Source: Plantibacter elymi (nom. nud.) | GTDB taxonomy: Bacteria; Actinomycetota; Actinomycetes; Actinomycetales; Microbacteriaceae | Reading direction: 5' to 3' | Length of the DNA stretch: 64,000 bases | NCBI RefSeq assembly: GCF_900177795.1 | Contig: NZ_FXWJ01000003.1 | Coordinates: 1-64,000 of the forward strand | Part shown: in pieces, positions 1 through 64,000 of the stretch | Numbering within the stretch: position 1 is the first letter of the stretch | How the letters are laid out: every line of letters begins with the position of its first letter | Notes under the pieces: model-generated | Told to the model about the DNA's origin: nothing | Seen by the model: only the letters and a program-made list of their open reading frames with translations | Databases searched by the model: none | Position numbers and translations under genes: made by a program

Positions 1-29
1 TTTTGGCATTTGACATTGTGCACGCTGTT

Positions 30-39
30 GAGTTCTCAA
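30..39 (-). promoter_or_regulatory. rRNA operon leader with boxA antitermination element
   Basis: Read on the minus strand this is TTGAGAACTC, followed by AACAGCGTGCAC. This is the boxA-containing leader found just upstream of 16S rRNA genes in Micrococcales. No 16S sequence is present, so the rRNA genes lie just beyond the left edge. The call rests on the characteristic motif and on the two good promoters upstream at 95-122 and 203-231. Confidence 0.8.
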
Positions 40-94
40 GGATCGGATGCTCCTGCCTTTGGCCATCACGACCGCCCTGCAGGGCAACTTCTCT

Positions 95-122
95 AACTTA
101 CCACTTCTTCGGTTCTTGTCAA
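95..122 (-). promoter_or_regulatory. rRNA operon promoter P2 (downstream of the tandem pair)
   Basis: The minus strand has TTGACA at 117-122, a 16-nt spacer and TAAGTT at 95-100. This is a near-consensus housekeeping sigma promoter placed about 60 nt before the boxA leader. Its strength fits an rRNA operon. Confidence 0.75.
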
Positions 123-202
123 GTCGAACCAGGAGCTGATCTGAGTGGACCGGAGTCCGTCTGATCCTCACCGCTTCGATGACCCGAGAGCTGTGAAGTT
201 CC

Positions 203-231
203 AACCTAGTCTTGAAGTGAGACGATCTCAA
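203..231 (-). promoter_or_regulatory. rRNA operon promoter P1 (upstream of the tandem pair)
   Basis: The minus strand has TTGAGA at 226-231, a 17-nt spacer and TAGGTT at 203-208. It lies about 108 bp upstream of the second promoter and points the same way. Tandem promoters are usual for rRNA operons. Confidence 0.65.
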
Positions 232-409
232 GTGTGAGTTTGACTCACGTGGAGATGCTCGGCTTTTGGCTGGGTATCAGTCCCACTTGAGGCCGGGAAG
301 CTCTTCCGCTTCCCGCACCTTTGGGGTGACGAGTGATTACTTTACGCAGACCGCCAGGGGCTGGCAAATCATCGCTGCATCCCGGGCGTGTCGCCCGGAT
401 CCACGCGCT
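232..409. other. Gene-free gap between rRNA promoters and the 632-residue ORF
   Basis: Together with the rRNA leader this makes about 409 bases without a protein gene. The right part contains a 7-bp hairpin (arms at 294-300 and 309-315, loop 301-308) without a following T-run. It could weakly terminate the leftward gene that stops at 410. I see no tRNA or small gene in it. Confidence 0.5.
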
Positions 410-2308
410 TCAGTCCCGATCAGCGTCACCGATGCCGAGGACAGCCGCCGAGTCGGAACCGGCCGCGACGACCGTCGCGACGGCGAGTGGGCTTCCGCCC
501 CAGGCGGTGAACGAGTACTCGTCTCCGGCGGAGTCGACCGACCAACTGCGCTCGCCCGTGTTCGCGTCGATCCCGACGAGCGTGTCGTCGAGCGTGAGCA
601 GGAGGGTCCGGTCGCTGTATCCGACGAGGCTGCCCTCGGCGTCCTGCTCCTCGTATCGGATCTCGCCGTCTCGAGCGCCGACCCCGGTGTATCCGCCTTC
701 GCCGTCACCGAGCATGATCGTGTCGCCCACGGTGTAGGCGCCGTCCCAGGTGCTCGTCAGTCCGCTGCGCCACTCGACCTCGCCGGATCGCGGGTCGAGG
801 CGGCGGACCCGCTCCCCCGACTGGTCGGCGACGACCAACAGCCCGCTCGCGTCGAGCACCACCGGCAGCGCCCCGGCCGCCTTCCAGCGCTCGGCGCCGG
901 TGCGGTCGTCCACCCCGCGGATCGTGGTGTCGTTGCCGGAGTAGTCGATCGCGACGAGATCGCCGCCCACCTGCTGGTAGTACCAGGAGAGGTCGCCCTG
1001 CCAGTCGATGGTCGATCCGTCGTCGAGCGAGTAGACCGCACCGTCGTAGAAGAGCTTGTCGCCCGCGGTGGTCGCCCGCTCGCCGGCGTCACCGCTGACC
1101 TCCCAGACCGGGTCGGTCAGGTCCGTCGACCGGTAGCGGCCGACCGTCCCGGTGCCGTCGGCCGTGGTCGACGAGATGAGCAGGTCACCCTCGAGACCCG
1201 GGACGAAGGCCGCCGGCGCGGCGAAGTCGGCGAAGCCGATCCCCTCGACACTCGAGTGCTCTTGCGAGGTGGACACCACGTGCCCGTCGCGACGGCTCAC
1301 GGCCACCATGAGGTCGCCCTGACTCAGCACGATCGCGGCCGCATCGGGTGGGGAGACGACCACCGGTGCGTCGAAGCGGTCGAACTCCGGAGAGAGCTCG
1401 GTGACGCGACGGTCCCAGAGCGTGTGGCCGTTCGCCGTGTTCACCAGGGAGACCACCGTCTCGCCCGGAGCGTCGTCGAGGGTCGTCTGATCCAGTGGCC
1501 GGTCGGTTGACCAGACGAGCAGCGCGGTGTTGGGGCTCGCGGTGTACCCGTTCAGGTAGAGCTCGTCGCCCGCGGGCACCTCGTCATCCAGCGGATGCGT
1601 GAGTTCCCACGTTCCGACGGTCGGCTTCGTCGGGAGGTCGCGGAGGAGCGCGAGCCCCTCGACGCGGTGGGGAACGGCCGCGACCACGATGAGCACGACC
1701 GCGATGATCGCAGCGACCACGGCCAGCGCGAGTCCGCCGAGGAGGAACCATCGTCGGCGCGAGGGGGTCCGCTTGACCGTGGTGGGCAACGAATCGGGGT
1801 GCCAGAGGGCACGGGGCGCGGTCGGTTCCCCAGGTGCCTCCCCCGCGGCGCTTGCCGAAGCCGGCTCGTCCGCAGCGGCTGTCGCCGGGAGCGGAGTCGA
1901 CGCCTGCGCCGGCGCCGGGTTGGTGGATTCGGGATCCGGGACCGGTGTCGGCACCGCGCTCGGCGCGATCGACGTCGCGGTACCTGGTGTCGTGGGCTCA
2001 GTCGTGTCGACGTCCGGCGACGGCAGTCGATCGGCTTCCGCTGCGGGGGCACCGGTCTCGACGTGGGGTGCATCGGTCTCGACGAGGTCGCCGTCGTCGG
2101 CCGGCGTGGGCCGGGCGTCCATCGACTCCGACTCGGGCTCGTCCGCCAGCTCCGGCTCCGGCTCTGCCGCCTCGGCCTCGGCCAGGGTCTCCACCGTCGA
2201 CAGCTCGCCCGTGCGCAGCGGCAGCATGGCCCCACAACTCGGGCACACACCGTCGCGGCGGTCGACGATCTCGGTCCCGCACGCCTCGCAGAGCTGCACT
2301 CGGAGCAT
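410..2308 (-). CDS. Membrane-anchored zinc-ribbon and PQQ-like beta-propeller protein
   Basis: No named family member is recognised; the architecture is clear. Residues 7-25 form a zinc ribbon with two CxxC pairs (C7, C10, C22, C25). A long Pro/Ala/Glu/Thr-rich linker follows to about residue 180, then one membrane helix at about 187-212 after a basic cluster. The outer C-terminal part of about 400 residues has PQQ-type propeller repeats, for example 'LWDRR', 'VEWRSG' and 'GERSWSV', each following a sugar-like 'DxxTG' turn. The ribbon would be cytoplasmic and the propeller extracellular, which suggests a scaffold or sensor. The ATG at 2308 has AAGGGG too close to it; the GTG at 2299 has the same SD about 9 nt away and may be the true start. 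It follows tyrS by 43 bp and may be cotranscribed. Confidence 0.6.
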   Translation of the reverse strand: MLRVQLCEACGTEIVDRRDGVCPSCGAMLPLRTGELSTVETLAEAEAAEPEPELADEPESESMDARPTPADDGDLVETDAPHVETGAPAAEADRLPSPDVDTTEPTTPGTATSIAPSAVPTPVPDPESTNPAPAQASTPLPATAAADEPASASAAGEAPGEPTAPRALWHPDSLPTTVKRTPSRRRWFLLGGLALAVVAAIIAVVLIVVAAVPHRVEGLALLRDLPTKPTVGTWELTHPLDDEVPAGDELYLNGYTASPNTALLVWSTDRPLDQTTLDDAPGETVVSLVNTANGHTLWDRRVTELSPEFDRFDAPVVVSPPDAAAIVLSQGDLMVAVSRRDGHVVSTSQEHSSVEGIGFADFAAPAAFVPGLEGDLLISSTTADGTGTVGRYRSTDLTDPVWEVSGDAGERATTAGDKLFYDGAVYSLDDGSTIDWQGDLSWYYQQVGGDLVAIDYSGNDTTIRGVDDRTGAERWKAAGALPVVLDASGLLVVADQSGERVRRLDPRSGEVEWRSGLTSTWDGAYTVGDTIMLGDGEGGYTGVGARDGEIRYEEQDAEGSLVGYSDRTLLLTLDDTLVGIDANTGERSWSVDSAGDEYSFTAWGGSPLAVATVVAAGSDSAAVLGIGDADRD

Positions 2309-2351
2309 CCCCTTCAGGTTCGATGACGACGACGATGCCGTCGTCGGCGGA

Positions 2352-3662
2352 TCAGGCGGGCGCTCCGTCGAGGAACAGCCCGGCGAGGGTGCGCTTGCCG
2401 CGGCGCAGCACGGCCACCCCGCCCGTGAGGAACCGGTCGTCCAGGGTCGCGTCGACGTCGTCGATCTTGCGGTTGTTCACCGAGACGCCTCCCTGGGCGA
2501 CCGCGCGTCGAGCCTCACCGAGGCTCGAGCACAGCTCCGTGTCGACGAGCGCCTGGATGACGAGCGTCTCCGCGGCCACCCGCGCGTTCGGCAACTCCGT
2601 GACGGCCGACCGCAGCGTGTCCGCGTCGAGTGCGTCCAGATCGCCCTGACCGAAGAGCGCGGCCGACGCGGCGATGGCCGCATCCGTCGCGGCGACGCCG
2701 TGGACGAGCGCGGTGACGGCGTAGGCGAGGGTCTTCTGTGCCTCCCGCCTGAACGGTTCCGCCTCGGTCGCAGCCGCCAGTCGCTCGATCTCCACCCGAT
2801 CGAGGAACGTGAACACCTTCAGCCGGGCGATGACGTCCGCATCGTCGGTGTTGACCCAGAACTGGTAGAACGCGTACGGGCTCGTCATGCTCGGGTCGAG
2901 CCAGACCGCGTTGCCTTCGCTCTTCCCGAACTTCGTGCCGTCCGAGTTCGTGATCAGCGGGGTCCCGATCGCGTGGACGGTGGCCCGCTCGACCCGGTGG
3001 ATGAGGTCGGTGCCGCTCGTGAGGTTGCCCCACTGGTCGCTCCCGCCGGTCTGCAGGACGCAGCCGTATTCGCGGTACAGCTCGAGGTAGTCCATCCCCT
3101 GGAGGATCTGGTAACTGAACTCGGTGTAGCTGATCCCCGCCTCCGAATTGAGGCGGGCGCTGACCGCGTCCTTCTTCAGCATCGTGCCGACGCGGTAGTG
3201 CTTGCCGATCTCCCGCAGGAAGTCGATCGCGGAGAGCGGTGCGGTCCAATCGAGGTTGTTGACCATGCGCGCGGCGTTGTCGCCCTCGAAGCTGAGGAAG
3301 CGTTCGATCTGCGCGCGGAGCGACTGCACCCACTCGGCGACGGTGTCCGGCGTGTTCAGCGTGCGCTCAGCGGTCGGTCGTGGGTCGCCGATGAGGCCGG
3401 TCGAACCGCCCACGAGCCCGAGCGGGCGATGTCCGGCCAGCTGCAGCCGACGCATGACGAGCAGCTGGACCAGGTTGCCCAGGTGGAGGCTCGCAGCCGT
3501 CGGGTCGAACCCGCAGTAGTAGGTGATCGGCGCTCCACCGAGCAGACGCTTCAGCTCCTGCTGATCCGTCGACACGTGGACGAGCCCGCGCCAGACGAGT
3601 TCGTCCCAGACGTCCTCGAAGGTCGGATCGTTGCGCTGGTCAGGAAGAGCGAGGTTCGGCAC
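2352..3662 (-). CDS. tyrS: Tyrosyl-tRNA synthetase
   Basis: It charges tRNA-Tyr with tyrosine in the cytoplasm. The class I signature HLGN (HIGH equivalent) is at residues 60-63 after 'FDPTAAS', the KMSKS equivalent KFGKS is near residue 240, and a C-terminal S4-type RNA-binding domain ends the protein ('GEARRAVAQGGVSVNNRKI'). The length of 436 residues is normal for bacterial TyrRS. The start is a GTG at 3662. TAGCCT at 3670-3675 sits 7 nt before it and no Shine-Dalgarno is visible, so the mRNA is probably leaderless. Confidence 0.95.
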   Translation of the reverse strand: MPNLALPDQRNDPTFEDVWDELVWRGLVHVSTDQQELKRLLGGAPITYYCGFDPTAASLHLGNLVQLLVMRRLQLAGHRPLGLVGGSTGLIGDPRPTAERTLNTPDTVAEWVQSLRAQIERFLSFEGDNAARMVNNLDWTAPLSAIDFLREIGKHYRVGTMLKKDAVSARLNSEAGISYTEFSYQILQGMDYLELYREYGCVLQTGGSDQWGNLTSGTDLIHRVERATVHAIGTPLITNSDGTKFGKSEGNAVWLDPSMTSPYAFYQFWVNTDDADVIARLKVFTFLDRVEIERLAAATEAEPFRREAQKTLAYAVTALVHGVAATDAAIAASAALFGQGDLDALDADTLRSAVTELPNARVAAETLVIQALVDTELCSSLGEARRAVAQGGVSVNNRKIDDVDATLDDRFLTGGVAVLRRGKRTLAGLFLDGAPA

Positions 3663-3669
3663 GCTTGCA

Positions 3670-3675
3670 AGGCTA
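3670..3675 (-). promoter_or_regulatory. -10 hexamer of tyrS, leaderless type
   Basis: TAGCCT lies 7 nt before the GTG start of tyrS, and no Shine-Dalgarno is present. The -35 region is weak. It belongs to the recurrent TANNNT pattern of this window. Confidence 0.55.
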
Positions 3676-3830
3676 TCAGCGCGGCATCCGCTGCCGGATC
3701 GGGCGCATCGGCCTCGGCGCGATCGCGGCGACGGTGACGTGCAGGAATTCCTCTCATTCGTCAGAGTTGTGGAAATACCTGCATGTTGCGGCTAGGGTGA
3801 TCGAGCCGAGCCACCGCCGAGAGGAGAGCC

Positions 3831-4463
3831 GTGTACGTGCTGACCGTCGACCAGATCGCGAGCCGGACCGGCCCTGATCGCGCAGCCGGTGTCATCGAGT
3901 CGGTCAACGAACGGTTCCCGGAGAGCCTGCTCCTCCAGGCCGAACGCACGGCGGGCGACGAGTTCCAGCTCGCCACCGAGGACGCCGAGGTCGCGCTCGC
4001 CATCGCCCTCGACCTCCTCCGGGATCGCGGCTGGAGCGTGGGCATCGGACAAGGCGACGTCCGACGTCCGCTCCCCGATTCGACCCGTGCCGCGACCGGT
4101 CAGGCCTTCTACGCCGCCCGGGAGGCCGTCACGCGGGCCAAGCGGGCGCCCTTCCGGTTCGCGCTCGAGGCGGCCGACCAGCAGGGCGGCGCCGACGTCG
4201 AAGCGCTCATCGTGCTCCTCCTCCACCTCCGCGACCGGAGGACCGCCGGCGGATGGGAGGTCGCCGACCTGCTCGCGGCCGGCGTGACCCAGTCCGAGGC
4301 CGCGGCACGACTCGGCATCACCGAGAGTTCGGTCAGTCGCCGGGTCGCGGCCGCCGGAGTCCGAGCCGAAGCCGCGGCGACCACCGCGCTCATCCGCCTC
4401 TTGACGAAGCTCGACCAGGACGCCTCCGTGCACCACCCCGACGACCGAAAGGACGAGCGATGA
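3831..4463 (+). CDS. SatD-like protein with C-terminal helix-turn-helix
   Basis: The protein has 210 residues. The N-terminal half resembles the SatD family: it has the 'AGDEFQ' motif at 41-46, whose surroundings recall the GGDEF/nucleotide-cyclase fold. The C-terminal part has a helix-turn-helix around residues 150-171 ('TQSEAAARLGITESSVSRR'), so it probably binds DNA. The GTG start at 3831 has a good Shine-Dalgarno (GAGGAG at 3821-3826). Its stop overlaps the ATG of the next gene (ATGA), so the two are translationally coupled and likely act together. The biochemical role is not known to me. The SatD assignment is from motif memory and is moderate. Confidence 0.6.
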   Translation: MYVLTVDQIASRTGPDRAAGVIESVNERFPESLLLQAERTAGDEFQLATEDAEVALAIALDLLRDRGWSVGIGQGDVRRPLPDSTRAATGQAFYAAREAVTRAKRAPFRFALEAADQQGGADVEALIVLLLHLRDRRTAGGWEVADLLAAGVTQSEAAARLGITESSVSRRVAAAGVRAEAAATTALIRLLTKLDQDASVHHPDDRKDER

Positions 4464-5059
4464 ACCTCGTCACGCTCACGCCCATCACCTGGCCGACCGT
4501 CATCGGCCTCCTCGGAAGCGCGCTCGTCTTCCTCCTGCTGGCCCGGGTGCTGAGCGCGCGTCTCGCGGATCGTCTCATGGTCGTGGCGACGGCCCTCATG
4601 GTGATCGGGGCCCTCCTGGTCGCGCTCGTCCCCTCGGTTCCGCCGACCGGTCCGGCTCTCGTGCTCCTCGGCGTCTTCGTCCTCGCTGTCGCGGTCACCG
4701 GCGGTGGTCCGGTCGCCTCCTTCGTCCTCGCCCTCGCGACCAAGGGCAGCGTCGCCCCCGGGATCCACGGCGGCATCCTCGTGGAGCACCGGAACCCGAG
4801 CGCATCGCAGGTCGTCGGACGTCCCATCGAGGTGCTGCGCGGCGGGACCGCGATCGGGATCCTCGAACGGCTCGCCCTCGTCGCCGCGTTGTTCTCCGGC
4901 TATCCGGAGGCGATCGCGGTCATCGTCGCGGTGAAGGGTGTCGGACGTTTCACCGAACTCGACTCGGCCGAGGCGCGCGAGCGGTTCATCATCGGCTCGC
5001 TCGCCAGCCTCCTCTGGGCTGCCGGGGTGGCGTCGATCCTGCTGCTCGCGCGAGGCTGA
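4460..5059 (+). CDS. Integral membrane protein coupled to the SatD-like gene
   Basis: The 199-residue protein starts at ATG 4460, which overlaps the stop of the SatD-like gene by 4 bp. About five hydrophobic segments are visible (residues about 12-28, 36-56, 62-86, 130-150 and 178-197). A conserved-looking stretch before the last helix reads 'GVGRFTELDSAEARERFIIG', and a loop has 'GGILVEHRNP'. I do not recognise a functional family. The tight coupling suggests that it is the membrane partner of the upstream regulator-like protein. Confidence 0.6.
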   Translation: MNLVTLTPITWPTVIGLLGSALVFLLLARVLSARLADRLMVVATALMVIGALLVALVPSVPPTGPALVLLGVFVLAVAVTGGGPVASFVLALATKGSVAPGIHGGILVEHRNPSASQVVGRPIEVLRGGTAIGILERLALVAALFSGYPEAIAVIVAVKGVGRFTELDSAEARERFIIGSLASLLWAAGVASILLLARG

Positions 5060-5068
5060 GTCGGCGGG

Positions 5069-5686
5069 TCAGTCCACGGCCCTGGGCGAGCGGCGGTAGG
5101 GCGAGACGGTCGTCTCCCCCGGCAGCACGAACCGCCACGGGTAGGCGGCTCCCCCACCGACCCCGCTGACGCCCGTCCGCGGACCGGCCGCCGAGGCGAG
5201 CGGGCGCTCGGGCAGGAGCAGATCGAGGGGCGGCTCGGCGAGGTCGTCACCCGACTGGTCGAGCGCGATCCCGAGCGACACGGTGAGCCGCGCCGGCCCT
5301 CTGGCCAGGTCGCGATCCGGCACCCGGTCACCGCGTCGCAGCCGCGCGAGCTCCAGCCCCGCGACGACCTCGCCGGCACGCAGGAGCACGGCCGACGCCG
5401 TGCCGACCGGTGAGCACACGACGTTGATGCAGACGTGCATGCCGTAGCTGAAGTATGCGTACAGATGCCCGGGCGGACCGAACATCGGACTCGTGCGCGG
5501 CGTCGGACCGCGGTGCGCGTGGGATCCGGGATCCTCGCCGACCCCGAGATAGGCCTCGACCTCCGTGAGGCGGACCGACACGGTGCCCTCGGGCGTCGTG
5601 TGGGACAGCACCGCTCCGAGCAGCGCGGGCGCGACCTCGAGGGCCGATCCCGAGGTCAGCGCCCGCAGCGGACCGGCCGTCGTCAT
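5069..5686 (-). CDS. mpg: 3-methyladenine DNA glycosylase (MPG/AAG type)
   Basis: It excises alkylated purines from DNA in base-excision repair. Family motifs are present in order: 'TEVEAY' (catalytic Glu), 'HAHRGPTPR', 'YFSYGMHVCINVV' and 'RGPARLTVSLGI'. The 205-residue length is typical. It lies 15 bp downstream of argH on the same strand and may be read through from the arginine cluster, although it has no metabolic link to it. Its ATG start at 5686 is the only reasonable one. Confidence 0.9.
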   Translation of the reverse strand: MTTAGPLRALTSGSALEVAPALLGAVLSHTTPEGTVSVRLTEVEAYLGVGEDPGSHAHRGPTPRTSPMFGPPGHLYAYFSYGMHVCINVVCSPVGTASAVLLRAGEVVAGLELARLRRGDRVPDRDLARGPARLTVSLGIALDQSGDDLAEPPLDLLLPERPLASAAGPRTGVSGVGGGAAYPWRFVLPGETTVSPYRRSPRAVD

Positions 5687-5701
5687 CGGACCCCGCCCCG
5701 T

Positions 5702-9359
<3,658 letters not shown>

Positions 9360-9363
<4 letters not shown>

Positions 9364-10268
9364 GAGTCCTCCGGGACGACCTCGGTGCCGGAGCCGTTCT
9401 GGGTGAACACCTCGAGCAGGATGGAGTGGGGCACGCGGCCGTCGATGATGGCGGCCTTGGCGACCCCGCCGTCGACGGCGTCGAGGCAGGCGGTCATCTT
9501 CGGGATCATGCCCGATTCGAGCGTGGGCAGCATGGCTCGCAACTCACTCGTCGTGATCTGCGAGACGAGCGAGTCGCGGTTGGGCCAGTCGCTGTACAGC
9601 CCGGCGACATCGGTCAGGATGACGAGCTTCGCGGCACCGAGTGCGACGGCGAGCGCCGCGGCGGCCGCATCGGCGTTCACGTTGAGCGTCTGGCCGGGCT
9701 GGTCGAGGTCGGGGGCGATCGAGGAGACCACCGGGATGTTGCCGGCGTCGAGGTAGGCCTGCACCGAGGTCGGGTCGACGCTGACGACGTCGCCGACGAG
9801 CCCGATGTCCACGGTCTCGCCGTCGACGACGATCGAGCGACGACGCCCGCCGAACAGGCCCGCGTCCTCGCCGGACAGTCCTGCGGCGAGCGGGCCGTGT
9901 TCGTTGATCCGCCCCACGAGCTCGGGGTTGACCTGACCGGTGAGGACCATGCGGACGACCTCCATGGCCTCGGGCGTCGTGACCCGGTACCCGCCGCGGA
10001 ACTCGCTGTGGATGTCGAGCCGCTCGAGCATCGCGGAGATCTGCGGGCCTCCACCGTGCACGACGACGGGCTTCAGCCCCGCGTAGCGCAGGTAGACCAT
10101 GTCCTCCGCGAACGCCTGCGCGAGTTCGTCGCTCACCATCGCGTTGCCGCCGAACTTGACGACGATCGTCTGGTCGCGGAAGGTCTTCAGCCAGGGAAGC
10201 GACTCGATGAGGGTGGCGGCCTTGATCGCCGCCTCCTCGGGAGAGTTGTCTCGATACTGGGTCATCAT
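9360..10268 (-). CDS. argB: Acetylglutamate kinase
   Basis: It phosphorylates N-acetylglutamate, usually the feedback-controlled step. The amino-acid-kinase fold is visible from 'VVKFGGNAM' near residue 37, through 'VVHGGGPQI', to the nucleotide loop '[11 protein letters not shown]' and '[11 protein letters not shown]'. The 302-residue length suits the arginine-sensitive type with an N-terminal helix. The ATG at 10268 overlaps the argJ stop (TGATG). A second ATG follows immediately at 10265. Confidence 0.95.
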
Positions 10269-11437
10269 CAGCTCGCGTACGCGCTGTTCTCGTGCACGTA
10301 GTCGTGCGTGAGGTCGTTCGTCCAGATGGTGGCTCCCGTGTCACCGGCGTGGAGGTCGATGAGCACGTGCACGGCGCGCGGTGAGAGGTCGACGAGGTCG
10401 CGCGACTGATCCGGCTCGCCGGCGGTGCACACCTGGACGCCGTTCATGGCCACGTCGATCCCGTACGGGTCGAACTCGGCGCCCGTGGTCCCGACGGCCG
10501 CGAGCACCCGGCCCCAGTTCGGGTCGTTGCCGAAGATGGCCGCCTTGAAGAGGTTGCTGCGGGAGACCGCGCGGGCGACTTCGACCGCGTCGTCCTCGGA
10601 CACCGCGCCGACGACCTCGATCGCGACGTCGTGGGCCGCGCCCTCGGCATCGGCCTGCAACTGCAGGGTGAGGTCGCGACAGACCTCCGTCAGCGCCTCG
10701 GTGAAGGCCGACAGCTCCGGGGTGACGCCGCTCGACCCGGACGCGAGGAGCGACACCGTGTCGTTGGTGGACATGCAGCCGTCGGAGTCGAGGCGGTCGA
10801 AGGTGACACGGGTCGCGCTGCGGAGCGCCTGGTCGAGCTGTGCCGGCTCGAGCACGGCGTCGGTCGTGATGACGACGAGCATCGTCGCGAGCCCGGGGGC
10901 GAGCATGCCCGCGCCCTTCGCCATGCCGCCGACGGTCCAGCCGTCCGCACTCCGAACGGCCTGTTTCGGCTTCGTGTCGGTCGTCATGATCGCGGTCGCC
11001 GCGGCGAGCCCGGCCGCTTCGCTCGCACCGTCCTCGTCGGCGACCGCGCGGGTGGCGTCCCAGACGCCCGCGGTCAGTTTGTCGAGGTCCAGCTGTTCGC
11101 CGATGAGCCCCGTGGAGCAGACGAGGACGTCGCCGGCCGAGATGGCGAGTCGCTCTGCGACGGCCTCCGCGGTCGCGTGCGTCGTCTGGAAACCGCGCGT
11201 CCCCGTGTAGCAGTTCGCGCCGCCGGAGTTCAGGACGATCGCCGAGACGATGCCGTCCTGCATGACCTGCTCGCTCCAGAGGATCGGGTTGGCCTTGCAC
11301 CGGTTGCTCGTGAACACCGTCGCCGCGTGCTGCAGCGGACCGACGTTGTGGACCACCGCGAGGTCGAGGCCCCCGGAGGTCTTGAGGCCGCAGGCGACGC
11401 CCGCCGCGAGGAACCCTGCTGCTGCTGTCACACTCAC
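10268..11437 (-). CDS. argJ: Bifunctional glutamate N-acetyltransferase / ornithine acetyltransferase
   Basis: It recycles the acetyl group from acetylornithine to glutamate and may also use acetyl-CoA. The self-cleavage site is intact: '[14 protein letters not shown]' at residues 174-187, with nucleophile T185. The start is set at GTG 11437 because it has GGAG 7 nt upstream and overlaps the argC stop (GTGA). That gives 389 residues, the usual length. Reading further upstream in this frame runs into argC. Confidence 0.94.
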
Positions 11438-12477
11438 GGTGCCACTCCATTCACACTCAAGCCGGTCGTCTCGGGGAGCCCGAGCGCGATGTTCGCCGAT
11501 TGGATCGCCGCGCCGGCGGTCCCCTTCACGAGGTTGTCGACGGCGGTCACGACGACGACCCGTCCCACCGTCTCGTCGACGGCGAGTCCGATCAGCGCGG
11601 TGTTGGCGCCGAGGACGTCGGCCGTCCGGGGGAACGAGCCCTCCGGCAGCACCTGGACGAACGGCTCGTCGGCGTAGGCCGTCTCCCAGGCCTCGCGGAC
11701 CGCTGCCGCCGTGGTGCCCGGGACGATGCGTGCCGTCGAGGTGGCCAGGATGCCGCGCGACATCGGGACGATGACCGGGGTGAACGAGATGGATGCGCGA
11801 TCGGCACCGGCCGCCCGGAGGCTCTGCGTGATCTCGGGGATGTGCCGGTGGGTACCGCCGACGGCGTAGGGGTTGGCCGTGCCGAGCACCTCGCTCGCGA
11901 GCAGGTTGACCTTCAGGCTCTTCCCCGCACCGGACGGCCCGACGGCGAGCACGGAGACGAGGTCGAGCGGCTCGATCACCCCCGCGGCGATGCCGGGCGC
12001 GAGGGACAGGGCGACGGTGCTGGCGTTGCACCCGGGAGCGGCGATCCGCTTGGCGCCCGCGAGAGCGTCGCGCCCCCGCCCGGTGGACGTCTGGAGCTCC
12101 GGCACGCCGTAGGCCCAGGCGCCGAAGTGGTCGCCGCCGTAGAAGGCGTCCCAGTCGGCCTCGTCGACGAGCCGGTGGTCGGCTCCGCAGTCGACGACGA
12201 GGGTATCCGGTGGAAGCGATGCCGTGACCTCGCCAGACTTGCCGTGCGGCAGGGCGAGGAAGACGACGTCGTGTCCCGCGAGCACGTCCGGCGTCGTCGC
12301 TTCGAGGACGAGATGCCGGAGGGAGCGGAGGTGTGGCTGGTGGTCGACGAGCGGTTGACCGGCGTTCGCGTGCGCGGTCACCGTCCGGACGTCGAAGTCG
12401 GGGTGGTCGGCGAGCAGCCGAAGCAGCTCGCCTCCTGCGTAGCCGGATGCTCCGGCCACCGCTACAGAGAAGGACAT
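11434..12477 (-). CDS. argC: N-acetyl-gamma-glutamyl-phosphate reductase
   Basis: It reduces acetylglutamyl phosphate to the semialdehyde with NADPH. The dinucleotide-binding '[12 protein letters not shown]' is at 9-20 and the catalytic 'APGCNAST' has C150. The length is 347 residues. It is the first gene of the arg cluster. TAAGGT at 12484-12489 sits 6 nt before the ATG and no Shine-Dalgarno is visible, so the mRNA appears leaderless. Confidence 0.95.
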
Positions 12478-12483
12478 GGCTCT

Positions 12484-12489
12484 ACCTTA
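12484..12489 (-). promoter_or_regulatory. -10 hexamer of the arg cluster, leaderless type
   Basis: TAAGGT lies exactly 6 nt before the argC ATG. The -35 region 17 nt further is GC-rich and weak, which suggests dependence on an activator or an extended element. Confidence 0.5.
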
Positions 12490-12534
12490 TTGAGTGGACG
12501 CTCGAGGGGCGGAGGCGGCGACTCCTGGACGACT

Positions 12535-12555
12535 GCACGGTCACCTGGACCGTGC
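12535..12555 (-). promoter_or_regulatory. Inverted repeat upstream of the arg promoter
   Basis: This perfect repeat has 8-bp arms, GCACGGTC and GACCGTGC, around a 5-nt spacer. It lies about 45-65 bp upstream of the argC -10 hexamer, so it would be a DNA operator rather than an RNA attenuator. It does not look like the AT-rich canonical ARG box, and the bound protein is unknown. Confidence 0.4.
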
Positions 12556-12678
12556 GAGCACCGGGGTCGCCTATCGTCGCTCTGCGGTAGCGCGTGCGGA
12601 CACGGGACGGCGGAGGGCGCGGAGCGTGATCGCCCGCGAAGAACCCTGTGCCTGGAAACGTGCCATGTCGAGAGCGTA

Positions 12679-13368
12679 CTACGACGACGAGGATGCCGAC
12701 GAATCCGCGCCCGGCGCCGCCCGCTCGGCGATGAGCGCGGCCTGCACCCGCGACCGGGCGTCGAGCTTCACGAGGATCCGGGACACGTGTGTGCGGGCCG
12801 TCGCCTCCGACAGCCCGAGCACGGTCGCGATCCCCGCGTTGCTCAGTCCCGCGCGCAGCTGCTCGAGGACCTCACGCTCCCGCGGTGTCAGTGTGGCCAG
12901 ACCGGGGTGCGGCGTTGCCGGCTCCGGCACGACCGGAGGTTTGGCCGCGGCGAGACGTTCGAGGACTCGGCGGGTCACCTCAGGGGCGAGCACCGCCTCG
13001 CCCGCATGCACTCGTCGGATCGCGTCGACGAGGCCGGCAGCGGAGACCGTCTTCACCAGGAAGGCGTTCGCCCCGGCCGCCAGCGCCTCGTCGACGTACC
13101 GGTCGAGCGCGAAGGTGGTGAGCATGATGATGCTCGGCGGCGGGGTGGCCGCAGCGAGGATGGCCGGGATCGCGTCGATCCCGGAGGCACGCGGCATCTG
13201 GACGTCGAGCAACACGACGTCCGGTCGATGTCGCGCGGCTTGCGCGACGACGGCCTCCCCGTCCGCCGCCTCGGCGATGACCAGGATGTCGTCCGGCTCG
13301 TCGAGCAGTGCTCCGAGACCCGCTCTGACGGCCGCGTGGTCGTCCGCGATGAGGACCGTGATGGTCAT
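12679..13368 (-). CDS. NarL/LuxR-family response regulator
   Basis: The 229-residue protein has a receiver domain (acidic pocket D9-D10, phospho-acceptor D55 in 'VVLLDVQMPR', K106 in 'FLVKT') and a C-terminal LuxR-type helix-turn-helix ('LTPREREVLEQLRAGLSNAGIA' with 'TVLGLSEATARTHVSRIL' following). Its ATG overlaps the histidine kinase stop by 4 bp, so it is the cognate partner. The serine-rich tail is unremarkable. The regulated genes are unknown; the arg cluster lies 201 bp downstream, but I see no direct link. Confidence 0.9.
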   Translation of the reverse strand: MTITVLIADDHAAVRAGLGALLDEPDDILVIAEAADGEAVVAQAARHRPDVVLLDVQMPRASGIDAIPAILAAATPPPSIIMLTTFALDRYVDEALAAGANAFLVKTVSAAGLVDAIRRVHAGEAVLAPEVTRRVLERLAAAKPPVVPEPATPHPGLATLTPREREVLEQLRAGLSNAGIATVLGLSEATARTHVSRILVKLDARSRVQAALIAERAAPGADSSASSSS

Positions 13369-14648
13369 GACGCCCCTCCTGCGGTGACGACCGCGGGAGT
13401 GGCCGGCGACACCGGGGTCGGCACGGTGAGCGCCGTCCGCCAGTCGGGACCGTCCGGCCCCGCGACGAGGTCGCCTCCGACGAGACGTGCCCGCTCGGCC
13501 AGGCCGACGAGGCCGACCCCACCGGACCCGGCGAGCACCGAAGACGCAGTCGCCGTCGGCAGCGGGTTGCTGAGCGTGACGGACAGCGCACCGGGCGGGA
13601 GCGAGACCTCGACCCGCACGGAGGCACCCGGTGCGTGCTTCGCGGTGTTCGTCAGGCCTTCGACGAGCGTGCGGAGCCCGACGATCGAGGTCTGTGCGGG
13701 GACCTCGGCGAGCGCCGCGTCGTCCGGTGCCTGTACCTCCACCTCCAGTCCGTTGGCACGGGCGACCTCGACCGCGCGGCGGACCGACTCGGCCGTGAGT
13801 CGATCTGGTGCCTGGGTCAGCTCGTCGGTCGACTGGTCACCGCGGAGCACGTCGATCATGGTGCGCATGTCGGCGAGCGCGTCGAGACTGCTGGTCCGGA
13901 CGAGCGTGAGGCTGCGCCGCAGCGCCACCGGGTCGGTGCCGTCGCGTCGTTCCAGGGCCGCCGCCGACTGCATCGCGATCGCCGAGAGGTGACCGGCGAT
14001 GACGTCGTGCAGCTCCCGGCTGAGCTCGAGCCGTTCACGGGTCACGGCGTCCTGCCGGAGCGCAGCCGCTGCCTGGGCGATCGTGTCCGCGCGCTCGCGC
14101 TGGCGTTCGGCCTCGAGACGTGGGTACCGGACCATCCTGCCGTACCAGATCGAACTCGCCAGGATGACCGGGACGATGATGAGCGAGCCGAGGACCACGC
14201 CGCGACCGAGCCGGGTGACGGCCTCGACGTCGTCGGTGAACCAGATCACCGCGAAGACACCGACCGACACGACGGCGAGCGCGGTGCAGGCGAACGCGGC
14301 GACGTCCATGACCCGGGACCGCGAGTAGAGCGCCGCCGCATAGGCGAGGTCGGACACGATGATGAGCATCCCGAGGCCGCTGCCTCCAGTGGTGAGCGCC
14401 TCGGCGAGGGCGATCAGGACGCCGACGGCCAGCGTGGTCAACGGGCGTCGGCGGCGGAGCAGGTGCACCGCCAGGATGGCCGCGAGGAAGACGAGTGTGA
14501 GGAGGAGCGGCGGTTCCGACACGGTCGCCCCCCATGGGACATGGATCCCGAGGAGGGCGAACAGGAGTCCCATGGCTGCGCACACCGTGGTGATGACCGG
14601 CTCGCGGTGTCGATCCACCCATGCGCGCGGTCCTTCGAGAGCAGCCAT
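13365..14648 (-). CDS. Membrane histidine kinase of the NarL-type pair
   Basis: Six hydrophobic segments occupy residues about 17-36, 47-63, 69-86, 92-109, 116-136 and 150-168, with little outside the membrane. A HisKA_3 dimerisation region follows with phospho-acceptor H214 in 'SRELHDVIAGHLSAIAMQ', then an ATPase domain with 'TNTAKHAPG' (N box) and 'GGVGLVGLAERARLVGG' (G box). The start at ATG 14648 gives 427 residues; GGAGG lies only one or two bases before it, so the start is not certain. This architecture suits sensing of membrane or cell-envelope state. Confidence 0.85.
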   Translation of the reverse strand: MAALEGPRAWVDRHREPVITTVCAAMGLLFALLGIHVPWGATVSEPPLLLTLVFLAAILAVHLLRRRRPLTTLAVGVLIALAEALTTGGSGLGMLIIVSDLAYAAALYSRSRVMDVAAFACTALAVVSVGVFAVIWFTDDVEAVTRLGRGVVLGSLIIVPVILASSIWYGRMVRYPRLEAERQRERADTIAQAAAALRQDAVTRERLELSRELHDVIAGHLSAIAMQSAAALERRDGTDPVALRRSLTLVRTSSLDALADMRTMIDVLRGDQSTDELTQAPDRLTAESVRRAVEVARANGLEVEVQAPDDAALAEVPAQTSIVGLRTLVEGLTNTAKHAPGASVRVEVSLPPGALSVTLSNPLPTATASSVLAGSGGVGLVGLAERARLVGGDLVAGPDGPDWRTALTVPTPVSPATPAVVTAGGAS

Positions 14649-14788
14649 GCCTCCATCACACCAGCTCGAGCCGCCCGGCGCGAGCGTCGGGGGGACGAGC
14701 CCTCGTACGCAGTTCCGCTGACCCCGTCGCCGGAGGATCAGCAGCACGGTCGATGTGGCACGGCATCACCCCGCGACACCATCGGAAC

Positions 14789-15436
14789 ATGGACAGCTTC
14801 ACTGAACTCTTCGGCACGAGCCCACTCATCTGGGCCATCCTCGGCGCGGAGGCCGCGTTCTGGATCCTCCTCTTCGGCGGGCTCGCGGTCCGTTACCTCC
14901 TCCGGCGGCGCCGGCTCAGCGCGATCATGTTGATCGGTGTACCGGTCGTGGACCTCGTCCTCCTGGTCCTGACCGCGACCGACCTCACGTCCGGCGAGGA
15001 GCCGAACGTCACGCACCTCCTCGCGACCATCTACCTGGGCTTCACCGTGGCGTTCGGCCACGCGCTCATCACGAAGGCGGACGTGTGGTTCGCACACCGG
15101 TTCGCGGGCGGTCCAGCACCGCGGCCGAAGCCGAAGTCCGGGCCAGCATACGTCCGGGCCGCCTGGTCGGAGTGGCGTCGGGTGGTCCTCGCCGTCGCGA
15201 TCGCGGTCGCCGGGCTCCTCGCGATGCAGGCCATGGTCGGCTGGACCGTCCCCGCGTCCTTCGCCCTCGCGAACGAGGACGTCATCTGGGGCATGATCAT
15301 CAAGCTCGTCGCGATCACCGGCATCTGGTTCGCCGCAGGCCCGGTGTACGCCGTCCTCTTCCGGAGCTCCGACCCCTCGCCTGACGCCACGGAGCGGGTT
15401 TCGGATTCCATTCGGACACCTCAGGGGCGCCCCTAA
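14789..15436 (+). CDS. Integral membrane protein of unknown function
   Basis: The 215-residue protein has about six hydrophobic segments (residues about 13-35, 45-60, 78-94, 126-148, 153-165 and 167-187) and a basic loop with 'PRPKPKSGP'. It is divergent from the histidine kinase, 140 bp away, and precedes the XRE-MurA gene by 36 bp. I do not recognise the family. The ATG at 14789 starts 'MDSFTELFG' directly before the first helix. Confidence 0.55.
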   Translation: MDSFTELFGTSPLIWAILGAEAAFWILLFGGLAVRYLLRRRRLSAIMLIGVPVVDLVLLVLTATDLTSGEEPNVTHLLATIYLGFTVAFGHALITKADVWFAHRFAGGPAPRPKPKSGPAYVRAAWSEWRRVVLAVAIAVAGLLAMQAMVGWTVPASFALANEDVIWGMIIKLVAITGIWFAAGPVYAVLFRSSDPSPDATERVSDSIRTPQGRP

Positions 15437-15441
15437 CGGCG

Positions 15442-15465
15442 CTCTATCTCATATCTGAGATAGAG
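15442..15465 (+). promoter_or_regulatory. Perfect inverted repeat, candidate operator of the XRE-MurA gene
   Basis: The arms CTCTATCTCA and TGAGATAGAG (10 bp each) flank a TATC spacer. The repeat ends 7 bp before the ATG at 15473 and overlaps the place of the ribosome-binding site and probably the promoter. A dyad of this size is typical for XRE-family repressors, and the adjacent gene encodes an XRE domain. Autoregulation is the simplest inference. Confidence 0.65.
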
Positions 15466-15472
15466 TGACGAC

Positions 15473-17032
15473 ATGGAAGACACGGCAACGTTTGAACGAA
15501 CGGACCCTGCGGCACCGCTCCGGCAGGTCGGAGCACTCATCCGCGGCGCCCGTCAGGGACGCAAACTCACCCAGGCCCAGCTGGCGGAACGCGTCGGCAC
15601 GAGCCAGAGCGCGATCAACCGGATCGAGCAGGGCAGTCAGAACATCAGCATCGACCTCCTGAGCCGGATCAGCACCGCGCTCGAGAGTGAGATCGTCAGT
15701 TTCGGCGAACAGAAGAAGAACTCGCACCTCCGCGTCCAGGGCGGCCGACAGCTGCACGGAACCATCGCGGTGCGTTCGAGCAAGAACGCCTCGGTCGCGC
15801 TCCTGTGCGCCGCGCTCATGAACCGCGGCCGCACCACGCTGCACGGCATCGCCCGGATCGTCGAGGTCGACCGCATCATCGACGTCCTGCGCAGCCTGGG
15901 CGTCTCCGTGGTCTGGTCGCCCGACGGCCAGGACGTCGAGATCCACGTCCCGGACGACCTCTCACTCGAGAGCATCGACGAGGACGCCGGTCGCCGGACC
16001 CGCAGTGTGCTCATGTTCCTCGGTCCGCTGCTCGGCCGCTACGACACCTTCGCCCTCCCCTACGCCGGTGGTTGCGACCTCGGGACCCGGACCGTCGAAC
16101 CGCACCTCATCGCGCTCCGGCCGTTCGGCCTGTCCATCGAGGCGACCGCCGGCTGGTACCAGGCCACCGTCGCCCCCGACGTGCCCGAGGAGCTGAGCGT
16201 CGTGCTCACCGAGCGCGGCGACACCGTGACCGAGAACGCCATCATGGCCGCCGCGGTGCGCGACGGCGTGACGACCATCCGCAACGCCAGCCCGAACTAC
16301 ATGGTGCAGGACCTCTGCTTCTACCTGGAGCTCCTCGGCATCACCATCGACGGCATCGGGAGCACGACGCTCCGGATCACCGGCCGCAGCGTCATCAACG
16401 AGGACGTGGACTACTGGCCGAGTGAGGACCCGGTGGAGGCGATGAGTCTGCTCACCGCCGGGATCGTCACCGACTCGGAGATCACCGTCACGCGCGTGCC
16501 GATCGAGTTCATGGAGATCGAGCTCGCGACGCTCGGCGAGATGGGACTGCGCTACACCCGCTCCCCCGAGTACGCGGCGGCGAACGGCCGGACCCGACTC
16601 GTCGACGTCACCGTGCACCCCTCGAAGCTGCACGCCCCGATCGACAAGATCCACCCCATGCCGTTCCCAGGGCTGAACATCGACAACCTCCCGTTCTTCG
16701 CGGTCATCGCGGCCTGCGCCGAGGGCGACACGCTCATCCACGACTGGGTGTACGAGGGCAGGGCGATCCACCTCACCGACCTGACGCGACTCGGCGCGAA
16801 CGTCCGCCTGCGCGACCCGCACCGCATCGACGTCTCCGGGCCGACGCACTGGTCAGGCGCCGAGGTGAGCTGCCCTCCCGCGCTGCGACCGGCCGTCGTC
16901 ATCCTGCTCGCCATGCTCGCCGCGAAGGGCACGAGCGTGCTCCGGAACGTGGACATCATCGCTCGCGGGTACGAGCAGCTGCAGGAGCGACTCATCACCC
17001 TGGGTGCGTCGATCGAGACCTTCCGCGACTGA
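15473..17032 (+). CDS. XRE-type DNA-binding domain fused to a MurA-like enolpyruvyl transferase
   Basis: Residues 15-76 form a Cro/CI-type helix-turn-helix ('LTQAQLAERVGTSQSAINRI'). From about residue 85 to the end (519) the protein is a complete EPSP-synthase/MurA-type transferase. Residues matching the MurA active site are kept: K104-N105 (K22 in E. coli MurA), C201 in 'GGCDLGTRTVEPH' (C115), R206 (R120), D404 in 'PFPGLNID' (D305) and R472 (R397). It could therefore transfer enolpyruvate to UDP-GlcNAc or a similar sugar, the first step of peptidoglycan precursor synthesis. The fusion suggests a transferase that also binds DNA, perhaps its own promoter palindrome. Whether it is the cell's main MurA or a paralogue cannot be told here. 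Confidence 0.85.
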   Translation: MEDTATFERTDPAAPLRQVGALIRGARQGRKLTQAQLAERVGTSQSAINRIEQGSQNISIDLLSRISTALESEIVSFGEQKKNSHLRVQGGRQLHGTIAVRSSKNASVALLCAALMNRGRTTLHGIARIVEVDRIIDVLRSLGVSVVWSPDGQDVEIHVPDDLSLESIDEDAGRRTRSVLMFLGPLLGRYDTFALPYAGGCDLGTRTVEPHLIALRPFGLSIEATAGWYQATVAPDVPEELSVVLTERGDTVTENAIMAAAVRDGVTTIRNASPNYMVQDLCFYLELLGITIDGIGSTTLRITGRSVINEDVDYWPSEDPVEAMSLLTAGIVTDSEITVTRVPIEFMEIELATLGEMGLRYTRSPEYAAANGRTRLVDVTVHPSKLHAPIDKIHPMPFPGLNIDNLPFFAVIAACAEGDTLIHDWVYEGRAIHLTDLTRLGANVRLRDPHRIDVSGPTHWSGAEVSCPPALRPAVVILLAMLAAKGTSVLRNVDIIARGYEQLQERLITLGASIETFRD

Positions 17033-17052
17033 GTCCGTCCCGTCCGACGGAC

Positions 17053-17085
17053 GCGGCCCCGCAGATCATCGATCCGCGGGGCCGC
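17053..17085. terminator. Bidirectional hairpin between the XRE-MurA gene and pheT
   Basis: The arms GCGGCCCCGC (17053-17062) and GCGGGGCCGC (17076-17085) form a perfect 10-bp stem with a 13-nt loop. It lies between two convergent genes, where a shared terminator is expected. No long T-run follows in either direction. Confidence 0.7.
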
Positions 17086-17105
17086 TGTCGTCCGGTACGA
17101 CCGGC

Positions 17106-19619
17106 TCAGTCCCGGATGCTCGCGCCGAAGCGCTCGGCCGCGACTGCCGCGCCGGCCAGCTTCGCGTCGCTCGCCTCCGCCGCGGTGAGCGTGCGGTCCG
17201 GCGCGCGGAACCGCAGGGCGAAGGTCAGGCTCTTGCCGCCCTCGGGGACGCCCGAACCGCGGTAGTCGTCGACGAGGCGGATGTGCTCGAGCAGCGAACC
17301 GGCTCCGACCCGGACGGCGTCGAGAACCTCACCGGCTGAGACCGTCGCGGGGACGAGCAGCGAGAGGTCCTGCGTCGCCGCGGGCAGGGTTCCGATGCCG
17401 ACGGCCTCGGGCAGTGCGTCGCCGAGCGCGATGATGCGATCCAGATCGAGTTCCGCGACCGCCACGACCCGCGGCAGGTTCGCCTCCTCGGCGACGGCCG
17501 GGTGCACCTCCCCCGCGTACCCCACCAGGACGTCGCCGACATGCAGCGCCGCAGTCCGTCCGGGGTGCAGCGCCTGATGGCTGCCCTGCGAGACGGTGAT
17601 GTCGACGCCGGTCGCCACCGCGACGGCCTGGACGGCCTCGAGCGCGTCGGCGATACCGGCCGCGACCGCGGGCTGGCCCGGCTGCTTCGGGACGGCGTTG
17701 CCGACCGCGAGGAAACCGAGATGACGCGGTTGGGCCGGGACGCCCGCCTCGAGCTCCTCGAGCTGGGCCTCGCTCGGCCGGGCCGCCGCCTGCGGGAGTT
17801 CGGCCTGGCCGAACGCACCATGACGGGACGGACGGAACACCGCGCCGACCTCGAAGATCGAGAGGTCGGTCAGACCACGCGAGACGTTCCGGTGGGCCAC
17901 CGCGAGGAGACCGGGCAGGATCGACGCACGGAGGAATGGGGCCTTCGCGTCCAGCGGGTTCGCGAGCTTCACAGCTGGGAACACACCAGGCTGCGGAGCG
18001 CCGAACCGGGCGTTCTCCTCGGCGGAGACGAACGGGTAGGCCAACACCTCGGTGGCGCCGCCGTAGGCGAGCGCATCGGCGACCCCACGGCGCAACCGCT
18101 GCGAGCGCGAGAGCCCGCGTCCCGGAGGCGCGACGGGGAGCACCGACGGGATGCGGTCGTACCCGAGGATCCGCGCCACCTCCTCGGCGAGGTCCTCCTT
18201 GCCGGTGATGTCGTGGCGCCAGCTCGGCGGCGTCACGAGCAGGCCGCCATCGGTCGCCTCGACGGCCGCGCCGATCTCGGCGAGCGCGGACCGTGTCTCG
18301 TCCGCCCCGAACGTGACGCCGATGAGGCCGTTGATGTAGTCGTCGGGGAGCAGGATCGGCTCGCGATCCGGCGCCGTGGTGACGGTTGAGCCGAGGTCGT
18401 CTGTCCGGCCACCGGCCAGGTCGACGAGCAGCTGCGCGACGCGACCGGCGGCCGCGACGGCGATCTGCGGATCGACACCGCGCTCGAACCGCTTCGAGGC
18501 CTCGCTCGGCAGCTTGTGGCGGCGCGCGCTCCGCGCGATGGACACCTGGTCGAAGTTCGCGGCCTCGATGAGGACGTTGCGCGTGGCATCGGTGATCTCG
18601 GTGTCGAGGCCACCCATCACGCCCGCGAGCCCGATCGGGCCCGAATCGTCGGTGATCAACAGGTCCTCGTCGTGGAGCTTCCGCTCCTGGCCGTCGAGCG
18701 TGACGAAGGTCTCGCCGGACCGCGCGCGCCGGACGACGATGCCGCCCGTGAGCTTGTCGAGGTCGTACCCGTGGATCGGCTGTCCGAGCTCGAGCATGAC
18801 GTAGTTCGTGATGTCGACGACGAGCGACAGTGAGCGGATGCCGGCGAGCTTCAACCGCGCCACCATCCACGGTGGGGTCGGCTTCGTCGGGTCGACGTCG
18901 CGCACGACGCGGGTGACGAAGACGCTCGACCCGACGCGATCGCGGATCGGCGCCGCATCCTCGATCGTGACGGGGAAGCCGTCGAGTGGTCCGGTGAAGG
19001 CTTCGGGAACGCTCGCCGCCGGGTCACGGAAGGCCGCCCCGGTCGCGTGCGAGTACTCGCGTGCGACCCCTCGGATCGAGAACGCGTACCCGCGATCGGG
19101 CGTCACGTTGAGCTCGACCGCAGCGTCGTCGAGACCGAGCAGGCTGATCGCGTCGGTGCCGACGGGTGCCTCGACCCCGATCGTCGAGAGGCGCAGGATC
19201 CCGTCGTGGTCCTCACCGAGACCGAGCTCGCGAGCCGAGGCGATCATGCCGTCCGACACGTGGCCGTAGGTCTTGCGAGCGGCGATCGGGAAGGGACCGG
19301 GCAGCACGGCGCCGGGCAGAGTGACGACCACCTGGTCGCCGACGAAGAAGTTGCCGGCGCCGCAGACGATGCCCCGCACGGCCCCCTCGGCGTCACCCTC
19401 GGCGACACGGACCTGGCACCAGCGGATGGTCTTGCCGTTGGACTGCGGCTCCTCGACGAACTCGAGGACCTCGCCGACCACGATGGGACCGGTCAGCTCG
19501 AAGCGGTGGACGTCCTCCTCCTCGAGCCCGACGCGCACGAGTGCCGCGTGGACGTCTTCGGGGGTGGTCCCCGGGGCGAGTTCGACGAACTCCCCGAGCC
19601 AGCTCAATGGAACACGCAC
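17106..19619 (-). CDS. pheT: Phenylalanyl-tRNA synthetase beta subunit
   Basis: With PheS it forms the heterotetramer that charges tRNA-Phe. The order of domains is normal: B1 ('MRVPLSWLGEFVEL'), tRNA-binding EMAP-like domain (about 40-150), B3/B4 editing region, B5, the catalytic-like core ('FLRASILPGLL') and the C-terminal ferredoxin-fold anticodon domain. The length of 837 is typical. It starts 3 bp after the pheS stop. Confidence 0.96.
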   Translation of the reverse strand: MRVPLSWLGEFVELAPGTTPEDVHAALVRVGLEEEDVHRFELTGPIVVGEVLEFVEEPQSNGKTIRWCQVRVAEGDAEGAVRGIVCGAGNFFVGDQVVVTLPGAVLPGPFPIAARKTYGHVSDGMIASARELGLGEDHDGILRLSTIGVEAPVGTDAISLLGLDDAAVELNVTPDRGYAFSIRGVAREYSHATGAAFRDPAASVPEAFTGPLDGFPVTIEDAAPIRDRVGSSVFVTRVVRDVDPTKPTPPWMVARLKLAGIRSLSLVVDITNYVMLELGQPIHGYDLDKLTGGIVVRRARSGETFVTLDGQERKLHDEDLLITDDSGPIGLAGVMGGLDTEITDATRNVLIEAANFDQVSIARSARRHKLPSEASKRFERGVDPQIAVAAAGRVAQLLVDLAGGRTDDLGSTVTTAPDREPILLPDDYINGLIGVTFGADETRSALAEIGAAVEATDGGLLVTPPSWRHDITGKEDLAEEVARILGYDRIPSVLPVAPPGRGLSRSQRLRRGVADALAYGGATEVLAYPFVSAEENARFGAPQPGVFPAVKLANPLDAKAPFLRASILPGLLAVAHRNVSRGLTDLSIFEVGAVFRPSRHGAFGQAELPQAAARPSEAQLEELEAGVPAQPRHLGFLAVGNAVPKQPGQPAVAAGIADALEAVQAVAVATGVDITVSQGSHQALHPGRTAALHVGDVLVGYAGEVHPAVAEEANLPRVVAVAELDLDRIIALGDALPEAVGIGTLPAATQDLSLLVPATVSAGEVLDAVRVGAGSLLEHIRLVDDYRGSGVPEGGKSLTFALRFRAPDRTLTAAEASDAKLAGAAVAAERFGASIRD

Positions 19620-19621
19620 GA

Positions 19622-20662
19622 CTACACCACCATCCCGAACTGCTGGGAGAAGCGGACGTCGCCCTCCACCATCTCTCGCATGTCCTGCACGCCGTCACGC
19701 AGCATCAGGCCGCGCTCGACGCCCATCCCGAAGGCGAAGCCCGAGTAGACCTCGGGGTCGATACCGGCGGACCGGAGCACGTTCGGGTTGATCATGCCGC
19801 ACCCACCCCACTCGATCCAGCGCGGTCCGTCCTTGAAGGTCGGGTGCCAGAAGTCGAGCTCGGCGCTCGGCTCGGTGAAGGGGAAGTAGCTGGGACGCAG
19901 GCGGACCTTCGCGTCGTCGCCGAAGACGCTCTTCACGAAGTGGTCGAGCGTTCCGCGCAGGTGCGCCATCGTCAGGCCTTTGTCGACGGCGAGACCCTCG
20001 AACTGCATGAAGACGGGCGTGTGCGTCGCGTCGAGCTCGTCGGTGCGGTAGACGCGCCCGGGGGCCAGCACGTAGACGGGGAGCTCGCGCTCGAGCAGCG
20101 AGCGCACCTGGACCGGCGAGGTGTGCGTCCGTAGGACGAGGTGCGACTCCAGCGGCTCCACGAAGAAGGTGTCCTGCATCGCGCGGGCCGGGTGGTCGGC
20201 GTCGAAGTTCAAGGCGTCGAAGTTGAACCACTCGCTCTCGACCTCGGGCCCCTCGGCGATCTCCCACCCCATGCCGACGAAGATGTCGGACACGCGGTCC
20301 TGGAGCAGCGTGAGGGGGTGCCGGGCACCGGGCACGCGTCGCAGCGGCACGGCGGTGACGTCGATCGCCTCGGCGGCGAGGCGTGCCTCCGTCTCGGCGG
20401 CGACGATTTCTCCCTCGCGCTCGCTCAACGCCTTCGAGACGCGCCCGCGAGCCTGACCGACCAGCTTGCCGAGCGCGGCCTTCTGGTCGTTCGGCACGCT
20501 GCGGAGCGATCCGTTGAGGGCGGCGAGCGGTGACGCTTCGCCGGCGTGGGCTGATCGGACCGCTTTCAGGGCGGCCGAGTCGGTGGCTGCGGCGATCGCT
20601 TCGAGAGCGGCGTCGACCGCGGCGTTCACCGCTGGTTCGGAGATTGGGGATGCGTCGGACAC
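19622..20662 (-). CDS. pheS: Phenylalanyl-tRNA synthetase alpha subunit
   Basis: This is the catalytic subunit. Class II motifs are visible: 'PGARHPLTLLQDRVSDIFVGMG', motif 2 around 'VYRTDELDATHTPVFMQFEG' and motif 3 'GFAFGMGVERGLMLR', the last near the C terminus. I place the start at GTG 20662 (346 residues) because TAGACT at 20671-20676 lies 8 nt before it and the protein then begins 'MSDASPISEP'. A TTG at 20671 is the alternative and would overlap that hexamer. Confidence 0.93.
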   Translation of the reverse strand: MSDASPISEPAVNAAVDAALEAIAAATDSAALKAVRSAHAGEASPLAALNGSLRSVPNDQKAALGKLVGQARGRVSKALSEREGEIVAAETEARLAAEAIDVTAVPLRRVPGARHPLTLLQDRVSDIFVGMGWEIAEGPEVESEWFNFDALNFDADHPARAMQDTFFVEPLESHLVLRTHTSPVQVRSLLERELPVYVLAPGRVYRTDELDATHTPVFMQFEGLAVDKGLTMAHLRGTLDHFVKSVFGDDAKVRLRPSYFPFTEPSAELDFWHPTFKDGPRWIEWGGCGMINPNVLRSAGIDPEVYSGFAFGMGVERGLMLRDGVQDMREMVEGDVRFSQQFGMVV

Positions 20663-20670
20663 GAGAGCCA

Positions 20671-20676
20671 AGTCTA
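20671..20676 (-). promoter_or_regulatory. -10 hexamer of pheST, leaderless type
   Basis: TAGACT lies 8 nt before the GTG start chosen for pheS, with no Shine-Dalgarno between. The -35 region is weak. Confidence 0.45.
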
Positions 20677-20696
20677 CCCAGGCGGTCGGCCCGCAT

Positions 20697-20734
20697 GGGC
20701 GACCGTCCTCGCCCCGAGGGGGACCCGGTCGCCC
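20697..20734 (-). terminator. Hairpin after gluD
   Basis: The arms GGGCGACCG (20697-20705) and CGGTCGCCC (20726-20734) pair perfectly, with a smaller CCTCG/CGAGG stem inside the loop. It lies between the end of gluD and pheS and may end the glu transcript. It has no clear T-run. Confidence 0.5.
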
Positions 20735-20753
20735 GGGATCCGTCAGGACGAGG

Positions 20754-21653
20754 TCAGATGCTCGCGCCGGACGACTGGTTCCCCGCCTGGATGCCGAGGA
20801 TCTTGGTCGTCGTGTCTTCCGTCACGGCCTGTTCCTTCGGCGTCCGTGGCGACCGTCGGGTACGCACCTCGACGATCTTCGCGACGCCCGAGAGGATCAG
20901 GCAGAGCACGATGTAGATCGAGCCCATCACGATGATCGAGGGGATGATCGGGCTGCCGTAGAGCGCCTGCGAACCGAACTGCTTCGCGAGGTAGAGGAGC
21001 TCCTGGTAGGTGATCAGGAAGCCGAGTGCCGTGTCCTTGAGGGCGACGACGAGCTGGGCGATGATGACCGGCAGCATCGCGCGGATCGCCTGCGGGAACA
21101 GGATGAGGCGCAGGACCGCGGACTTCCGCAGGCCGATGGCGTAGGCGGCCTCGCCCTGCCCCTTCGGCAACGACTCGATACCCGCTCGGAAGATCTCGGA
21201 GAACACCGCGCCGTTGTACAGCGTCAGCGCGATCGCGACCGCGACGAACGGCGTCACGAAGGTGAAGCCGAGGGGCGGCAGCCCGTAGTACATGAGCATC
21301 ATCAGGATGAGGACCGGGACAGCCCGGAAGAACTCGATGAAGATCGTGAAGGGGACATTGATGACCTTGTGGTCGGAGAGCCGGCCGATCGCCAGCACCA
21401 GTCCGAGGACGACGCTGCAGACGGCCGCGACCGCGAACGCGGACAGGGTCGCACCCGTCGCCTGGAGGATCTGCTCCCAGACGCGCGGGAAGGTGAAGAG
21501 CTTCCACTTCGAGGCGGTGAACTGTCCGGTCTCGATGAAGCGGAAGACGACGAAGGCGAGGATGCCGGCGACGACGAGCACCGTCGCCACACCGATCCAG
21601 CGATAGCGGACGATGGCCTTCGGGCCGGGGGTGTCGAACAGGACGGAGCTCAT
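20754..21653 (-). CDS. gluD: Glutamate/amino-acid ABC transporter permease GluD
   Basis: This is the second inner-membrane permease of a polar amino-acid importer. The start at ATG 21653 ('MSSVLFDTPGPK') overlaps the gluC stop (ATGA) and gives 299 residues. Several membrane helices surround the permease coupling motif 'GQGEAAYAIGLRKSAVLRLILF', which contacts the ATPase. The extended hydrophilic C-terminal tail after about residue 265 is typical of actinobacterial GluD. It is the last gene of gluABCD. Confidence 0.87.
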   Translation of the reverse strand: MSSVLFDTPGPKAIVRYRWIGVATVLVVAGILAFVVFRFIETGQFTASKWKLFTFPRVWEQILQATGATLSAFAVAAVCSVVLGLVLAIGRLSDHKVINVPFTIFIEFFRAVPVLILMMLMYYGLPPLGFTFVTPFVAVAIALTLYNGAVFSEIFRAGIESLPKGQGEAAYAIGLRKSAVLRLILFPQAIRAMLPVIIAQLVVALKDTALGFLITYQELLYLAKQFGSQALYGSPIIPSIIVMGSIYIVLCLILSGVAKIVEVRTRRSPRTPKEQAVTEDTTTKILGIQAGNQSSGASI

Positions 21654-22297
21654 CGCGCGATCCTCCACTTCTTCTCGAAGGCCCGTTGGGCGAGGGACAG
21701 GAGCGACACGAGGGCCACGAAGATGAGGGCCACCCACAGCAGTCCGATGAGGAGCGGCTCGCCGCGCTCGGACAGGTTCGCGCGGATCGCGCCCGCTTCG
21801 GCGACGGAGAAGCCGGCGGCGACCGTCGTATTCTTGAGCAGGGCGATGAGCACGCTGAACAGCGGAGGCAGCACGGCACGGAACGCCTGCGGCAGGATGA
21901 CGAGCGTCATGGTCTGTCCGAACGGCAGCCCGATCGCGCGTGCGGCCTCGGCCTGACCGATCGGCACCGTGTTGACGCCGGACCGCAGGACCTCCGCGAC
22001 GTAGGTCGCGGTGTAGAGGCTCAACCCGATGATCGCGAGCGTCGTGTAGCTCACTTCGGGGAGCCCGAGCTTCGGGTAGCCGAAGGCGAAGAAGAAGAGG
22101 ATGAGAGTCAGCGGGGTGTTGCGCACCGTGTTGACGTACACGGTGCCGAAGAGGCGCATCGCCGGGACCGGCGAGACCCGCATGGCACCGACGATGGTGC
22201 CGAGGATGAGCGCGAAGAACCCCGACACCACGAAGAGCAGCAGGGTGTTGCGGAAGCCCGTGACGAAGAGGTCGAGGTTGTCGAGCAGGACGTTCAT
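21650..22297 (-). CDS. gluC: Glutamate/amino-acid ABC transporter permease GluC
   Basis: The first permease has 215 residues with five or so membrane helices and the coupling loop 'GQAEAARAIGLPFGQTMTLVIL'. I choose ATG 22297 because AAGG lies 10 nt upstream; a GTG at 22306 has the same AAGG only 1-2 nt away. It follows gluB after a strong hairpin and overlaps gluD. With GluD it forms the membrane channel. Confidence 0.87.
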   Translation of the reverse strand: MNVLLDNLDLFVTGFRNTLLLFVVSGFFALILGTIVGAMRVSPVPAMRLFGTVYVNTVRNTPLTLILFFFAFGYPKLGLPEVSYTTLAIIGLSLYTATYVAEVLRSGVNTVPIGQAEAARAIGLPFGQTMTLVILPQAFRAVLPPLFSVLIALLKNTTVAAGFSVAEAGAIRANLSERGEPLLIGLLWVALIFVALVSLLSLAQRAFEKKWRIAR

Positions 22298-22364
22298 GTC
22301 GCGCACGCCTTTCGGGAGGGGGACGCCCGTGGCGGGCGCCTGGGCGGAGTCGACGGGACAGCTC

Positions 22365-22398
22365 CCCCGGACGGCCGCTGGTCGGCGGCCGCCCGGGG
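22365..22398 (-). terminator. Strong intercistronic hairpin between gluB and gluC
   Basis: The stem has CGGCCGC/GCGGCCG (7 bp, 6-nt loop) extended past one mismatch by CCCCGG/CCGGGG (6 bp). It lies 7 nt after the gluB stop. Such a hairpin behind a binding-protein gene often protects the upstream mRNA or attenuates the permease genes, which yields more binding protein than permease. Confidence 0.6.
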
Positions 22399-22404
22399 CG
22401 CTGC

Positions 22405-23301
22405 TTAGTAGTCGTCGACCGCCGGCTGGGTCACCTTGGTGCCGGAGGCGCCGAGGGTGGCGTCGTAGATCTTGGTCCAGGTGTCGCCGCCATCGGTGAA
22501 CATCGTGTTGATGAAGTGGCGGAGGGCGTCGTCACCCTTCGGCAGACCGATGCCGTACAGCTCGGTGCTGAACGGCTCGCCCACGACCTTGAGGTCGTCG
22601 GGGAACTGCGCCGCGTACCCGATCAGGATCGCCTGGTCGGTCGTGACCGCGTCGACCTTGCCGTCGTTCAGGGCCTCGACACACTGCGAGTAGGTGTCGA
22701 ACTCCTCCGTCTTGGTGTCGGGGAAGTTGTCCTTGATGTTCTGGATGGGCGTGGAGCCCGTCGCCGAACACACGGTCTTGCCGGCGAGGTCGTCCTCGCC
22801 CTTGATGTCGTCGTTGTCCGCGGCGACGAGCAGGCCCTGGCCGGTCTCGAAGTACGGTCCGGCGAAGTCGATCTGCTCCTTGCGCTTGTCGGTGATCGAG
22901 TAGGTGCCGACGTAGTAGTCGATGTCACCGTTCACGATGGCCGACTCGCGGTTGGCGCTCGGGATCGCCTTGAACTCGATCTTGTCGGCGTCGAAGCCGA
23001 GCGACGCGGCGATCCAGGTGGCCATCTCGACGTCGAAGCCGGAACGCTCGCCGGTGGCGGCGTCGAGGTAACCGAGACCGGGCTGGTCCTCCTTGACGCC
23101 GATGCGGACCTTGTCGGCCTTCACCATCGCGTCGTACGTGGGGCTGCCCTCGAGCTGGACGTCGGAGGCGACCTCGAAGAGTGCGCCGCCGTCGGACGCG
23201 CCGTCGGTCGATCCGGTGCCGGCGTCGCCGCCGCTGCACCCGCTGAGCGCGAGCGCTGCTGCAGCGACTCCCGCGGTGATGAACATGAGCCTCTTGCGCA
23301 T
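22405..23301 (-). CDS. gluB: Glutamate-binding lipoprotein of an ABC importer
   Basis: The 298-residue protein has a lipoprotein signal peptide with lipobox 'ALSGC' and lipidated C22, followed by a Gly/Ser/Asp-rich linker. The rest is a type-3 periplasmic-binding fold ('RIGVKEDQPGLGYLDAATGERSGFDVE' split over residues about 67-95; 'YVGTYSITDKRKEQIDFAGPY' around 130-150). It would capture glutamate or a related amino acid outside the membrane. The Shine-Dalgarno is a strong triple AAGGAAGGAAGG just before the ATG. Confidence 0.9.
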   Translation of the reverse strand: MRKRLMFITAGVAAAALALSGCSGGDAGTGSTDGASDGGALFEVASDVQLEGSPTYDAMVKADKVRIGVKEDQPGLGYLDAATGERSGFDVEMATWIAASLGFDADKIEFKAIPSANRESAIVNGDIDYYVGTYSITDKRKEQIDFAGPYFETGQGLLVAADNDDIKGEDDLAGKTVCSATGSTPIQNIKDNFPDTKTEEFDTYSQCVEALNDGKVDAVTTDQAILIGYAAQFPDDLKVVGEPFSTELYGIGLPKGDDALRHFINTMFTDGGDTWTKIYDATLGASGTKVTQPAVDDY

Positions 23302-23392
23302 GTTTTCCTTCCTTCCTTGGTGCCCGGGACGGGCCGATCGGTTGGTCAGTTCCGGGTCGCCGCGCGGGTCGCGCGATCCGGAGTCGGATGGG

Positions 23393-24241
23393 TCAGTGGG
23401 TGAGGAGCTTCGACAGGAAGTCCTTCGCCCGCTCGGACTGCGGGTTCGTGAAGAACGACTCGGGGTCGGTGTCCTCGAGGATCTCGCCGTCGGCCATGAA
23501 GACGACGCGGTCGGCGGCCTTCCTGGCGAAGCCCATCTCGTGGGTGACGACGATCATGGTCATGCCCTCGCTGGCGAGCTGCACCATGACGTCGAGGACC
23601 TCGTTGATCATCTCGGGGTCGAGGGCCGAGGTCGGCTCGTCGAACAGCATGACCTTCGGCTTCATCGCGAGGGCGCGGGCGATCGCGACGCGCTGCTGCT
23701 GCCCGCCGGACAACTGTGCCGGCAGCTTGTCGGCCTGCACGCCGATGCCGACGCGCTCGAGCAGCACCTTCGCCGCATCGTCGGCGTCGCGCTTCTTCTG
23801 CTTGCGTACCTTGATCGGGCCGAGCGTGACGTTCTCGCGGATCGTCTTGTGCGCGAACAGGTTGAACGACTGGAACACCATGCCGACGTCGGCGCGCAGC
23901 TCGGCGAGCTGTTTGCCCTCCTCCGGCAGTTTCTTGCCGTCGATCCGGATCTCGCCCGAGCTGATCGTCTCGAGCCGGTTGATCGTCCGGCAGAGCGTCG
24001 ACTTGCCGGACCCGGACGGTCCGATCACGACGACGACCTCACCCTTGTTGACGGTGAGGTTGATGTCCTTCAGGGCGTGGAACTCGCCGTAGTGCTTCTC
24101 GACGTTCTCCATGACGACGAGGGGCTCGCCGCGCCCTGCCTGGATCGGGTTGCTCGTGGTCTCGTATGCGCCGGCGGCACCATGCGAGGCTGCTGCATCG
24201 GGTTCCGTCGGGCCGGAGTTCGGGGACACTGTTGGCTCCAT
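23393..24241 (-). CDS. gluA: Glutamate/amino-acid ABC transporter ATPase
   Basis: The 282-residue protein contains Walker A 'GPSGSGKST' (74-82), Q-loop 'VFQSFNLF', signature '[15 protein letters not shown]', Walker B '[12 protein letters not shown]' and the switch 'VVTHEMGF'. A Pro/Ser/Ala-rich N-terminal extension of about 40 residues precedes the fold. It starts at ATG 24241; TAGTTT lies 7 nt before it and no Shine-Dalgarno is seen. It is the first gene of gluABCD. Confidence 0.92.
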
Positions 24242-24248
24242 GTAACCC

Positions 24249-24254
24249 AAACTA
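24249..24254 (-). promoter_or_regulatory. -10 hexamer of gluABCD, leaderless type
   Basis: TAGTTT lies 7 nt before the gluA ATG. The -35 region is weak. Confidence 0.5.
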
Positions 24255-24292
24255 GGTGACCGTGTGTTTCGTGCGCATGACGGAAGCGCTAC

Positions 24293-24310
24293 GGTTACCG
24301 TTTCGTAACC
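24293..24310. repeat. Inverted repeat in the gluA promoter region
   Basis: GGTTAC and GTAACC flank a 6-nt spacer about 40-55 bp upstream of the gluA -10 hexamer, and between it and the end of the methylase gene. It could be an operator. No regulator is known. Confidence 0.35.
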
Positions 24311-24333
24311 TCGACAGACGATGCCTCAGGTGC

Positions 24334-25134
24334 TCAGGCGTGCTGCGCGAACGCGCTCTCGAAGACGCACACCGAAGCCGCCGTGGCCAGGTTCATGCTC
24401 TCGGCACGGCCGTAGATCGGTACCGTAACCGCACGGTCGACGAGCTCGAGGTGCTCGTCGGTGAGTCCCCTGGCCTCGTTGCCGAACACCCATGCCGTCG
24501 GCCGCGCGAGCACGCCTTCCGACCGGGCCACGAGGAGGTCCTCGCCCTTGATGTCGGCCGCGAGCGTCTGCAGTCCTGCTGCACGGGCTCGTTCCAGCAC
24601 GGCGGGCAGCTCGACACCGACCGCGACGGGCAGGTGGAAGAGCGAGCCGGTCGTGGAGCGCACGACCTTCGGGTTGTAGAGGTCGACGGTCCGTCCGCTC
24701 AGGACGACGGCGTCCGCGCCGGCGGCGTCGGCGGCTCGGATGATCGTCCCGAGGTTGCCCGGATCGCGGACCTCCTCCAGGATGACGACGAGCTGCGGCT
24801 CTCCGGCGAAGATGTCCTTGATCGAGGTCGGGAACTGCTGCGCGACCGCGATGAACCCCTGCGGGGTGACGGTGTCGGCCATCGACTCGAGGACCTGCTC
24901 GGTGACGAACTCGATCTCGAGTCCCGCATCGGTGGCCGCGGCCCCGATGTCGGTGTAGCGCTCGAGGGCGGTCGGCGTCGCGTACAGCTCGAGGATCAGG
25001 TCGGGCCGGAACTGCAGGGCCTCCGAGACCGCCTGTGGTCCTTCGAGGAGGAACAGGCCGGTCTCCTGTCTCGCCGGACGCTTGGCGAGTTTGGCGACGG
25101 ATCGGACGCGCGGTGACCGCGGATTGTCAAGCAC
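24334..25134 (-). CDS. SpoU/TrmH-family RNA 2'-O-methyltransferase
   Basis: The 266-residue protein has an N-terminal substrate-binding domain (to about 110) and a SPOUT knot domain with the three family motifs: 'EEVRDPGNLGTIIRAADAAG', 'VFGNEARGL' and 'VPIYGRAESMNLATAASV'. It probably methylates a ribose in rRNA or tRNA using SAM; the exact target is not evident. It starts at GTG 25134 with TAGGAT 6 nt before it, so it is probably leaderless, although AGGA within that hexamer could also serve as a Shine-Dalgarno. Confidence 0.88.
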   Translation of the reverse strand: MLDNPRSPRVRSVAKLAKRPARQETGLFLLEGPQAVSEALQFRPDLILELYATPTALERYTDIGAAATDAGLEIEFVTEQVLESMADTVTPQGFIAVAQQFPTSIKDIFAGEPQLVVILEEVRDPGNLGTIIRAADAAGADAVVLSGRTVDLYNPKVVRSTTGSLFHLPVAVGVELPAVLERARAAGLQTLAADIKGEDLLVARSEGVLARPTAWVFGNEARGLTDEHLELVDRAVTVPIYGRAESMNLATAASVCVFESAFAQHA

Positions 25135-25140
25135 GCACCC

Positions 25141-25146
25141 ATCCTA
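25141..25146 (-). promoter_or_regulatory. -10 hexamer of the SpoU methylase gene, leaderless type
   Basis: TAGGAT lies 6 nt before the GTG start. It could double as a Shine-Dalgarno. Confidence 0.4.
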
Positions 25147-25169
25147 TGGGTCGCGCTCCGGACAGACGA

Positions 25170-25201
25170 AACGGCCCGATCCCTGGTGGGAGCGGGCCGT
25201 T
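25170..25201 (-). terminator. Terminator of the infC-rpmI-rplT operon
   Basis: The arms AACGGCCCG (25170-25178) and CGGGCCGTT (25193-25201) form a 9-bp stem. On the minus strand it is followed by TTCGTCTG. It lies 36 bp after the rplT stop. Confidence 0.75.
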
Positions 25202-25236
25202 CGAACACATCGTCCGGGCGGACGCAGGGCTTCCGA

Positions 25237-25623
25237 CTACGCGGAGACCTTGGGCGCCGAGGTGTCGGCGGGCAGCGCGGCCTTGGCCGACGCGACGAGG
25301 GCCGCGAAGGTGGCGGGCTCGTGCACCGCGAGGTCCGCGAGGATACGGCGGTCGACCTCGATCCCGGCGAGGCCGAGACCCTGGATGAAGCGGTTGTACG
25401 TCATGCCGTTGGCACGCGAAGCCGCGTTGATGCGCTGGATCCAGAGGCGACGGAAGTCACCCTTGCGCGCACGACGGTCGCGGTACGAGTAGACGAGGGA
25501 GTGAGTGACCTGCTCCTTGGCCTTGCGGTACAGACGCGAACGCTGACCGCGGTAACCGGCGGCGCGCTCGAGGATGACGCGACGCTTCTTGTGAGCGTTG
25601 ACCGCCCTTTTGACTCTTGCCAT
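25237..25623 (-). CDS. rplT: 50S ribosomal protein L20 (bL20)
   Basis: This 128-residue basic protein binds 23S rRNA and is essential early in 50S assembly. Typical sequence includes '[15 protein letters not shown]', '[16 protein letters not shown]' and '[21 protein letters not shown]' in order. It is the last gene of the infC-rpmI-rplT operon, 27 bp after rpmI, and ends before a good terminator. Confidence 0.98.
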
Positions 25624-25650
25624 GTTCCTAGTTCCTTACGGGTAAACGGT

Positions 25651-25845
25651 CTAGCGACCGAGCAGCTTCTTCATGACCTTGGCGTCGGCGGGCGCCAGCA
25701 CCTGGTCCTGGTTCAGGCGACGGGTGCGACGGCTGGACTTGCTCTCCAGGTTGTGTCGCATACCGGCCTGCTGCTTCATCAGCTTGCCGCTGCCGGTGAC
25801 CTTGAATCGCTTCTTGGCCCCGGAGTGGGTCTTCTGCTTCGGCAT
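25651..25845 (-). CDS. rpmI: 50S ribosomal protein L35 (bL35)
   Basis: The 64-residue basic protein starts '[20 protein letters not shown]' and contains the conserved 'KSSRRTRRL'. It lies 15 bp after infC and 27 bp before rplT in the usual order. Confidence 0.97.
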
Positions 25846-25860
25846 GGGATTCCTCGTTTC

Positions 25861-26487
<627 letters not shown>

Positions 26488-26493
26488 GCGGAG

Positions 26494-26500
26494 CTCCTCT
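26494..26500 (-). promoter_or_regulatory. Shine-Dalgarno that sets the ATC start of infC
   Basis: AGAGGAG ends 6 nt before the ATC codon at 26485-26487. This is the ideal spacing. No conventional start codon lies nearby in frame. Confidence 0.8.
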
Positions 26501-26581
26501 GACTGGGTGGGATGCCACGCGACCAGGTCCGATACCTGCGACGCGACGAAATCGGTTCACCACACACCCGTACCCTCCGCC

Positions 26582-26596
26582 GGTGTTCAGAACACC
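26582..26596 (-). other. Inverted repeat in the infC leader
   Basis: GGTGTTC and GAACACC are separated by one base, about 95 nt upstream of the infC start. In the leader RNA the loop would open to a shorter stem. It is a candidate control element of the infC operon; I recognise no described class. Confidence 0.3.
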
Positions 26597-26710
26597 TGTC
26601 GGAAGGCACCACACCCTACTACCCGAAGCGGTGAAGCGACAGGCGGAGCGTGACAACCCGGTAACCTTATGAAGCGGTCAAGCGCGGGTGGGAGAATCTC
26701 CTCTTTCGTA

Positions 26711-26726
26711 CCGAGACATGTCTCGG
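26711..26726. repeat. Perfect 16-bp palindrome between infC and the DUF1844 gene
   Basis: The half-site is CCGAGACA, repeated in inverse orientation without a spacer. It lies in the divergent intergenic region, 31 bp before the DUF1844 GTG start. A spacerless palindrome is more like a protein operator than a transcription terminator. Confidence 0.45.
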
Positions 26727-26756
26727 AGCACCGCACGAGTCTAACAGAGGATCCAC

Positions 26757-27128
26757 GTGAACAACACCACCAGCCCGTACGACCACGACGACGAGTCGGG
26801 AGGGGCCGATCAGGCCACCCGGGACATCGCCGACGTCCCCGCCGTCGAGGTCATCACCACCGCCGCGGTGCACCTCATGAGCGCTGCAGCGGTCAAGTGC
26901 GGCCTCGCGGACGCCCCCGACGCCCAGACGGACCTCGACGAAGCGCGCAAGCTCATCAACGCCCTCGCCGGGCTCATCACCGCGGGTGCCCCGGAGATCA
27001 GCGACATGCACGCCCGCTCGCTGCGCGACGGCCTGCGGTCCCTGCAGCTCGCCTTCCGGGAGGCGTCCACCATCCAGGATCCCATCGGCAAGGGTCCCGG
27101 CGAGAAGTGGACCGGCCCGGTCACCTGA
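26757..27128 (+). CDS. DUF1844-family protein
   Basis: The 123-residue protein has an acidic N-terminal tail and then the DUF1844 helical core ('AAVHLMSAAAVKCGLA', 'LDEARKLINALAGLI', 'LRSLQLAFREAS'). Such genes are commonly found next to infC in actinobacteria; the function is not known to me. The GTG start at 26757 has AGAGGA about 5 nt upstream. It is transcribed away from infC. Confidence 0.75.
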   Translation: MNNTTSPYDHDDESGGADQATRDIADVPAVEVITTAAVHLMSAAAVKCGLADAPDAQTDLDEARKLINALAGLITAGAPEISDMHARSLRDGLRSLQLAFREASTIQDPIGKGPGEKWTGPVT

Positions 27129-27139
27129 TCGCAGCGCGG

Positions 27140-27175
27140 CGCTCCGCCTCGCCGATCAGTCGGCGGGGCGGAGCG
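27140..27175. terminator. Bidirectional terminator between the DUF1844 and SseB-like genes
   Basis: A 14-bp stem with one G-T pair (27140-27153 with 27162-27175) and an 8-nt loop lies between the convergent genes. The right arm overlaps the last codons of the SseB-like gene. No marked T-run is present. Confidence 0.65.
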
Positions 27176-27983
27176 ACACCGCGAGGGAGTCGACGCGCGT
27201 CGCGATGACCTCGTCCGCGGCCCAGCGCTGAGCGAGCCGCGCGAGCACCGCATCGAGCTCCTGCTGGGTCAGTCCCTGCAGCAGGCCGAGCTCGACCACG
27301 AGCTCGGATCCGGCGAGCTTCGCCTCCGGGTCTCCGGCTCGCAGTCGCACACTCACGACCGCGAGCTCCTGCTCGATCGATCGCTCGAACGCGCCGCGCA
27401 CCAGCGGGTCCGCGAAGCTGGGCGTCCACGGCTGCGACTGCGCGATCGCCCACAGCGCGGGGCGGCGTACGGCGAACTCGGTGCTCGACGTCGGATCGAG
27501 GACCACCACGTCCGTCTGCTCACTCGCGGCCGCCAGGGCGACCCGGACGCCGTCGGCCGGGATCGGCCTCGCCGTCGGGTTCCACGCGGACATCGCCTGC
27601 ACCGAGCTGAACACCGGGAGCACGGTGCGGCCGTCCGGCCCCGTCACGGTCACGATGGACAGCTCCTGCGACTTGTCGACCAGTTGGCCGTACTCGTTCT
27701 CGCCGGCCTCACCGAGGTGAGCCACGAGCGGGATGAGCAGGCGGGAGTCCCGGAACGCGTCGACGACCTCCGCCTCCCCGACCTCGCCGGTCCGGAAGCG
27801 TCGGAGGGACTCGATCAGCCGCTCGGGCGCACTGCCGTCGTCACCGGAACTCGCGTTCGGCTGGAAGCTCCGACCGGCCCAGGGCTGGCCCGCCGAATCG
27901 GCGCCACCCACCGCACGGTGGGCATGCCCGCCCGACGGACCGTGCCGGTCGGGCTCGGAGGATTCGTCAGCGGCCCGAGACAT
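27156..27983 (-). CDS. SseB-family protein
   Basis: The 275-residue protein has a disordered N terminus (about 1-50) and an SseB N-terminal-type domain ('[10 protein letters not shown]', '[20 protein letters not shown]'), then a second domain with an '[12 protein letters not shown]' helix-strand. SseB-family domains are widespread, and the function in actinobacteria is unclear. Its start lies 17 bp inside the priA coding region, so it is cotranscribed with hisB-hisH-priA. Confidence 0.75.
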
Positions 27984-28713
27984 CCAGCGCCTCGGCCAGG
28001 GTGAACGCGCCGTTGTAGAGCGCCTTCCCGATGATGGCCCCTTCCAGCCCCAGGGGGACCAGCTCGCGCAGCGCGACCAGGTCGTCCAGGCTCGAGATGC
28101 CGCCGGAGGCCACCACCGGCCGCTCCGTGCGCTCGAGCACCTGTCGGAGCAGCTCGATGTTCGGCCCCTGCATCGTGCCGTCCTTCGTGACGTCCGTCAC
28201 GACGTAGCGTGCGCAGCCCGCCTCCTCGAGGCGGTCGAGGACGGTCCACAGGTCACCGGCGTCCTGGGTCCACCCGCGAGCGGCGAGCGTCGTGCCACGG
28301 ACGTCGAGGCCGACCGCGATCGCCTCGCCGTACTGGGCGATGACGCTCGCGGCCCACTCGGGGTTCTCGAGCGCCGCGGTCCCGAGGTTGACGCGTGCGA
28401 CGCCTGTCTCGAGCGCCTGCTCGAGGGAGGCGTCGTCGCGGATGCCGCCCGACAGCTCGATGTTGACACCGCGCGCCTTCGAGATGACCTTGCGGATGAT
28501 CGACCGGTTGTCGCCACGGCCGAACGCGGCGTCGAGGTCGACGAGGTGGATCCACTCCGCCCCCTGACGAGCCCAGTCCAGGGCCGCGTCGACGGGCTCA
28601 CCGTAGTTCGTCTCCGAACCGGCCTCGCCGCGCGTCAACCGGACCGCCTTGCCGTCCACGATGTCGATCGCGGGGAGCAGCGTCAGTCCGGCCGTCGTGT
28701 TGAACTCGTTCAT
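27967..28713 (-). CDS. priA: Phosphoribosyl isomerase A (HisA/TrpF)
   Basis: This TIM-barrel enzyme isomerises ProFAR in histidine synthesis. In most actinobacteria it also isomerises PRA in tryptophan synthesis. The first half has '[15 protein letters not shown]' with D17 as catalytic acid/base, and the second half has '[13 protein letters not shown]' with the matching Asp. Phosphate loops are 'ELSGGIRDD' and 'VVASGGISS'. The 248-residue length is typical. Bifunctionality is inferred from lineage, not proved by sequence. Confidence 0.9.
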
Positions 28714-28798
28714 GATCCACCGTCTCTTCGGGAGCTGCGAGCCCCTCGGTTCCCGGCGCACAGCATGCCTCGTGGCACAAGCACCTGATCCTAGTCGG

Positions 28799-29434
28799 CT
28801 ACAGGGTGCCGAGCCAGTTGGACAGCAGGCGGATACCGGCGTCGCCCGACTTCTCCGGGTGGAACTGCGTCGCCGACAGCGGACCGTTCTCGACGGCCGC
28901 GAGGAACGGCACCCCGTGGGTCGCCCAGGTGAGGCGCGGCTCGGGGAACGGCGGCATGACTTCGAGGGTCCACTGCTGAGCGGCATAGGAGTGGACGAAG
29001 TAGAAGCGTTCGTCGGCGAGTCCGTCGAAGAGCACGGACCCCGCGTCCGGCGACACCGTGTTCCATCCCATGTGCGGCAGGACGGGCGCCTCGAGTTCTG
29101 TGACCGCTCCCGGCCACTCCCCCAGGCCGTCGGCCTCGGACCCACGCTCCAAGCCGCGCTCGAACATGACCTGCATCCCCACGCAGATGCCGAGGACCGG
29201 ACGGCCTCCCGCGAGACGGCGGTCGATGACCTCGTCGCCGTGCGAGACACGGAGGGCGCCGATCACCGCGTCGAAGGCACCGACCCCTGGCACCACGAGT
29301 CCGTCGGCGGCCTGGGCGGCCTGGCGGTCACCCGTCAGTACGACGTCGGCGCCGGCGAGCTCGAGGGCCTTGACGGCGGAGTGCACGTTGCCGGAGCCGT
29401 AGTCGAGGACGACCACCGACGGGCGTGCGCTCAC
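28799..29434 (-). CDS. hisH: Imidazole glycerol phosphate synthase, glutaminase subunit
   Basis: It releases ammonia from glutamine for HisF. The class I amidotransferase triad is visible: C84 in 'LGICVGMQ', and the His-Glu pair in '[13 protein letters not shown]'. The start at GTG 29434 overlaps the hisB stop (GTGA), giving 211 residues. hisF is not in the window. Confidence 0.95.
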
Positions 29435-30039
29435 AGCGCGCCCTTGGTCGACGGGATGCCCTGGACCAGGGGGTCGAACGCCTTCGCCTGTCGGAAGGCC
29501 CGCGCGAACGCCTTGAACTCCGCTTCGGCGATGTGGTGCGGATCGCGACCGCCGAGGACGTTCACGTGCACGGTGAGGCCCGCGTTGAAGGTGAGCGCCT
29601 CGAAGACGTGACGCACCATCGAACCCGTGAAATGCCCGCCGATGAGGTGGAACTCGAATCCGGCCGGCTCCCCGCCGTGCACGAGGTACGGACGGCCGGA
29701 GATGTCGACGACGGCCTGCACGAGCGCCTCGTCGAGCGGGACCAGCGCGTCGCCGTACCGCGAGATGCCGGCCTTGTCGCCGAGCGCCTGACGGATCGCC
29801 TGACCCAGGACGATACCGACGTCCTCGACCGTGTGGTGGACGTCGATGTCGACATCGCCCGTCGCCCGGACGGTCAGGTCGGTCAGCGAGTGCTTCGCGA
29901 AGGCCGTGAGCAGGTGGTTGTAGAACGGGACGGAGGTCTCGATGCTGCTCGTGCCGGTGCCGTCGAGGTCCAGTTCCAGCTCGATGCTGGACTCGCTCGT
30001 CGCGCGCTGGATCCGGGCCGTGCGCTGCTGGGTGGTCAT
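29431..30039 (-). CDS. hisB: Imidazoleglycerol-phosphate dehydratase
   Basis: It dehydrates imidazole glycerol phosphate. The two metal-binding repeats '[14 protein letters not shown]' and '[14 protein letters not shown]' are intact, and the N-terminal '[18 protein letters not shown]' is typical. The start is ATG 30039 (202 residues, the monofunctional length). TACACT lies 7 nt upstream and there is no Shine-Dalgarno, so it heads a leaderless hisB-hisH-priA transcript. Confidence 0.95.
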
Positions 30040-30046
30040 GGGATCC

Positions 30047-30052
30047 AGTGTA
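30047..30052 (-). promoter_or_regulatory. -10 hexamer of hisB, leaderless type
   Basis: TACACT lies 7 nt before the hisB ATG, with a weak -35 region. Confidence 0.5.
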
Positions 30053-30149
30053 ACGAGCGCACCGACGCTGCACGCCGTGTGTCGACGGGTGGGCATCGTC
30101 GCGTCATGCGGCTGCACCAGGCCGTGCCGACGCCTATCGTTGAGAGGTC

Positions 30150-31457
30150 ATGACTTCCACACCCAGCATCGACCCGGCCGTTCTACTCGACGCGACGGAG
30201 ATCGCCGCTCTCCGTGAACGGTTCCCGATCCTCGCCCGGGAGATGAACGGACACCCGCTCGTCTATCTGGACTCCGGAGCCACTTCGCAACGCCCGATCG
30301 AGGTCATCGACGCGGAGCGTGACTACGCGACGCACCAGAACGCAGCCGTCCACCGTGGCGCCCACCTCCTCGCCGCCGAGGCGACGGAGCTCTTCGAGGA
30401 CGCTCGCGCCACGGTCGCCGCGTTCATCGGTGCCGACGAGCGGGAACTCGTCTGGACCTCCGGTGCGACCGCAGCCCTCAACCTCATCGCCGGGGCCATC
30501 GGGAACGCGAGCGCCGGTCTCGGCGGTGCTGCCGCCGAACGGTTCCGACTCGGTCCAGGCGATGAGATCGTCGTCACGGAACTCGAACACCACGCGAACC
30601 TCATCCCCTGGCAGCAACTCGCCGCACGCACCGGTGCAACCCTCCGTCACCTCCCGGTCGACGACCGCGGCGTGCTGCGCTTGGACGCCGCAGACGACGT
30701 CATCGGCGAACGCACGCGCATCATCGCTTTCGCACACGTGTCCAACGTCACCGGGGCGATCGCGCCGGTCTCCGAACTCGTCGCCCTCGCCGAACGCGTC
30801 GGCGCGCTGACCGTGCTCGACGCCTGCCAGTCCGTGCCGCACCTGCCCGTCGACGTCGCGTCCCTCGGCGTCGACTTCCTCGTGTTCTCCGGTCACAAGA
30901 TGCTCGGTCCGAACGGCATCGGGGCCCTGTGGGGTCGCCGCCGGCTGCTCGACGCCCTTCCCCCCTTCCTCACCGGGGGGTCGATGATCACGACCGTCAC
31001 GCTCGACGGCGCGGAGTTCCTGCCCGCCCCGCAACGGTTCGAGGCCGGGACCCAGCCGGTGTCGCAGGCGATCGCCCTCGCGAGCGCCGTCCGATTCCTG
31101 CAAGCGGTCGGCATGGACCGTGTCCACGCCACCGAGGCGGCCTACGGACAGCGACTCGCGGCCGGACTCGCCGCCATCCCCGGCGTCACGCTCATCGGCC
31201 CGCCGCCCGGGACGCCTCGCGCCGGGCTGGCGAGCTTCGACCTCGCCGGTGTACACGCCCACGACGTGGGTCAGTTCTTCGACGACCGGGGCATCGCGGT
31301 CCGCGTCGGTCACCACTGCGCGCAACCGCTCCACCGCCGGTTGGGCCTCACCGCGTCCACCCGCGCCAGCAGCTACCTCTACACGACGGAGGCCGAGATC
31401 GACGCCTTCCTCGAGGCGGCCACCCTCGTCGGTCCGTTCTTCGGGGTGTCCCGATGA
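30150..31457 (+). CDS. sufS: Cysteine desulfurase, SufS type
   Basis: This PLP enzyme takes sulfur from cysteine for Fe-S cluster or other sulfur transfer. The PLP lysine is in 'FSGHKMLGPNGIGALWG', the catalytic cysteine in 'VGHHCAQPLHRRLG' near the C terminus, and 'ELEHHANLIPWQ' is the group II marker. The length is 435. ATG 30150 has GAGAGG upstream. It overlaps sufU (ATGA) and runs opposite to the his genes on both sides. No sufBCD is nearby. Confidence 0.92.
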   Translation: MTSTPSIDPAVLLDATEIAALRERFPILAREMNGHPLVYLDSGATSQRPIEVIDAERDYATHQNAAVHRGAHLLAAEATELFEDARATVAAFIGADERELVWTSGATAALNLIAGAIGNASAGLGGAAAERFRLGPGDEIVVTELEHHANLIPWQQLAARTGATLRHLPVDDRGVLRLDAADDVIGERTRIIAFAHVSNVTGAIAPVSELVALAERVGALTVLDACQSVPHLPVDVASLGVDFLVFSGHKMLGPNGIGALWGRRRLLDALPPFLTGGSMITTVTLDGAEFLPAPQRFEAGTQPVSQAIALASAVRFLQAVGMDRVHATEAAYGQRLAAGLAAIPGVTLIGPPPGTPRAGLASFDLAGVHAHDVGQFFDDRGIAVRVGHHCAQPLHRRLGLTASTRASSYLYTTEAEIDAFLEAATLVGPFFGVSR

Positions 31458-31891
31458 GCGGCCTGGAGAGCCTCTACCAGGAGCTCATCCTCGACCACGC
31501 CCGCCAGCGCCACGGCTTCGGGTTGCGGGACGCGCCCGCCGCCGAGTCGCACCAGCTCAACCCCACCTGCGGCGACGAGGTCACCCTGCAGCTCCATCCC
31601 GGGCCCGACGGTCGTCTCGCACCGATCGCCTGGGAGGGACACGGCTGCTCGATCTCGCAGGCGTCGAGCTCCTGCTTGAGCGACCTCGCGGCAGGCCTCA
31701 CACCGTCCGAGCTCCAGGCCCTGGTCGACGAGTTCCGGACGGTCATCCGCTCGCGGGGCACGCTCGAGTTCGACGAGGAACGGTTCGGAGACGCCGCGGC
31801 GTTCAGTGGCGTCTCGCGCTACATCGCCCGCGTGAAGTGCGCCATGCTCCCCTGGGTCGCCGCCGAGGAGGCCATCACCCGCTTGCCGTGA
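31454..31891 (+). CDS. sufU: SufU-type sulfur acceptor
   Basis: The 145-residue protein has the zinc-binding ligands of SufU: C39 and D41 in 'NPTCGDE', C65 in 'GHGCSIS' and a last Cys in 'VKCAMLPW'. The SufU-specific insertion between the second and third ligand is present. It would accept persulfide sulfur from the SufS encoded just before, with which it is translationally coupled. Confidence 0.92.
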   Translation: MSGLESLYQELILDHARQRHGFGLRDAPAAESHQLNPTCGDEVTLQLHPGPDGRLAPIAWEGHGCSISQASSSCLSDLAAGLTPSELQALVDEFRTVIRSRGTLEFDEERFGDAAAFSGVSRYIARVKCAMLPWVAAEEAITRLP

Positions 31892-31899
31892 GCAGGCGC

Positions 31900-31934
31900 C
31901 CCGCCTCCGCCAGGCCGAGGCCTGTTCAGGCGGG
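31900..31934. terminator. Two-part hairpin between sufU and hisC
   Basis: The outer stem CCCGCCT/AGGCGGG (31900-31906 and 31928-31934) encloses an inner CAGGCC/GGCCTG stem (31911-31924). It lies at the convergent junction and overlaps the end of hisC. It is probably a shared terminator. Confidence 0.5.
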
Positions 31935-33005
31935 ACTGATCGCCGCCAGGGCCTCGAGGAACGCGGTCGTCTCCGCTTCGGTGCCCGCGGTCACCCGCAG
32001 GTGGTTCGGGATGCCGACGTCACGGATGAGGATCCCGCGCGCGAAGAGCGCCTCGAAGGCCGCGTGCGGATCGGCGACACCGCCGAACAGGACGAAGTTG
32101 GATCCGCTCCGCTTCGGGTCGTAGCCGAGACGCCCGAGCTCGACCACGAGACGATCACGCTGGGTCCGGATGTCGTCGACCATCGCCAGCATCTCGTCGG
32201 CGTGCCGGAGCGCGGCGGTCGCGGCCGCCTGCGTCAGGGCGCTCAGGTGGTACGGGAGCCGGACGAGTCTCAGTGCGTCGACGACCGCGGGGTCGGCGGC
32301 GAGGTACCCGAGGCGGACCCCGGCGAAGGCGAAGGCCTTGCTCATCGTCCTGGAGACGATCAGGCGCGGACGCCCCTCCAACAGCGTGAGCGCGCTCGCC
32401 TCGTCGTCCGGTGCGAACTCCGCATACGCTTCGTCGACGATCACCATGCCCCGCGACGCCTCGTACACCGCGGTGATGGTCTCGAGCGACAACGGTGTTC
32501 CGGTGGGGTTGTTGGGCGAGCAGAGGAACACGAGGTCGGGATCCGCCTCGGCCACCTGGCGCGCGGCGGTCTCGGGTGAGAGCTCGAACTCGGCGTCGCG
32601 CGTCGCGGGGATCCACCTGGTGCCGACGCCGGCGGCCAGGAGCGGATACATCGAGTACGTCGGCGTGAACCCGAGAAGTGATCGCCCGGGACCGCCGAAC
32701 GCCTGCAGGATGTGCTGCAGCACTTCGTTCGACCCGTTCCCCGCCCAGATCTGCCCCGGGGTCACCCCGTGACCCAGGTATCCCGCCAGCGCCTCCCTGA
32801 GTTCCGTGAACTCACGATCGGGGTATCGGTTCACCGTGAGGACCGCCGAGGCGAGGGATGCGACGATGTCGTGCGCGACCGCTTCAGGGATCGGGTGCGT
32901 GTTCTCGTTGACATTGAGCGCCACCGGCACCAGGGCCTGGGGAGCGCCGTACGGGCGCTGTCCTCGGAGGTCGTCGCGGATGGGGAGGTCGTCGAGAGCG
33001 GTCAC
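31926..33005 (-). CDS. hisC: Histidinol-phosphate aminotransferase
   Basis: This fold-type I PLP enzyme makes histidinol phosphate. The PLP lysine is in 'SRTMSKAFAFAGVRLGY', with 'CSPNNPTGTPL' and 'VDEAYAEF' as further active-site strands. The length is 359. It starts at GTG 33005 with TAGCAT 6 nt upstream, again leaderless. hisD, which usually precedes it, is absent; a permease gene is there instead. Confidence 0.93.
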   Translation of the reverse strand: MTALDDLPIRDDLRGQRPYGAPQALVPVALNVNENTHPIPEAVAHDIVASLASAVLTVNRYPDREFTELREALAGYLGHGVTPGQIWAGNGSNEVLQHILQAFGGPGRSLLGFTPTYSMYPLLAAGVGTRWIPATRDAEFELSPETAARQVAEADPDLVFLCSPNNPTGTPLSLETITAVYEASRGMVIVDEAYAEFAPDDEASALTLLEGRPRLIVSRTMSKAFAFAGVRLGYLAADPAVVDALRLVRLPYHLSALTQAAATAALRHADEMLAMVDDIRTQRDRLVVELGRLGYDPKRSGSNFVLFGGVADPHAAFEALFARGILIRDVGIPNHLRVTAGTEAETTAFLEALAAISPA

Positions 33006-33011
33006 TCCACA

Positions 33012-33017
33012 ATGCTA
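33012..33017 (-). promoter_or_regulatory. -10 hexamer of hisC, leaderless type
   Basis: TAGCAT lies 6 nt before the GTG start of hisC. It separates hisC transcription from the upstream permease gene. Confidence 0.5.
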
Positions 33018-33036
33018 GCCACTCCGACCGGCGCGC

Positions 33037-34497
33037 TCACTCCGCCTGACGCTCCCGACGAAGGACCTCGTGCCGGGGGCTCGCCGGGTTCAACAGCGAG
33101 TGGCGTCGCCCGTAGGCGAAGTACACGATGAGACCGATCACGAGCCAGACGCCGAACCGCAGCCAGGTCTCCCAGTGCAACTGCAGGATCAGGAAGCCGG
33201 ACGCCAGGACGCCGAACGCCGGAACGAACGGCATCAACGGCAACCGGAAGGAGCGGGGCTCGTCCGGCTTCGTGTACCGGAACACGATCACGGACACGCA
33301 GACCACGATGAAGGCGGCCAGGATGCCGATGTTCGTGAGGTCGGCGACCTGCTTGATCGGGAACACGCCGGCGAAGACGGCGGCCGCGCCGCCGGCGATC
33401 CAGGTCACCCGCTGCGGCACGCCTCGCCGGTCCGTGCGCGAGAACCACCGCGGAAGGAGACCGTCGCGACTCATCGAGAACCAGACGCGGGTGACGCCCA
33501 ACAGGAACGTCAACATCACGGTGAGGATCGACAGGACGGCGAACACGGAGATGATCGTCGCCACCACGGGCAGCCCGACGCTCTGGAACGCCGATGCGAA
33601 CCCGGCCGTGGGGTCGATGTCGGTGTAGTTCTGCATGCCGGTCAGCACGAGGGTGGCCGCGACGTACAGGAGCATCGCGATGATGAGGGAGAGGATGATC
33701 GCCTTCGGCATGTGCTTCTTGCCGTCCTTCGCCTCCTCGGCCGCCGTACTCATCGCGTCGTATCCGAAGACCGCGAAGAAGACCGTCGCGGCACCGGCGA
33801 ACACCGGCCCGAACCCGCTGGGGAGGAACGGATCGTAGTTCTCCGCGTCGATGTAGAAGACACCGAGGCCGATGATGAACAGGATGAGCAGGACCTTGAT
33901 CCCGACCGCGACGAGCTCGAATCGACCGAAGGCTTTCGTCCCGCGACTTAGGATGAAGGTCACGAGGAGACAGACGAAGATGGCGGGGAGATTGACGAGG
34001 CCACCCTTCCCCTCGTCCGCGGTGGAGGTCATCCAGGCCGGCATGTGGATTCCGATGCCGGACAGGAAGGCGTCGAAGTAGCCGGAGATCCCGATCGCGA
34101 CCACCGCGACGATCGCGATGTACTCGAGCAACAGGTCCCAGCCGATGAACCACCCGATGATCTCGCCGAGCGCCACATACCCGTAGGTGTAGGCGGACCC
34201 GGCCCTCGGGATCATGCCGGCGAACTCCGCGTACGACAACGCTGCGGCCGCGGAGGCGAGACCCGCGATCAGGAACGAGAAGAGGACTGCCGGCCCGACA
34301 GCGGGCGAGGTCTCGCTCCCATGAGCGACGAGTCCGGCAAGTGAGAAGATCCCCACGCCGATGATGCCACCGACCCCGATGGCCGTGAGTTGCCAGAGCC
34401 CGAGGCTCTTGAACAGCTTCGAACCGGAGGTCTCATCCTCGATCTCCGCGATCGGCTTCTTCCGGAGCAGCGAGCGGCTCCGATCGTCTGTACTCAT
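33037..34497 (-). CDS. APC-superfamily amino-acid permease (cationic amino-acid transporter type)
   Basis: The 486-residue protein has about twelve to thirteen membrane helices. The first contains the APC substrate motif 'GVGGIIGVGIFSLAG', followed by 'AALSYAEFAGMIPRAGSAYTY'. The N-terminal 'RKKPIAEIE' and overall pattern match the bacterial CAT/YfnA subfamily. The substrate is probably a cationic or branched amino acid; this is not decided by sequence. The Shine-Dalgarno GGAGG lies before ATG 34497. Confidence 0.85.
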   Translation of the reverse strand: MSTDDRSRSLLRKKPIAEIEDETSGSKLFKSLGLWQLTAIGVGGIIGVGIFSLAGLVAHGSETSPAVGPAVLFSFLIAGLASAAAALSYAEFAGMIPRAGSAYTYGYVALGEIIGWFIGWDLLLEYIAIVAVVAIGISGYFDAFLSGIGIHMPAWMTSTADEGKGGLVNLPAIFVCLLVTFILSRGTKAFGRFELVAVGIKVLLILFIIGLGVFYIDAENYDPFLPSGFGPVFAGAATVFFAVFGYDAMSTAAEEAKDGKKHMPKAIILSLIIAMLLYVAATLVLTGMQNYTDIDPTAGFASAFQSVGLPVVATIISVFAVLSILTVMLTFLLGVTRVWFSMSRDGLLPRWFSRTDRRGVPQRVTWIAGGAAAVFAGVFPIKQVADLTNIGILAAFIVVCVSVIVFRYTKPDEPRSFRLPLMPFVPAFGVLASGFLILQLHWETWLRFGVWLVIGLIVYFAYGRRHSLLNPASPRHEVLRRERQAE

Positions 34498-34586
34498 GCT
34501 TGCCTCCGACGATGCTGCGGGCGTCGTTGCACCGCGCCATCTACGATAGCTGAGAACCAGCGCGGAGTGACCCGCCGATTGTCGGC

Positions 34587-34979
34587 CTACTCGGCCGCGT
34601 ACCGCTGCGGGATCGCCAGGCGCTGCCCGGGCTCGACACCGGCGGTGCTCAGCTGATTGAGGTTCATGATCTCGGCGATGACGTCGCGCGGGTCGGCGTC
34701 GGGTGCGATGGACTCGGCCAGCTGCCAGAGCGACTCGCCCGGGTCGACCGTGATGTACGTGAACGTGGCGCCCGCCGCCGCCGTGTTGGCCGCGGCCCCG
34801 CCTGCGGAGAGCCCGACGACCGCGACGCCGATGACCAGCGGGATGGCGGCGAGCGTGGTGAAGACGACGCGACCGCGCTTCGTCAGGCGGAGTCGGCGTG
34901 TGGACGGTGCGTCCGACGTCGGTGCCTGCGCCGTCCGTGCGGGAAGCGCCCGGTGGGACCCGATCAGTGCTGCGCTCAT
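34587..34979 (-). CDS. LysM-domain membrane protein, probable SOS-induced division inhibitor
   Basis: The 130-residue protein has a basic N-terminal part, one membrane helix (about 38-60) and an extracytoplasmic LysM domain (about 74-125: '[16 protein letters not shown]', '[11 protein letters not shown]', '[11 protein letters not shown]'). It is divergent from lexA, and its promoter carries a LexA-type box. By position and architecture it is analogous to YneA of Bacillus and DivS of Corynebacterium, which block division during DNA damage. A good GGAGG precedes ATG 34979. Confidence 0.75.
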
Positions 34980-35051
34980 GTCAACCCTCCAAGAGTGTGC
35001 TCATCGTGTGATGAGGACTCGTACCCGACACTCGACCAGGAGTGCCGGATA

Positions 35052-35065
35052 CGAACCTGTGTTCC
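35052..35065. promoter_or_regulatory. LexA box 1 (LysM gene side)
   Basis: CGAACCTGTGTTCC fits the gram-positive SOS consensus CGAAC-RNRY-GTTYC with one mismatch. It lies immediately downstream of the LysM gene -10 hexamer, over the expected transcription start. Confidence 0.75.
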
Positions 35066-35066
35066 G

Positions 35067-35095
35067 AATATATCTTCGATTGTTCGAATACTCAA
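35067..35095 (-). promoter_or_regulatory. Promoter of the LysM gene
   Basis: On the minus strand TTGAGT (35090-35095), a 17-nt spacer and TATATT (35067-35072) make one of the best promoters in the window. It is about 90 bp before the gene and is flanked by LexA box 1. Confidence 0.75.
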
Positions 35096-35137
35096 CCCTG
35101 TCTTCGTACCTGAGACGCGCGGGATCGGCGACACGCT

Positions 35138-35151
35138 CGAACAGATGTTTG
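35138..35151. promoter_or_regulatory. LexA box 2 (lexA side)
   Basis: CGAACAGATGTTTG fits the SOS consensus with one mismatch. It overlaps the -35 hexamer of the lexA promoter at 35149-35154, as expected for autoregulation. Confidence 0.75.
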
Positions 35152-35177
35152 TCTGGACGAGCTGGTGCGGATACAGT
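35149..35177 (+). promoter_or_regulatory. Promoter of lexA
   Basis: TTGTCT (35149-35154), a 17-nt spacer and TACAGT (35172-35177) lie about 70 bp before the lexA start. Confidence 0.65.
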
Positions 35178-35250
35178 TTCGAGTGTTGGAAGCAGTACAC
35201 CACCACCCACCGACATCGGTCACCGACAGCCGATCAGGGCAGGAGCGAAG

Positions 35251-35949
35251 ATGGCAGCGAACACGGCGGGCGACGGAGCCCGGGAGCGCCAGATCGGCGG
35301 CACCCGGCGACGGAAGAGCCTGAGCGACAAGCAGCTGGCGATCCTCGACGTCATCCAGCGCTCGGTCTCGCAGCGCGGATATCCGCCGAGCATGCGCGAG
35401 ATCGGCGACGCCGTCGGGCTCGCCTCCCTGTCGAGTGTCACGCACCAACTCGGACAGCTCGAACTCAGCGGATACCTCCGACGCGATCCCAACCGTCCCC
35501 GCGCCATCGAGGTGCTCATCGACCTGCCGAGCGCCGTCGAGGGCAGCGACCCCGACTCCGCTCCCCCGGTCGGCGACGCCGCCATGGTCCCGCTCGTCGG
35601 TCGCATCGCCGCAGGCATCCCGATCACGGCCGAGCAGCAGGTCGAGGAGATCTTCCCCCTGCCGCGTCAGCTGGTCGGCAAGGGCAGTCTGTTCATGCTG
35701 AAGGTCGTCGGCGACTCGATGGTCGACGCCGCGATCTGCGACGGCGACTGGGTCGTCATCCGCGAGCAGAAGACCGCCGAGAACGGCGAGATCGTCGCGG
35801 CCATGCTCGACGAGGAGGCGACCGTGAAGGTGTTCCGCCAGCGCGACGGTCACACCTGGCTGCTCCCCCGGAACTCGGCCTTCGAACCGATCCTCGGCGA
35901 CCACGCCGAGGTCCTCGGCAAGGTCGTCGCCGTGCTCCGGACGGTCTGA
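35251..35949 (+). CDS. lexA: SOS repressor LexA
   Basis: LexA represses damage-inducible genes and cleaves itself when stimulated by RecA. The winged helix-turn-helix is at about 23-85 ('[13 protein letters not shown]', '[19 protein letters not shown]'). The self-cleavage site A121-G122 lies in 'GRIAAGIPI', and the catalytic dyad is S156 ('GDSM') and K193 ('ATVKVF'). ATG 35251 has AGGAG 5 nt upstream. The length is 232. Its own promoter has a LexA box. Confidence 0.97.
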
Positions 35950-35976
35950 CCGCCCGGACCACTCCGCGACACCGAT

Positions 35977-36012
35977 GAGGGCCGGGACGATCCATGGATC
36001 GTCCCGGCCCTC
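35977..36012. terminator. Perfect 36-bp palindromic terminator between lexA and metE
   Basis: Arms of 18 bp (35977-35994 and 35995-36012) are exact inverse complements, beginning GAGGGCCGGGAC. With G-T pairs the stem extends about 3 bp further. It separates convergent lexA and metE and would work in both directions. Confidence 0.8.
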
Positions 36013-36033
36013 GTCCGTGCCGGACCGACGACG

Positions 36034-38361
36034 TCAGCCGGTCGCACCGACCCGTGCGCGGACCGCACGCGTGGCCTCGACGATGTTGGCGAGGGAGGCG
36101 ACCGTCTCCTCGTAGCCTCGCGTCTTGAGTCCGCAGTCCGGGTTCACCCAGACCTGGCGCTGCGGGATCCCCTCCAGTGCGATCTCGAGCAGCGCCGTCA
36201 CCTCCGCGACGCTCGGCACCCGAGGCGAGTGGATGTCGTAGACACCCGGGCCGATGCCGTGGTCGAAACCACTCGCCCGGATGTCGGACACGACCTCCAT
36301 CCGAGACCGTGCCGCCTCGATGCTCGTCACGTCGGCGTCCAGGCGTCGGATCGCGTCGATCACCACGCCGAACTCGGAGTAGCAGAGGTGGGTGTGGATC
36401 TGCGTCTCGGCCCGCACGCCCGCGGTCGCCAGCCGGAAGGAGCCCACCGACCAGTCGAGGTACCGCCCCTGGTCGGCCCGCCGGAGCGGGAGCAGTTCGC
36501 GGAGTGCGGGTTCGTCGACCTGGATGATGCGGATGCCGGCCCGCTCCAGGTCGGCGATCTCGTCACGCAGGGCGAGGGCGACCTGGTTCGCCGTCTCGGC
36601 GAGCGGTTGGTCGTCGCGCACGAACGACCAGGCGAGGATCGTCACCGGACCCGTGAGCATCCCCTTCACCGGCTTGGTGGTCAACGACTGCGTGTAGGCC
36701 GACCACTCGACCGTGATCGGCGCCGGCCGTGAGACGTCACCCCACAGGATCGACGGACGGGTGCATCGCGAACCGTAGGACTGCACCCACCCGTGCTCCG
36801 TCACGGCGAACCCGTCGAGGTGCTCGGCGAAGTACTGGACCATGTCGTTGCGCTCGGGCTCACCGTGGACGACGACGTCGATGCCGAGGTCCTCCTGCAG
36901 CGCCACGACGCGCCCGATCTCCGCGCGCATCGTCGCGACGTAGGCCTCCTCGTCGAGCGTCCCGGCGACCCGCTGCGCGCGGGCGCGACGGATGTCGCCG
37001 GTCTGCGGGAAGGAGCCGATCGTGGTCGTCGGGAGGAACGGCAGGCCGAGCGCCTGCTCCTGCGCCGTGGCGCGCTCCTGGTAGTCGTCTCGGGTGAAGT
37101 CCGCTGGTGCGAGCGCTGCCGTCCGTGCGCGGATGGCGGCATCGACGACCCCGGGCGCGGCGAGCCGATCGTCGAGCGCGGCCGACGCTGCGGTGAGCTC
37201 GTCCGCGATGGACGCACGCCCCCGGGTGAGACCACGTGCGAGGACCGCGATCTGATCCACCTTCTGGTCGGCGAAGGCGAGCCAGCTCCGCAAACGCGGG
37301 TCGAGCTTCGTCTCCACCGACACGTCGTGCGGGACGTGCAGGAGGGACGTCGAGGTGGACACCGCGAGCTGCGGGAAGCGCTGCGCCGCGCTCGCGAGCA
37401 GGTCGGCCGCGGCCACGAGGTCGCCGCGCCACACGTTGTGGCCGTCGATCACTCCCGCGACGACGGTCTTCGACGCGAGTCCGGGAGACGAGTCCGGCAG
37501 GCCTCCTCGGATGAGGTCGACACCGACCGCCTCGACCCCCGAGTCGGCCAGCACCGGGAGGGCGTCGCCCAAGGCGCCGTAGGGAGCCGCGACGAAGATC
37601 GACGGACGGTCGGACACGGCGGACAGGACGGCCGTCGATCGCTCGATCGCCGCAAGGACCGTCGCCCTCGGCACGTCGAACGTCTCCGACACGAGTGCGG
37701 GTTCGTCGAGCTGTACCCAGGGCGCGCCGGCAGCGGCCAGACGCTGGAGGAGTTCCGCGTAGACGGGCAGCAGCGCCTCCAGTCGATCGATCGGGGCGAA
37801 CCCCTCGGAGGCCCCGTCGGCCGCCTTCGACAGCAGCAGGAACGTCACGGGGCCCACGATCACCGGCCGCGTCACGTAGCCCTCGGCGAGGCCCTCGCGG
37901 AACTGTTCGATCACTCGGTCGTCGGCGAGCGCGAACGGCGTCGACTCGCCGATCTCCGGGACGAGGTAGTGGTAATTCGAGTCGAACCACTTCGTCATCT
38001 CGAGCGGGGCGAGGTCGCCGGCGCCACGAGCGATCGTGAACGCCCCGGCGAGATCGACCCGACCGTCGGCCCCGAGGAGCGACGAGAAGCGCTCCGGGAC
38101 GGCGCCGACGGTGAGCGCGGCGTCCAGGACCTGGTCGTAGAACGAGAAGCTCTCGGGGATCGCGGCGTTCGTCGGGTCGAGGCCGAGCCCAGCGAGGCGG
38201 GCACGCGTGGCGGCGCGCAGCTCGGAGGCCGTCCGCTCGAGCGCCTCGGCATCGATCCGGCCGGCCCAGAAGGACTCGACGGCGCGCTTCAACTCCCGGT
38301 TCGGCCCGATGCGCGGGTAGCCGAGGATGGTGCCGACGGGGAATGCGGAGGTGGGGTTCAT
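36034..38361 (-). CDS. metE: Cobalamin-independent methionine synthase
   Basis: It methylates homocysteine with methyltetrahydrofolate polyglutamate to give methionine. The 775-residue length and two-barrel layout are typical. The N barrel starts 'GTILGYPRIGPNRELKRAVE'. The C barrel has 'PTTTIGSFPQTGDIRRAR', the zinc ligands in 'IHTHLCYSEFG' (His and Cys), and the last Cys in 'VWVNPDCGLKTRGY'. Its ATG overlaps the metF stop (ATGA), so the methyl donor and its user are coupled. Confidence 0.97.
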   Translation of the reverse strand: MNPTSAFPVGTILGYPRIGPNRELKRAVESFWAGRIDAEALERTASELRAATRARLAGLGLDPTNAAIPESFSFYDQVLDAALTVGAVPERFSSLLGADGRVDLAGAFTIARGAGDLAPLEMTKWFDSNYHYLVPEIGESTPFALADDRVIEQFREGLAEGYVTRPVIVGPVTFLLLSKAADGASEGFAPIDRLEALLPVYAELLQRLAAAGAPWVQLDEPALVSETFDVPRATVLAAIERSTAVLSAVSDRPSIFVAAPYGALGDALPVLADSGVEAVGVDLIRGGLPDSSPGLASKTVVAGVIDGHNVWRGDLVAAADLLASAAQRFPQLAVSTSTSLLHVPHDVSVETKLDPRLRSWLAFADQKVDQIAVLARGLTRGRASIADELTAASAALDDRLAAPGVVDAAIRARTAALAPADFTRDDYQERATAQEQALGLPFLPTTTIGSFPQTGDIRRARAQRVAGTLDEEAYVATMRAEIGRVVALQEDLGIDVVVHGEPERNDMVQYFAEHLDGFAVTEHGWVQSYGSRCTRPSILWGDVSRPAPITVEWSAYTQSLTTKPVKGMLTGPVTILAWSFVRDDQPLAETANQVALALRDEIADLERAGIRIIQVDEPALRELLPLRRADQGRYLDWSVGSFRLATAGVRAETQIHTHLCYSEFGVVIDAIRRLDADVTSIEAARSRMEVVSDIRASGFDHGIGPGVYDIHSPRVPSVAEVTALLEIALEGIPQRQVWVNPDCGLKTRGYEETVASLANIVEATRAVRARVGATG

Positions 38362-39356
38362 CGTGCGTCCTTGCTGGTGAGTGGATCGGGGATGGGATGG
38401 CGGACCGGTCGGTCGTCGTGCACGGGGATGCCGGCGCGGTGCAACACGTCGAGCACCGTCCGATGCTGGTTGAAGGCGTAGAGGTGGACGCCCGGCGCGC
38501 CGCCCGCGACGACGTCGCGGATGAGTCGGGCGGAGTAGTCGGTGCCGATGTCGATCCGTCCCGCTTCGTCCGGCTCGACCTCCAGCGCGATGGCCAGGTC
38601 GCTCGGGAGCGCCTCGCCGCTGAGCTCGAGCACCCGACGCAGTCGCGCCGGACTCGTGATGGGCATCACGCCCGGCAGGATCGGCATGGTGACGCCGTGA
38701 CGTCTCGCACGTTCGGCGAAGGCGAGGTAGTCGTCGGCATGGAAGAAGAGCTGGGTGATGGCGAGCGTCGCCCCCGCCGCCTGCTTGGCCAACAGGGTGT
38801 CGAGGTCCTGCGTCGTCGACCGTGAGCGCGGGTGGCCGTTGGGGAACGCCGCGACGGCGATCCGCGGCCGATGGCGTCGCCCGAGCTGCACCGCGCCCGG
38901 GAGGCCGACCAGCGACCCCTCGGCGTACGGCTCGTGCTCGGCACTGACCCGGCCGATGAGCTGCACGAGTTCCGCGGCACTCCCCAGATCACCGAGGAAG
39001 GCGTCCCCTTCGACGGCTCCGGCGGGCGGGTCGCCGCGGAGCGCGAGGAAACTGTGCACCCCGGCATCGAGGAAGTCCTTGATGAGCCGGCTGGCCTGCG
39101 CGTGCGTCGATCCGACGCACGTGAGATGGGCCATCGGGTCCACCGAGGTCGACGTCCGGATGCTCCGCAGCACATCGAGGCTGGCCGTTCGCGAGGAACC
39201 ACCGGCGCCGAAGGTGACCGAGATGAACTCCGGGCCGGCGGCGGCCAGGTGCTCGACCGTCCGTGCGAGCGCGAGGCCGCCGTCGAGCGTCTTCGGCGGG
39301 TACAGCTCGAACGAGAAGGGGGTACGCCTGGGACAGGCCGGCTCCGTCGTGGTCAT
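38358..39356 (-). CDS. metF: Methylenetetrahydrofolate reductase
   Basis: It makes 5-methyl-THF for MetE. The TIM barrel begins 'FSFELYPPKTLDGG' and holds the FAD/folate motifs 'FISVTFGAGGSSR', 'HLTCVGST', 'FLALRGDPP' and 'ITQLFFHADDYL'. I start it at ATG 39356 (332 residues); a longer in-frame reading upstream is Pro/Ala-rich, unlike the family. The Shine-Dalgarno is weak. It heads the metF-metE operon after a structured leader. Confidence 0.94.
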   Translation of the reverse strand: MTTTEPACPRRTPFSFELYPPKTLDGGLALARTVEHLAAAGPEFISVTFGAGGSSRTASLDVLRSIRTSTSVDPMAHLTCVGSTHAQASRLIKDFLDAGVHSFLALRGDPPAGAVEGDAFLGDLGSAAELVQLIGRVSAEHEPYAEGSLVGLPGAVQLGRRHRPRIAVAAFPNGHPRSRSTTQDLDTLLAKQAAGATLAITQLFFHADDYLAFAERARRHGVTMPILPGVMPITSPARLRRVLELSGEALPSDLAIALEVEPDEAGRIDIGTDYSARLIRDVVAGGAPGVHLYAFNQHRTVLDVLHRAGIPVHDDRPVRHPIPDPLTSKDAR

Positions 39357-39385
39357 GAGGTCTCGTCTCGGTGGCAGCGGATCGA

Positions 39386-39447
39386 GAGCCGGCGACCACG
39401 CAGCACGCAGCGGTTCCGCTGGTGTGTCGTGGGCGGGTGCCGGGCTC
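39386..39447 (-). ncRNA. Structured 5' leader of metF-metE, candidate cis-regulatory RNA
   Basis: Three nested stems occur: GAGCC(C)GGC with GCCGGCTC (with one bulge), CCACG with CGTGG, and CAGCGG with CCGCTG. The element ends 30 nt before the metF ATG. I see no signature of SAM, SAH or cobalamin riboswitches. In such a GC-rich genome a chance hairpin remains possible. Confidence 0.35.
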
Positions 39448-39493
39448 GGCTGTCGCTCCGAATCCGCCGGTGAGGGCGGGTACGATGCGCACG

Positions 39494-39499
39494 ACGATA
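39494..39499 (-). promoter_or_regulatory. Possible -10 hexamer of metF
   Basis: TATCGT is placed to give a leader of about 130 nt. The -35 region is weak (TCGCGC at 17 nt). Confidence 0.35.
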
Positions 39500-39522
39500 G
39501 CAACGCCGGACGATCCGCGCGA

Positions 39523-39536
39523 CGGACATCTGTCCG
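39523..39536. promoter_or_regulatory. Inverted repeat in the metF / lipoprotein intergenic region
   Basis: CGGACA and TGTCCG flank a 2-bp spacer. It lies directly upstream of the likely metF -35 region and 58 bp before the divergent gene's start. It may be an operator for a methionine or sulfur regulator; this is inference. Confidence 0.4.
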
Positions 39537-39581
39537 ACAGCGTCATCCTGCGACACATTCCCCCCGGCGGCGCTCTGGTCC

Positions 39582-39587
39582 TACGCT
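39582..39587 (+). promoter_or_regulatory. -10 hexamer of the lipoprotein gene, leaderless type
   Basis: TACGCT lies 6 nt before ATG 39594, with no Shine-Dalgarno. Confidence 0.5.
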
Positions 39588-39593
39588 GATGCC

Positions 39594-40508
39594 ATGACCG
39601 TGGGCACCAGGCACCGGGGCGACGAGCGCCGAGTACCCGGTTCGCGCGTCATCGCGTCCTGCGTGGCGGTGGTGATCGCCCTGTCCGGGTGCACGACCGC
39701 CGGCTCGCCCGTGCCGACGGCGACACGCGCAGCCTCAGCGGAGGACCTCGTGGTCGAGTTCCGTCAGAACCGGGACCAGTACGCGAGCGACGCCGCGATC
39801 GTCCGGGTCGGCAACCGCGGCGACCACGACATCACGATCGTCGGACTCGAGCTGGCGGGGTCGGCGTTCACCGCGACGACCGTCCGGGACCGCTCCTCGA
39901 CGATCCGCGCTGGACAGACCACGGACCTCGCCGTCGAGCTGCCCCCGATCGACTGCGACGCCCGGGACGGGGAGTCGCAGGTCGATCTCCTGCTCCGACT
40001 CGACGACGGCGCGGTCCTGTCCGCCGCCGACCTCCCCGATCCGACGGACGCGCTGCCGCGGATCCGTGCCGCCACGTGCACGGTGGCGGCGGTGCAGCGC
40101 ATCGCCGAGGTGGCGGCCGCACCCGGGATCCGCCTCGAGGGAGCCGGGGCCACGACGGTCGCCGTCCTGACGATCACGGCCGTGCCGACCGGCGCTCCGG
40201 GCCGGCTGGAGCTCGTCGCGCTGCGGTCGACGGTCCTGTTGCGACCGGCGCCGACCGACGGCGGCGGTGACCCGCCCCAGGACTGGCCGCTCGGCCTGAC
40301 CGTCGACGCCGCCGACGGCCCGCAGTCCATCGAACTGCGGATCGTGCCGACGCGGTGCGACCCGCACGCCCTGGCGGAGGACAAGGTGGGGACCCTCTTC
40401 CCACTCGTCGTGCGGATCGACGACGGCCCGGAGGCGGTCATGACCCTGCCGCTCGACGCCGACACGGCGGAGGCGCTCAAGGATGCCGTCCGCGCGCGCT
40501 GCGCGTGA
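39594..40508 (+). CDS. Putative lipoprotein of unknown function
   Basis: The 304-residue protein has a signal peptide after an arginine-rich N terminus and a lipobox 'ALSGC' with the lipidated Cys at about residue 32. The mature part is rich in beta-strand-like sequence with several cysteines ('IDCDARDG', 'AATCTVAA', 'TRCDPH' and a C-terminal 'RARCA'), which could pair as disulfides. I recognise no family. It is divergent from metF and convergent with hflX. Its mRNA appears leaderless. Confidence 0.6.
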   Translation: MTVGTRHRGDERRVPGSRVIASCVAVVIALSGCTTAGSPVPTATRAASAEDLVVEFRQNRDQYASDAAIVRVGNRGDHDITIVGLELAGSAFTATTVRDRSSTIRAGQTTDLAVELPPIDCDARDGESQVDLLLRLDDGAVLSAADLPDPTDALPRIRAATCTVAAVQRIAEVAAAPGIRLEGAGATTVAVLTITAVPTGAPGRLELVALRSTVLLRPAPTDGGGDPPQDWPLGLTVDAADGPQSIELRIVPTRCDPHALAEDKVGTLFPLVVRIDDGPEAVMTLPLDADTAEALKDAVRARCA

Positions 40509-40517
40509 GGGTTCGGC

Positions 40518-42122
40518 TCAGCCGGCCACGGCGGGTGCCGGGACGACCTCGGCGAACGGCGCGAGGGCGGCGGCGAGCTCGGCACCGACCAGGGCGTGCA
40601 CGATCGTTCCACGCTCGTCGTAGTCCGTCGACAGCACCTTGCCGCGTTCGTGCAGCAGCGTGACCAGGTCTCCGCGGTCGAAGGGCACGATGACGTGGAC
40701 CTCGTTGCTCGGCGACGGGATCAGCGTCTCGATGCGCTCCATGAGCTCGTCGATCCCGAGACCGGTGCGGGCCGACACGAAGACGGCGTCCGGGACGAGA
40801 CCGCGGAGCACGAGCAGCTGGCCGTCGTCCACGAGGTCGGCCTTGTTGAACACGACCAGCTCGGGGATGTGCCGAGCTCCGACCTCACCGATGACATCGC
40901 GCACGGTGGCGATCTGGCCGGCAGGATCGGGGTGCGCGGCATCGACGACGTGCACGATGACGTCGCTGTCGGCGACCTCCTCGAGCGTCGAGCGGAAGGC
41001 CTCGACCAGCTGGTGCGGCAGGTTGCGCACGAAGCCGACCGTGTCGGCCAGGGTGTATTCGCGTCCGTCGGAGGTCACGTTGCGTCGGACCGTCGCGTCG
41101 AGTGTCGCGAAGAGCGAGTTCTCGACCAGGACGCCGGCCTTCGTGATGCGGTTCAGCAGGCTCGACTTGCCGGCGTTCGTGTACCCCGCGATCGCGACCG
41201 ACGGCACCGTGTTACGACGACGGTTGGCCCGCTTGGCCTCGCGCGCCGGCTTCATCGCCGTGATCGACTTGCGCAGTTTCGCCATACGGGTGTGGATGCG
41301 GCGTCGGTCGAGTTCGATCTTCGTCTCACCGGGGCCCCTCGAACCCATACCGGCACCGGCACCACCGACCTGGCCACCGGCCTGACGGCTCATGGACTCA
41401 CCCCAGCCGCGGAGGCGGGGCAGGAGGTACTCGAGTTGGGCGAGCTCGACCTGTGCCTTGCCCTCTCGGCTCTTCGCGTGCTGGCTGAAGATGTCGAGGA
41501 TGACCGCCGTGCGGTCGATCACCTTCACGCCGACCGCGTCCTCGAGGGCGCGACGCTGGCTGGGTGCGAGTTCCGTGTCGGCGATCACCGTGTCGGCGCC
41601 GAGCGCCTGGACGATGGACTTCAGTTCCTGGGCCTTGCCGCGACCGAGATAGGTGCTCGGGTCGGGGTGCGGTTTGCGCTGCAGGAGCCCGTCGAGGACG
41701 ACGGCGCCGGCGGTCTCCGCGAGCGCTGCGAGTTCGCGCAGGGAGTTCTCCGCGTCGTGGAGCGCACCCTGCGGGTAGACGCCGATGATGACGACGTTCT
41801 CGAGCCGGAGCTGCCGGTACTCGACCTCGGTGACGTCCTCGAGCTCGGTCGAGAGCCCGGCGACGCGACGGAGGGCCTGTCGGTCCTCGCGATCGTACTG
41901 CTCGCCGTCGTCGGAGCTGCCGCCCGAGGCATCACCCGTCTGCAGGGCCGCGGCACCGCTGCCGAACAGGGTGTACCCGCTCGATCGGGACGCGGCGCTC
42001 GTGAGCACGCGCGCGACGACGTCGTCGGGATCGGTGGCCGAGGCGTCGTCCACCACCGCCTCGACATCGACATCGGTGTCGTTTGCGTGGTCCTGGGGTG
42101 CGTCCATCGGTGGTCTAGGCAT
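40518..42122 (-). CDS. hflX: GTPase HflX
   Basis: This ribosome-binding GTPase splits stalled or damaged ribosomes. The HflX domain ('GVYPQGALHDAENSLRELAAL', then a glycine-rich linker 'GGQVGGAGAGMGSRGPGETK') precedes the G domain with G1 'GYTNAGKSSLLN', G3 'DTVGFVRNLP', and G4 'NKAD'. The length is 534. It starts at ATG 42122 with TAGGGT 7 nt upstream, leaderless. A second ATG at 42107 is less likely. Confidence 0.94.
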   Translation of the reverse strand: MPRPPMDAPQDHANDTDVDVEAVVDDASATDPDDVVARVLTSAASRSSGYTLFGSGAAALQTGDASGGSSDDGEQYDREDRQALRRVAGLSTELEDVTEVEYRQLRLENVVIIGVYPQGALHDAENSLRELAALAETAGAVVLDGLLQRKPHPDPSTYLGRGKAQELKSIVQALGADTVIADTELAPSQRRALEDAVGVKVIDRTAVILDIFSQHAKSREGKAQVELAQLEYLLPRLRGWGESMSRQAGGQVGGAGAGMGSRGPGETKIELDRRRIHTRMAKLRKSITAMKPAREAKRANRRRNTVPSVAIAGYTNAGKSSLLNRITKAGVLVENSLFATLDATVRRNVTSDGREYTLADTVGFVRNLPHQLVEAFRSTLEEVADSDVIVHVVDAAHPDPAGQIATVRDVIGEVGARHIPELVVFNKADLVDDGQLLVLRGLVPDAVFVSARTGLGIDELMERIETLIPSPSNEVHVIVPFDRGDLVTLLHERGKVLSTDYDERGTIVHALVGAELAAALAPFAEVVPAPAVAG

Positions 42123-42129
42123 CGCGTTA

Positions 42130-42135
42130 ACCCTA
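42130..42135 (-). promoter_or_regulatory. -10 hexamer of hflX, leaderless type
   Basis: TAGGGT lies 7 nt before ATG 42122. It sits in a 41-bp intergenic region shared with a divergent promoter. Confidence 0.5.
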
Positions 42136-42151
42136 CTTCCTCCTGGTCCGG

Positions 42152-42157
42152 TACCGT
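42152..42157 (+). promoter_or_regulatory. -10 hexamer of the methylase gene, leaderless type
   Basis: TACCGT lies 6 nt before ATG 42164. The -35 position of each divergent promoter falls on the other's -10. Confidence 0.5.
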
Positions 42158-42163
42158 TCCTGT

Positions 42164-42787
42164 ATGTCGAACGAGCACTACTTCACCGCCGAACCCGCGA
42201 GCGAGTTGCAGCTCAAACCGATCACCGCACGCCTCGGCGGCGTCGACCGTTCGCTCGTCTCGGCGGGCGGCGTCTTCAGTCCGGGCCACCTCGATCAGGG
42301 CACCCAGGTGCTGCTCGCGAACACCCCTCCTCCCCCGCCGACGGGCGACCTCCTCGACATCGGCTGTGGCTGGGGCCCGATCGCCCTGTCGCTCGGGCTC
42401 GCGTCGCCGGACGCGACCGTCTGGGCGGTCGACGTCAACGAACGGGCGCTCGACCTGACCCGGATCAATGCGGAACGCCTCGGGCTCGTCAACATCCGTG
42501 CCGTCCTCCCCGACGACGTCCCCGACACGGTCCGCTTCGCGACCATCTGGTCGAACCCGCCGATCCGCGTCGGCAAGGACGAGCTGCACCGCATGCTGAT
42601 GCACTGGTTGCCGCGGCTCGAGGACGAGGGTGACGCCTGGCTCGTCGTGCAGAAGAACCTCGGCTCGGACTCACTGCAGAAGTGGTTGCAGGAGCAGCTT
42701 CCGACGTCGTTCCACGTCGGACGTGCGGCCATGGCCAAGGGCTTCCGCGTCCTGCACACCCGGCGCCGGGAGCTCCGTTCAGCCTGA
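42164..42787 (+). CDS. RsmC/RlmG-like class I SAM methyltransferase
   Basis: The 207-residue protein has the MTS fold: SAM-binding 'LLDIGCGWGPIA' (residues 63-74), an acidic 'WAVDVNERAL', and the N6/N2-methylase 'SNPPIR' motif at 130-135. It most resembles enzymes methylating guanine N2 of 16S or 23S rRNA. Only the catalytic half is present, which is common in actinobacteria. It is divergent from hflX and convergent with dapF. Confidence 0.85.
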   Translation: MSNEHYFTAEPASELQLKPITARLGGVDRSLVSAGGVFSPGHLDQGTQVLLANTPPPPPTGDLLDIGCGWGPIALSLGLASPDATVWAVDVNERALDLTRINAERLGLVNIRAVLPDDVPDTVRFATIWSNPPIRVGKDELHRMLMHWLPRLEDEGDAWLVVQKNLGSDSLQKWLQEQLPTSFHVGRAAMAKGFRVLHTRRRELRSA

Positions 42788-42798
42788 CCGGCTCAGGC
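42782..42798. terminator. Small hairpin across the convergent methylase and dapF stop codons
   Basis: GCCTGA and TCAGGC with a 5-nt loop contain both stop codons. It is too small to be a strong terminator. Confidence 0.35.
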
Positions 42799-43674
42799 CA
42801 GGGTGATCGTCCCGGAGTAGACGAGCGTCGCCGGACCGGCCAGCACCACGTGCTCGCCGTCTGCGCCGGGAACCATGCGCACCCCGAGCACTCCGCCCGG
42901 CACCTCGACGCGCCAGTCGTTCGGAGCCGCCGCGCCCGCCCAGTGGCGGAACGCGAGCGCCGCGGCAGCCGTCCCGGTGCCACAGCTCAGGGTCTCACCG
43001 CTCCCGCGCTCGTGGACGCGCATGCGGATCCGGGCCACGCCGTCGGCGATGAGCGGCTCACCCGGGACGACCAGCTCGACGTTGGCACCGTGCGGCGGTA
43101 CGGGGTCGAGCTGTGGCACATACTCCAGTTCCGCACCGTCGAGTTCGGCGGCGTCGGCGACCGCGACGACGATGTGCGGGTTGCCGACGTCGATCCCGAT
43201 CCCCGGGCGCGCCACGGGCAGCCCCTTCACCCGGACGAGCGTCTCCCGCTCGTCGAGGCTCCAGCGGCCGAGGTCGACGACGTAGCCGAGCGGGTCGTAG
43301 CCGACCATCCGGACGCCGGCGCGGGTTCCGATGGCGAGCTGTTCGCCGGGAGCCAGCTCAACGAGCCCGCTCTCGAGCAGGTAGTGGAGGAACACCCGGA
43401 TGCCGTTGCCGCACATCTCCGCGACCGAACCGTCGGCGTTGTGGTAGTCCATGAACCACTCCGCGGCAGGGTCTTCAGCGAGCACGGCAGCCCCGGCATC
43501 GAGGTGCGCGGACCGGACGGCGCGGATGACGCCGTCGGCGCCGATCCCGAAGTGCCGGTCGCAGAGCGCCGCGATCTGGCCCGGATCGAGGGCCTCCTGG
43601 CCGTCGGGATCGGAGAAGAGCACGAAGTCGTTGCCCGTGCCGTGGCCCTTCGTGAAGGAGAGTGTCGACGCCAT
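42793..43674 (-). CDS. dapF: Diaminopimelate epimerase
   Basis: It converts LL- to meso-diaminopimelate for peptidoglycan and lysine. The two catalytic cysteines are present: C88 in '[11 protein letters not shown]' and the second in '[13 protein letters not shown]'. '[10 protein letters not shown]' near the N terminus is typical. The length is 293. TAGACT lies 6 nt before ATG 43674 and contains the miaA stop codon. Confidence 0.95.
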
Positions 43675-43680
43675 CCGACC

Positions 43681-43686
43681 AGTCTA
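43681..43686 (-). promoter_or_regulatory. -10 hexamer of dapF, leaderless type
   Basis: TAGACT lies 6 nt before the dapF ATG, and its TAG is the miaA stop codon. Confidence 0.45.
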
Positions 43687-44598
43687 CGGGCGCACTCGGC
43701 GGGCCAGCTCACTCGCCTCGGCGCTGCCGCCCTCCACCCAGGTGATCGCCGGATAGCGCTTGAACCAGCTGACCTGACGGCGCGCGTACCGCCTCGTCAA
43801 GCGCTGGGTCTCGGCGATCGCCTCCGCTTCGCTGAGTTCCGACCGCAGTTGCGCCACCGCTTGGGCGTACCCGATCGCACGGCCGGCGGTGACACCCTGC
43901 TCGAGGCCGTGCTCGAGCAGCTCGGCCGTCTCCGCGACGAGTCCTGCGTCCCACATCATCTCGACGCGCCGGTCGAGGCGCTCGACGAGGACCTCTCGCG
44001 GTGTCGAGACCCCGATGACCTCGACCGGCCGCCAGGGGACGGGGCGTTCCGGAAGCGCTGCACCGTGGCCGCGCTCGGCCAACTCGTGGACTTCGAGTGC
44101 GCGCACGACCCGGCGGGCGTTCGCCGCATCGATGCGGTCGGCGGTCGCGGGATCGGCCACGCGGAGCCGCTCGATGAGCGCCGGGAGCCCCTCCTCCTCG
44201 AGTTCTCGTTCCAGGCGCTCGCGCAGGGCGCGGTCTCTCGGGGGGAATCGGAAGTCATGGATGACGCTCGAGACGTACAGCCCTGAGCCGCCGACGAGGA
44301 TCGGCGTCACCCCACGCGCGGTGAGCTCGTCGATCATCGCACGAGCCGTCGGCTGGTACCAGGCGACGGACGCCTCCTCCGTGACGTCCAGGACGTCGAA
44401 GAGGTGGTGCGGGATCCCGCGCCGCTCCTCCATGGGCAGCTTCGCGGTCCCGATGTCCATGCCGCGATAGAACTGCATGGCATCGGCGTTGACGATCTCG
44501 GCAGGACGCCCCGCCTCACGGAGAGCGGTCGCCAGGTCGAGCGACAGTGCGGACTTCCCCGTCCCGGTCGCTCCGACGACCGCGAGGAAGCCGGTCAC
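43684..44598 (-). CDS. miaA: tRNA dimethylallyltransferase
   Basis: It adds a dimethylallyl group to A37 of tRNAs reading UNN codons. The P-loop '[16 protein letters not shown]' is at 8-23, '[18 protein letters not shown]' follows, and '[12 protein letters not shown]' and '[12 protein letters not shown]' are typical. The length is 304. Its ATG overlaps the miaB stop (ATGA), linking the two steps of ms2i6A synthesis. Confidence 0.95.
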
Positions 44599-46196
44599 CG
44601 ACGTTCGCCGTCGCTCGGGTCGTAGATGGGAGACGTGGTCACGCCGACGGTCGGTGCCCCGATGCGCAGGCCCGGCAAGCCGAGCGAGACGCGGCCTGGC
44701 TCCCCCGCGGCGGCCGTCGTCGGCACACCGCAGGAGTCGGCCTGAGCTCGATCCCAGGCGTCTCCGGCACGCGTCCGACGGACACGCAGGGGTTCACCGC
44801 CGGGTGCGTCGGCGATGAGGTGGAACGACGCTGCCTCGGTGATGGTCACCGTCACGACGTCGCCCGGTCGCGGCACCTCGGAGCCCGCCGGCACCTCGAA
44901 GTGGACGAGCCGGGAGTCCTCGGCCCGCCCGCTCAGTCGATGCGTGGCGTCGTTCTTGCGCCCCTCGCCGACCGCGACGAGCAACTCGACCTGCCGCCCC
45001 ACCTGGCGCTGGTTCTCCTCGAGACTGAGGCGGTCCTGCAACGCGATGAGGCGCTCGTACCGCTCCTGCACGACGGCCTTCGGGACCTGATCGGGCATGG
45101 TGGCCGCCGGTGTACCGGCACGGATCGAGTACTGGAAAGTGAAGGCGCTGGCGAACCGTGCGGCCTCGACCACGCGGAGGGTCTCCTGGAAGTCCTCCTC
45201 CGTCTCACCGGGGAACCCGACGATGATGTCGGTCGAGATGGCCGCGTGCGGGATTCTGGCACGAACCCGGTCGAGGATCCCGAGGAAGCGATCGGACCGG
45301 TAGGAGCGACGCATCGCCTTGAGGATGCGGTCGGACCCCGATTGCAGCGGCATGTGGAGTTGCGGCATCACGTTCGGCGTCTCGGCCATCGCGTCGATCA
45401 CGTCGTCGGTGAAGGCGGCCGGGTGCGGGCTCGTGAACCGGACGCGCTCCAAGCCCTCGATCGTGCCGGCCGCCCGCAGGAGCTTGCCGAACGCCTGACG
45501 ATCCCCGAACTCGACACCGTAGGAGTTCACGTTCTGCCCGAGCAGCGTCACCTCGATGGCGCCGTCCTCGACGAGCGCGCGCAGCTCACCGAGGATCTCG
45601 CCCGGGCGACGGTCCTTCTCCTTGCCACGGAGCGACGGCACGATGCAGAAGGTGCACGTGTTGTTGCATCCGACGGAGATCGAGACCCAGCCGCTGTAGC
45701 TGGAATCACGTTTGGTCGGGAGGGTGGAGGGGAAGGTGTCGAGCGACTCCAGGATCTCCAGCTGCGCCTCGTCATTGTGCCGGGCCCGCTCCAGCAGCGA
45801 CGGCAGTGAGCCCATGTTGTGCGTCCCGAAGACGACGTCCACCCACGGGGCCTTCCGGAGGATGACCTCTTTGTCCTTCTGCGCCAGACAACCGCCGACG
45901 GCGATCTGCATACCGCTGCGCTGCTTCTTGATCGATGCCAGGTGGCCGAGGTTGCCGTACAACTTGTTGTCGGCGTTCTCTCGGACCGCGCAGGTGTTGA
46001 TGACCACGATGTCGGCCTGCTCGCCGTCCGCCTTGACGTAACCGGCGGCCTCGAGTGACCCGCTGAGCCGCTCGGAGTCGTGCACGTTCATCTGGCACCC
46101 GTAGGTGCGGACCTCATAGCTCCGCTGCCGACCTGACTCATCGATCGCGGCGGGTGAGGCGCTGATGACCGTGGGCGTCTCGACGATGCTGCTCAT
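44595..46196 (-). CDS. miaB: tRNA-2-methylthio-N6-dimethylallyladenosine synthase
   Basis: This radical-SAM enzyme adds the methylthio group to i6A37. The N-terminal [4Fe-4S] ligands are C34 ('YGCQMN'), the Cys in 'NTCAVREN' and the Cys in 'GGCLAQKDK'. The radical-SAM cluster is in '[14 protein letters not shown]', and a TRAM domain follows. A C-terminal extension makes it 533 residues, longer than enterobacterial MiaB but usual in this lineage. TAGACT lies 6 nt before ATG 46196. Confidence 0.95.
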
Positions 46197-46202
46197 ACCG
46201 GC

Positions 46203-46208
46203 AGTCTA
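46203..46208 (-). promoter_or_regulatory. -10 hexamer of miaB, leaderless type
   Basis: TAGACT lies 6 nt before the miaB ATG. It is the same hexamer and spacing as for dapF. Confidence 0.5.
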
Positions 46209-46231
46209 CGCGCGGCCTGAGGCGCCTCCGG

Positions 46232-47101
46232 TCAGCGGAAACTCACGCCGGAACGCTTCGATCCCGACAGGGCACGCGAGCACGCCTCACGGATGATCGC
46301 CGAGCCGTATCCACGTCTCGCGAGATAGGCCGACAGACGTCGCTCGGCCGTCGCCTGATCGAGGGAGCGGAGTTGACCGGCACGCTTCTCGGCGACGACC
46401 AGCGCTCGTCGGAGCTCGTCGTCGTCGTCGATGGTTTCGAGGGCCTCGGAGACGATCGAGGCGTCGATGCGTCGCGAGGAGAGCTCGCGGCCGATCACCG
46501 CGCGGGACTGCCCCTTGCGGGTGTGCAGGCTCTCGACGAGCTGACGGGCGAGCTCGGCGTCGTCGAGGTAGCCGCGTCGGCGGAGTTCGGCGACGACGTG
46601 CTCGACCTCGTCGGGCGCGGCGTCGTGGCCTCGGAGGAGTTCCGCGATCTCCCACTCGGAACACCCGCGGCGGGCGAGTCGTCGCACGGCGAGCAGGTCG
46701 AGTTCGGCCAGCCGGACCTCCGGATCGACCGGAGCCTCGACCTCATCGGCTTCGGCTGCGTCCTCGTCTTCCGGCGCCCCGACGACCGAGGTCCAGGCGA
46801 GCGTCCGCGCGGCGGGCTCGGGTGGCGTCGTCGGGCTCGTCGCCGCGGGGGCATCGCTCGACACGTCATCCGGCGTCGTGGTCGCCGTCGTGGTGCGCTC
46901 GGTGGGCGTCCGCCGCAACGGAGCGACGGGACGCACGACGGGCTCGGCCGCGACCGGAGCGTCGTCGGTCTGCCCGACGAACCAACCGTCGGGCTCGGCG
47001 GCTACCTCTGGCGCTGAACGGCGACCGAACAGCGAGGTCACGGGGGCCACGTACTCCGGCGACTCGTCGGCCGGACCGGCGGGAGGGAAGGAGACGACCA
47101 T
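46232..47101 (-). CDS. recX: RecA regulatory protein RecX with long N-terminal extension
   Basis: RecX modulates RecA filaments. The RecX helical repeats begin near residue 130 ('AVRRLARRGCSEWEIAELL', 'VVAELRRRGYLDDAELARQL') and continue to the end. The first about 125 residues are Pro/Thr/Ala/Glu-rich and probably disordered, which is unusual against the common 150-200 residues. The ATG at 47101 has GAGG 5 nt upstream, so the extension is likely real. It follows recA by 26 bp. Confidence 0.9.
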   Translation of the reverse strand: MVVSFPPAGPADESPEYVAPVTSLFGRRSAPEVAAEPDGWFVGQTDDAPVAAEPVVRPVAPLRRTPTERTTTATTTPDDVSSDAPAATSPTTPPEPAARTLAWTSVVGAPEDEDAAEADEVEAPVDPEVRLAELDLLAVRRLARRGCSEWEIAELLRGHDAAPDEVEHVVAELRRRGYLDDAELARQLVESLHTRKGQSRAVIGRELSSRRIDASIVSEALETIDDDDELRRALVVAEKRAGQLRSLDQATAERRLSAYLARRGYGSAIIREACSRALSGSKRSGVSFR

Positions 47102-47127
47102 GGTGACCTCGCTGTTCGGGGCGCGCG

Positions 47128-48270
47128 TTACGCGCTGCGCTTCGCGGCGGACTTCGGTGCGCCGGCGGCGGCGAGCTGCGGGGCTCCACCGGTCGCTGCT
47201 TCGAGCGCGGCGGCCTCGGCAGCAGCGACCTCGGCTGCGGCGGCATCCGCGGCCTTCTTGGTGGCGGCACCCTCGGCCCCGACACCGAGCTTGCCGAGGA
47301 TCCGGCGCTCGATCTCAGCGGCGATGTCCGGGTTCTTCAGCAGGAAGTTCCGGGCGTTCTCCTTGCCCTGTCCGAGCTGATCGCCCTCGTAGGTGTACCA
47401 GGCGCCGGCCTTCTTGACGATGGCGTGCTCGACACCGAAGTCGATCAACGACCCCTCGCGCGAGATGCCCACGCCGTACAGGATGTCGAACTCGGCCTGC
47501 CGGAAGGGCGGAGCCATCTTGTTCTTGACGACCTTCACACGCGTACGGTTGCCCACGGCCTCCGTGCCGTCCTTCAGCGTCTCGATGCGACGGATGTCGA
47601 GGCGGACCGAGGCGTAGAACTTCAGGGCCTTACCACCGGCGGTCGTCTCGGGGCTGCCGAACATCACACCGATCTTCTCGCGCAGCTGGTTGATGAAGAT
47701 CATCGTCGTGTTCGTCTGGTTCAGGCCACCGGTCAGCTTGCGCAGGGCCTGCGACATGAGGCGGGCCTGCAGACCGACGTGCGAGTCGCCCATGTCTCCC
47801 TCGATCTCGGCGCGGGGCACGAGCGCGGCGACGGAGTCGATCACGATGAGGTCGATGGAACCCGAGCGCACGAGCATGTCCGCGATCTCGAGCGCCTGCT
47901 CACCAGTGTCGGGCTGGGAGACGAGCAGCGAGTCGATGTCGACGCCGAGCTTCTTGGCGTACTCGGGGTCGAGTGCGTGCTCCGCGTCGATGAAGGCGGC
48001 GATGCCGCCGGCACGCTGGGCGTTCGCGATGGCGTGCAGCGTGAGCGTCGTCTTACCTGAGGACTCAGGCCCGTAGATCTCGACGATGCGGCCTCGCGGG
48101 AGCCCTCCGATGCCGAGCGCGACGTCGAGGGCGATCGAGCCGGTGGAGACGACCTCGACCGGTGCGCGCTCGTCGCTGCCGAGGCGCATCACCGAGCCCT
48201 TGCCGAACTGACGGTCGATCTGGGCGAGTGCGGTTTCGAGGGACTTCTCGCGTTCAGCTGGACTTGGCAT
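47128..48270 (-). CDS. recA: Recombinase RecA
   Basis: RecA forms filaments on single-stranded DNA, drives recombination and triggers LexA cleavage. Walker A 'GPESSGKTT' is at 67-75. '[20 protein letters not shown]' and '[21 protein letters not shown]' are fully typical. The C terminus is Ala/Lys-rich. ATG 48270 gives 380 residues. Its leader is about 195 nt from the likely promoter, which has a LexA-type box. Confidence 0.98.
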
Positions 48271-48299
48271 GGTGTGCTTCTCTCTGCTCGGTGTCGGGT

Positions 48300-48365
48300 G
48301 CCTATAGGCTGTCGCCGCGTGTTCCGGGACCCGCTTCTGCTGAAGGTCGGGGCCCGAGGGCGACA
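48300..48365 (-). other. Structured part of the recA leader
   Basis: A perfect 10-bp palindrome GCCTATAGGC (48300-48309) is followed by a long-range stem TGTCGCC/GGCGACA (48310-48316 with 48359-48365). The leader may be folded. No described class is recognised. Confidence 0.3.
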
Positions 48366-48471
48366 AGGCGTCGGTCGTTCCTGATGTCTCCGACGGTACG
48401 CGCCACCACCGACATGCATCGGTGGACGGCTCGATCCGTGCAGAACGCACTCACGAATGATCCTGTGGAGG

Positions 48472-48477
48472 ACACTA
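48472..48477 (-). promoter_or_regulatory. Probable -10 hexamer of recA
   Basis: TAGTGT lies 8 bp downstream of the LexA-type box. The -35 is not consensus. Confidence 0.45.
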
Positions 48478-48485
48478 GCACCACT

Positions 48486-48499
48486 AGAACGGATGTTCG
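48486..48499. promoter_or_regulatory. LexA-type box of recA
   Basis: On the minus strand it reads CGAACATCCGTTCT, which fits the SOS consensus with about two mismatches. Its position, about 216 bp before recA and just upstream of a -10 hexamer, supports function. Confidence 0.6.
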
Positions 48500-48551
48500 A
48501 TACCGATCGGGCGGCGTGTCGAAGACCGCTTCGCCCGTGACTCGGAACGCG

Positions 48552-48776
48552 CTACGCGCCCGGCTGCAGTCGTCCGACTCCGTGGCGTCGCTCGTCCGGC
48601 ACGTCGGTCGCGGTACAGAGCGCGATCCAGACGTCGCGGGGCGGGACACCGGCGCGCAACGCCTCCTCGGCGGTCTTCGAGCCGAACTCGGTGAGTCCGA
48701 GGTCACCGGTGAGCACCGCTCCGTAGGCCGCGCCGAACTCGTCGGCGACGGCCGTCCTGAACTCACTCAGCTTCAT
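48552..48776 (-). CDS. DUF3046-family small protein
   Basis: The 74-residue protein begins 'MKLSEFRTAVADEFGAAYG' and has 'AGVPPRDVWIALC'. It matches the small actinobacterial family DUF3046, which usually lies next to recA. The function is not known to me. AGGAG precedes the ATG. It is followed by the recA promoter region. Confidence 0.8.
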   Translation of the reverse strand: MKLSEFRTAVADEFGAAYGAVLTGDLGLTEFGSKTAEEALRAGVPPRDVWIALCTATDVPDERRHGVGRLQPGA

Positions 48777-48818
48777 TCCTGCTCCTGTCCCTTCCTCCGT
48801 CGTCCGTCCGGACGCGGA

Positions 48819-48848
48819 AACGCCCCGGGAGAGGGATCCCGGGGCGTT
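48819..48848 (-). terminator. Terminator of the clgR-like gene
   Basis: A perfect 12-bp stem (AACGCCCCGGGA with TCCCGGGGCGTT) has a 6-nt loop. On the minus strand it ends in TTTCC. It lies 20 bp after the gene's stop. Confidence 0.85.
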
Positions 48849-48868
48849 CTGCTGCCGTGCTCGCTCGA

Positions 48869-49177
48869 TCAGCGGGAGACGAGTTCGTCCAGCTCGTTGA
48901 CCAGTTCGTCCGGAACGGTGTCCGGGATGTTCGGGGAGAGACCCTCGATGACCGCGAGGCGGTCGCCGACCTCTCGCATGATGACGGAGATGGGGGTGTC
49001 GAGGGCGTCGGCCACCGAGGCGAGGATCTCGCTCGACGCCTCCTTCTGGCCTCGTTCGACCTCGCTCAGGTATCCGAGTGCGACGCTCGCCTTGCTCGCC
49101 ACCTGGCGGAGCGTGCGACCCTTCTGCAACCGGAAGTCCCTCAGCACGTCGCCGATCTCTTGACGGACTAGAACCAC
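48869..49177 (-). CDS. clgR: XRE-family regulator, ClgR type
   Basis: The 102-residue protein has a helix-turn-helix at about 7-62 ('RTLRQVASKASVALGYLSEV') and a short C-terminal helix. The position between recA and pgsA/cinA matches ClgR, which controls clp protease and repair genes in actinobacteria. GTG 49177 has GGGAGGG upstream, and a terminator follows. Confidence 0.75.
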   Translation of the reverse strand: MVLVRQEIGDVLRDFRLQKGRTLRQVASKASVALGYLSEVERGQKEASSEILASVADALDTPISVIMREVGDRLAVIEGLSPNIPDTVPDELVNELDELVSR

Positions 49178-49285
49178 GTGACCCTCCCTCTGTGCTCTAC
49201 GACCTCGTGTCGTACAGCGTTCTGCTTCTGCAACGCGGATTCACGTCGTCCCAGCTGATCGCCGTCTCGTTCGTGGATGGCCAAC

Positions 49286-49313
49286 ATTACAACCACCGTA
49301 TGCCGAACAGTAA
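49286..49313 (-). promoter_or_regulatory. Promoter of the clgR-like gene
   Basis: On the minus strand TTACTG (49308-49313), a 16-nt spacer and TGTAAT (49286-49291) lie about 110 bp before the gene. The surrounding 49178-49396 region holds no gene. Confidence 0.45.
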
Positions 49314-49396
49314 CCAGGATCACTGGGCTTTTCTTGTGAATACGTCATCTGTAACGCGATGGAAACGGACGGTATTCCGCCGATCGGAGTCGGCGT

Positions 49397-49912
49397 TCAC
49401 TCGAGTGCGCCGAGTTCGCGCACGAGGGCTTCCAAGGCCAGCTCCACGGTCCGGTGTCGGATCTCTTGACGGCCGCCGTCCAGGGTGAGCGGCACCACCC
49501 GTCCACCCGCGCGCGTCACGATGCCGACGAAGACCGTCCCGACGGCCTGGCCGTCCTGTGGGTCGGGTCCTGCGACGCCGGTCGTGGCGATACCGACGTC
49601 TGCCGGCAGCCCGTCGATCGCCAGGGCACGGCGCACGCCGTCGGCCATCTGGAGGGCCACCTCCGGGTGCACGGCGCCATGGAGCGCGAGGAGGCCGGCG
49701 TCGACTCCGAGCAACGAGTGCTTCAGGCGGGTGTCGTACGCGACCACACCGCCTCGGACCGTGGCGGACGCGCCGGGGACGCTGATGAGCGCCGCGGCCA
49801 GCAGCCCGCCGGTCAGGGACTCCGCGACACCGATCGTCAACCGGGCGTCGATGAGGGCGTGGACCGCCGAGGCGGCACCGGCGTCGGCCGACTCGACGGC
49901 ATCGGACGTCAT
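49397..49912 (-). CDS. pncC: CinA C-terminal-type nicotinamide-nucleotide amidohydrolase
   Basis: The 171-residue protein consists only of the CinA C-terminal domain: 'IGVAESLTGGLLAAALISVPG', 'VVAYDTRLKHSLLGV' and 'ATTGVAGPDPQDGQAVGTV' in order. Such stand-alone domains deamidate NMN in the pyridine nucleotide salvage cycle. Its ATG overlaps the pgsA stop (ATGA). Confidence 0.88.
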   Translation of the reverse strand: MTSDAVESADAGAASAVHALIDARLTIGVAESLTGGLLAAALISVPGASATVRGGVVAYDTRLKHSLLGVDAGLLALHGAVHPEVALQMADGVRRALAIDGLPADVGIATTGVAGPDPQDGQAVGTVFVGIVTRAGGRVVPLTLDGGRQEIRHRTVELALEALVRELGALE

Positions 49913-50517
49913 CGCTTGACCTGCCGGTCGGCGCGCGACCCTCGGACGGCGGTGACGACGTAGTCGATGCCGCTCGCGATGGTCAGGAGCACGGCGATCG
50001 TCATGAAGACCCCGTTCACCCAGAGCACCCAGTCACCGAGGAGCACCCAGAACGGCGCGAGGGCGAGTGAGATCGCAACGGCCTGTGCGAGAGTCTTGAG
50101 CTTCCCCATCCACGCGGCGGCGACGACATGGTCGGAGATCACGATGAAGCGGTGGACGGTGATGCCGATCTCGCGCACGAGCACGACGATCGTGACCCAC
50201 CACGGCAGTTCGCCGAGGATCGACAACGCGACGAGCGCTCCGCCCGTCAGCACCTTGTCGGCGATCGGGTCGAGGATCTTACCGAGGTCCGTCACGAGGT
50301 TGCGACTGCGGGCGATGTGTCCGTCGATGCCGTCGCTCGCGATCGCGATGACGAAGAGCAGGGCGGCCCACCACCGCAGTGCGCCGTCGGAACCGTCGTC
50401 CGCCAGCAGCATCCACATGAACACCGGTGCGAGCACGATCCTCGCGACGGTGATCGCGTTCGGGAGGTTCCAGTTCGAGATGCGCGGCTCAGCAGCCGAC
50501 GCGTTCGATGCCGTCAT
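49909..50517 (-). CDS. pgsA: CDP-diacylglycerol-glycerol-3-phosphate phosphatidyltransferase
   Basis: It makes phosphatidylglycerol phosphate in the membrane. The CDP-alcohol transferase motif is complete: D62 and D65 in 'SDGIDGHIAR', then D83 and D87 in 'LDPIADK'. There are about five membrane helices in 202 residues. It starts 3 bp after the ftsK stop and overlaps pncC. Confidence 0.9.
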   Translation of the reverse strand: MTASNASAAEPRISNWNLPNAITVARIVLAPVFMWMLLADDGSDGALRWWAALLFVIAIASDGIDGHIARSRNLVTDLGKILDPIADKVLTGGALVALSILGELPWWVTIVVLVREIGITVHRFIVISDHVVAAAWMGKLKTLAQAVAISLALAPFWVLLGDWVLWVNGVFMTIAVLLTIASGIDYVVTAVRGSRADRQVKR

Positions 50518-50519
50518 GT

Positions 50520-53414
50520 CTACTCCCGACCGGTGAGACTCCAGGCGTCTTCGTCAGAACCGCCCTCGACCTCAGGATAGTCCTGGAACTGGGCCTCGAC
50601 CGGGTCCGCACCGTAGCGGTCGGGCTCGACGCCGCCGGCAGCGCCGACGACCGGGGCTGCCGCGGCGGCTGTCGCGGGCGCCGCTGCGGGGGCCGGAGCG
50701 GCGGAACCGTCGTCCTCGCCGCGCAGACGGGCCAGGACACCAGGCAGCTGCTCCGCCGTGACGAGGACGTCGCGGGCCTTCGAGCCCTCGGACGGGCCGA
50801 CGATCTCGCGCGACTCCATGAGGTCCATGAGCCGGCCGGCCTTCGCGAAACCGACCCGGAGCTTCCGCTGCAGCATCGAGGTCGATCCGAACTGCGTCGA
50901 CACCACGAGCTCCGCTGCGGCGAGCAGGAGTTCGAGATCGTCACCGATGTCCGCGTCGATCTCCTTGCGCTCCGCGACGGCCTGGACGTCCTTCCGGTAC
51001 TCCGGCCGCGCCTGGTTCGTGACGTGTTCGACGACCCGCTGGATCTCGTTCTCGCCGACCCATGCACCCTGCACGCGGATGGACTTGTTCGCACCCATCG
51101 GCAGGAACAGGGCGTCGCCCTGACCGATGAGCTTGTCGGCGCCCGGCTGGTCGAGGATGACCCGCGAGTCGGTGACGCTCGTGACGGCGAAGGCGAGGCG
51201 GGAGGGGACGTTCGCCTTGATGAGGCCGGTGACGACGTCGACCGACGGACGCTGCGTCGCGAGGACGAGGTGGATACCGGACGCACGGGCCAGCTGCGTG
51301 ATGCGGACGATGGAGTCCTCGACGTCGCGGGGGGCGACCATCATCAGGTCGGCGAGCTCGTCGACGACGACCAACAGGTAGGGGTAGGGCTTCAGGACGC
51401 GTTCGCTGCCCGCGGGGAGGACGATCTCGTTGGCCACGACGGCCTTGTTGAAGTCGTCGATGTGCCGGTACCCGAAGCTCGCGAGGTCGTCGTACCGCAT
51501 GTCCATCTCCTTCACGACCCACTGCAGCGCTTCCGCCGCCTTCTTCGGGTTCGTGATGATGGGCGTGATGAGGTGCGGGACGCCCGCGTACGGCGCGAGC
51601 TCGACGCGCTTGGGGTCGATGAGGACCATGCGCACCTCGCTCGGCTTGGCGCGCATGAGCAGCGAGGTGATCATGGAGTTCACGAAGACCGACTTGCCGG
51701 AGCCGGTCGACCCGGCGACCAGGAGGTGCGGCATCTTCGCGAGGTTCGCGACGACGTAGCCGCCGCCGACGTCCTTGCCGACGCCGATCGTCATCGGGTG
51801 GTTGCTGTTCGTGGCCGCCGTCGAGCGCAGGATGTCGCCGAGGGTGACGATCTCGCGGTCGGTGTTCGGGATCTCGATACCGATGGCGCTCTTCCCCGGG
51901 ATGGGCGAGAGGATACGGACCTCGTTGGACGCCACGGCGTAGGAGAGGTTCTTGCTGAGCGCCGTCACCCGTTCGACCTTGACGCCCGGGCCGAGCTCGA
52001 TCTCGTACTGCGTCACGGTCGGGCCGCGGGAGAAGCCCGTGACCTTCGCGTCGACGCCGAACTGGTCGAGGACGCTCGTGATCGCAGCGACCGCTTCGTC
52101 GTTGGCCGCGCTGTGCGTCTTCGCGGGCTCACCCGCCGCCAGGGTCCCTGCGGACGGGAGACGGTACGGCGTGTCGTCCTGGCCCTGCTGCGCCATCGGG
52201 CGCGCCGAGAAGTCGATCTGGTCGGGTGCGCCGAGGAGCGCCGGGTCGAGGTCTTGGATGACCTCGGTCGCGCCGGGGATGCTGTCGTCGTGCAGACCCG
52301 TCTGCGGCTTGATCTCGCCAGTGTTGAACCGCTTGACGGCGCTCTCCGCCGCTTCGAGGTCGCCGAGGAGCTCGGAGCCGAAGGCGTCGTGCACCGGCGC
52401 GGCTTTCGGCGACGCGGCTGGCGCGGCCACCGGTTCGAGCGGCGAGTCGAACCCGCCGGACGGCTTCTCGAGGCCGAGGAGCTCGGTCATGTTGTCGCCC
52501 ATGAGCGGGTCCTCGAACGTCGGGTCGTCCTCGCGGCGGCTCGTGTTGCGACGCCACCACGGCAGGGCCGCCGGCTCGTCCGGTTCCTCGTTGAGGTCGT
52601 CGAGTCGCTTCGTCCGCGCGCTCTTCGGCTCTGCGGGCTCTCCCTCTGGTGCCTCCGGCTGCTCGCCGAACATCCAGGTGGAGAACTGCCGCACGCGGGC
52701 ACCGACGCGGTTCGGCGGCGTCTTGGTCACGATGAAGAGACTGAGGAGGATGAGGAGCGAGATGAGGACGGTCGCGCCGATCGGGGTGATGATCGCCGCG
52801 AGCGGAGCGCCGAGGATCCACCCGAGGAGACCGCCGGCCTGCGCCAGCGCGGGCAGGCCCTGACTCGGGTTCGGCTGACCGCCGTGGATGTGGCAGAGCG
52901 CCGAGATGCTGATCAGGAGCAGACCGAGGCCGATGCTGATGCGGCCGTTGTCGTCGACCGAGGCCGGGTGCCGGAACAGCCAGACCGCGAACACGATCAT
53001 GATGACCGGGAGCACGAAGGCGAGTCGGCCGAAGAGGCCGCCGAACGACCAGGCGTCGAAGGTCTGGGCGATCGGGTCGGCCGCGCCGAACCACTCGACG
53101 ACGGCACCGACGACGGCCAGCAGGAAGAGCAGGAAAGGGAAGCCGTCGCGACGGTCCTCCTTGGCGATACGCTCGGGACCGAGGGCGCGGACCGCTCCAC
53201 CGACGCCGTGCGCGAGACCGAGCCACATCGAGGTCAGCACACTGCGCTGCTCCTCGGCAGCCGGATAGGCCACGGTCTTCTGCTGCTTCGTCGTCGACGC
53301 GCCCGCCTTGGGGCCGGGCTTGGTGTTCGTCTTCGTGCTCGTGGTGCGCGACGAAGCGCCACTCGGCGAGGAAGCGCTGCGCGAACGGCTGGTCGAGTTG
53401 GAACGTGCGGCCAT
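50520..53414 (-). CDS. ftsK: DNA translocase FtsK
   Basis: It pumps chromosomal DNA at the division septum. The Ser/Thr/Lys-rich N terminus is followed by four membrane helices (to about residue 240), a Pro/Glu-rich linker, and the RecA-like motor with Walker A '[13 protein letters not shown]' near residue 570 and '[20 protein letters not shown]'. The gamma winged-helix domain ('[19 protein letters not shown]') is present. A short Ala-rich insertion separates the domains near the end. The length is 964 from ATG 53414; TACCGT lies 6 nt before it. Confidence 0.95.
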
Positions 53415-53420
53415 GCGTTC

Positions 53421-53426
53421 ACGGTA
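53421..53426 (-). promoter_or_regulatory. -10 hexamer of ftsK, leaderless type
   Basis: TACCGT lies 6 nt before ATG 53414, with no Shine-Dalgarno. Confidence 0.5.
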
Positions 53427-53491
53427 CTCGTCGCCACCGACGCAGCCCGGCAAGCTGGCGGGGTGTCCACGATCCGCGATCCGCCGGGTGG

Positions 53492-53983
53492 TCAGCGCAG
53501 ATTCAGGACCATCGTGTCGCGGGTCCCCCGCCGGTCGACGGTCGCGAACCCCTCGGTGCGGTACAGGGAGACGGCGTGGTTCGCCCGCTCCACGCTCAGG
53601 CTGATGCGCTGGTACCCGGCCGCTCTGGCGAGCTGCACGGTCGAACGGAGCAACTGCCGTCCGACGCCCTGGGCGCGGTGGATCGGGCTGACCCCGAGGA
53701 TGAGTTCAGGGACCCCGCCCGCCACATAGCCGAAGCCGGGTGCATCGGACGGGAAGAGTCGATACCAGCACGCGCCAACGGGCGCACCGTCCTGCCCGAC
53801 GGCGACGACCCCGGCGTCGCCGGGTCGACGCCAGCCGTGCACATACCGGGTGTGCTGCGCGTCGGCGAGGACGGCGGACCGGGGACGGGGCGCGACGGCG
53901 TTCCAGTTCGCCGCCTCGACCATCATGTCGGTGAGGACGCGCACATCAGCCACCGCGGCTTCGCGGATCGAGTAGACCGCCAT
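53492..53983 (-). CDS. GNAT-family N-acetyltransferase
   Basis: The 163-residue protein has the GNAT acetyl-CoA loop '[20 protein letters not shown]' and the C-terminal '[20 protein letters not shown]'. The substrate is unknown. The start at ATG 53983 is chosen because TACCAT lies 6 nt upstream; a GTG at 54001 would place that hexamer within the gene. It lies 77 bp upstream of ftsK on the same strand. Confidence 0.85.
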
Positions 53984-53989
53984 GGACGG

Positions 53990-53995
53990 ATGGTA
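53990..53995 (-). promoter_or_regulatory. -10 hexamer of the GNAT gene, leaderless type
   Basis: TACCAT lies 6 nt before ATG 53983. Confidence 0.45.
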
Positions 53996-54041
53996 CGCCA
54001 CCGGTGTTTCGAGCAGATGACGCGTGAGGGGTCGCCGACGC

Positions 54042-55280
54042 TCAGTACCGGATGGCGTCGATCACCTTCACGCGGACGGCGACGAGCGCCGGGAGGAGCC
54101 CGGCGATCGCCCCGACGGCCGTGGCACTGACCAGCCCGAGGACCGCCGCCTCGATGGGGAACGGCGGGAAGTCCGTCACGAGCCCTTGACCGATGAACTG
54201 CTCGACGATCGGACTCTTCACGACGGCGACGGCGAGCATGACGCCGATGACCCCGGCGACGAAGGTGGCGACGACACTCTCCATCATCACGGCGAAGAAC
54301 ACCCGCGGCGCGGTCGCCCCGAAACTGCGTCGGATCCCGATCTCGCGGATCCGCTGGCGGACGGTGACGAGCGAGAGGTTGATCAGCCCGAGGGCGCCGA
54401 GCAGGAGGATGAGCCCGGCGACCGCGCCGACCACGAGCTTCAACGACAGGAGCGGGTCCTCCCCCGTCTGGCCGAAGTCGTTGCGGAACACGTCGACGCT
54501 GTACGCGTCACCGAGTTCGGCACGCAGGTCGGACTGGATCCGCTGGGTGAAGGCCTCGGCGTCCGCGTTCGGGACCCAGAACTCGAACTGCGGCAGCTGA
54601 CCGGGCTGCCCCACGCCCTCCTCGGTACCGGACACCGGACCGATGAGCGCCGTCCCCGCGGGCAGGATCGACAGCTGCGGTTCGGTGTCCCACTCGTTGC
54701 TCGCGTACACCCCGACGATCACGGCCGTGACCGGGTGCTCACCGTGGACCGTGACCGTGGGGTGCGTCTCGATGGATGGTGACCCCAGGCGCTGCCAGAA
54801 CGCCGGGTTCACGACGATCGCGGGTGCGAGGCGGTCGCCGTCGTCCTCCTGGAACCAGGCGCCCTCGTCGAGTCTGATGCGGTGCATCTCGCCGTACGGG
54901 ACGTCGACGACGGTGGACTGCACCGGCACCGTCCCGTCGGCGAACTGCACGTTCAACTGGGTGCTGCCGGATTGCGAGACGTACCCGATGCCGTACCGCT
55001 CGGCGAGGTCGTGCACCGCCGTGATGTAGGTCTCCGGGTCGGGTTGCTCCGTTCCGGTGCCGTAGGCCGAGGCCATGAGCGTGGCGGGCCGGCCGCCGTA
55101 GCGTTCCTGCGACTCGGTCTGGGCCTGCGCCGCGAGCGACGACATGCCGACCATGCTCGTGAGGGCGCACACTGCGACGCCGACACCGATGAGCGAGAGG
55201 ATGACCCGGCCACGATGGATCCGCAGCTCCTGGGCGGCCTCGACGACCGCTCCGACGATCGAGGTCAGGATCCTAGACAT
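54042..55280 (-). CDS. MacB/FtsX-type ABC transporter permease
   Basis: The 412-residue protein has the MacB layout: one N-terminal helix (about 28-50), a large extracellular domain of about 220 residues and three C-terminal helices, with 'RQRIREIGIRRSFGATAPRVF' between the first two. It would move or extrude a substrate with the ATPase encoded upstream, which it overlaps by 8 bp. The substrate is unknown (antimicrobial peptide, lipid or drug). Confidence 0.85.
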   Translation of the reverse strand: MSRILTSIVGAVVEAAQELRIHRGRVILSLIGVGVAVCALTSMVGMSSLAAQAQTESQERYGGRPATLMASAYGTGTEQPDPETYITAVHDLAERYGIGYVSQSGSTQLNVQFADGTVPVQSTVVDVPYGEMHRIRLDEGAWFQEDDGDRLAPAIVVNPAFWQRLGSPSIETHPTVTVHGEHPVTAVIVGVYASNEWDTEPQLSILPAGTALIGPVSGTEEGVGQPGQLPQFEFWVPNADAEAFTQRIQSDLRAELGDAYSVDVFRNDFGQTGEDPLLSLKLVVGAVAGLILLLGALGLINLSLVTVRQRIREIGIRRSFGATAPRVFFAVMMESVVATFVAGVIGVMLAVAVVKSPIVEQFIGQGLVTDFPPFPIEAAVLGLVSATAVGAIAGLLPALVAVRVKVIDAIRY

Positions 55281-55977
55281 CCGCGGCCTCCAATTCGTGA
55301 TCGGGGGTGAGCACGCCGTGGTCGAGACGATGGTGGGTCGTCGCGAGTCGGGCGATCGCCCGGTCGTGGGTGATCGTCACGAGGGCGGCCCCCGTGGAGG
55401 TCGCCACCTCGTCGAGCAGGGACATGACGGAGGTGCCGGTCTCGACGTCGAGAGCACCGGTCGGCTCGTCCGCCAGGATGAGCCGCGGCCCGCGGACGAG
55501 TGAGCGCGCGATAGCGACGCGCTGCTGCTCGCCACCGGACAGTTTCGTGGGCATCGCGTCGAGGCGGTCGCCGAGACCGACGCGTTCGAGCATCGCGGCG
55601 GCGATCTCCCGGCGACGCCAGAACGAGCGTCCACTCGCGTAGAGGAGCGGTGTCGTGACGTTCTCGAGCGCGGTCCGGCCCGGCAGGAGGTTGAACTGTT
55701 GGAAGACGAAGCCGATCTGGGCGCCGCGCAGTCGGTCGCGCGCACCGGAGCCGAGGCGTTCCGCCGGCCGACCGTCGAAGACGAGCGACCCGGAGGTCGG
55801 CTTGTCGAGCAGGCCGAGGAGGTTCAGGAGCGTCGACTTGCCCGAACCCGATCGGCCGACGATGGAGACGCGATCACCCTCGTGTACCTCGAGGTCGACA
55901 CCGTCGAGGATCGTCAGCGGCGGCGCATCGGGGATCTGGACGACCCTGGTGACCCCGCGGAGTTCGAGGAGCGTCAC
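55273..55977 (-). CDS. MacB/LolD-type ABC transporter ATPase
   Basis: The 234-residue protein has Walker A '[15 protein letters not shown]', Q-loop 'GFVFQQFNLLPG', signature '[15 protein letters not shown]' and Walker B 'LILADEPTGALD'. GTG 55977 overlaps the adaptor gene's stop (GTGA), so the adaptor, ATPase and permease form a coupled operon. Confidence 0.9.
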   Translation of the reverse strand: MTLLELRGVTRVVQIPDAPPLTILDGVDLEVHEGDRVSIVGRSGSGKSTLLNLLGLLDKPTSGSLVFDGRPAERLGSGARDRLRGAQIGFVFQQFNLLPGRTALENVTTPLLYASGRSFWRRREIAAAMLERVGLGDRLDAMPTKLSGGEQQRVAIARSLVRGPRLILADEPTGALDVETGTSVMSLLDEVATSTGAALVTITHDRAIARLATTHHRLDHGVLTPDHELEAADV

Positions 55978-56966
55978 CCGACCGACCCGTCGCAAGCCAT
56001 GCTGCCGTCTGGAAGCGTGGTGCACCCCTCGGGCACCGGTGCGACGGCGCCAGGGACGAACTGGAGCACCGAGTCGCCTTCGGCGACACCGTCGATGATC
56101 TGCACCTGCTGTCCGTCGTTCAGTCCGAGCGTGACCGGCCGTTCCTCCTGCGCTCCGTCGGCGCCGACGACCCAGACGGTCCCGGTTCCGGCCGAACCCT
56201 TGACCGCGGTCGTCGGGAGCACGAGGACGTTCTCGGCGACACCGCCCGCGAGTTCGATCGTCGCGGCGAGTCCGGCGAAGACCCGGACGTCGCCGGGCAC
56301 CGCGCAGGTGACGGAGGTTCCGCCGGCACCGGGTGTCTGCCCGGATCCACCGCCCGTCGTCGGCTCCTCCTCGTCGCCACCGCTCGACGGCGTCGTGACG
56401 CGGACCGCCGGACAGACGAACGGGGCCGGGCCGCCGTTGATGGTGACCGTCGCCTCACCGGGGATGGTGAGCAGGCGGTACTGCTTGTCGGCGCTCAACG
56501 CCCCGGTGATGGAGAACGTGGCCGGCGACACCTGCGCCACCGCGTCGCCGATCTGCACGGACTGCCCGTGGATGAGCTTGACGTTGCCGAGGGTGCCCGC
56601 GACCGGTGCGGTCACCTGCACGTACCGCTCCTTGCCCTCCTCGTCGATCGTCTTGACGTCGAGGATGGGATCACCCTCCGCGAGGACGGCCCCCTTCGCG
56701 GCGAACACCTCGTCGACGGTGCCGGCGACGGTCGACTTCGCCGTGCTGGCCGGGTCGGCGACGACCTGGCCCTCCACCGAGACGGTGTTGACCACAGTGC
56801 CGAGCGCCGCCTGCACCTGCGGTTCCACGAGGCTCCCGGTCGGCTGTGTCGGGCCCTCTTCCTGCGGCGTGTCCGGGAAGAACGCGACCTTGACGAGCGC
56901 CACCGCGATCGCGGCGAAGACGAGCAGTTTCAGAATGGGGAACACCCAGGTGCGGACAACGCCCAC
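55974..56966 (-). CDS. MacA/HlyD-type membrane-fusion adaptor
   Basis: The start is GTG 56966: GGAGG lies 5 nt before it, and the protein then begins directly at a membrane anchor ('MGVVRTWVFPILKLLVFAA'). It has 330 residues with lipoyl-type halves ('GTVDEVFAAKGAVLAEGDPI', 'VTAPVAGTLGNVKLIHG') and a beta barrel. A Gly/Ser/Pro/Glu-rich insert between two cysteines ('PFVCPAV' and 'SVTCAVPG') is unusual. In a monoderm cell it may guide substrate across the wall rather than dock to an outer-membrane channel. Confidence 0.75.
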   Translation of the reverse strand: MGVVRTWVFPILKLLVFAAIAVALVKVAFFPDTPQEEGPTQPTGSLVEPQVQAALGTVVNTVSVEGQVVADPASTAKSTVAGTVDEVFAAKGAVLAEGDPILDVKTIDEEGKERYVQVTAPVAGTLGNVKLIHGQSVQIGDAVAQVSPATFSITGALSADKQYRLLTIPGEATVTINGGPAPFVCPAVRVTTPSSGGDEEEPTTGGGSGQTPGAGGTSVTCAVPGDVRVFAGLAATIELAGGVAENVLVLPTTAVKGSAGTGTVWVVGADGAQEERPVTLGLNDGQQVQIIDGVAEGDSVLQFVPGAVAPVPEGCTTLPDGSMACDGSVG

Positions 56967-57112
56967 GCCGACCTCCGGAATCCACCGCAGTCGGAGTGAC
57001 GAGCGGCCATAGGGATTCCACGGTAGCAACGCGGAAGGCGGCCGGACATCACCCTCGCGAATGATGTTCGACCGCCTCCTGGCGGGTGGGACCGAGCGGA
57101 CCCGACCGGTGA

Positions 57113-58789
57113 TCAGGCCTCGATGACGAGCGGCACGATCATCGGGCGGCGACGGAAGGACGTGTTGACCCAGCGGCCGACGGTCCGACGGATCACCTGC
57201 GACAGCGCGTGCGTGTCGCGGACGCCGTTCTCCGCCGCCTCGGCGAGTGCCTTGGCGACCTTCGGCTTGATGTCGGCGAAGACCTTGTCGTCCTCGGCGA
57301 AGCCCTTCGCGTGCACCTCGGGGCCGGAGATGATGTGCCCGGTCTTCGAGTCGACGACGACGATGACCGAGATGAAGCCCTCCTCCGCCAGGATGCGACG
57401 GTCCTTGAGGTCGGCGTCGGTGATCTCGCCGACGGTCGAGCCGTCGACGTAGACGAGCCCGACGTCGAGCTGCCCGACGACCTTCGCGACGCCGTCCTTC
57501 AGGTCGATGACGATGCCGTCCTCACCGATGAAGGTGTTCTGCGCCGGAACGCCGCTGTCGATCGCGAGCTTCTGGTTCGCGACGAGGTGACGGTACTCAC
57601 CGTGGACCGGCAGCACGTTCTTCGGCTGGAGGATGTTGTAGCAGTAGAGCAGCTCACCGGCGGCCGCGTGCCCGGAGACGTGGACCTTCGCGTTGCCCTT
57701 GTGGACGACGTTGGCTCCGAGCTTCGTCAGGCCGTCGATGACCCGGTAGACCGCGTTCTCGTTGCCCGGGATGAGGCTCGAGGCGAGGATGACGGTGTCA
57801 CCCGGGCCCGGCTCGATCGCGTGGTCGAGGTTCGCCATCCGGCTGAGGACGGCCATCGGCTCGCCCTGAGAACCGGTCGACATGTAGACGATCTTGTCCT
57901 CGGGGAGGTCCTTCGCCTTCTTGTAGTCGATGAGCAGGCCCTCGGGGACGTTCAGGTAACCGAGGTCGGCTGCGATCCCCATGTTGCGCACCATGGAACG
58001 ACCGAGGAACGCGACGCGGCGGCCGTGGGCGTGTGCCGCGTCGAGCACCTGCTGGACGCGGTGCACGTGACTCGAGAAGCTCGCGACGATGACGCGGCGC
58101 TCGGACTTCGCGATGACCTGGTCGAGGACCGGCCCGATGGACCGCTCGAGCGGCGTGAATCCCGGGACGTCGGCGTTCGTCGAGTCGACGAGGAAGAGGT
58201 CGACGCCTTCTTCACCGAGGCGGGCGAAGGCACGGAGGTCCGTCAGGCGGCCGTCGAGCGGCAGCTGGTCCATCTTGAAGTCACCCGTGACGAGGACGGT
58301 GCCGGCGTCGGTGTCGATGAACACCGCGAGTGCGTCCGGGATCGAGTGGTTGACCGCGACGAACTCGAGGTCGAACGGACCCAGCGCCTCGATCTGGCCC
58401 TCCTTCACCGGCAGGGTGTAGGGGACGATGCGGTGCTCCTTGAGCTTCGCCTCGATGAGCGCGAGCGTCAGGCCGGAACCGATCAGCGGGATGTCCTTGC
58501 GGAGCTTCAGGAGGTACGGCACGGCACCGATGTGGTCCTCGTGACCGTGCGTGAGCACGACGCCGACGATGTCGTCGAGCCGGTCCTTGATGGAGGTGAA
58601 GTCGGGCAGGATCAGGTCGACGCCCGGCTGGTGCTCTTCGGGGAAGAGCACGCCGCAGTCGACGATCAGGATCTTGCCGTCGATCTCGAAGCAGGTCATG
58701 TTCCTGCCGATCTCGCCGAGTCCTCCGATGGGGATGACGCGGAGCGTCCCCGGCTCGAGGACTGGCGGATCGATGATGGTATTGGGCAT
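57113..58789 (-). CDS. rnj: Ribonuclease J
   Basis: This metallo-beta-lactamase/beta-CASP RNase has endo- and 5' exonuclease activity in RNA turnover. The metal motif 'HGHEDH' is at residues 81-86. The beta-CASP region has 'FLVDSTNADVPGFT' and 'MSTGSQGEPMAVLSRM', and 'HVSGHAAAGEL' carries a further active-site His. The length is 558. ATG 58789 has AGAGGGG upstream. The rnj-dapA order is conserved in actinobacteria. Confidence 0.95.
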   Translation of the reverse strand: MPNTIIDPPVLEPGTLRVIPIGGLGEIGRNMTCFEIDGKILIVDCGVLFPEEHQPGVDLILPDFTSIKDRLDDIVGVVLTHGHEDHIGAVPYLLKLRKDIPLIGSGLTLALIEAKLKEHRIVPYTLPVKEGQIEALGPFDLEFVAVNHSIPDALAVFIDTDAGTVLVTGDFKMDQLPLDGRLTDLRAFARLGEEGVDLFLVDSTNADVPGFTPLERSIGPVLDQVIAKSERRVIVASFSSHVHRVQQVLDAAHAHGRRVAFLGRSMVRNMGIAADLGYLNVPEGLLIDYKKAKDLPEDKIVYMSTGSQGEPMAVLSRMANLDHAIEPGPGDTVILASSLIPGNENAVYRVIDGLTKLGANVVHKGNAKVHVSGHAAAGELLYCYNILQPKNVLPVHGEYRHLVANQKLAIDSGVPAQNTFIGEDGIVIDLKDGVAKVVGQLDVGLVYVDGSTVGEITDADLKDRRILAEEGFISVIVVVDSKTGHIISGPEVHAKGFAEDDKVFADIKPKVAKALAEAAENGVRDTHALSQVIRRTVGRWVNTSFRRRPMIVPLVIEA

Positions 58790-58809
58790 GTAGCCCCCCT
58801 CTGGTTTGT

Positions 58810-59787
58810 CTAGCGAGTCGTACCGGCGACCTTGGGCAGCGCGCCACCGGCGGCGGCGTTGCGGTCTGGCCGGAAGTTGCGGAAGTCGACGCCTGGGATG
58901 TCCTTCACCAGGTCGATCTCATCCTCGATCTGCGCGGCCTCCCACTCCTCCGGACCGACCAGCGGAAGACGTACCCGCGGGCTCTGGATCCGGCCGAGGC
59001 CGTGCAAGATGTATTTGGCGGCGACGGTGCCGGGGACGTGGGTCATGACCGCGCGCACGAGCGGCTCGAGCTGCCGGTGCGCCGCGGTCGCCGCGACGAG
59101 GTCGCCGGAGTTCACCGCGTCGACCATGTGTCGGTAGGGCGTCGGTGCGATGTTGGCCGTGACGCCGATGAGGCCGGTGCCGCCGATGGCGAGCGTCGGC
59201 AGGGCGTTGGCGTCGTCGCCCGCGAAGTACATGAGGTCCGTCTGGTTCATGACCCGGCTCACCTCGCTGAGGTCGCCCTTGGCGTCCTTCACCGCGAGGA
59301 TGTTCGGGTGCTTGGCCGCACGCAGGATCGTCTCGTACGTGATGGGGATGCCGGTTCGCCCCGGGATGTCGTAGAGGATGACGGGCAGATCCGTGGAGTC
59401 CGCGATCATGCGGAAGTGGGTCAGCACGCCGGCCTGGGTGGGCTTGTTGTAGTACGGGGTGACGATCATGTTGCCGTCGGCGCCCGCCTGCTCGCTCTTC
59501 TTCGCGAGCTCGATCGCGTGGGCCGTCTCGTTGGAGCCACCACCGGTGATGATCTTCGCGCGCCCGCCCGCGACGGCTTTGCCGACCTCGACGAGCTTGA
59601 CCTTCTCCGGGTCCGTCAGCGTGGACGTCTCACCCGTGGTGCCGGTGACGACGATGCCGTCGGCCCCCGCGGTCACGACGTCGTCGATGTGTCGCTCGAC
59701 GGCCTTCCAGTCGACCTCGCCGTCGGCGGTGAACGGCGTCACCAGGGCGACGAGGACTTGACCGAAGGGGTTCTCTGCACGCGACAC
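58810..59787 (-). CDS. dapA: 4-hydroxy-tetrahydrodipicolinate synthase
   Basis: It condenses pyruvate with aspartate semialdehyde, the first lysine/DAP-specific step. The TIM barrel has 'VVTGTTGETSTL', the tyrosine in 'VTPYYNKPTQAG' and the Schiff-base lysine (about residue 168) in 'LAVKDAKGD'. GTG 59787 is preceded by TAGCCT at 6 nt. The length is 325. Confidence 0.95.
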   Translation of the reverse strand: MSRAENPFGQVLVALVTPFTADGEVDWKAVERHIDDVVTAGADGIVVTGTTGETSTLTDPEKVKLVEVGKAVAGGRAKIITGGGSNETAHAIELAKKSEQAGADGNMIVTPYYNKPTQAGVLTHFRMIADSTDLPVILYDIPGRTGIPITYETILRAAKHPNILAVKDAKGDLSEVSRVMNQTDLMYFAGDDANALPTLAIGGTGLIGVTANIAPTPYRHMVDAVNSGDLVAATAAHRQLEPLVRAVMTHVPGTVAAKYILHGLGRIQSPRVRLPLVGPEEWEAAQIEDEIDLVKDIPGVDFRNFRPDRNAAAGGALPKVAGTTR

Positions 59788-59793
59788 CCTCTC

Positions 59794-59799
59794 AGGCTA
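59794..59799 (-). promoter_or_regulatory. -10 hexamer of dapA, leaderless type
   Basis: TAGCCT lies 6 nt before the GTG start. GTGACC 18 nt further upstream resembles a -35 element. Confidence 0.55.
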
Positions 59800-59879
59800 T
59801 CGGGTTTCCCTCTGCCGGGTCACCATCCGCACGGCCGTCACCTCCCGTCACACTGACGCGGGGACCGGCACCCGGAACC

Positions 59880-59885
59880 TATGCT
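59880..59885 (+). promoter_or_regulatory. -10 hexamer of the thioredoxin-like gene
   Basis: TATGCT lies 10 nt before ATG 59896. It includes the nearby ATG at 59881, which makes that ATG an unlikely start. Confidence 0.5.
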
Positions 59886-59895
59886 GACGAACACC

Positions 59896-60330
59896 ATGTC
59901 CCCGCTGCTCGCCGTCTCGCTGATCATCGTCCTCGTCCTGTCCACGACGGCGGCGGGTCTGATCGTGCGTGCACGGAGCGGGCGTGTAACGCACCGCGCC
60001 GACGGGCACCGCATCTCGTCGGCGGCACTCGGAACGACCGCTCCACTCGGCCGATCGGCGACCCTGGTGCAGTTCAGCACCGAGTTCTGCGCACAGTGTC
60101 CCGGGACCAGACGACTGCTGCACGAGCTGGCCGACGGGGAGCCGGGTGTGGGCGTCCTCGACGTCGACCTGACCCACCGTCCCGACCTCGCCGACCGCTT
60201 CTCCGTTCTACAGACGCCCACCGTCCTCCTCCTCGACCGCGCGGGGGTCGTGCGCGGTCGGTTCTCCGGCGCCGCACGCCGCGCGGTGCTCGCCGGCGAG
60301 CTCCAGTCCGTCCTCAGGAGACCAGCATGA
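59896..60330 (+). CDS. Membrane-anchored thioredoxin-like protein
   Basis: The 144-residue protein has one N-terminal helix (about 4-23) and a thioredoxin fold with the redox motif 'CAQC' (C65 and C68) and the cis-Pro 'LQTPTVLLLD'. It may act outside the membrane or face the cytoplasm. ATG 59896 is chosen because the upstream ATG at 59881 lies within a -10 hexamer. Its stop overlaps the DUF4395 gene (ATGA). Confidence 0.75.
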   Translation: MSPLLAVSLIIVLVLSTTAAGLIVRARSGRVTHRADGHRISSAALGTTAPLGRSATLVQFSTEFCAQCPGTRRLLHELADGEPGVGVLDVDLTHRPDLADRFSVLQTPTVLLLDRAGVVRGRFSGAARRAVLAGELQSVLRRPA

Positions 60331-60827
60331 CCTCGAACCCGCCAGCGGCACAGCCGACCGGCATCGACCCGCGCAGCCCGCGGTTCGGCGCGACCATCAC
60401 CGCCGCGCTCCTCCTCGTCGCCGTCTTCCTCGCGCTGACGGCGCCGTTCGCCGACACGCTGGCCGTGCGGGCAGGCCAACCGGCCTTCGTCCTCCTCAGC
60501 GTCATCGCGGCTCTGTTCGCGTGGGGCGCGTTCGCCGGGATCCGACGTCACCCGTACGGCGTCGTCTTCCGGCGCCTCATCCGTCCGAGGCTCGGCCCGC
60601 CCGTCGGACTCGAGGCGCCCGAACCACCGACCTTCGCGCAAGGCGTCGGGCTGGTGGTGGTCGCGATCGGACTCGTGCTGCACCTCATCGGGGTGCCGGG
60701 ATCCCTCGTCGTCTCCGCCGGTGCAGCATTCGTCGCCGCCTTCCTCAACGCGGCGTTGGGGTTCTGCCTCGGCTGCCGGCTGTATGTGCTCCTCCTCCGA
60801 GCCCGCGTCGTCGGACGACAGGCGTGA
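60327..60827 (+). CDS. DUF4395 membrane protein with a CxxC motif
   Basis: The 166-residue protein has four hydrophobic segments (about 22-40, 53-70, 106-124 and 127-157). The last contains C147 and C150 as 'GFCLGCRLY'. This fits DUF4395, whose members often accompany thioredoxin-like proteins. The coupling to the thioredoxin-like gene suggests membrane thiol electron transfer. The function is not established. Confidence 0.75.
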   Translation: MTSNPPAAQPTGIDPRSPRFGATITAALLLVAVFLALTAPFADTLAVRAGQPAFVLLSVIAALFAWGAFAGIRRHPYGVVFRRLIRPRLGPPVGLEAPEPPTFAQGVGLVVVAIGLVLHLIGVPGSLVVSAGAAFVAAFLNAALGFCLGCRLYVLLLRARVVGRQA

Positions 60828-60867
60828 CGGTGGCCTGCAGCACCTGACGACACCATTTGTCGACGGG

Positions 60868-60896
60868 GTGACCGCCCAGGTCGATCCGGTTAGGCT
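60868..60896 (+). promoter_or_regulatory. Promoter of the OsmC gene
   Basis: GTGACC (60868-60873), a 17-nt spacer and TAGGCT (60891-60896) precede the gene by 59 bp. Confidence 0.6.
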
Positions 60897-60955
60897 GACC
60901 CCACGAACACCAGCGCCGATGCGCTCCTGCACGGCCCGACGATGGAGGTTGCACC

Positions 60956-61381
60956 ATGGCGGTAACAAGCGAAGCCACGACGGTCTGGAACGGCACGCTC
61001 TTCGAGGGGTCCGGGCACACGAGCCTCGACACCTCCGAGGCGGCCGAGTTCGCCGTCGACTGGAAGGCCCGCTCCGAGGGCTCCAACACGACGACGACCC
61101 CGGAGGAACTGCTCGGGGCTGCGCACGCCTCCTGCTACTCGATGGCGTTCGCCAACGAGCTCACCAGCGCCGGCTTCCCGCCGGAGCGCATCCAGGCGAC
61201 CGCAGCGGTCTCCTTCACCCCCGGCACCGGCATCACCGGCAGCCACCTGCTCGTCAGCGCGGTCGTGCCCGGCATCTCCGAGGCCGACTTCGAGCGCATC
61301 GCCACGGCGGCGAAGGACGGCTGCCCGGTCTCGCAGGCGCTCGCCGGTATCCCGATCACCCTCGAGGCCAGCCTCGCGTAA
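60956..61381 (+). CDS. OsmC-family peroxiredoxin
   Basis: The 141-residue protein reduces organic hydroperoxides. The reactive cysteine pair is C60 ('AAHASCYSMAF') and C123 ('KDGCPVSQAL'). It is closest to the OsmC subgroup. GGAGG lies 7 nt before ATG 60956. A promoter is visible upstream. Confidence 0.92.
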   Translation: MAVTSEATTVWNGTLFEGSGHTSLDTSEAAEFAVDWKARSEGSNTTTTPEELLGAAHASCYSMAFANELTSAGFPPERIQATAAVSFTPGTGITGSHLLVSAVVPGISEADFERIATAAKDGCPVSQALAGIPITLEASLA

Positions 61382-61420
61382 CCACCACCGTCCAGCAGCA
61401 CGACCAGGAAGGCGACGCGC

Positions 61421-62311
61421 ATGCGCATCGTGATCGGCGGAGCCTCCGGGCTCATCGGAACGGCGCTCGGGCGCTCCCTCGAGACCGACGGCCATGACGT
61501 CGTCCGGCTCGTGCGACGTCCGGCGCGCGGTGCCGGAGAAGCGGAGTGGGATCCGCTGGCAGGCGTGCTGGATCCGGCGGTCGTGAGCGGCGCCGACGCG
61601 GTCGTCAACCTCTCCGGCGCCTCCCTCGGCAAACTGCCGTGGACGGCGGCCTACCGCTCCACGATCCTCTGGTCACGACTCAGCGCGACCCGGACCCTCG
61701 TCGACGCCATGAACCGGGCCGAGCAGCCACCGGCCGCCTTCCTCAGCGGGTCGGCGGTCGGGTACTACGGCGACCGTCCCGGAGAGACCCTCACGGAGGA
61801 CTCCTCCAGAGGGGCCGGATTCCTCGCCGACGTCGTCGTCGCCTGGGAGGACTCGGCGCTCGCGGCGCCCGACGCCGTCCGCACCGTGCTGCTCCGCAAC
61901 GGCATCGTCGTCGACCTGGCCGGCGTGCTCAAGCCGCTGGCACCGCTCACCAGGTTCGGGGTCGCCGGTCCGCTCGGTTCGGGCCGCCAGTTCTGGCCGT
62001 GGATCGGGTTGCAGGACGAGGTCCGTGCGATCACCCACCTCCTGACCTCGACGCTCTCCGGACCGGTGAACCTGTGCGGTCCGCAGGCCGCCCGCGCCGA
62101 CGACCTCATGTTCGAGCTCGCCAGACGGATGAACCGGCCCTACCTGCTCCGCGTCCCGACGTTCGCCCTCAAGGCGCTCCTCGGAGACGCCGCCGACGGA
62201 CTGCTGCTGAGCGATCAGCGCGTCGAGCCTCGTCGACTCCTGGACGACGGCTTCACGTTCAGCACGCCGACCGTCGAGCAGGCGTTGGCCGAAGCACTCG
62301 CCCGCGACTGA
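61421..62311 (+). CDS. TIGR01777-family NAD-dependent epimerase (SDR39U1/YfcH type)
   Basis: The 296-residue protein has the Rossmann motif 'IGGASGLIGTALGRSL', the typical 'NLSGASL' and 'LSGSAVGYYG' with the active-site Tyr, and 'RNGIVVDLAGVLKPL'. The family is widespread but its reaction is not settled. AGGAAGG precedes the ATG. It follows OsmC by 39 bp. Confidence 0.88.
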   Translation: MRIVIGGASGLIGTALGRSLETDGHDVVRLVRRPARGAGEAEWDPLAGVLDPAVVSGADAVVNLSGASLGKLPWTAAYRSTILWSRLSATRTLVDAMNRAEQPPAAFLSGSAVGYYGDRPGETLTEDSSRGAGFLADVVVAWEDSALAAPDAVRTVLLRNGIVVDLAGVLKPLAPLTRFGVAGPLGSGRQFWPWIGLQDEVRAITHLLTSTLSGPVNLCGPQAARADDLMFELARRMNRPYLLRVPTFALKALLGDAADGLLLSDQRVEPRRLLDDGFTFSTPTVEQALAEALARD

Positions 62312-62334
62312 ACGGGGGGACGCCGTCGCTCGGG

Positions 62335-62772
62335 TCAGCGCCGCGAGAGCCGGATCGCCTGCCGGATGGCCTGCCGTGCGCGGCGACGGTCTCCGGCACC
62401 GTCGTAGACGAGTCCGAGGCGGTACCAGGATCGCCAGTCGTCGGGAGCGGCCTCTGCCGCGTCACGGTACTTCGGGAACAGCTCGTCTGCGGCATCACGC
62501 ATCGGCCGGCCGCTCTCGCGGGTCTCGACCTGCTCGGGCGGAAGGCCGCCCTCGGCCTCGAGGCGGACTCCGAGGCGCTCGGCGCCCACCCCGAAGGCGA
62601 TCTCGCGCCACAGCGCCCAGACGCCGAGGATCGGCAGGACGATGAGCGCGGCACCCATGGCGATGCCGACAGGCTCGCCGGTGCCGAGGAGGACGACGGC
62701 ACGGTACCCGACGAGGACGATGTAGAGGACGAGCAGGGCCGCGATGATCGCGACCATGACGCGGGTCTTCAC
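62335..62772 (-). CDS. Small membrane protein with a TPR-like C terminus
   Basis: The 145-residue protein has two N-terminal helices (about 6-26 and 34-54) and a soluble tail ending in one TPR-like hairpin ('WYRLGLVYDGAGDRRRARQA'). GTG 62772 overlaps the dapB stop (GTGA). I know of no function. It may assemble with other proteins at the membrane. Confidence 0.65.
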   Translation of the reverse strand: MKTRVMVAIIAALLVLYIVLVGYRAVVLLGTGEPVGIAMGAALIVLPILGVWALWREIAFGVGAERLGVRLEAEGGLPPEQVETRESGRPMRDAADELFPKYRDAAEAAPDDWRSWYRLGLVYDGAGDRRRARQAIRQAIRLSRR

Positions 62773-63587
62773 AGGGCGCTGGCCGCCGCGGCTTGACCGG
62801 AGACGTGCTCGGGCGCCCCCTGGGCGGGCCGCCGACCCGCCGGCCCTGGGCGATCGAGTCCGAGGTCGAGCAGACTGTCGAGACCGACGGTGACCCCCCG
62901 AGCGTCGCGGGCGGCGACGAGGGCGAGCCGGATGCCCCGCTCGTAGGATGCGGGCGAGATCGTGTCGTGCGTGATCGTGACGAGTTCGTCGACGCCACCG
63001 AACACGACCTCCTGGCGGGCGACGACGCCCTGGAGCCGCAGGCTGTGGATCGGGATGCTCGAAACCTGCTGTCCCCTCGCCCGCTGGTCGGTGTGCGGAG
63101 CGGCGACGGGCCCACGGTCGCCACGAGCGGCCATCATCAACTCGGCGGTGCGCACGGCGGTGCCGGAGGGCGAGTCCACTTTCGTGTCGCGGTGGGACTC
63201 GATGATCTCGATCGAGTCGAAGAAGCGCGCAGCGACGGTCGCGAGACTCGTCGACAGGACGGACCCCAGCGAGAAGTTGGGGATGATGACGACGCCCTGC
63301 TCGGGCAGCTCGGCGAGCCGGCGGTCGAGTCGCTGGATACGCTCGGCCGACCAACCGCTCGTCCCGACGAGCACGTTGATGCCCTGAGCGACGGCGTGGT
63401 CGACGATCCGCTGGCTGACGCCCGGCACCGTGACGTCGACGACGAGGTCCGCCCCGTCCATCTCGCTCAGCTCGCTCGAGGAACCGAGCGACGCGACCAG
63501 CTCGAAGTCGTCGAGTGAACCGATGATGCTGGTGAACAGTCGGCCCATCTTGCCGCTCGCGCCGGCCAGCGCCACTCGTGTCGTCAT
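62769..63587 (-). CDS. dapB: 4-hydroxy-tetrahydrodipicolinate reductase
   Basis: It reduces the DapA product with NAD(P)H. The nucleotide motif 'GASGKMGRLFTSII' is at 9-22, 'GTSGWS' and 'NFSLGSVL' follow. The catalytic motif is 'ESHRDTKVDSPSGTA' with H132 and K136. The usual second His of this motif is Arg here. ATG 63587 is preceded by TAAGCT at 6 nt. The length is 272. Confidence 0.94.
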   Translation of the reverse strand: MTTRVALAGASGKMGRLFTSIIGSLDDFELVASLGSSSELSEMDGADLVVDVTVPGVSQRIVDHAVAQGINVLVGTSGWSAERIQRLDRRLAELPEQGVVIIPNFSLGSVLSTSLATVAARFFDSIEIIESHRDTKVDSPSGTAVRTAELMMAARGDRGPVAAPHTDQRARGQQVSSIPIHSLRLQGVVARQEVVFGGVDELVTITHDTISPASYERGIRLALVAARDARGVTVGLDSLLDLGLDRPGPAGRRPAQGAPEHVSGQAAAASAL

Positions 63588-63593
63588 GCCCTC

Positions 63594-63599
63594 AGCTTA
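63594..63599 (-). promoter_or_regulatory. -10 hexamer of dapB, leaderless type
   Basis: TAAGCT lies 6 nt before the dapB ATG, with no separate Shine-Dalgarno. Confidence 0.45.
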
Positions 63600-63635
63600 C
63601 GTGCTGCCCGTCCGGGAGGAGGCGGGCCGCCCGGG

Positions 63636-64000
63636 CTAGACGATGTGCGGCTCGGGAAGACCCGTGCGAAGCTCCATGGGGAGGTGCGCGAGGTCGTTGT
63701 GGGTGATGAGGCTCCACGGACGCCCGGCGCGCTGGTGCAGCACCGTCAGTCCGCCGTTGGCCTGGTTGATGCTCACCCAGCGCCATGCGGGCGCCTGGAG
63801 CGCCTCGCGGACGAGCCACCCGATCACGAAGTTGTGCGTGATGAGCAGCTCGTGATGGTCACCGCGCTTCGGCGAGAGGAACTCGGCGGCGGCGTCGGCC
63901 ATCTGCGCTTCGCCCGCTTCGACCTCCGCTTCGGTGATCGAGCCGAAGAAGGGGTCGAACGCCGACGGCGTCTCCGGTGTGCGACCGCTCGGGACGCAGT
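63636..64000 (-). CDS. Histidine phosphatase (phosphoglycerate-mutase-like), 5' end missing
   Basis: The gene continues past the right edge. About 120 C-terminal residues are visible, including 'ETPSAFDPFFG', 'LLITHNFVIGWLVREAL' with the second catalytic His, and 'ANGGLTVLHQR'. The N-terminal RHG motif must lie outside. It is in line with dapB but separated by 48 bp with a leaderless-type promoter for dapB. Confidence 0.75.
   Translation of the reverse strand, partial: CVPSGRTPETPSAFDPFFGSITEAEVEAGEAQMADAAAEFLSPKRGDHHELLITHNFVIGWLVREALQAPAWRWVSINQANGGLTVLHQRAGRPWSLITHNDLAHLPMELRTGLPEPHIV

Follow-up and report, generated by a model that had tools for sequence, protein, structure and literature searches.

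MurA is the target of fosfomycin and the gate into peptidoglycan synthesis, and the matching of its amount to need is a standing question. BirA, PutA and NadR are trigger enzymes which regulate their own genes.

Two further systems are relevant here, and both are cited from extracts of the published papers. HipB is described as recognising the operator TATCCN8GGATA and as autoregulating (PMC3376134). For Streptomyces murA2, the extracts report activation by BldM-WhiI, with a footprint (PMC4125116), SigB-dependence of SCO5998 (PMC8346170), that overexpression of murA2 did not reproduce the effect of whiI on exploration (PMC11005364), and that at SCO5998/SCO5999 murA2 adjoins aconitase and a predicted DmdR1 site (PMC12161575). 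The gene examined here lies in the window (the whole 64,000-nucleotide stretch of DNA that was analysed) and is referred to as HTH-murA.

Gene and domain organisation

HTH-murA and its 3' flank contain the following features:

15473-17032, + strand: open reading frame of HTH-MurA, 519 amino acids, stop codon included
15512-15682, + strand: XRE helix-turn-helix (HTH), residues 14-70 (HTH_3, 49.3 bits; four helices in the model)
15605-15628, + strand: recognition helix, residues 45-52 (T43, S44, Q45, S46, R50 and E52 in 124-126 of 126 genes)
15683-15721, + strand: linker, residues 71-83 (residues 75-80 with pLDDT below 50 in the predicted structure)
15722-17029, + strand: MurA-fold enolpyruvyl transferase domain, residues 84-519
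17053-17085, no strand assigned: strong G+C-rich hairpin 3' of the stop codon, between HTH-murA and the convergent pheT, without a T run

The preliminary description had proposed an intact XRE HTH fused to a MurA-like domain, and this is borne out. HTH_3 (Pfam) matches residues 23-73 at 49.3 bits against a cut-off of 23, so that an XRE regulator domain is present, and EPSP_synthase (Pfam) matches at 141 bits over the full length of the model. The structural prediction which had been suggested gives four HTH helices, a short linker and the two-domain MurA fold, with NikO among the structural fold matches.

The stretch 17025-17105 folds with −51.1 kcal/mol (z −4.5), and the hairpin within it is a possible terminator without a T run. 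A consensus scan of 15300-17150 gave no sigma-70 promoter and no terminator-like site. Upstream, a reading frame at 14621-15436 had no match in a Pfam search, and close to it is a two-component pair (HisKA_3 sensor kinase and LuxR-type response regulator; window 12679-14747, − strand). Conserved operon partners were considered and rejected, as the commonest neighbour family occurs in only 21 of 81 loci; this count comes from crude six-frame ORFs in high-GC DNA, many of which are antisense noise.

Placement among MurA proteins

Judged by its sequence, HTH-MurA belongs to a MurA group of its own within the actinobacteria. When 45 sequences were placed in a tree, the 21 HTH-MurA tips grouped together, apart from 23 canonical MurAs including that of E. 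coli; support at the HTH-MurA ancestor, where the single AroA outgroup roots the tree, is low (0.054), and the grouping is read from topology and the long branch (0.75) only. The protein scores 282.3 bits to the MurA equivalog model TIGR01072, below the cut-off of 392.7, and its full-length relatives score 281.5-318.3. It exceeds the cut-off of the MurA subfamily model NF006873 (299.3 bits against 297; two relatives 312 and 328) and falls far below that of the AroA model TIGR01356 (63.6 against 287.25), to which the real AroA of the same genome (C6:276808) scores 358.8 bits. For the HTH, the best NCBIfam match is a HipB-type model, below its cut-off, and the best PDB match is a HipB-named chain; neither TIGR03070 (HipB; 44.8 bits against 71.65) nor NF007271 (20.8 against 79) reaches its threshold.

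Catalytic residues and nucleotide pocket

The alignment set comprised the HTH-MurAs, 26 other MurA-type sequences (found with E. coli MurA in the same loci) and E. coli MurA; two weak matches, L131 and L127 (an AroA), were excluded. The 126 distinct HTH-MurA genes are a recount by distinct residues 20-149, which removes the same gene from loci cut at different ends.

Equivalents of E. coli MurA K22, N23, C115, R120, D305 and R397 had been claimed for the protein, and all six are present by alignment, as K104, N105, C201, R206, D404 and R498; R91, H125, R331 and R371 are likewise kept. Among the distinct genes, K22, N23, R91, C115, R120, H125 and D231 (E. coli numbering) are identical in 126/126, and D305, R331, R371 and R397 are kept in 125, the exception being L178, in which the frame ends early.

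HTH-MurA has other, near-fixed residues in place of P121, D123, L124, K160, V161, S162, V163, G164, E188, E190, R232 and T304 of E. coli MurA. The canonical uridine/diphosphate pocket residues (121, 123, 124 and 162-164) are therefore not matched: across the 126 genes these positions read T/S, E/Q/T, P and GDT, with the replacement of S162-V163-G164 by GDT in every one. The other MurAs carry P, D and SVG at 121, 123 and 162-164 in 22-25 of 26 sequences, position 124 being variable among them. Residues 121-124 have a role in uridine binding. An extract of one study (PMC8698320) assigns diphosphate binding to the region Ser162/Val163/Gly164 and describes two MurAs as agreeing in all of their PEP-site residues. 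Since the catalytic and PEP-site residues are kept and those of the pocket are replaced, the chemistry and PEP side of HTH-MurA is, as far as the alignment can tell, intact and the nucleotide side rebuilt. Substrate affinity may differ from that of canonical MurA as a result of these pocket differences.

Overall, 62 alignment columns are fixed differently in HTH-MurA and canonical MurA, and 53 are common to both. In all ten genome pairs compared with the window's genome, conservation is higher for the enzyme part of HTH-MurA than for canonical MurA (67.8-81.4% versus 63.6-75.7%).

A conserved palindrome on the promoter of HTH-murA

Three features were recognised directly upstream of the gene:

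15442-15465, no strand assigned: predicted operator, a perfect 10+4+10 inverted repeat, CTCTATCTCA-TATC-TGAGATAGAG
15445-15462, no strand assigned: family core TATCTCA-N4-TGAGATA, within the predicted operator
15461-15466, + strand: putative −10 element TAGAGT (TAnnnT), the right operator arm ends in its first two bases; the ATG follows after 6 bp

A scan of the 64-kb window allowing 3 mismatches finds the core pattern twice, here without mismatch and at approximately 223-242 with 3, where shuffles average 0.03. When palindromes were scored against TATCTCANNNNTGAGATA, at least 11 of 14 positions matched within 230 bp upstream in 94/94 loci (a set that includes at least one repeated gene, L011 and L037), compared with 0.2 of 94 in the dinucleotide shuffle control (20 each). 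Counted by distinct gene, 125 of 126 have the predicted operator at this threshold, 42 scoring 14, 51 scoring 13, 20 scoring 12 and 12 scoring 11, with L178 failing at 7; these genes are related and are not independent trials. They span Microbacteriaceae, Cellulomonas-type genera, Nocardioides, Aeromicrobium, Geodermatophilus, Blastococcus, Brachybacterium, Streptomyces and others. L051, L053 and L054 have a good copy approximately 104-137 bp before the aligned start and a degenerate copy near the gene.

Across 103 distinct promoters, information content is 1.0-2.0 bits at the arm positions, apart from 0.8 at the leftmost base, and does not exceed 0.4 in the 30 bp upstream; the left arm is conserved about as much as the right. 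The operator ends in TA and is followed by nnnT, the T being present in 97 of these 103 promoters, so that the −10 element accounts for part of the conservation of the right arm. In 116 of 125 genes the fourth base beyond the operator is a T and an in-frame start codon follows the operator at 10-12 bp. As the TAnnnT box lies 6-8 nt before the start codon, the HTH-murA mRNA is probably leaderless, with the operator placed inside the promoter.

Pairing of the HTH with the operator

The recognition residues are nearly fixed: T43, S44, Q45, S46 and R50 are kept in 124-125 of the 126 genes, E52 in 126 and A47 in 123. Departures at residue 44 or 47 occur in three genes, L074 (the same as L248), L227 and L178. 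L074 combines S44T and A47V with the operator TATCGCA-TATA-TGCGATA, in which both arms are changed symmetrically, and S44T is found elsewhere only in L178. A47V was rejected as a compensatory change because L227 carries it (with S46N and N49S) and yet has the consensus operator; only S44T therefore tracks the operator change, and the covariation amounts to one gene.

In L178, MTEQDIEQIE replaces TSQSAVNRIE in the recognition helix, there is no operator, and HTH-MurA is the only MurA found in the genome. The frame (G302:C1:1261852-1263000) stops early and the rest of MurA is matched at G302:C1:1263000-1263347, so this is either an assembly error or a lineage that lost the DNA-binding half.

A search for the variant L074 operator in that bacterial family gave matches in 9 of 341 genomes, with one exact site, at L074's own gene in its own genome. 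In G710, the one genome checked of the eight others, the variant site is not at HTH-MurA, and its HTH-MurA has a consensus-type operator.

Distribution and the MurA complement of genomes

Within genus g91 (probably Streptomyces), 120 of 121 genomes carry an HTH-MurA gene, as do 47/49 Aeromicrobium genomes and 16 of 396 genomes in a phylum-wide sample. Horizontal carriers were rejected: 41 phage records match, all at less than 60% identity, and the 20 matches listed all start at query residue 66 or later, without the HTH, whilst two replicons labelled "plasmid" measure 2.8 and 11.9 Mb. Many short "phage" records hold MurA-like genes 27-30% identical to the window's protein which resemble ordinary bacterial MurA, and these are perhaps mislabelled contigs.

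Seventy-nine genomes were searched with TIGR01072 (E ≤1e-20), 73 with HTH-MurA and six controls from the window's family chosen for the absence of an HTH-MurA match. Each of the six controls has one MurA over the cut-off. A MurA over the cut-off is present besides HTH-MurA in 35 of the 73 (G056 and G161 share identical coordinates and are probably one genome). In the other 38 HTH-MurA is the only MurA found. Some actinobacteria with HTH-MurA (G163, G155 and G153; loci L133, L135 and L137) have an additional MurA, 38-46% identical to that of E. coli. The 38 genomes are G033, G108, G070, G133, G302 and G467, all 18 genomes searched of genus g95 (Aeromicrobium), and 14 identified through named loci in Nocardioides, Mumia, Aeromicrobium, Rarobacter, Serinibacter, Pseudoclavibacter and a Micrococcales genome. 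The 24 of them with a value given are 98-100% complete, and a PF00275 search of G033, G157 and G158 found only two genes in each, HTH-MurA and an AroA over its cut-off. Peptidoglycan makers need a MurA and only HTH-MurA was found, from which we infer that it must be the working enzyme in these 38 genomes.

The search for a second murA without an HTH, which had been proposed for the window's genome, found one at G000:C7:687435-688727 (423 bits to TIGR01072). That another MurA does all the work, raised in the preliminary description as a case against its proposal, is thus possible in this two-MurA genome, but does not apply to the 38 genomes with HTH-MurA alone.

Further operator-like sites

In the window's genome the pattern matches once exactly, once with 2 mismatches and nine times with 3, compared with five sites for the reversed control pattern. 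Amongst 150 genomes of the family, 14 have HTH-MurA; six of these have a site within 1 mismatch, all at HTH-murA, and in the other eight the operator departs from the pattern by 2-3 mismatches. Five of the 136 family genomes without HTH-MurA have a site within 1 mismatch somewhere.

A set of 16 genomes was also searched (G033 and G070 are also in the family set, and G161 probably duplicates G056). In 14 of the 16, one of them with a tie, HTH-murA has the best site. There are 33 sites within 2 mismatches, 15 at HTH-murA and 18 elsewhere, against five for the reversed control; seven of the 18 read TATCTCG-N4-CGAGATA, a different motif. In G154 and G161 the HTH-murA operator is beyond 2 mismatches and the sites listed are elsewhere, and in G155 a second site ties with that of HTH-murA at 1 mismatch. 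A small excess of sites away from HTH-murA therefore exists, and the predicted site is not strictly private.

G155 also shows two operator-like sites 48 bp apart and away from HTH-murA (C123:9866-9883 and 9914-9931; 1 and 2 mismatches), which are a possible second target in that genome. A different palindrome, TATCTCGATGTCGAGATA, is found approximately 0.5-3 kb from HTH-murA in Streptomyces-type genomes (G150:C2:237342, G151:C16:29149 and G152:C55:382273), and in L101 the neighbour on that side is an aconitase. We take it to be possibly the site of another regulator, TamR.

A wide regulon is not supported, given one exact site and one at 2 mismatches in the window's own genome and best sites that are nearly always at HTH-murA. 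As to the suggestion that the protein is a regulator switching gene expression, the operator-like site on its own promoter supports the part concerning its own gene, and a switching of other genes is not supported. With the best site so regularly at HTH-murA, the window's protein looks like an autoregulated enzyme rather than a wall-regulon regulator.

Relationship to Streptomyces MurA2

In the Streptomyces locus L101, HTH-MurA is next to a divergent aconitase, AcnA, as is described in the published extract for SCO5998/SCO5999, and this supports orthology with SCO5998; Streptomyces MurA2 (SCO5998 / sven5810 / vnz_28735) is probably the ortholog of HTH-MurA. The SigB promoter letters published for SCO5998 were looked for without success in the 1 kb upstream at 26 loci taken as Streptomyces-like; none of these is from S. 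coelicolor, and those with names include two Actinacidiphila and one Kitasatospora. An undescribed wall-supply sensor had been proposed; no description of a MurA DNA-binding domain or operator was found in the open-access literature, among the matches listed and as far as their extracts go.

Discussion

The domain layout, the catalytic residues, the MurA fold, the near-universal promoter palindrome and the sole-MurA status in many genomes come directly from the computation. A fixed HTH, a fixed operator on the gene's own core promoter and few other sites make autorepression by an active MurA the simplest account, and we put a probability of roughly 75% on HTH-MurA being a working MurA that also represses its own gene through the palindrome on a leaderless promoter. 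The enzyme would convert UDP-GlcNAc and PEP to enolpyruvyl-UDP-GlcNAc. As a dimer, its two HTH domains would bind the two arms of TATCTCA-N4-TGAGATA, and the bound protein would cover the DNA ahead of the −10 element, reach into the element itself and so exclude RNA polymerase, acting as a repressor rather than an activator. Plentiful or idle enzyme would then repress the gene, and transcription would resume when the enzyme is depleted or engaged.

A stronger form of autorepression is the wall-supply sensor, in which UDP-GlcNAc, PEP or UDP-MurNAc in the active site would switch DNA binding, so that transcription follows precursor supply and not merely the amount of enzyme. MurA closes on its substrate, a short linker joins the HTH to the enzyme, and the nucleotide-pocket loop is replaced by other invariant residues, all of which would suit such gating; part of the linker is, however, predicted with very low confidence and is probably flexible, which argues against tight coupling. 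Gating by these ligands is speculative, and we hold it somewhat below even odds. The same pocket changes (P121, D123, L124 and 160-164 replaced by near-invariant residues, with SVG to GDT throughout) raised the idea that the enzyme domain uses a different acceptor, as NikO does, or is a mere sensor, with the canonical MurA making the wall precursor in the window's genome; that second MurA and the NikO fold match both favour it. The idea was then lowered by the 38 genomes in which HTH-MurA is the only MurA found, and as GDT is at the loop in all 126 genes compared, we consider it unlikely.

The palindrome could also serve a different regulator, or belong to a sigma-factor promoter, with the HTH doing something else. 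Its right arm does overlap the −10 element, and according to the published extracts other regulators also act on Streptomyces murA2, which is a BldM-WhiI target (PMC4125116) and, as SCO5998, a SigB target (PMC8346170). The left arm is nevertheless about equally conserved and is not a promoter element, and the BldM and BldM-WhiI consensus sequences, as given in those extracts, differ from the palindrome. Sites within 1 mismatch also go with the gene (6/14 genomes with it, 5/136 without), and L074 changes both arms symmetrically along with its recognition helix, which together make this explanation very improbable. Under autorepression by a working MurA, control over transcription would be built into the gatekeeper enzyme itself in lineages including Streptomyces, where MurA2, the likely ortholog, is developmentally controlled, and Nocardioides and Aeromicrobium, where the genomes searched gave no MurA besides HTH-MurA. 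Thanks to the predicted operator, the idea of self-regulation can be put directly to the test with a single protein and a short DNA duplex.

Comparison with known systems

Canonical MurA (TIGR01072; E. coli MurA, MG1655 b3189) and HTH-MurA have the fold and the catalytic and PEP-site residues in common, and would share the family role, the first committed step of peptidoglycan synthesis. Canonical MurA is without an HTH, whereas HTH-MurA is approximately 27% identical to the E. coli protein and has its nucleotide-pocket residues replaced. Streptomyces MurA2 is likened to HTH-MurA through the L101 gene order and the published description; the extracts available treat it as a plain UDP-GlcNAc transferase and do not mention an HTH or palindrome. 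With HipB-type XRE repressors there is similarity in the HTH and a common operator frame, TATC-N10-GATA, but the HTH examined here is fused to MurA, is without a toxin partner and scores below the couple_hipB and HipB cut-offs. A further parallel is with the trigger enzymes BirA, PutA and NadR, in which an enzyme and a DNA-binding domain in one chain control their own promoter; HTH-MurA, with its predicted DNA binding, would do the same with a different enzyme and in a different pathway.
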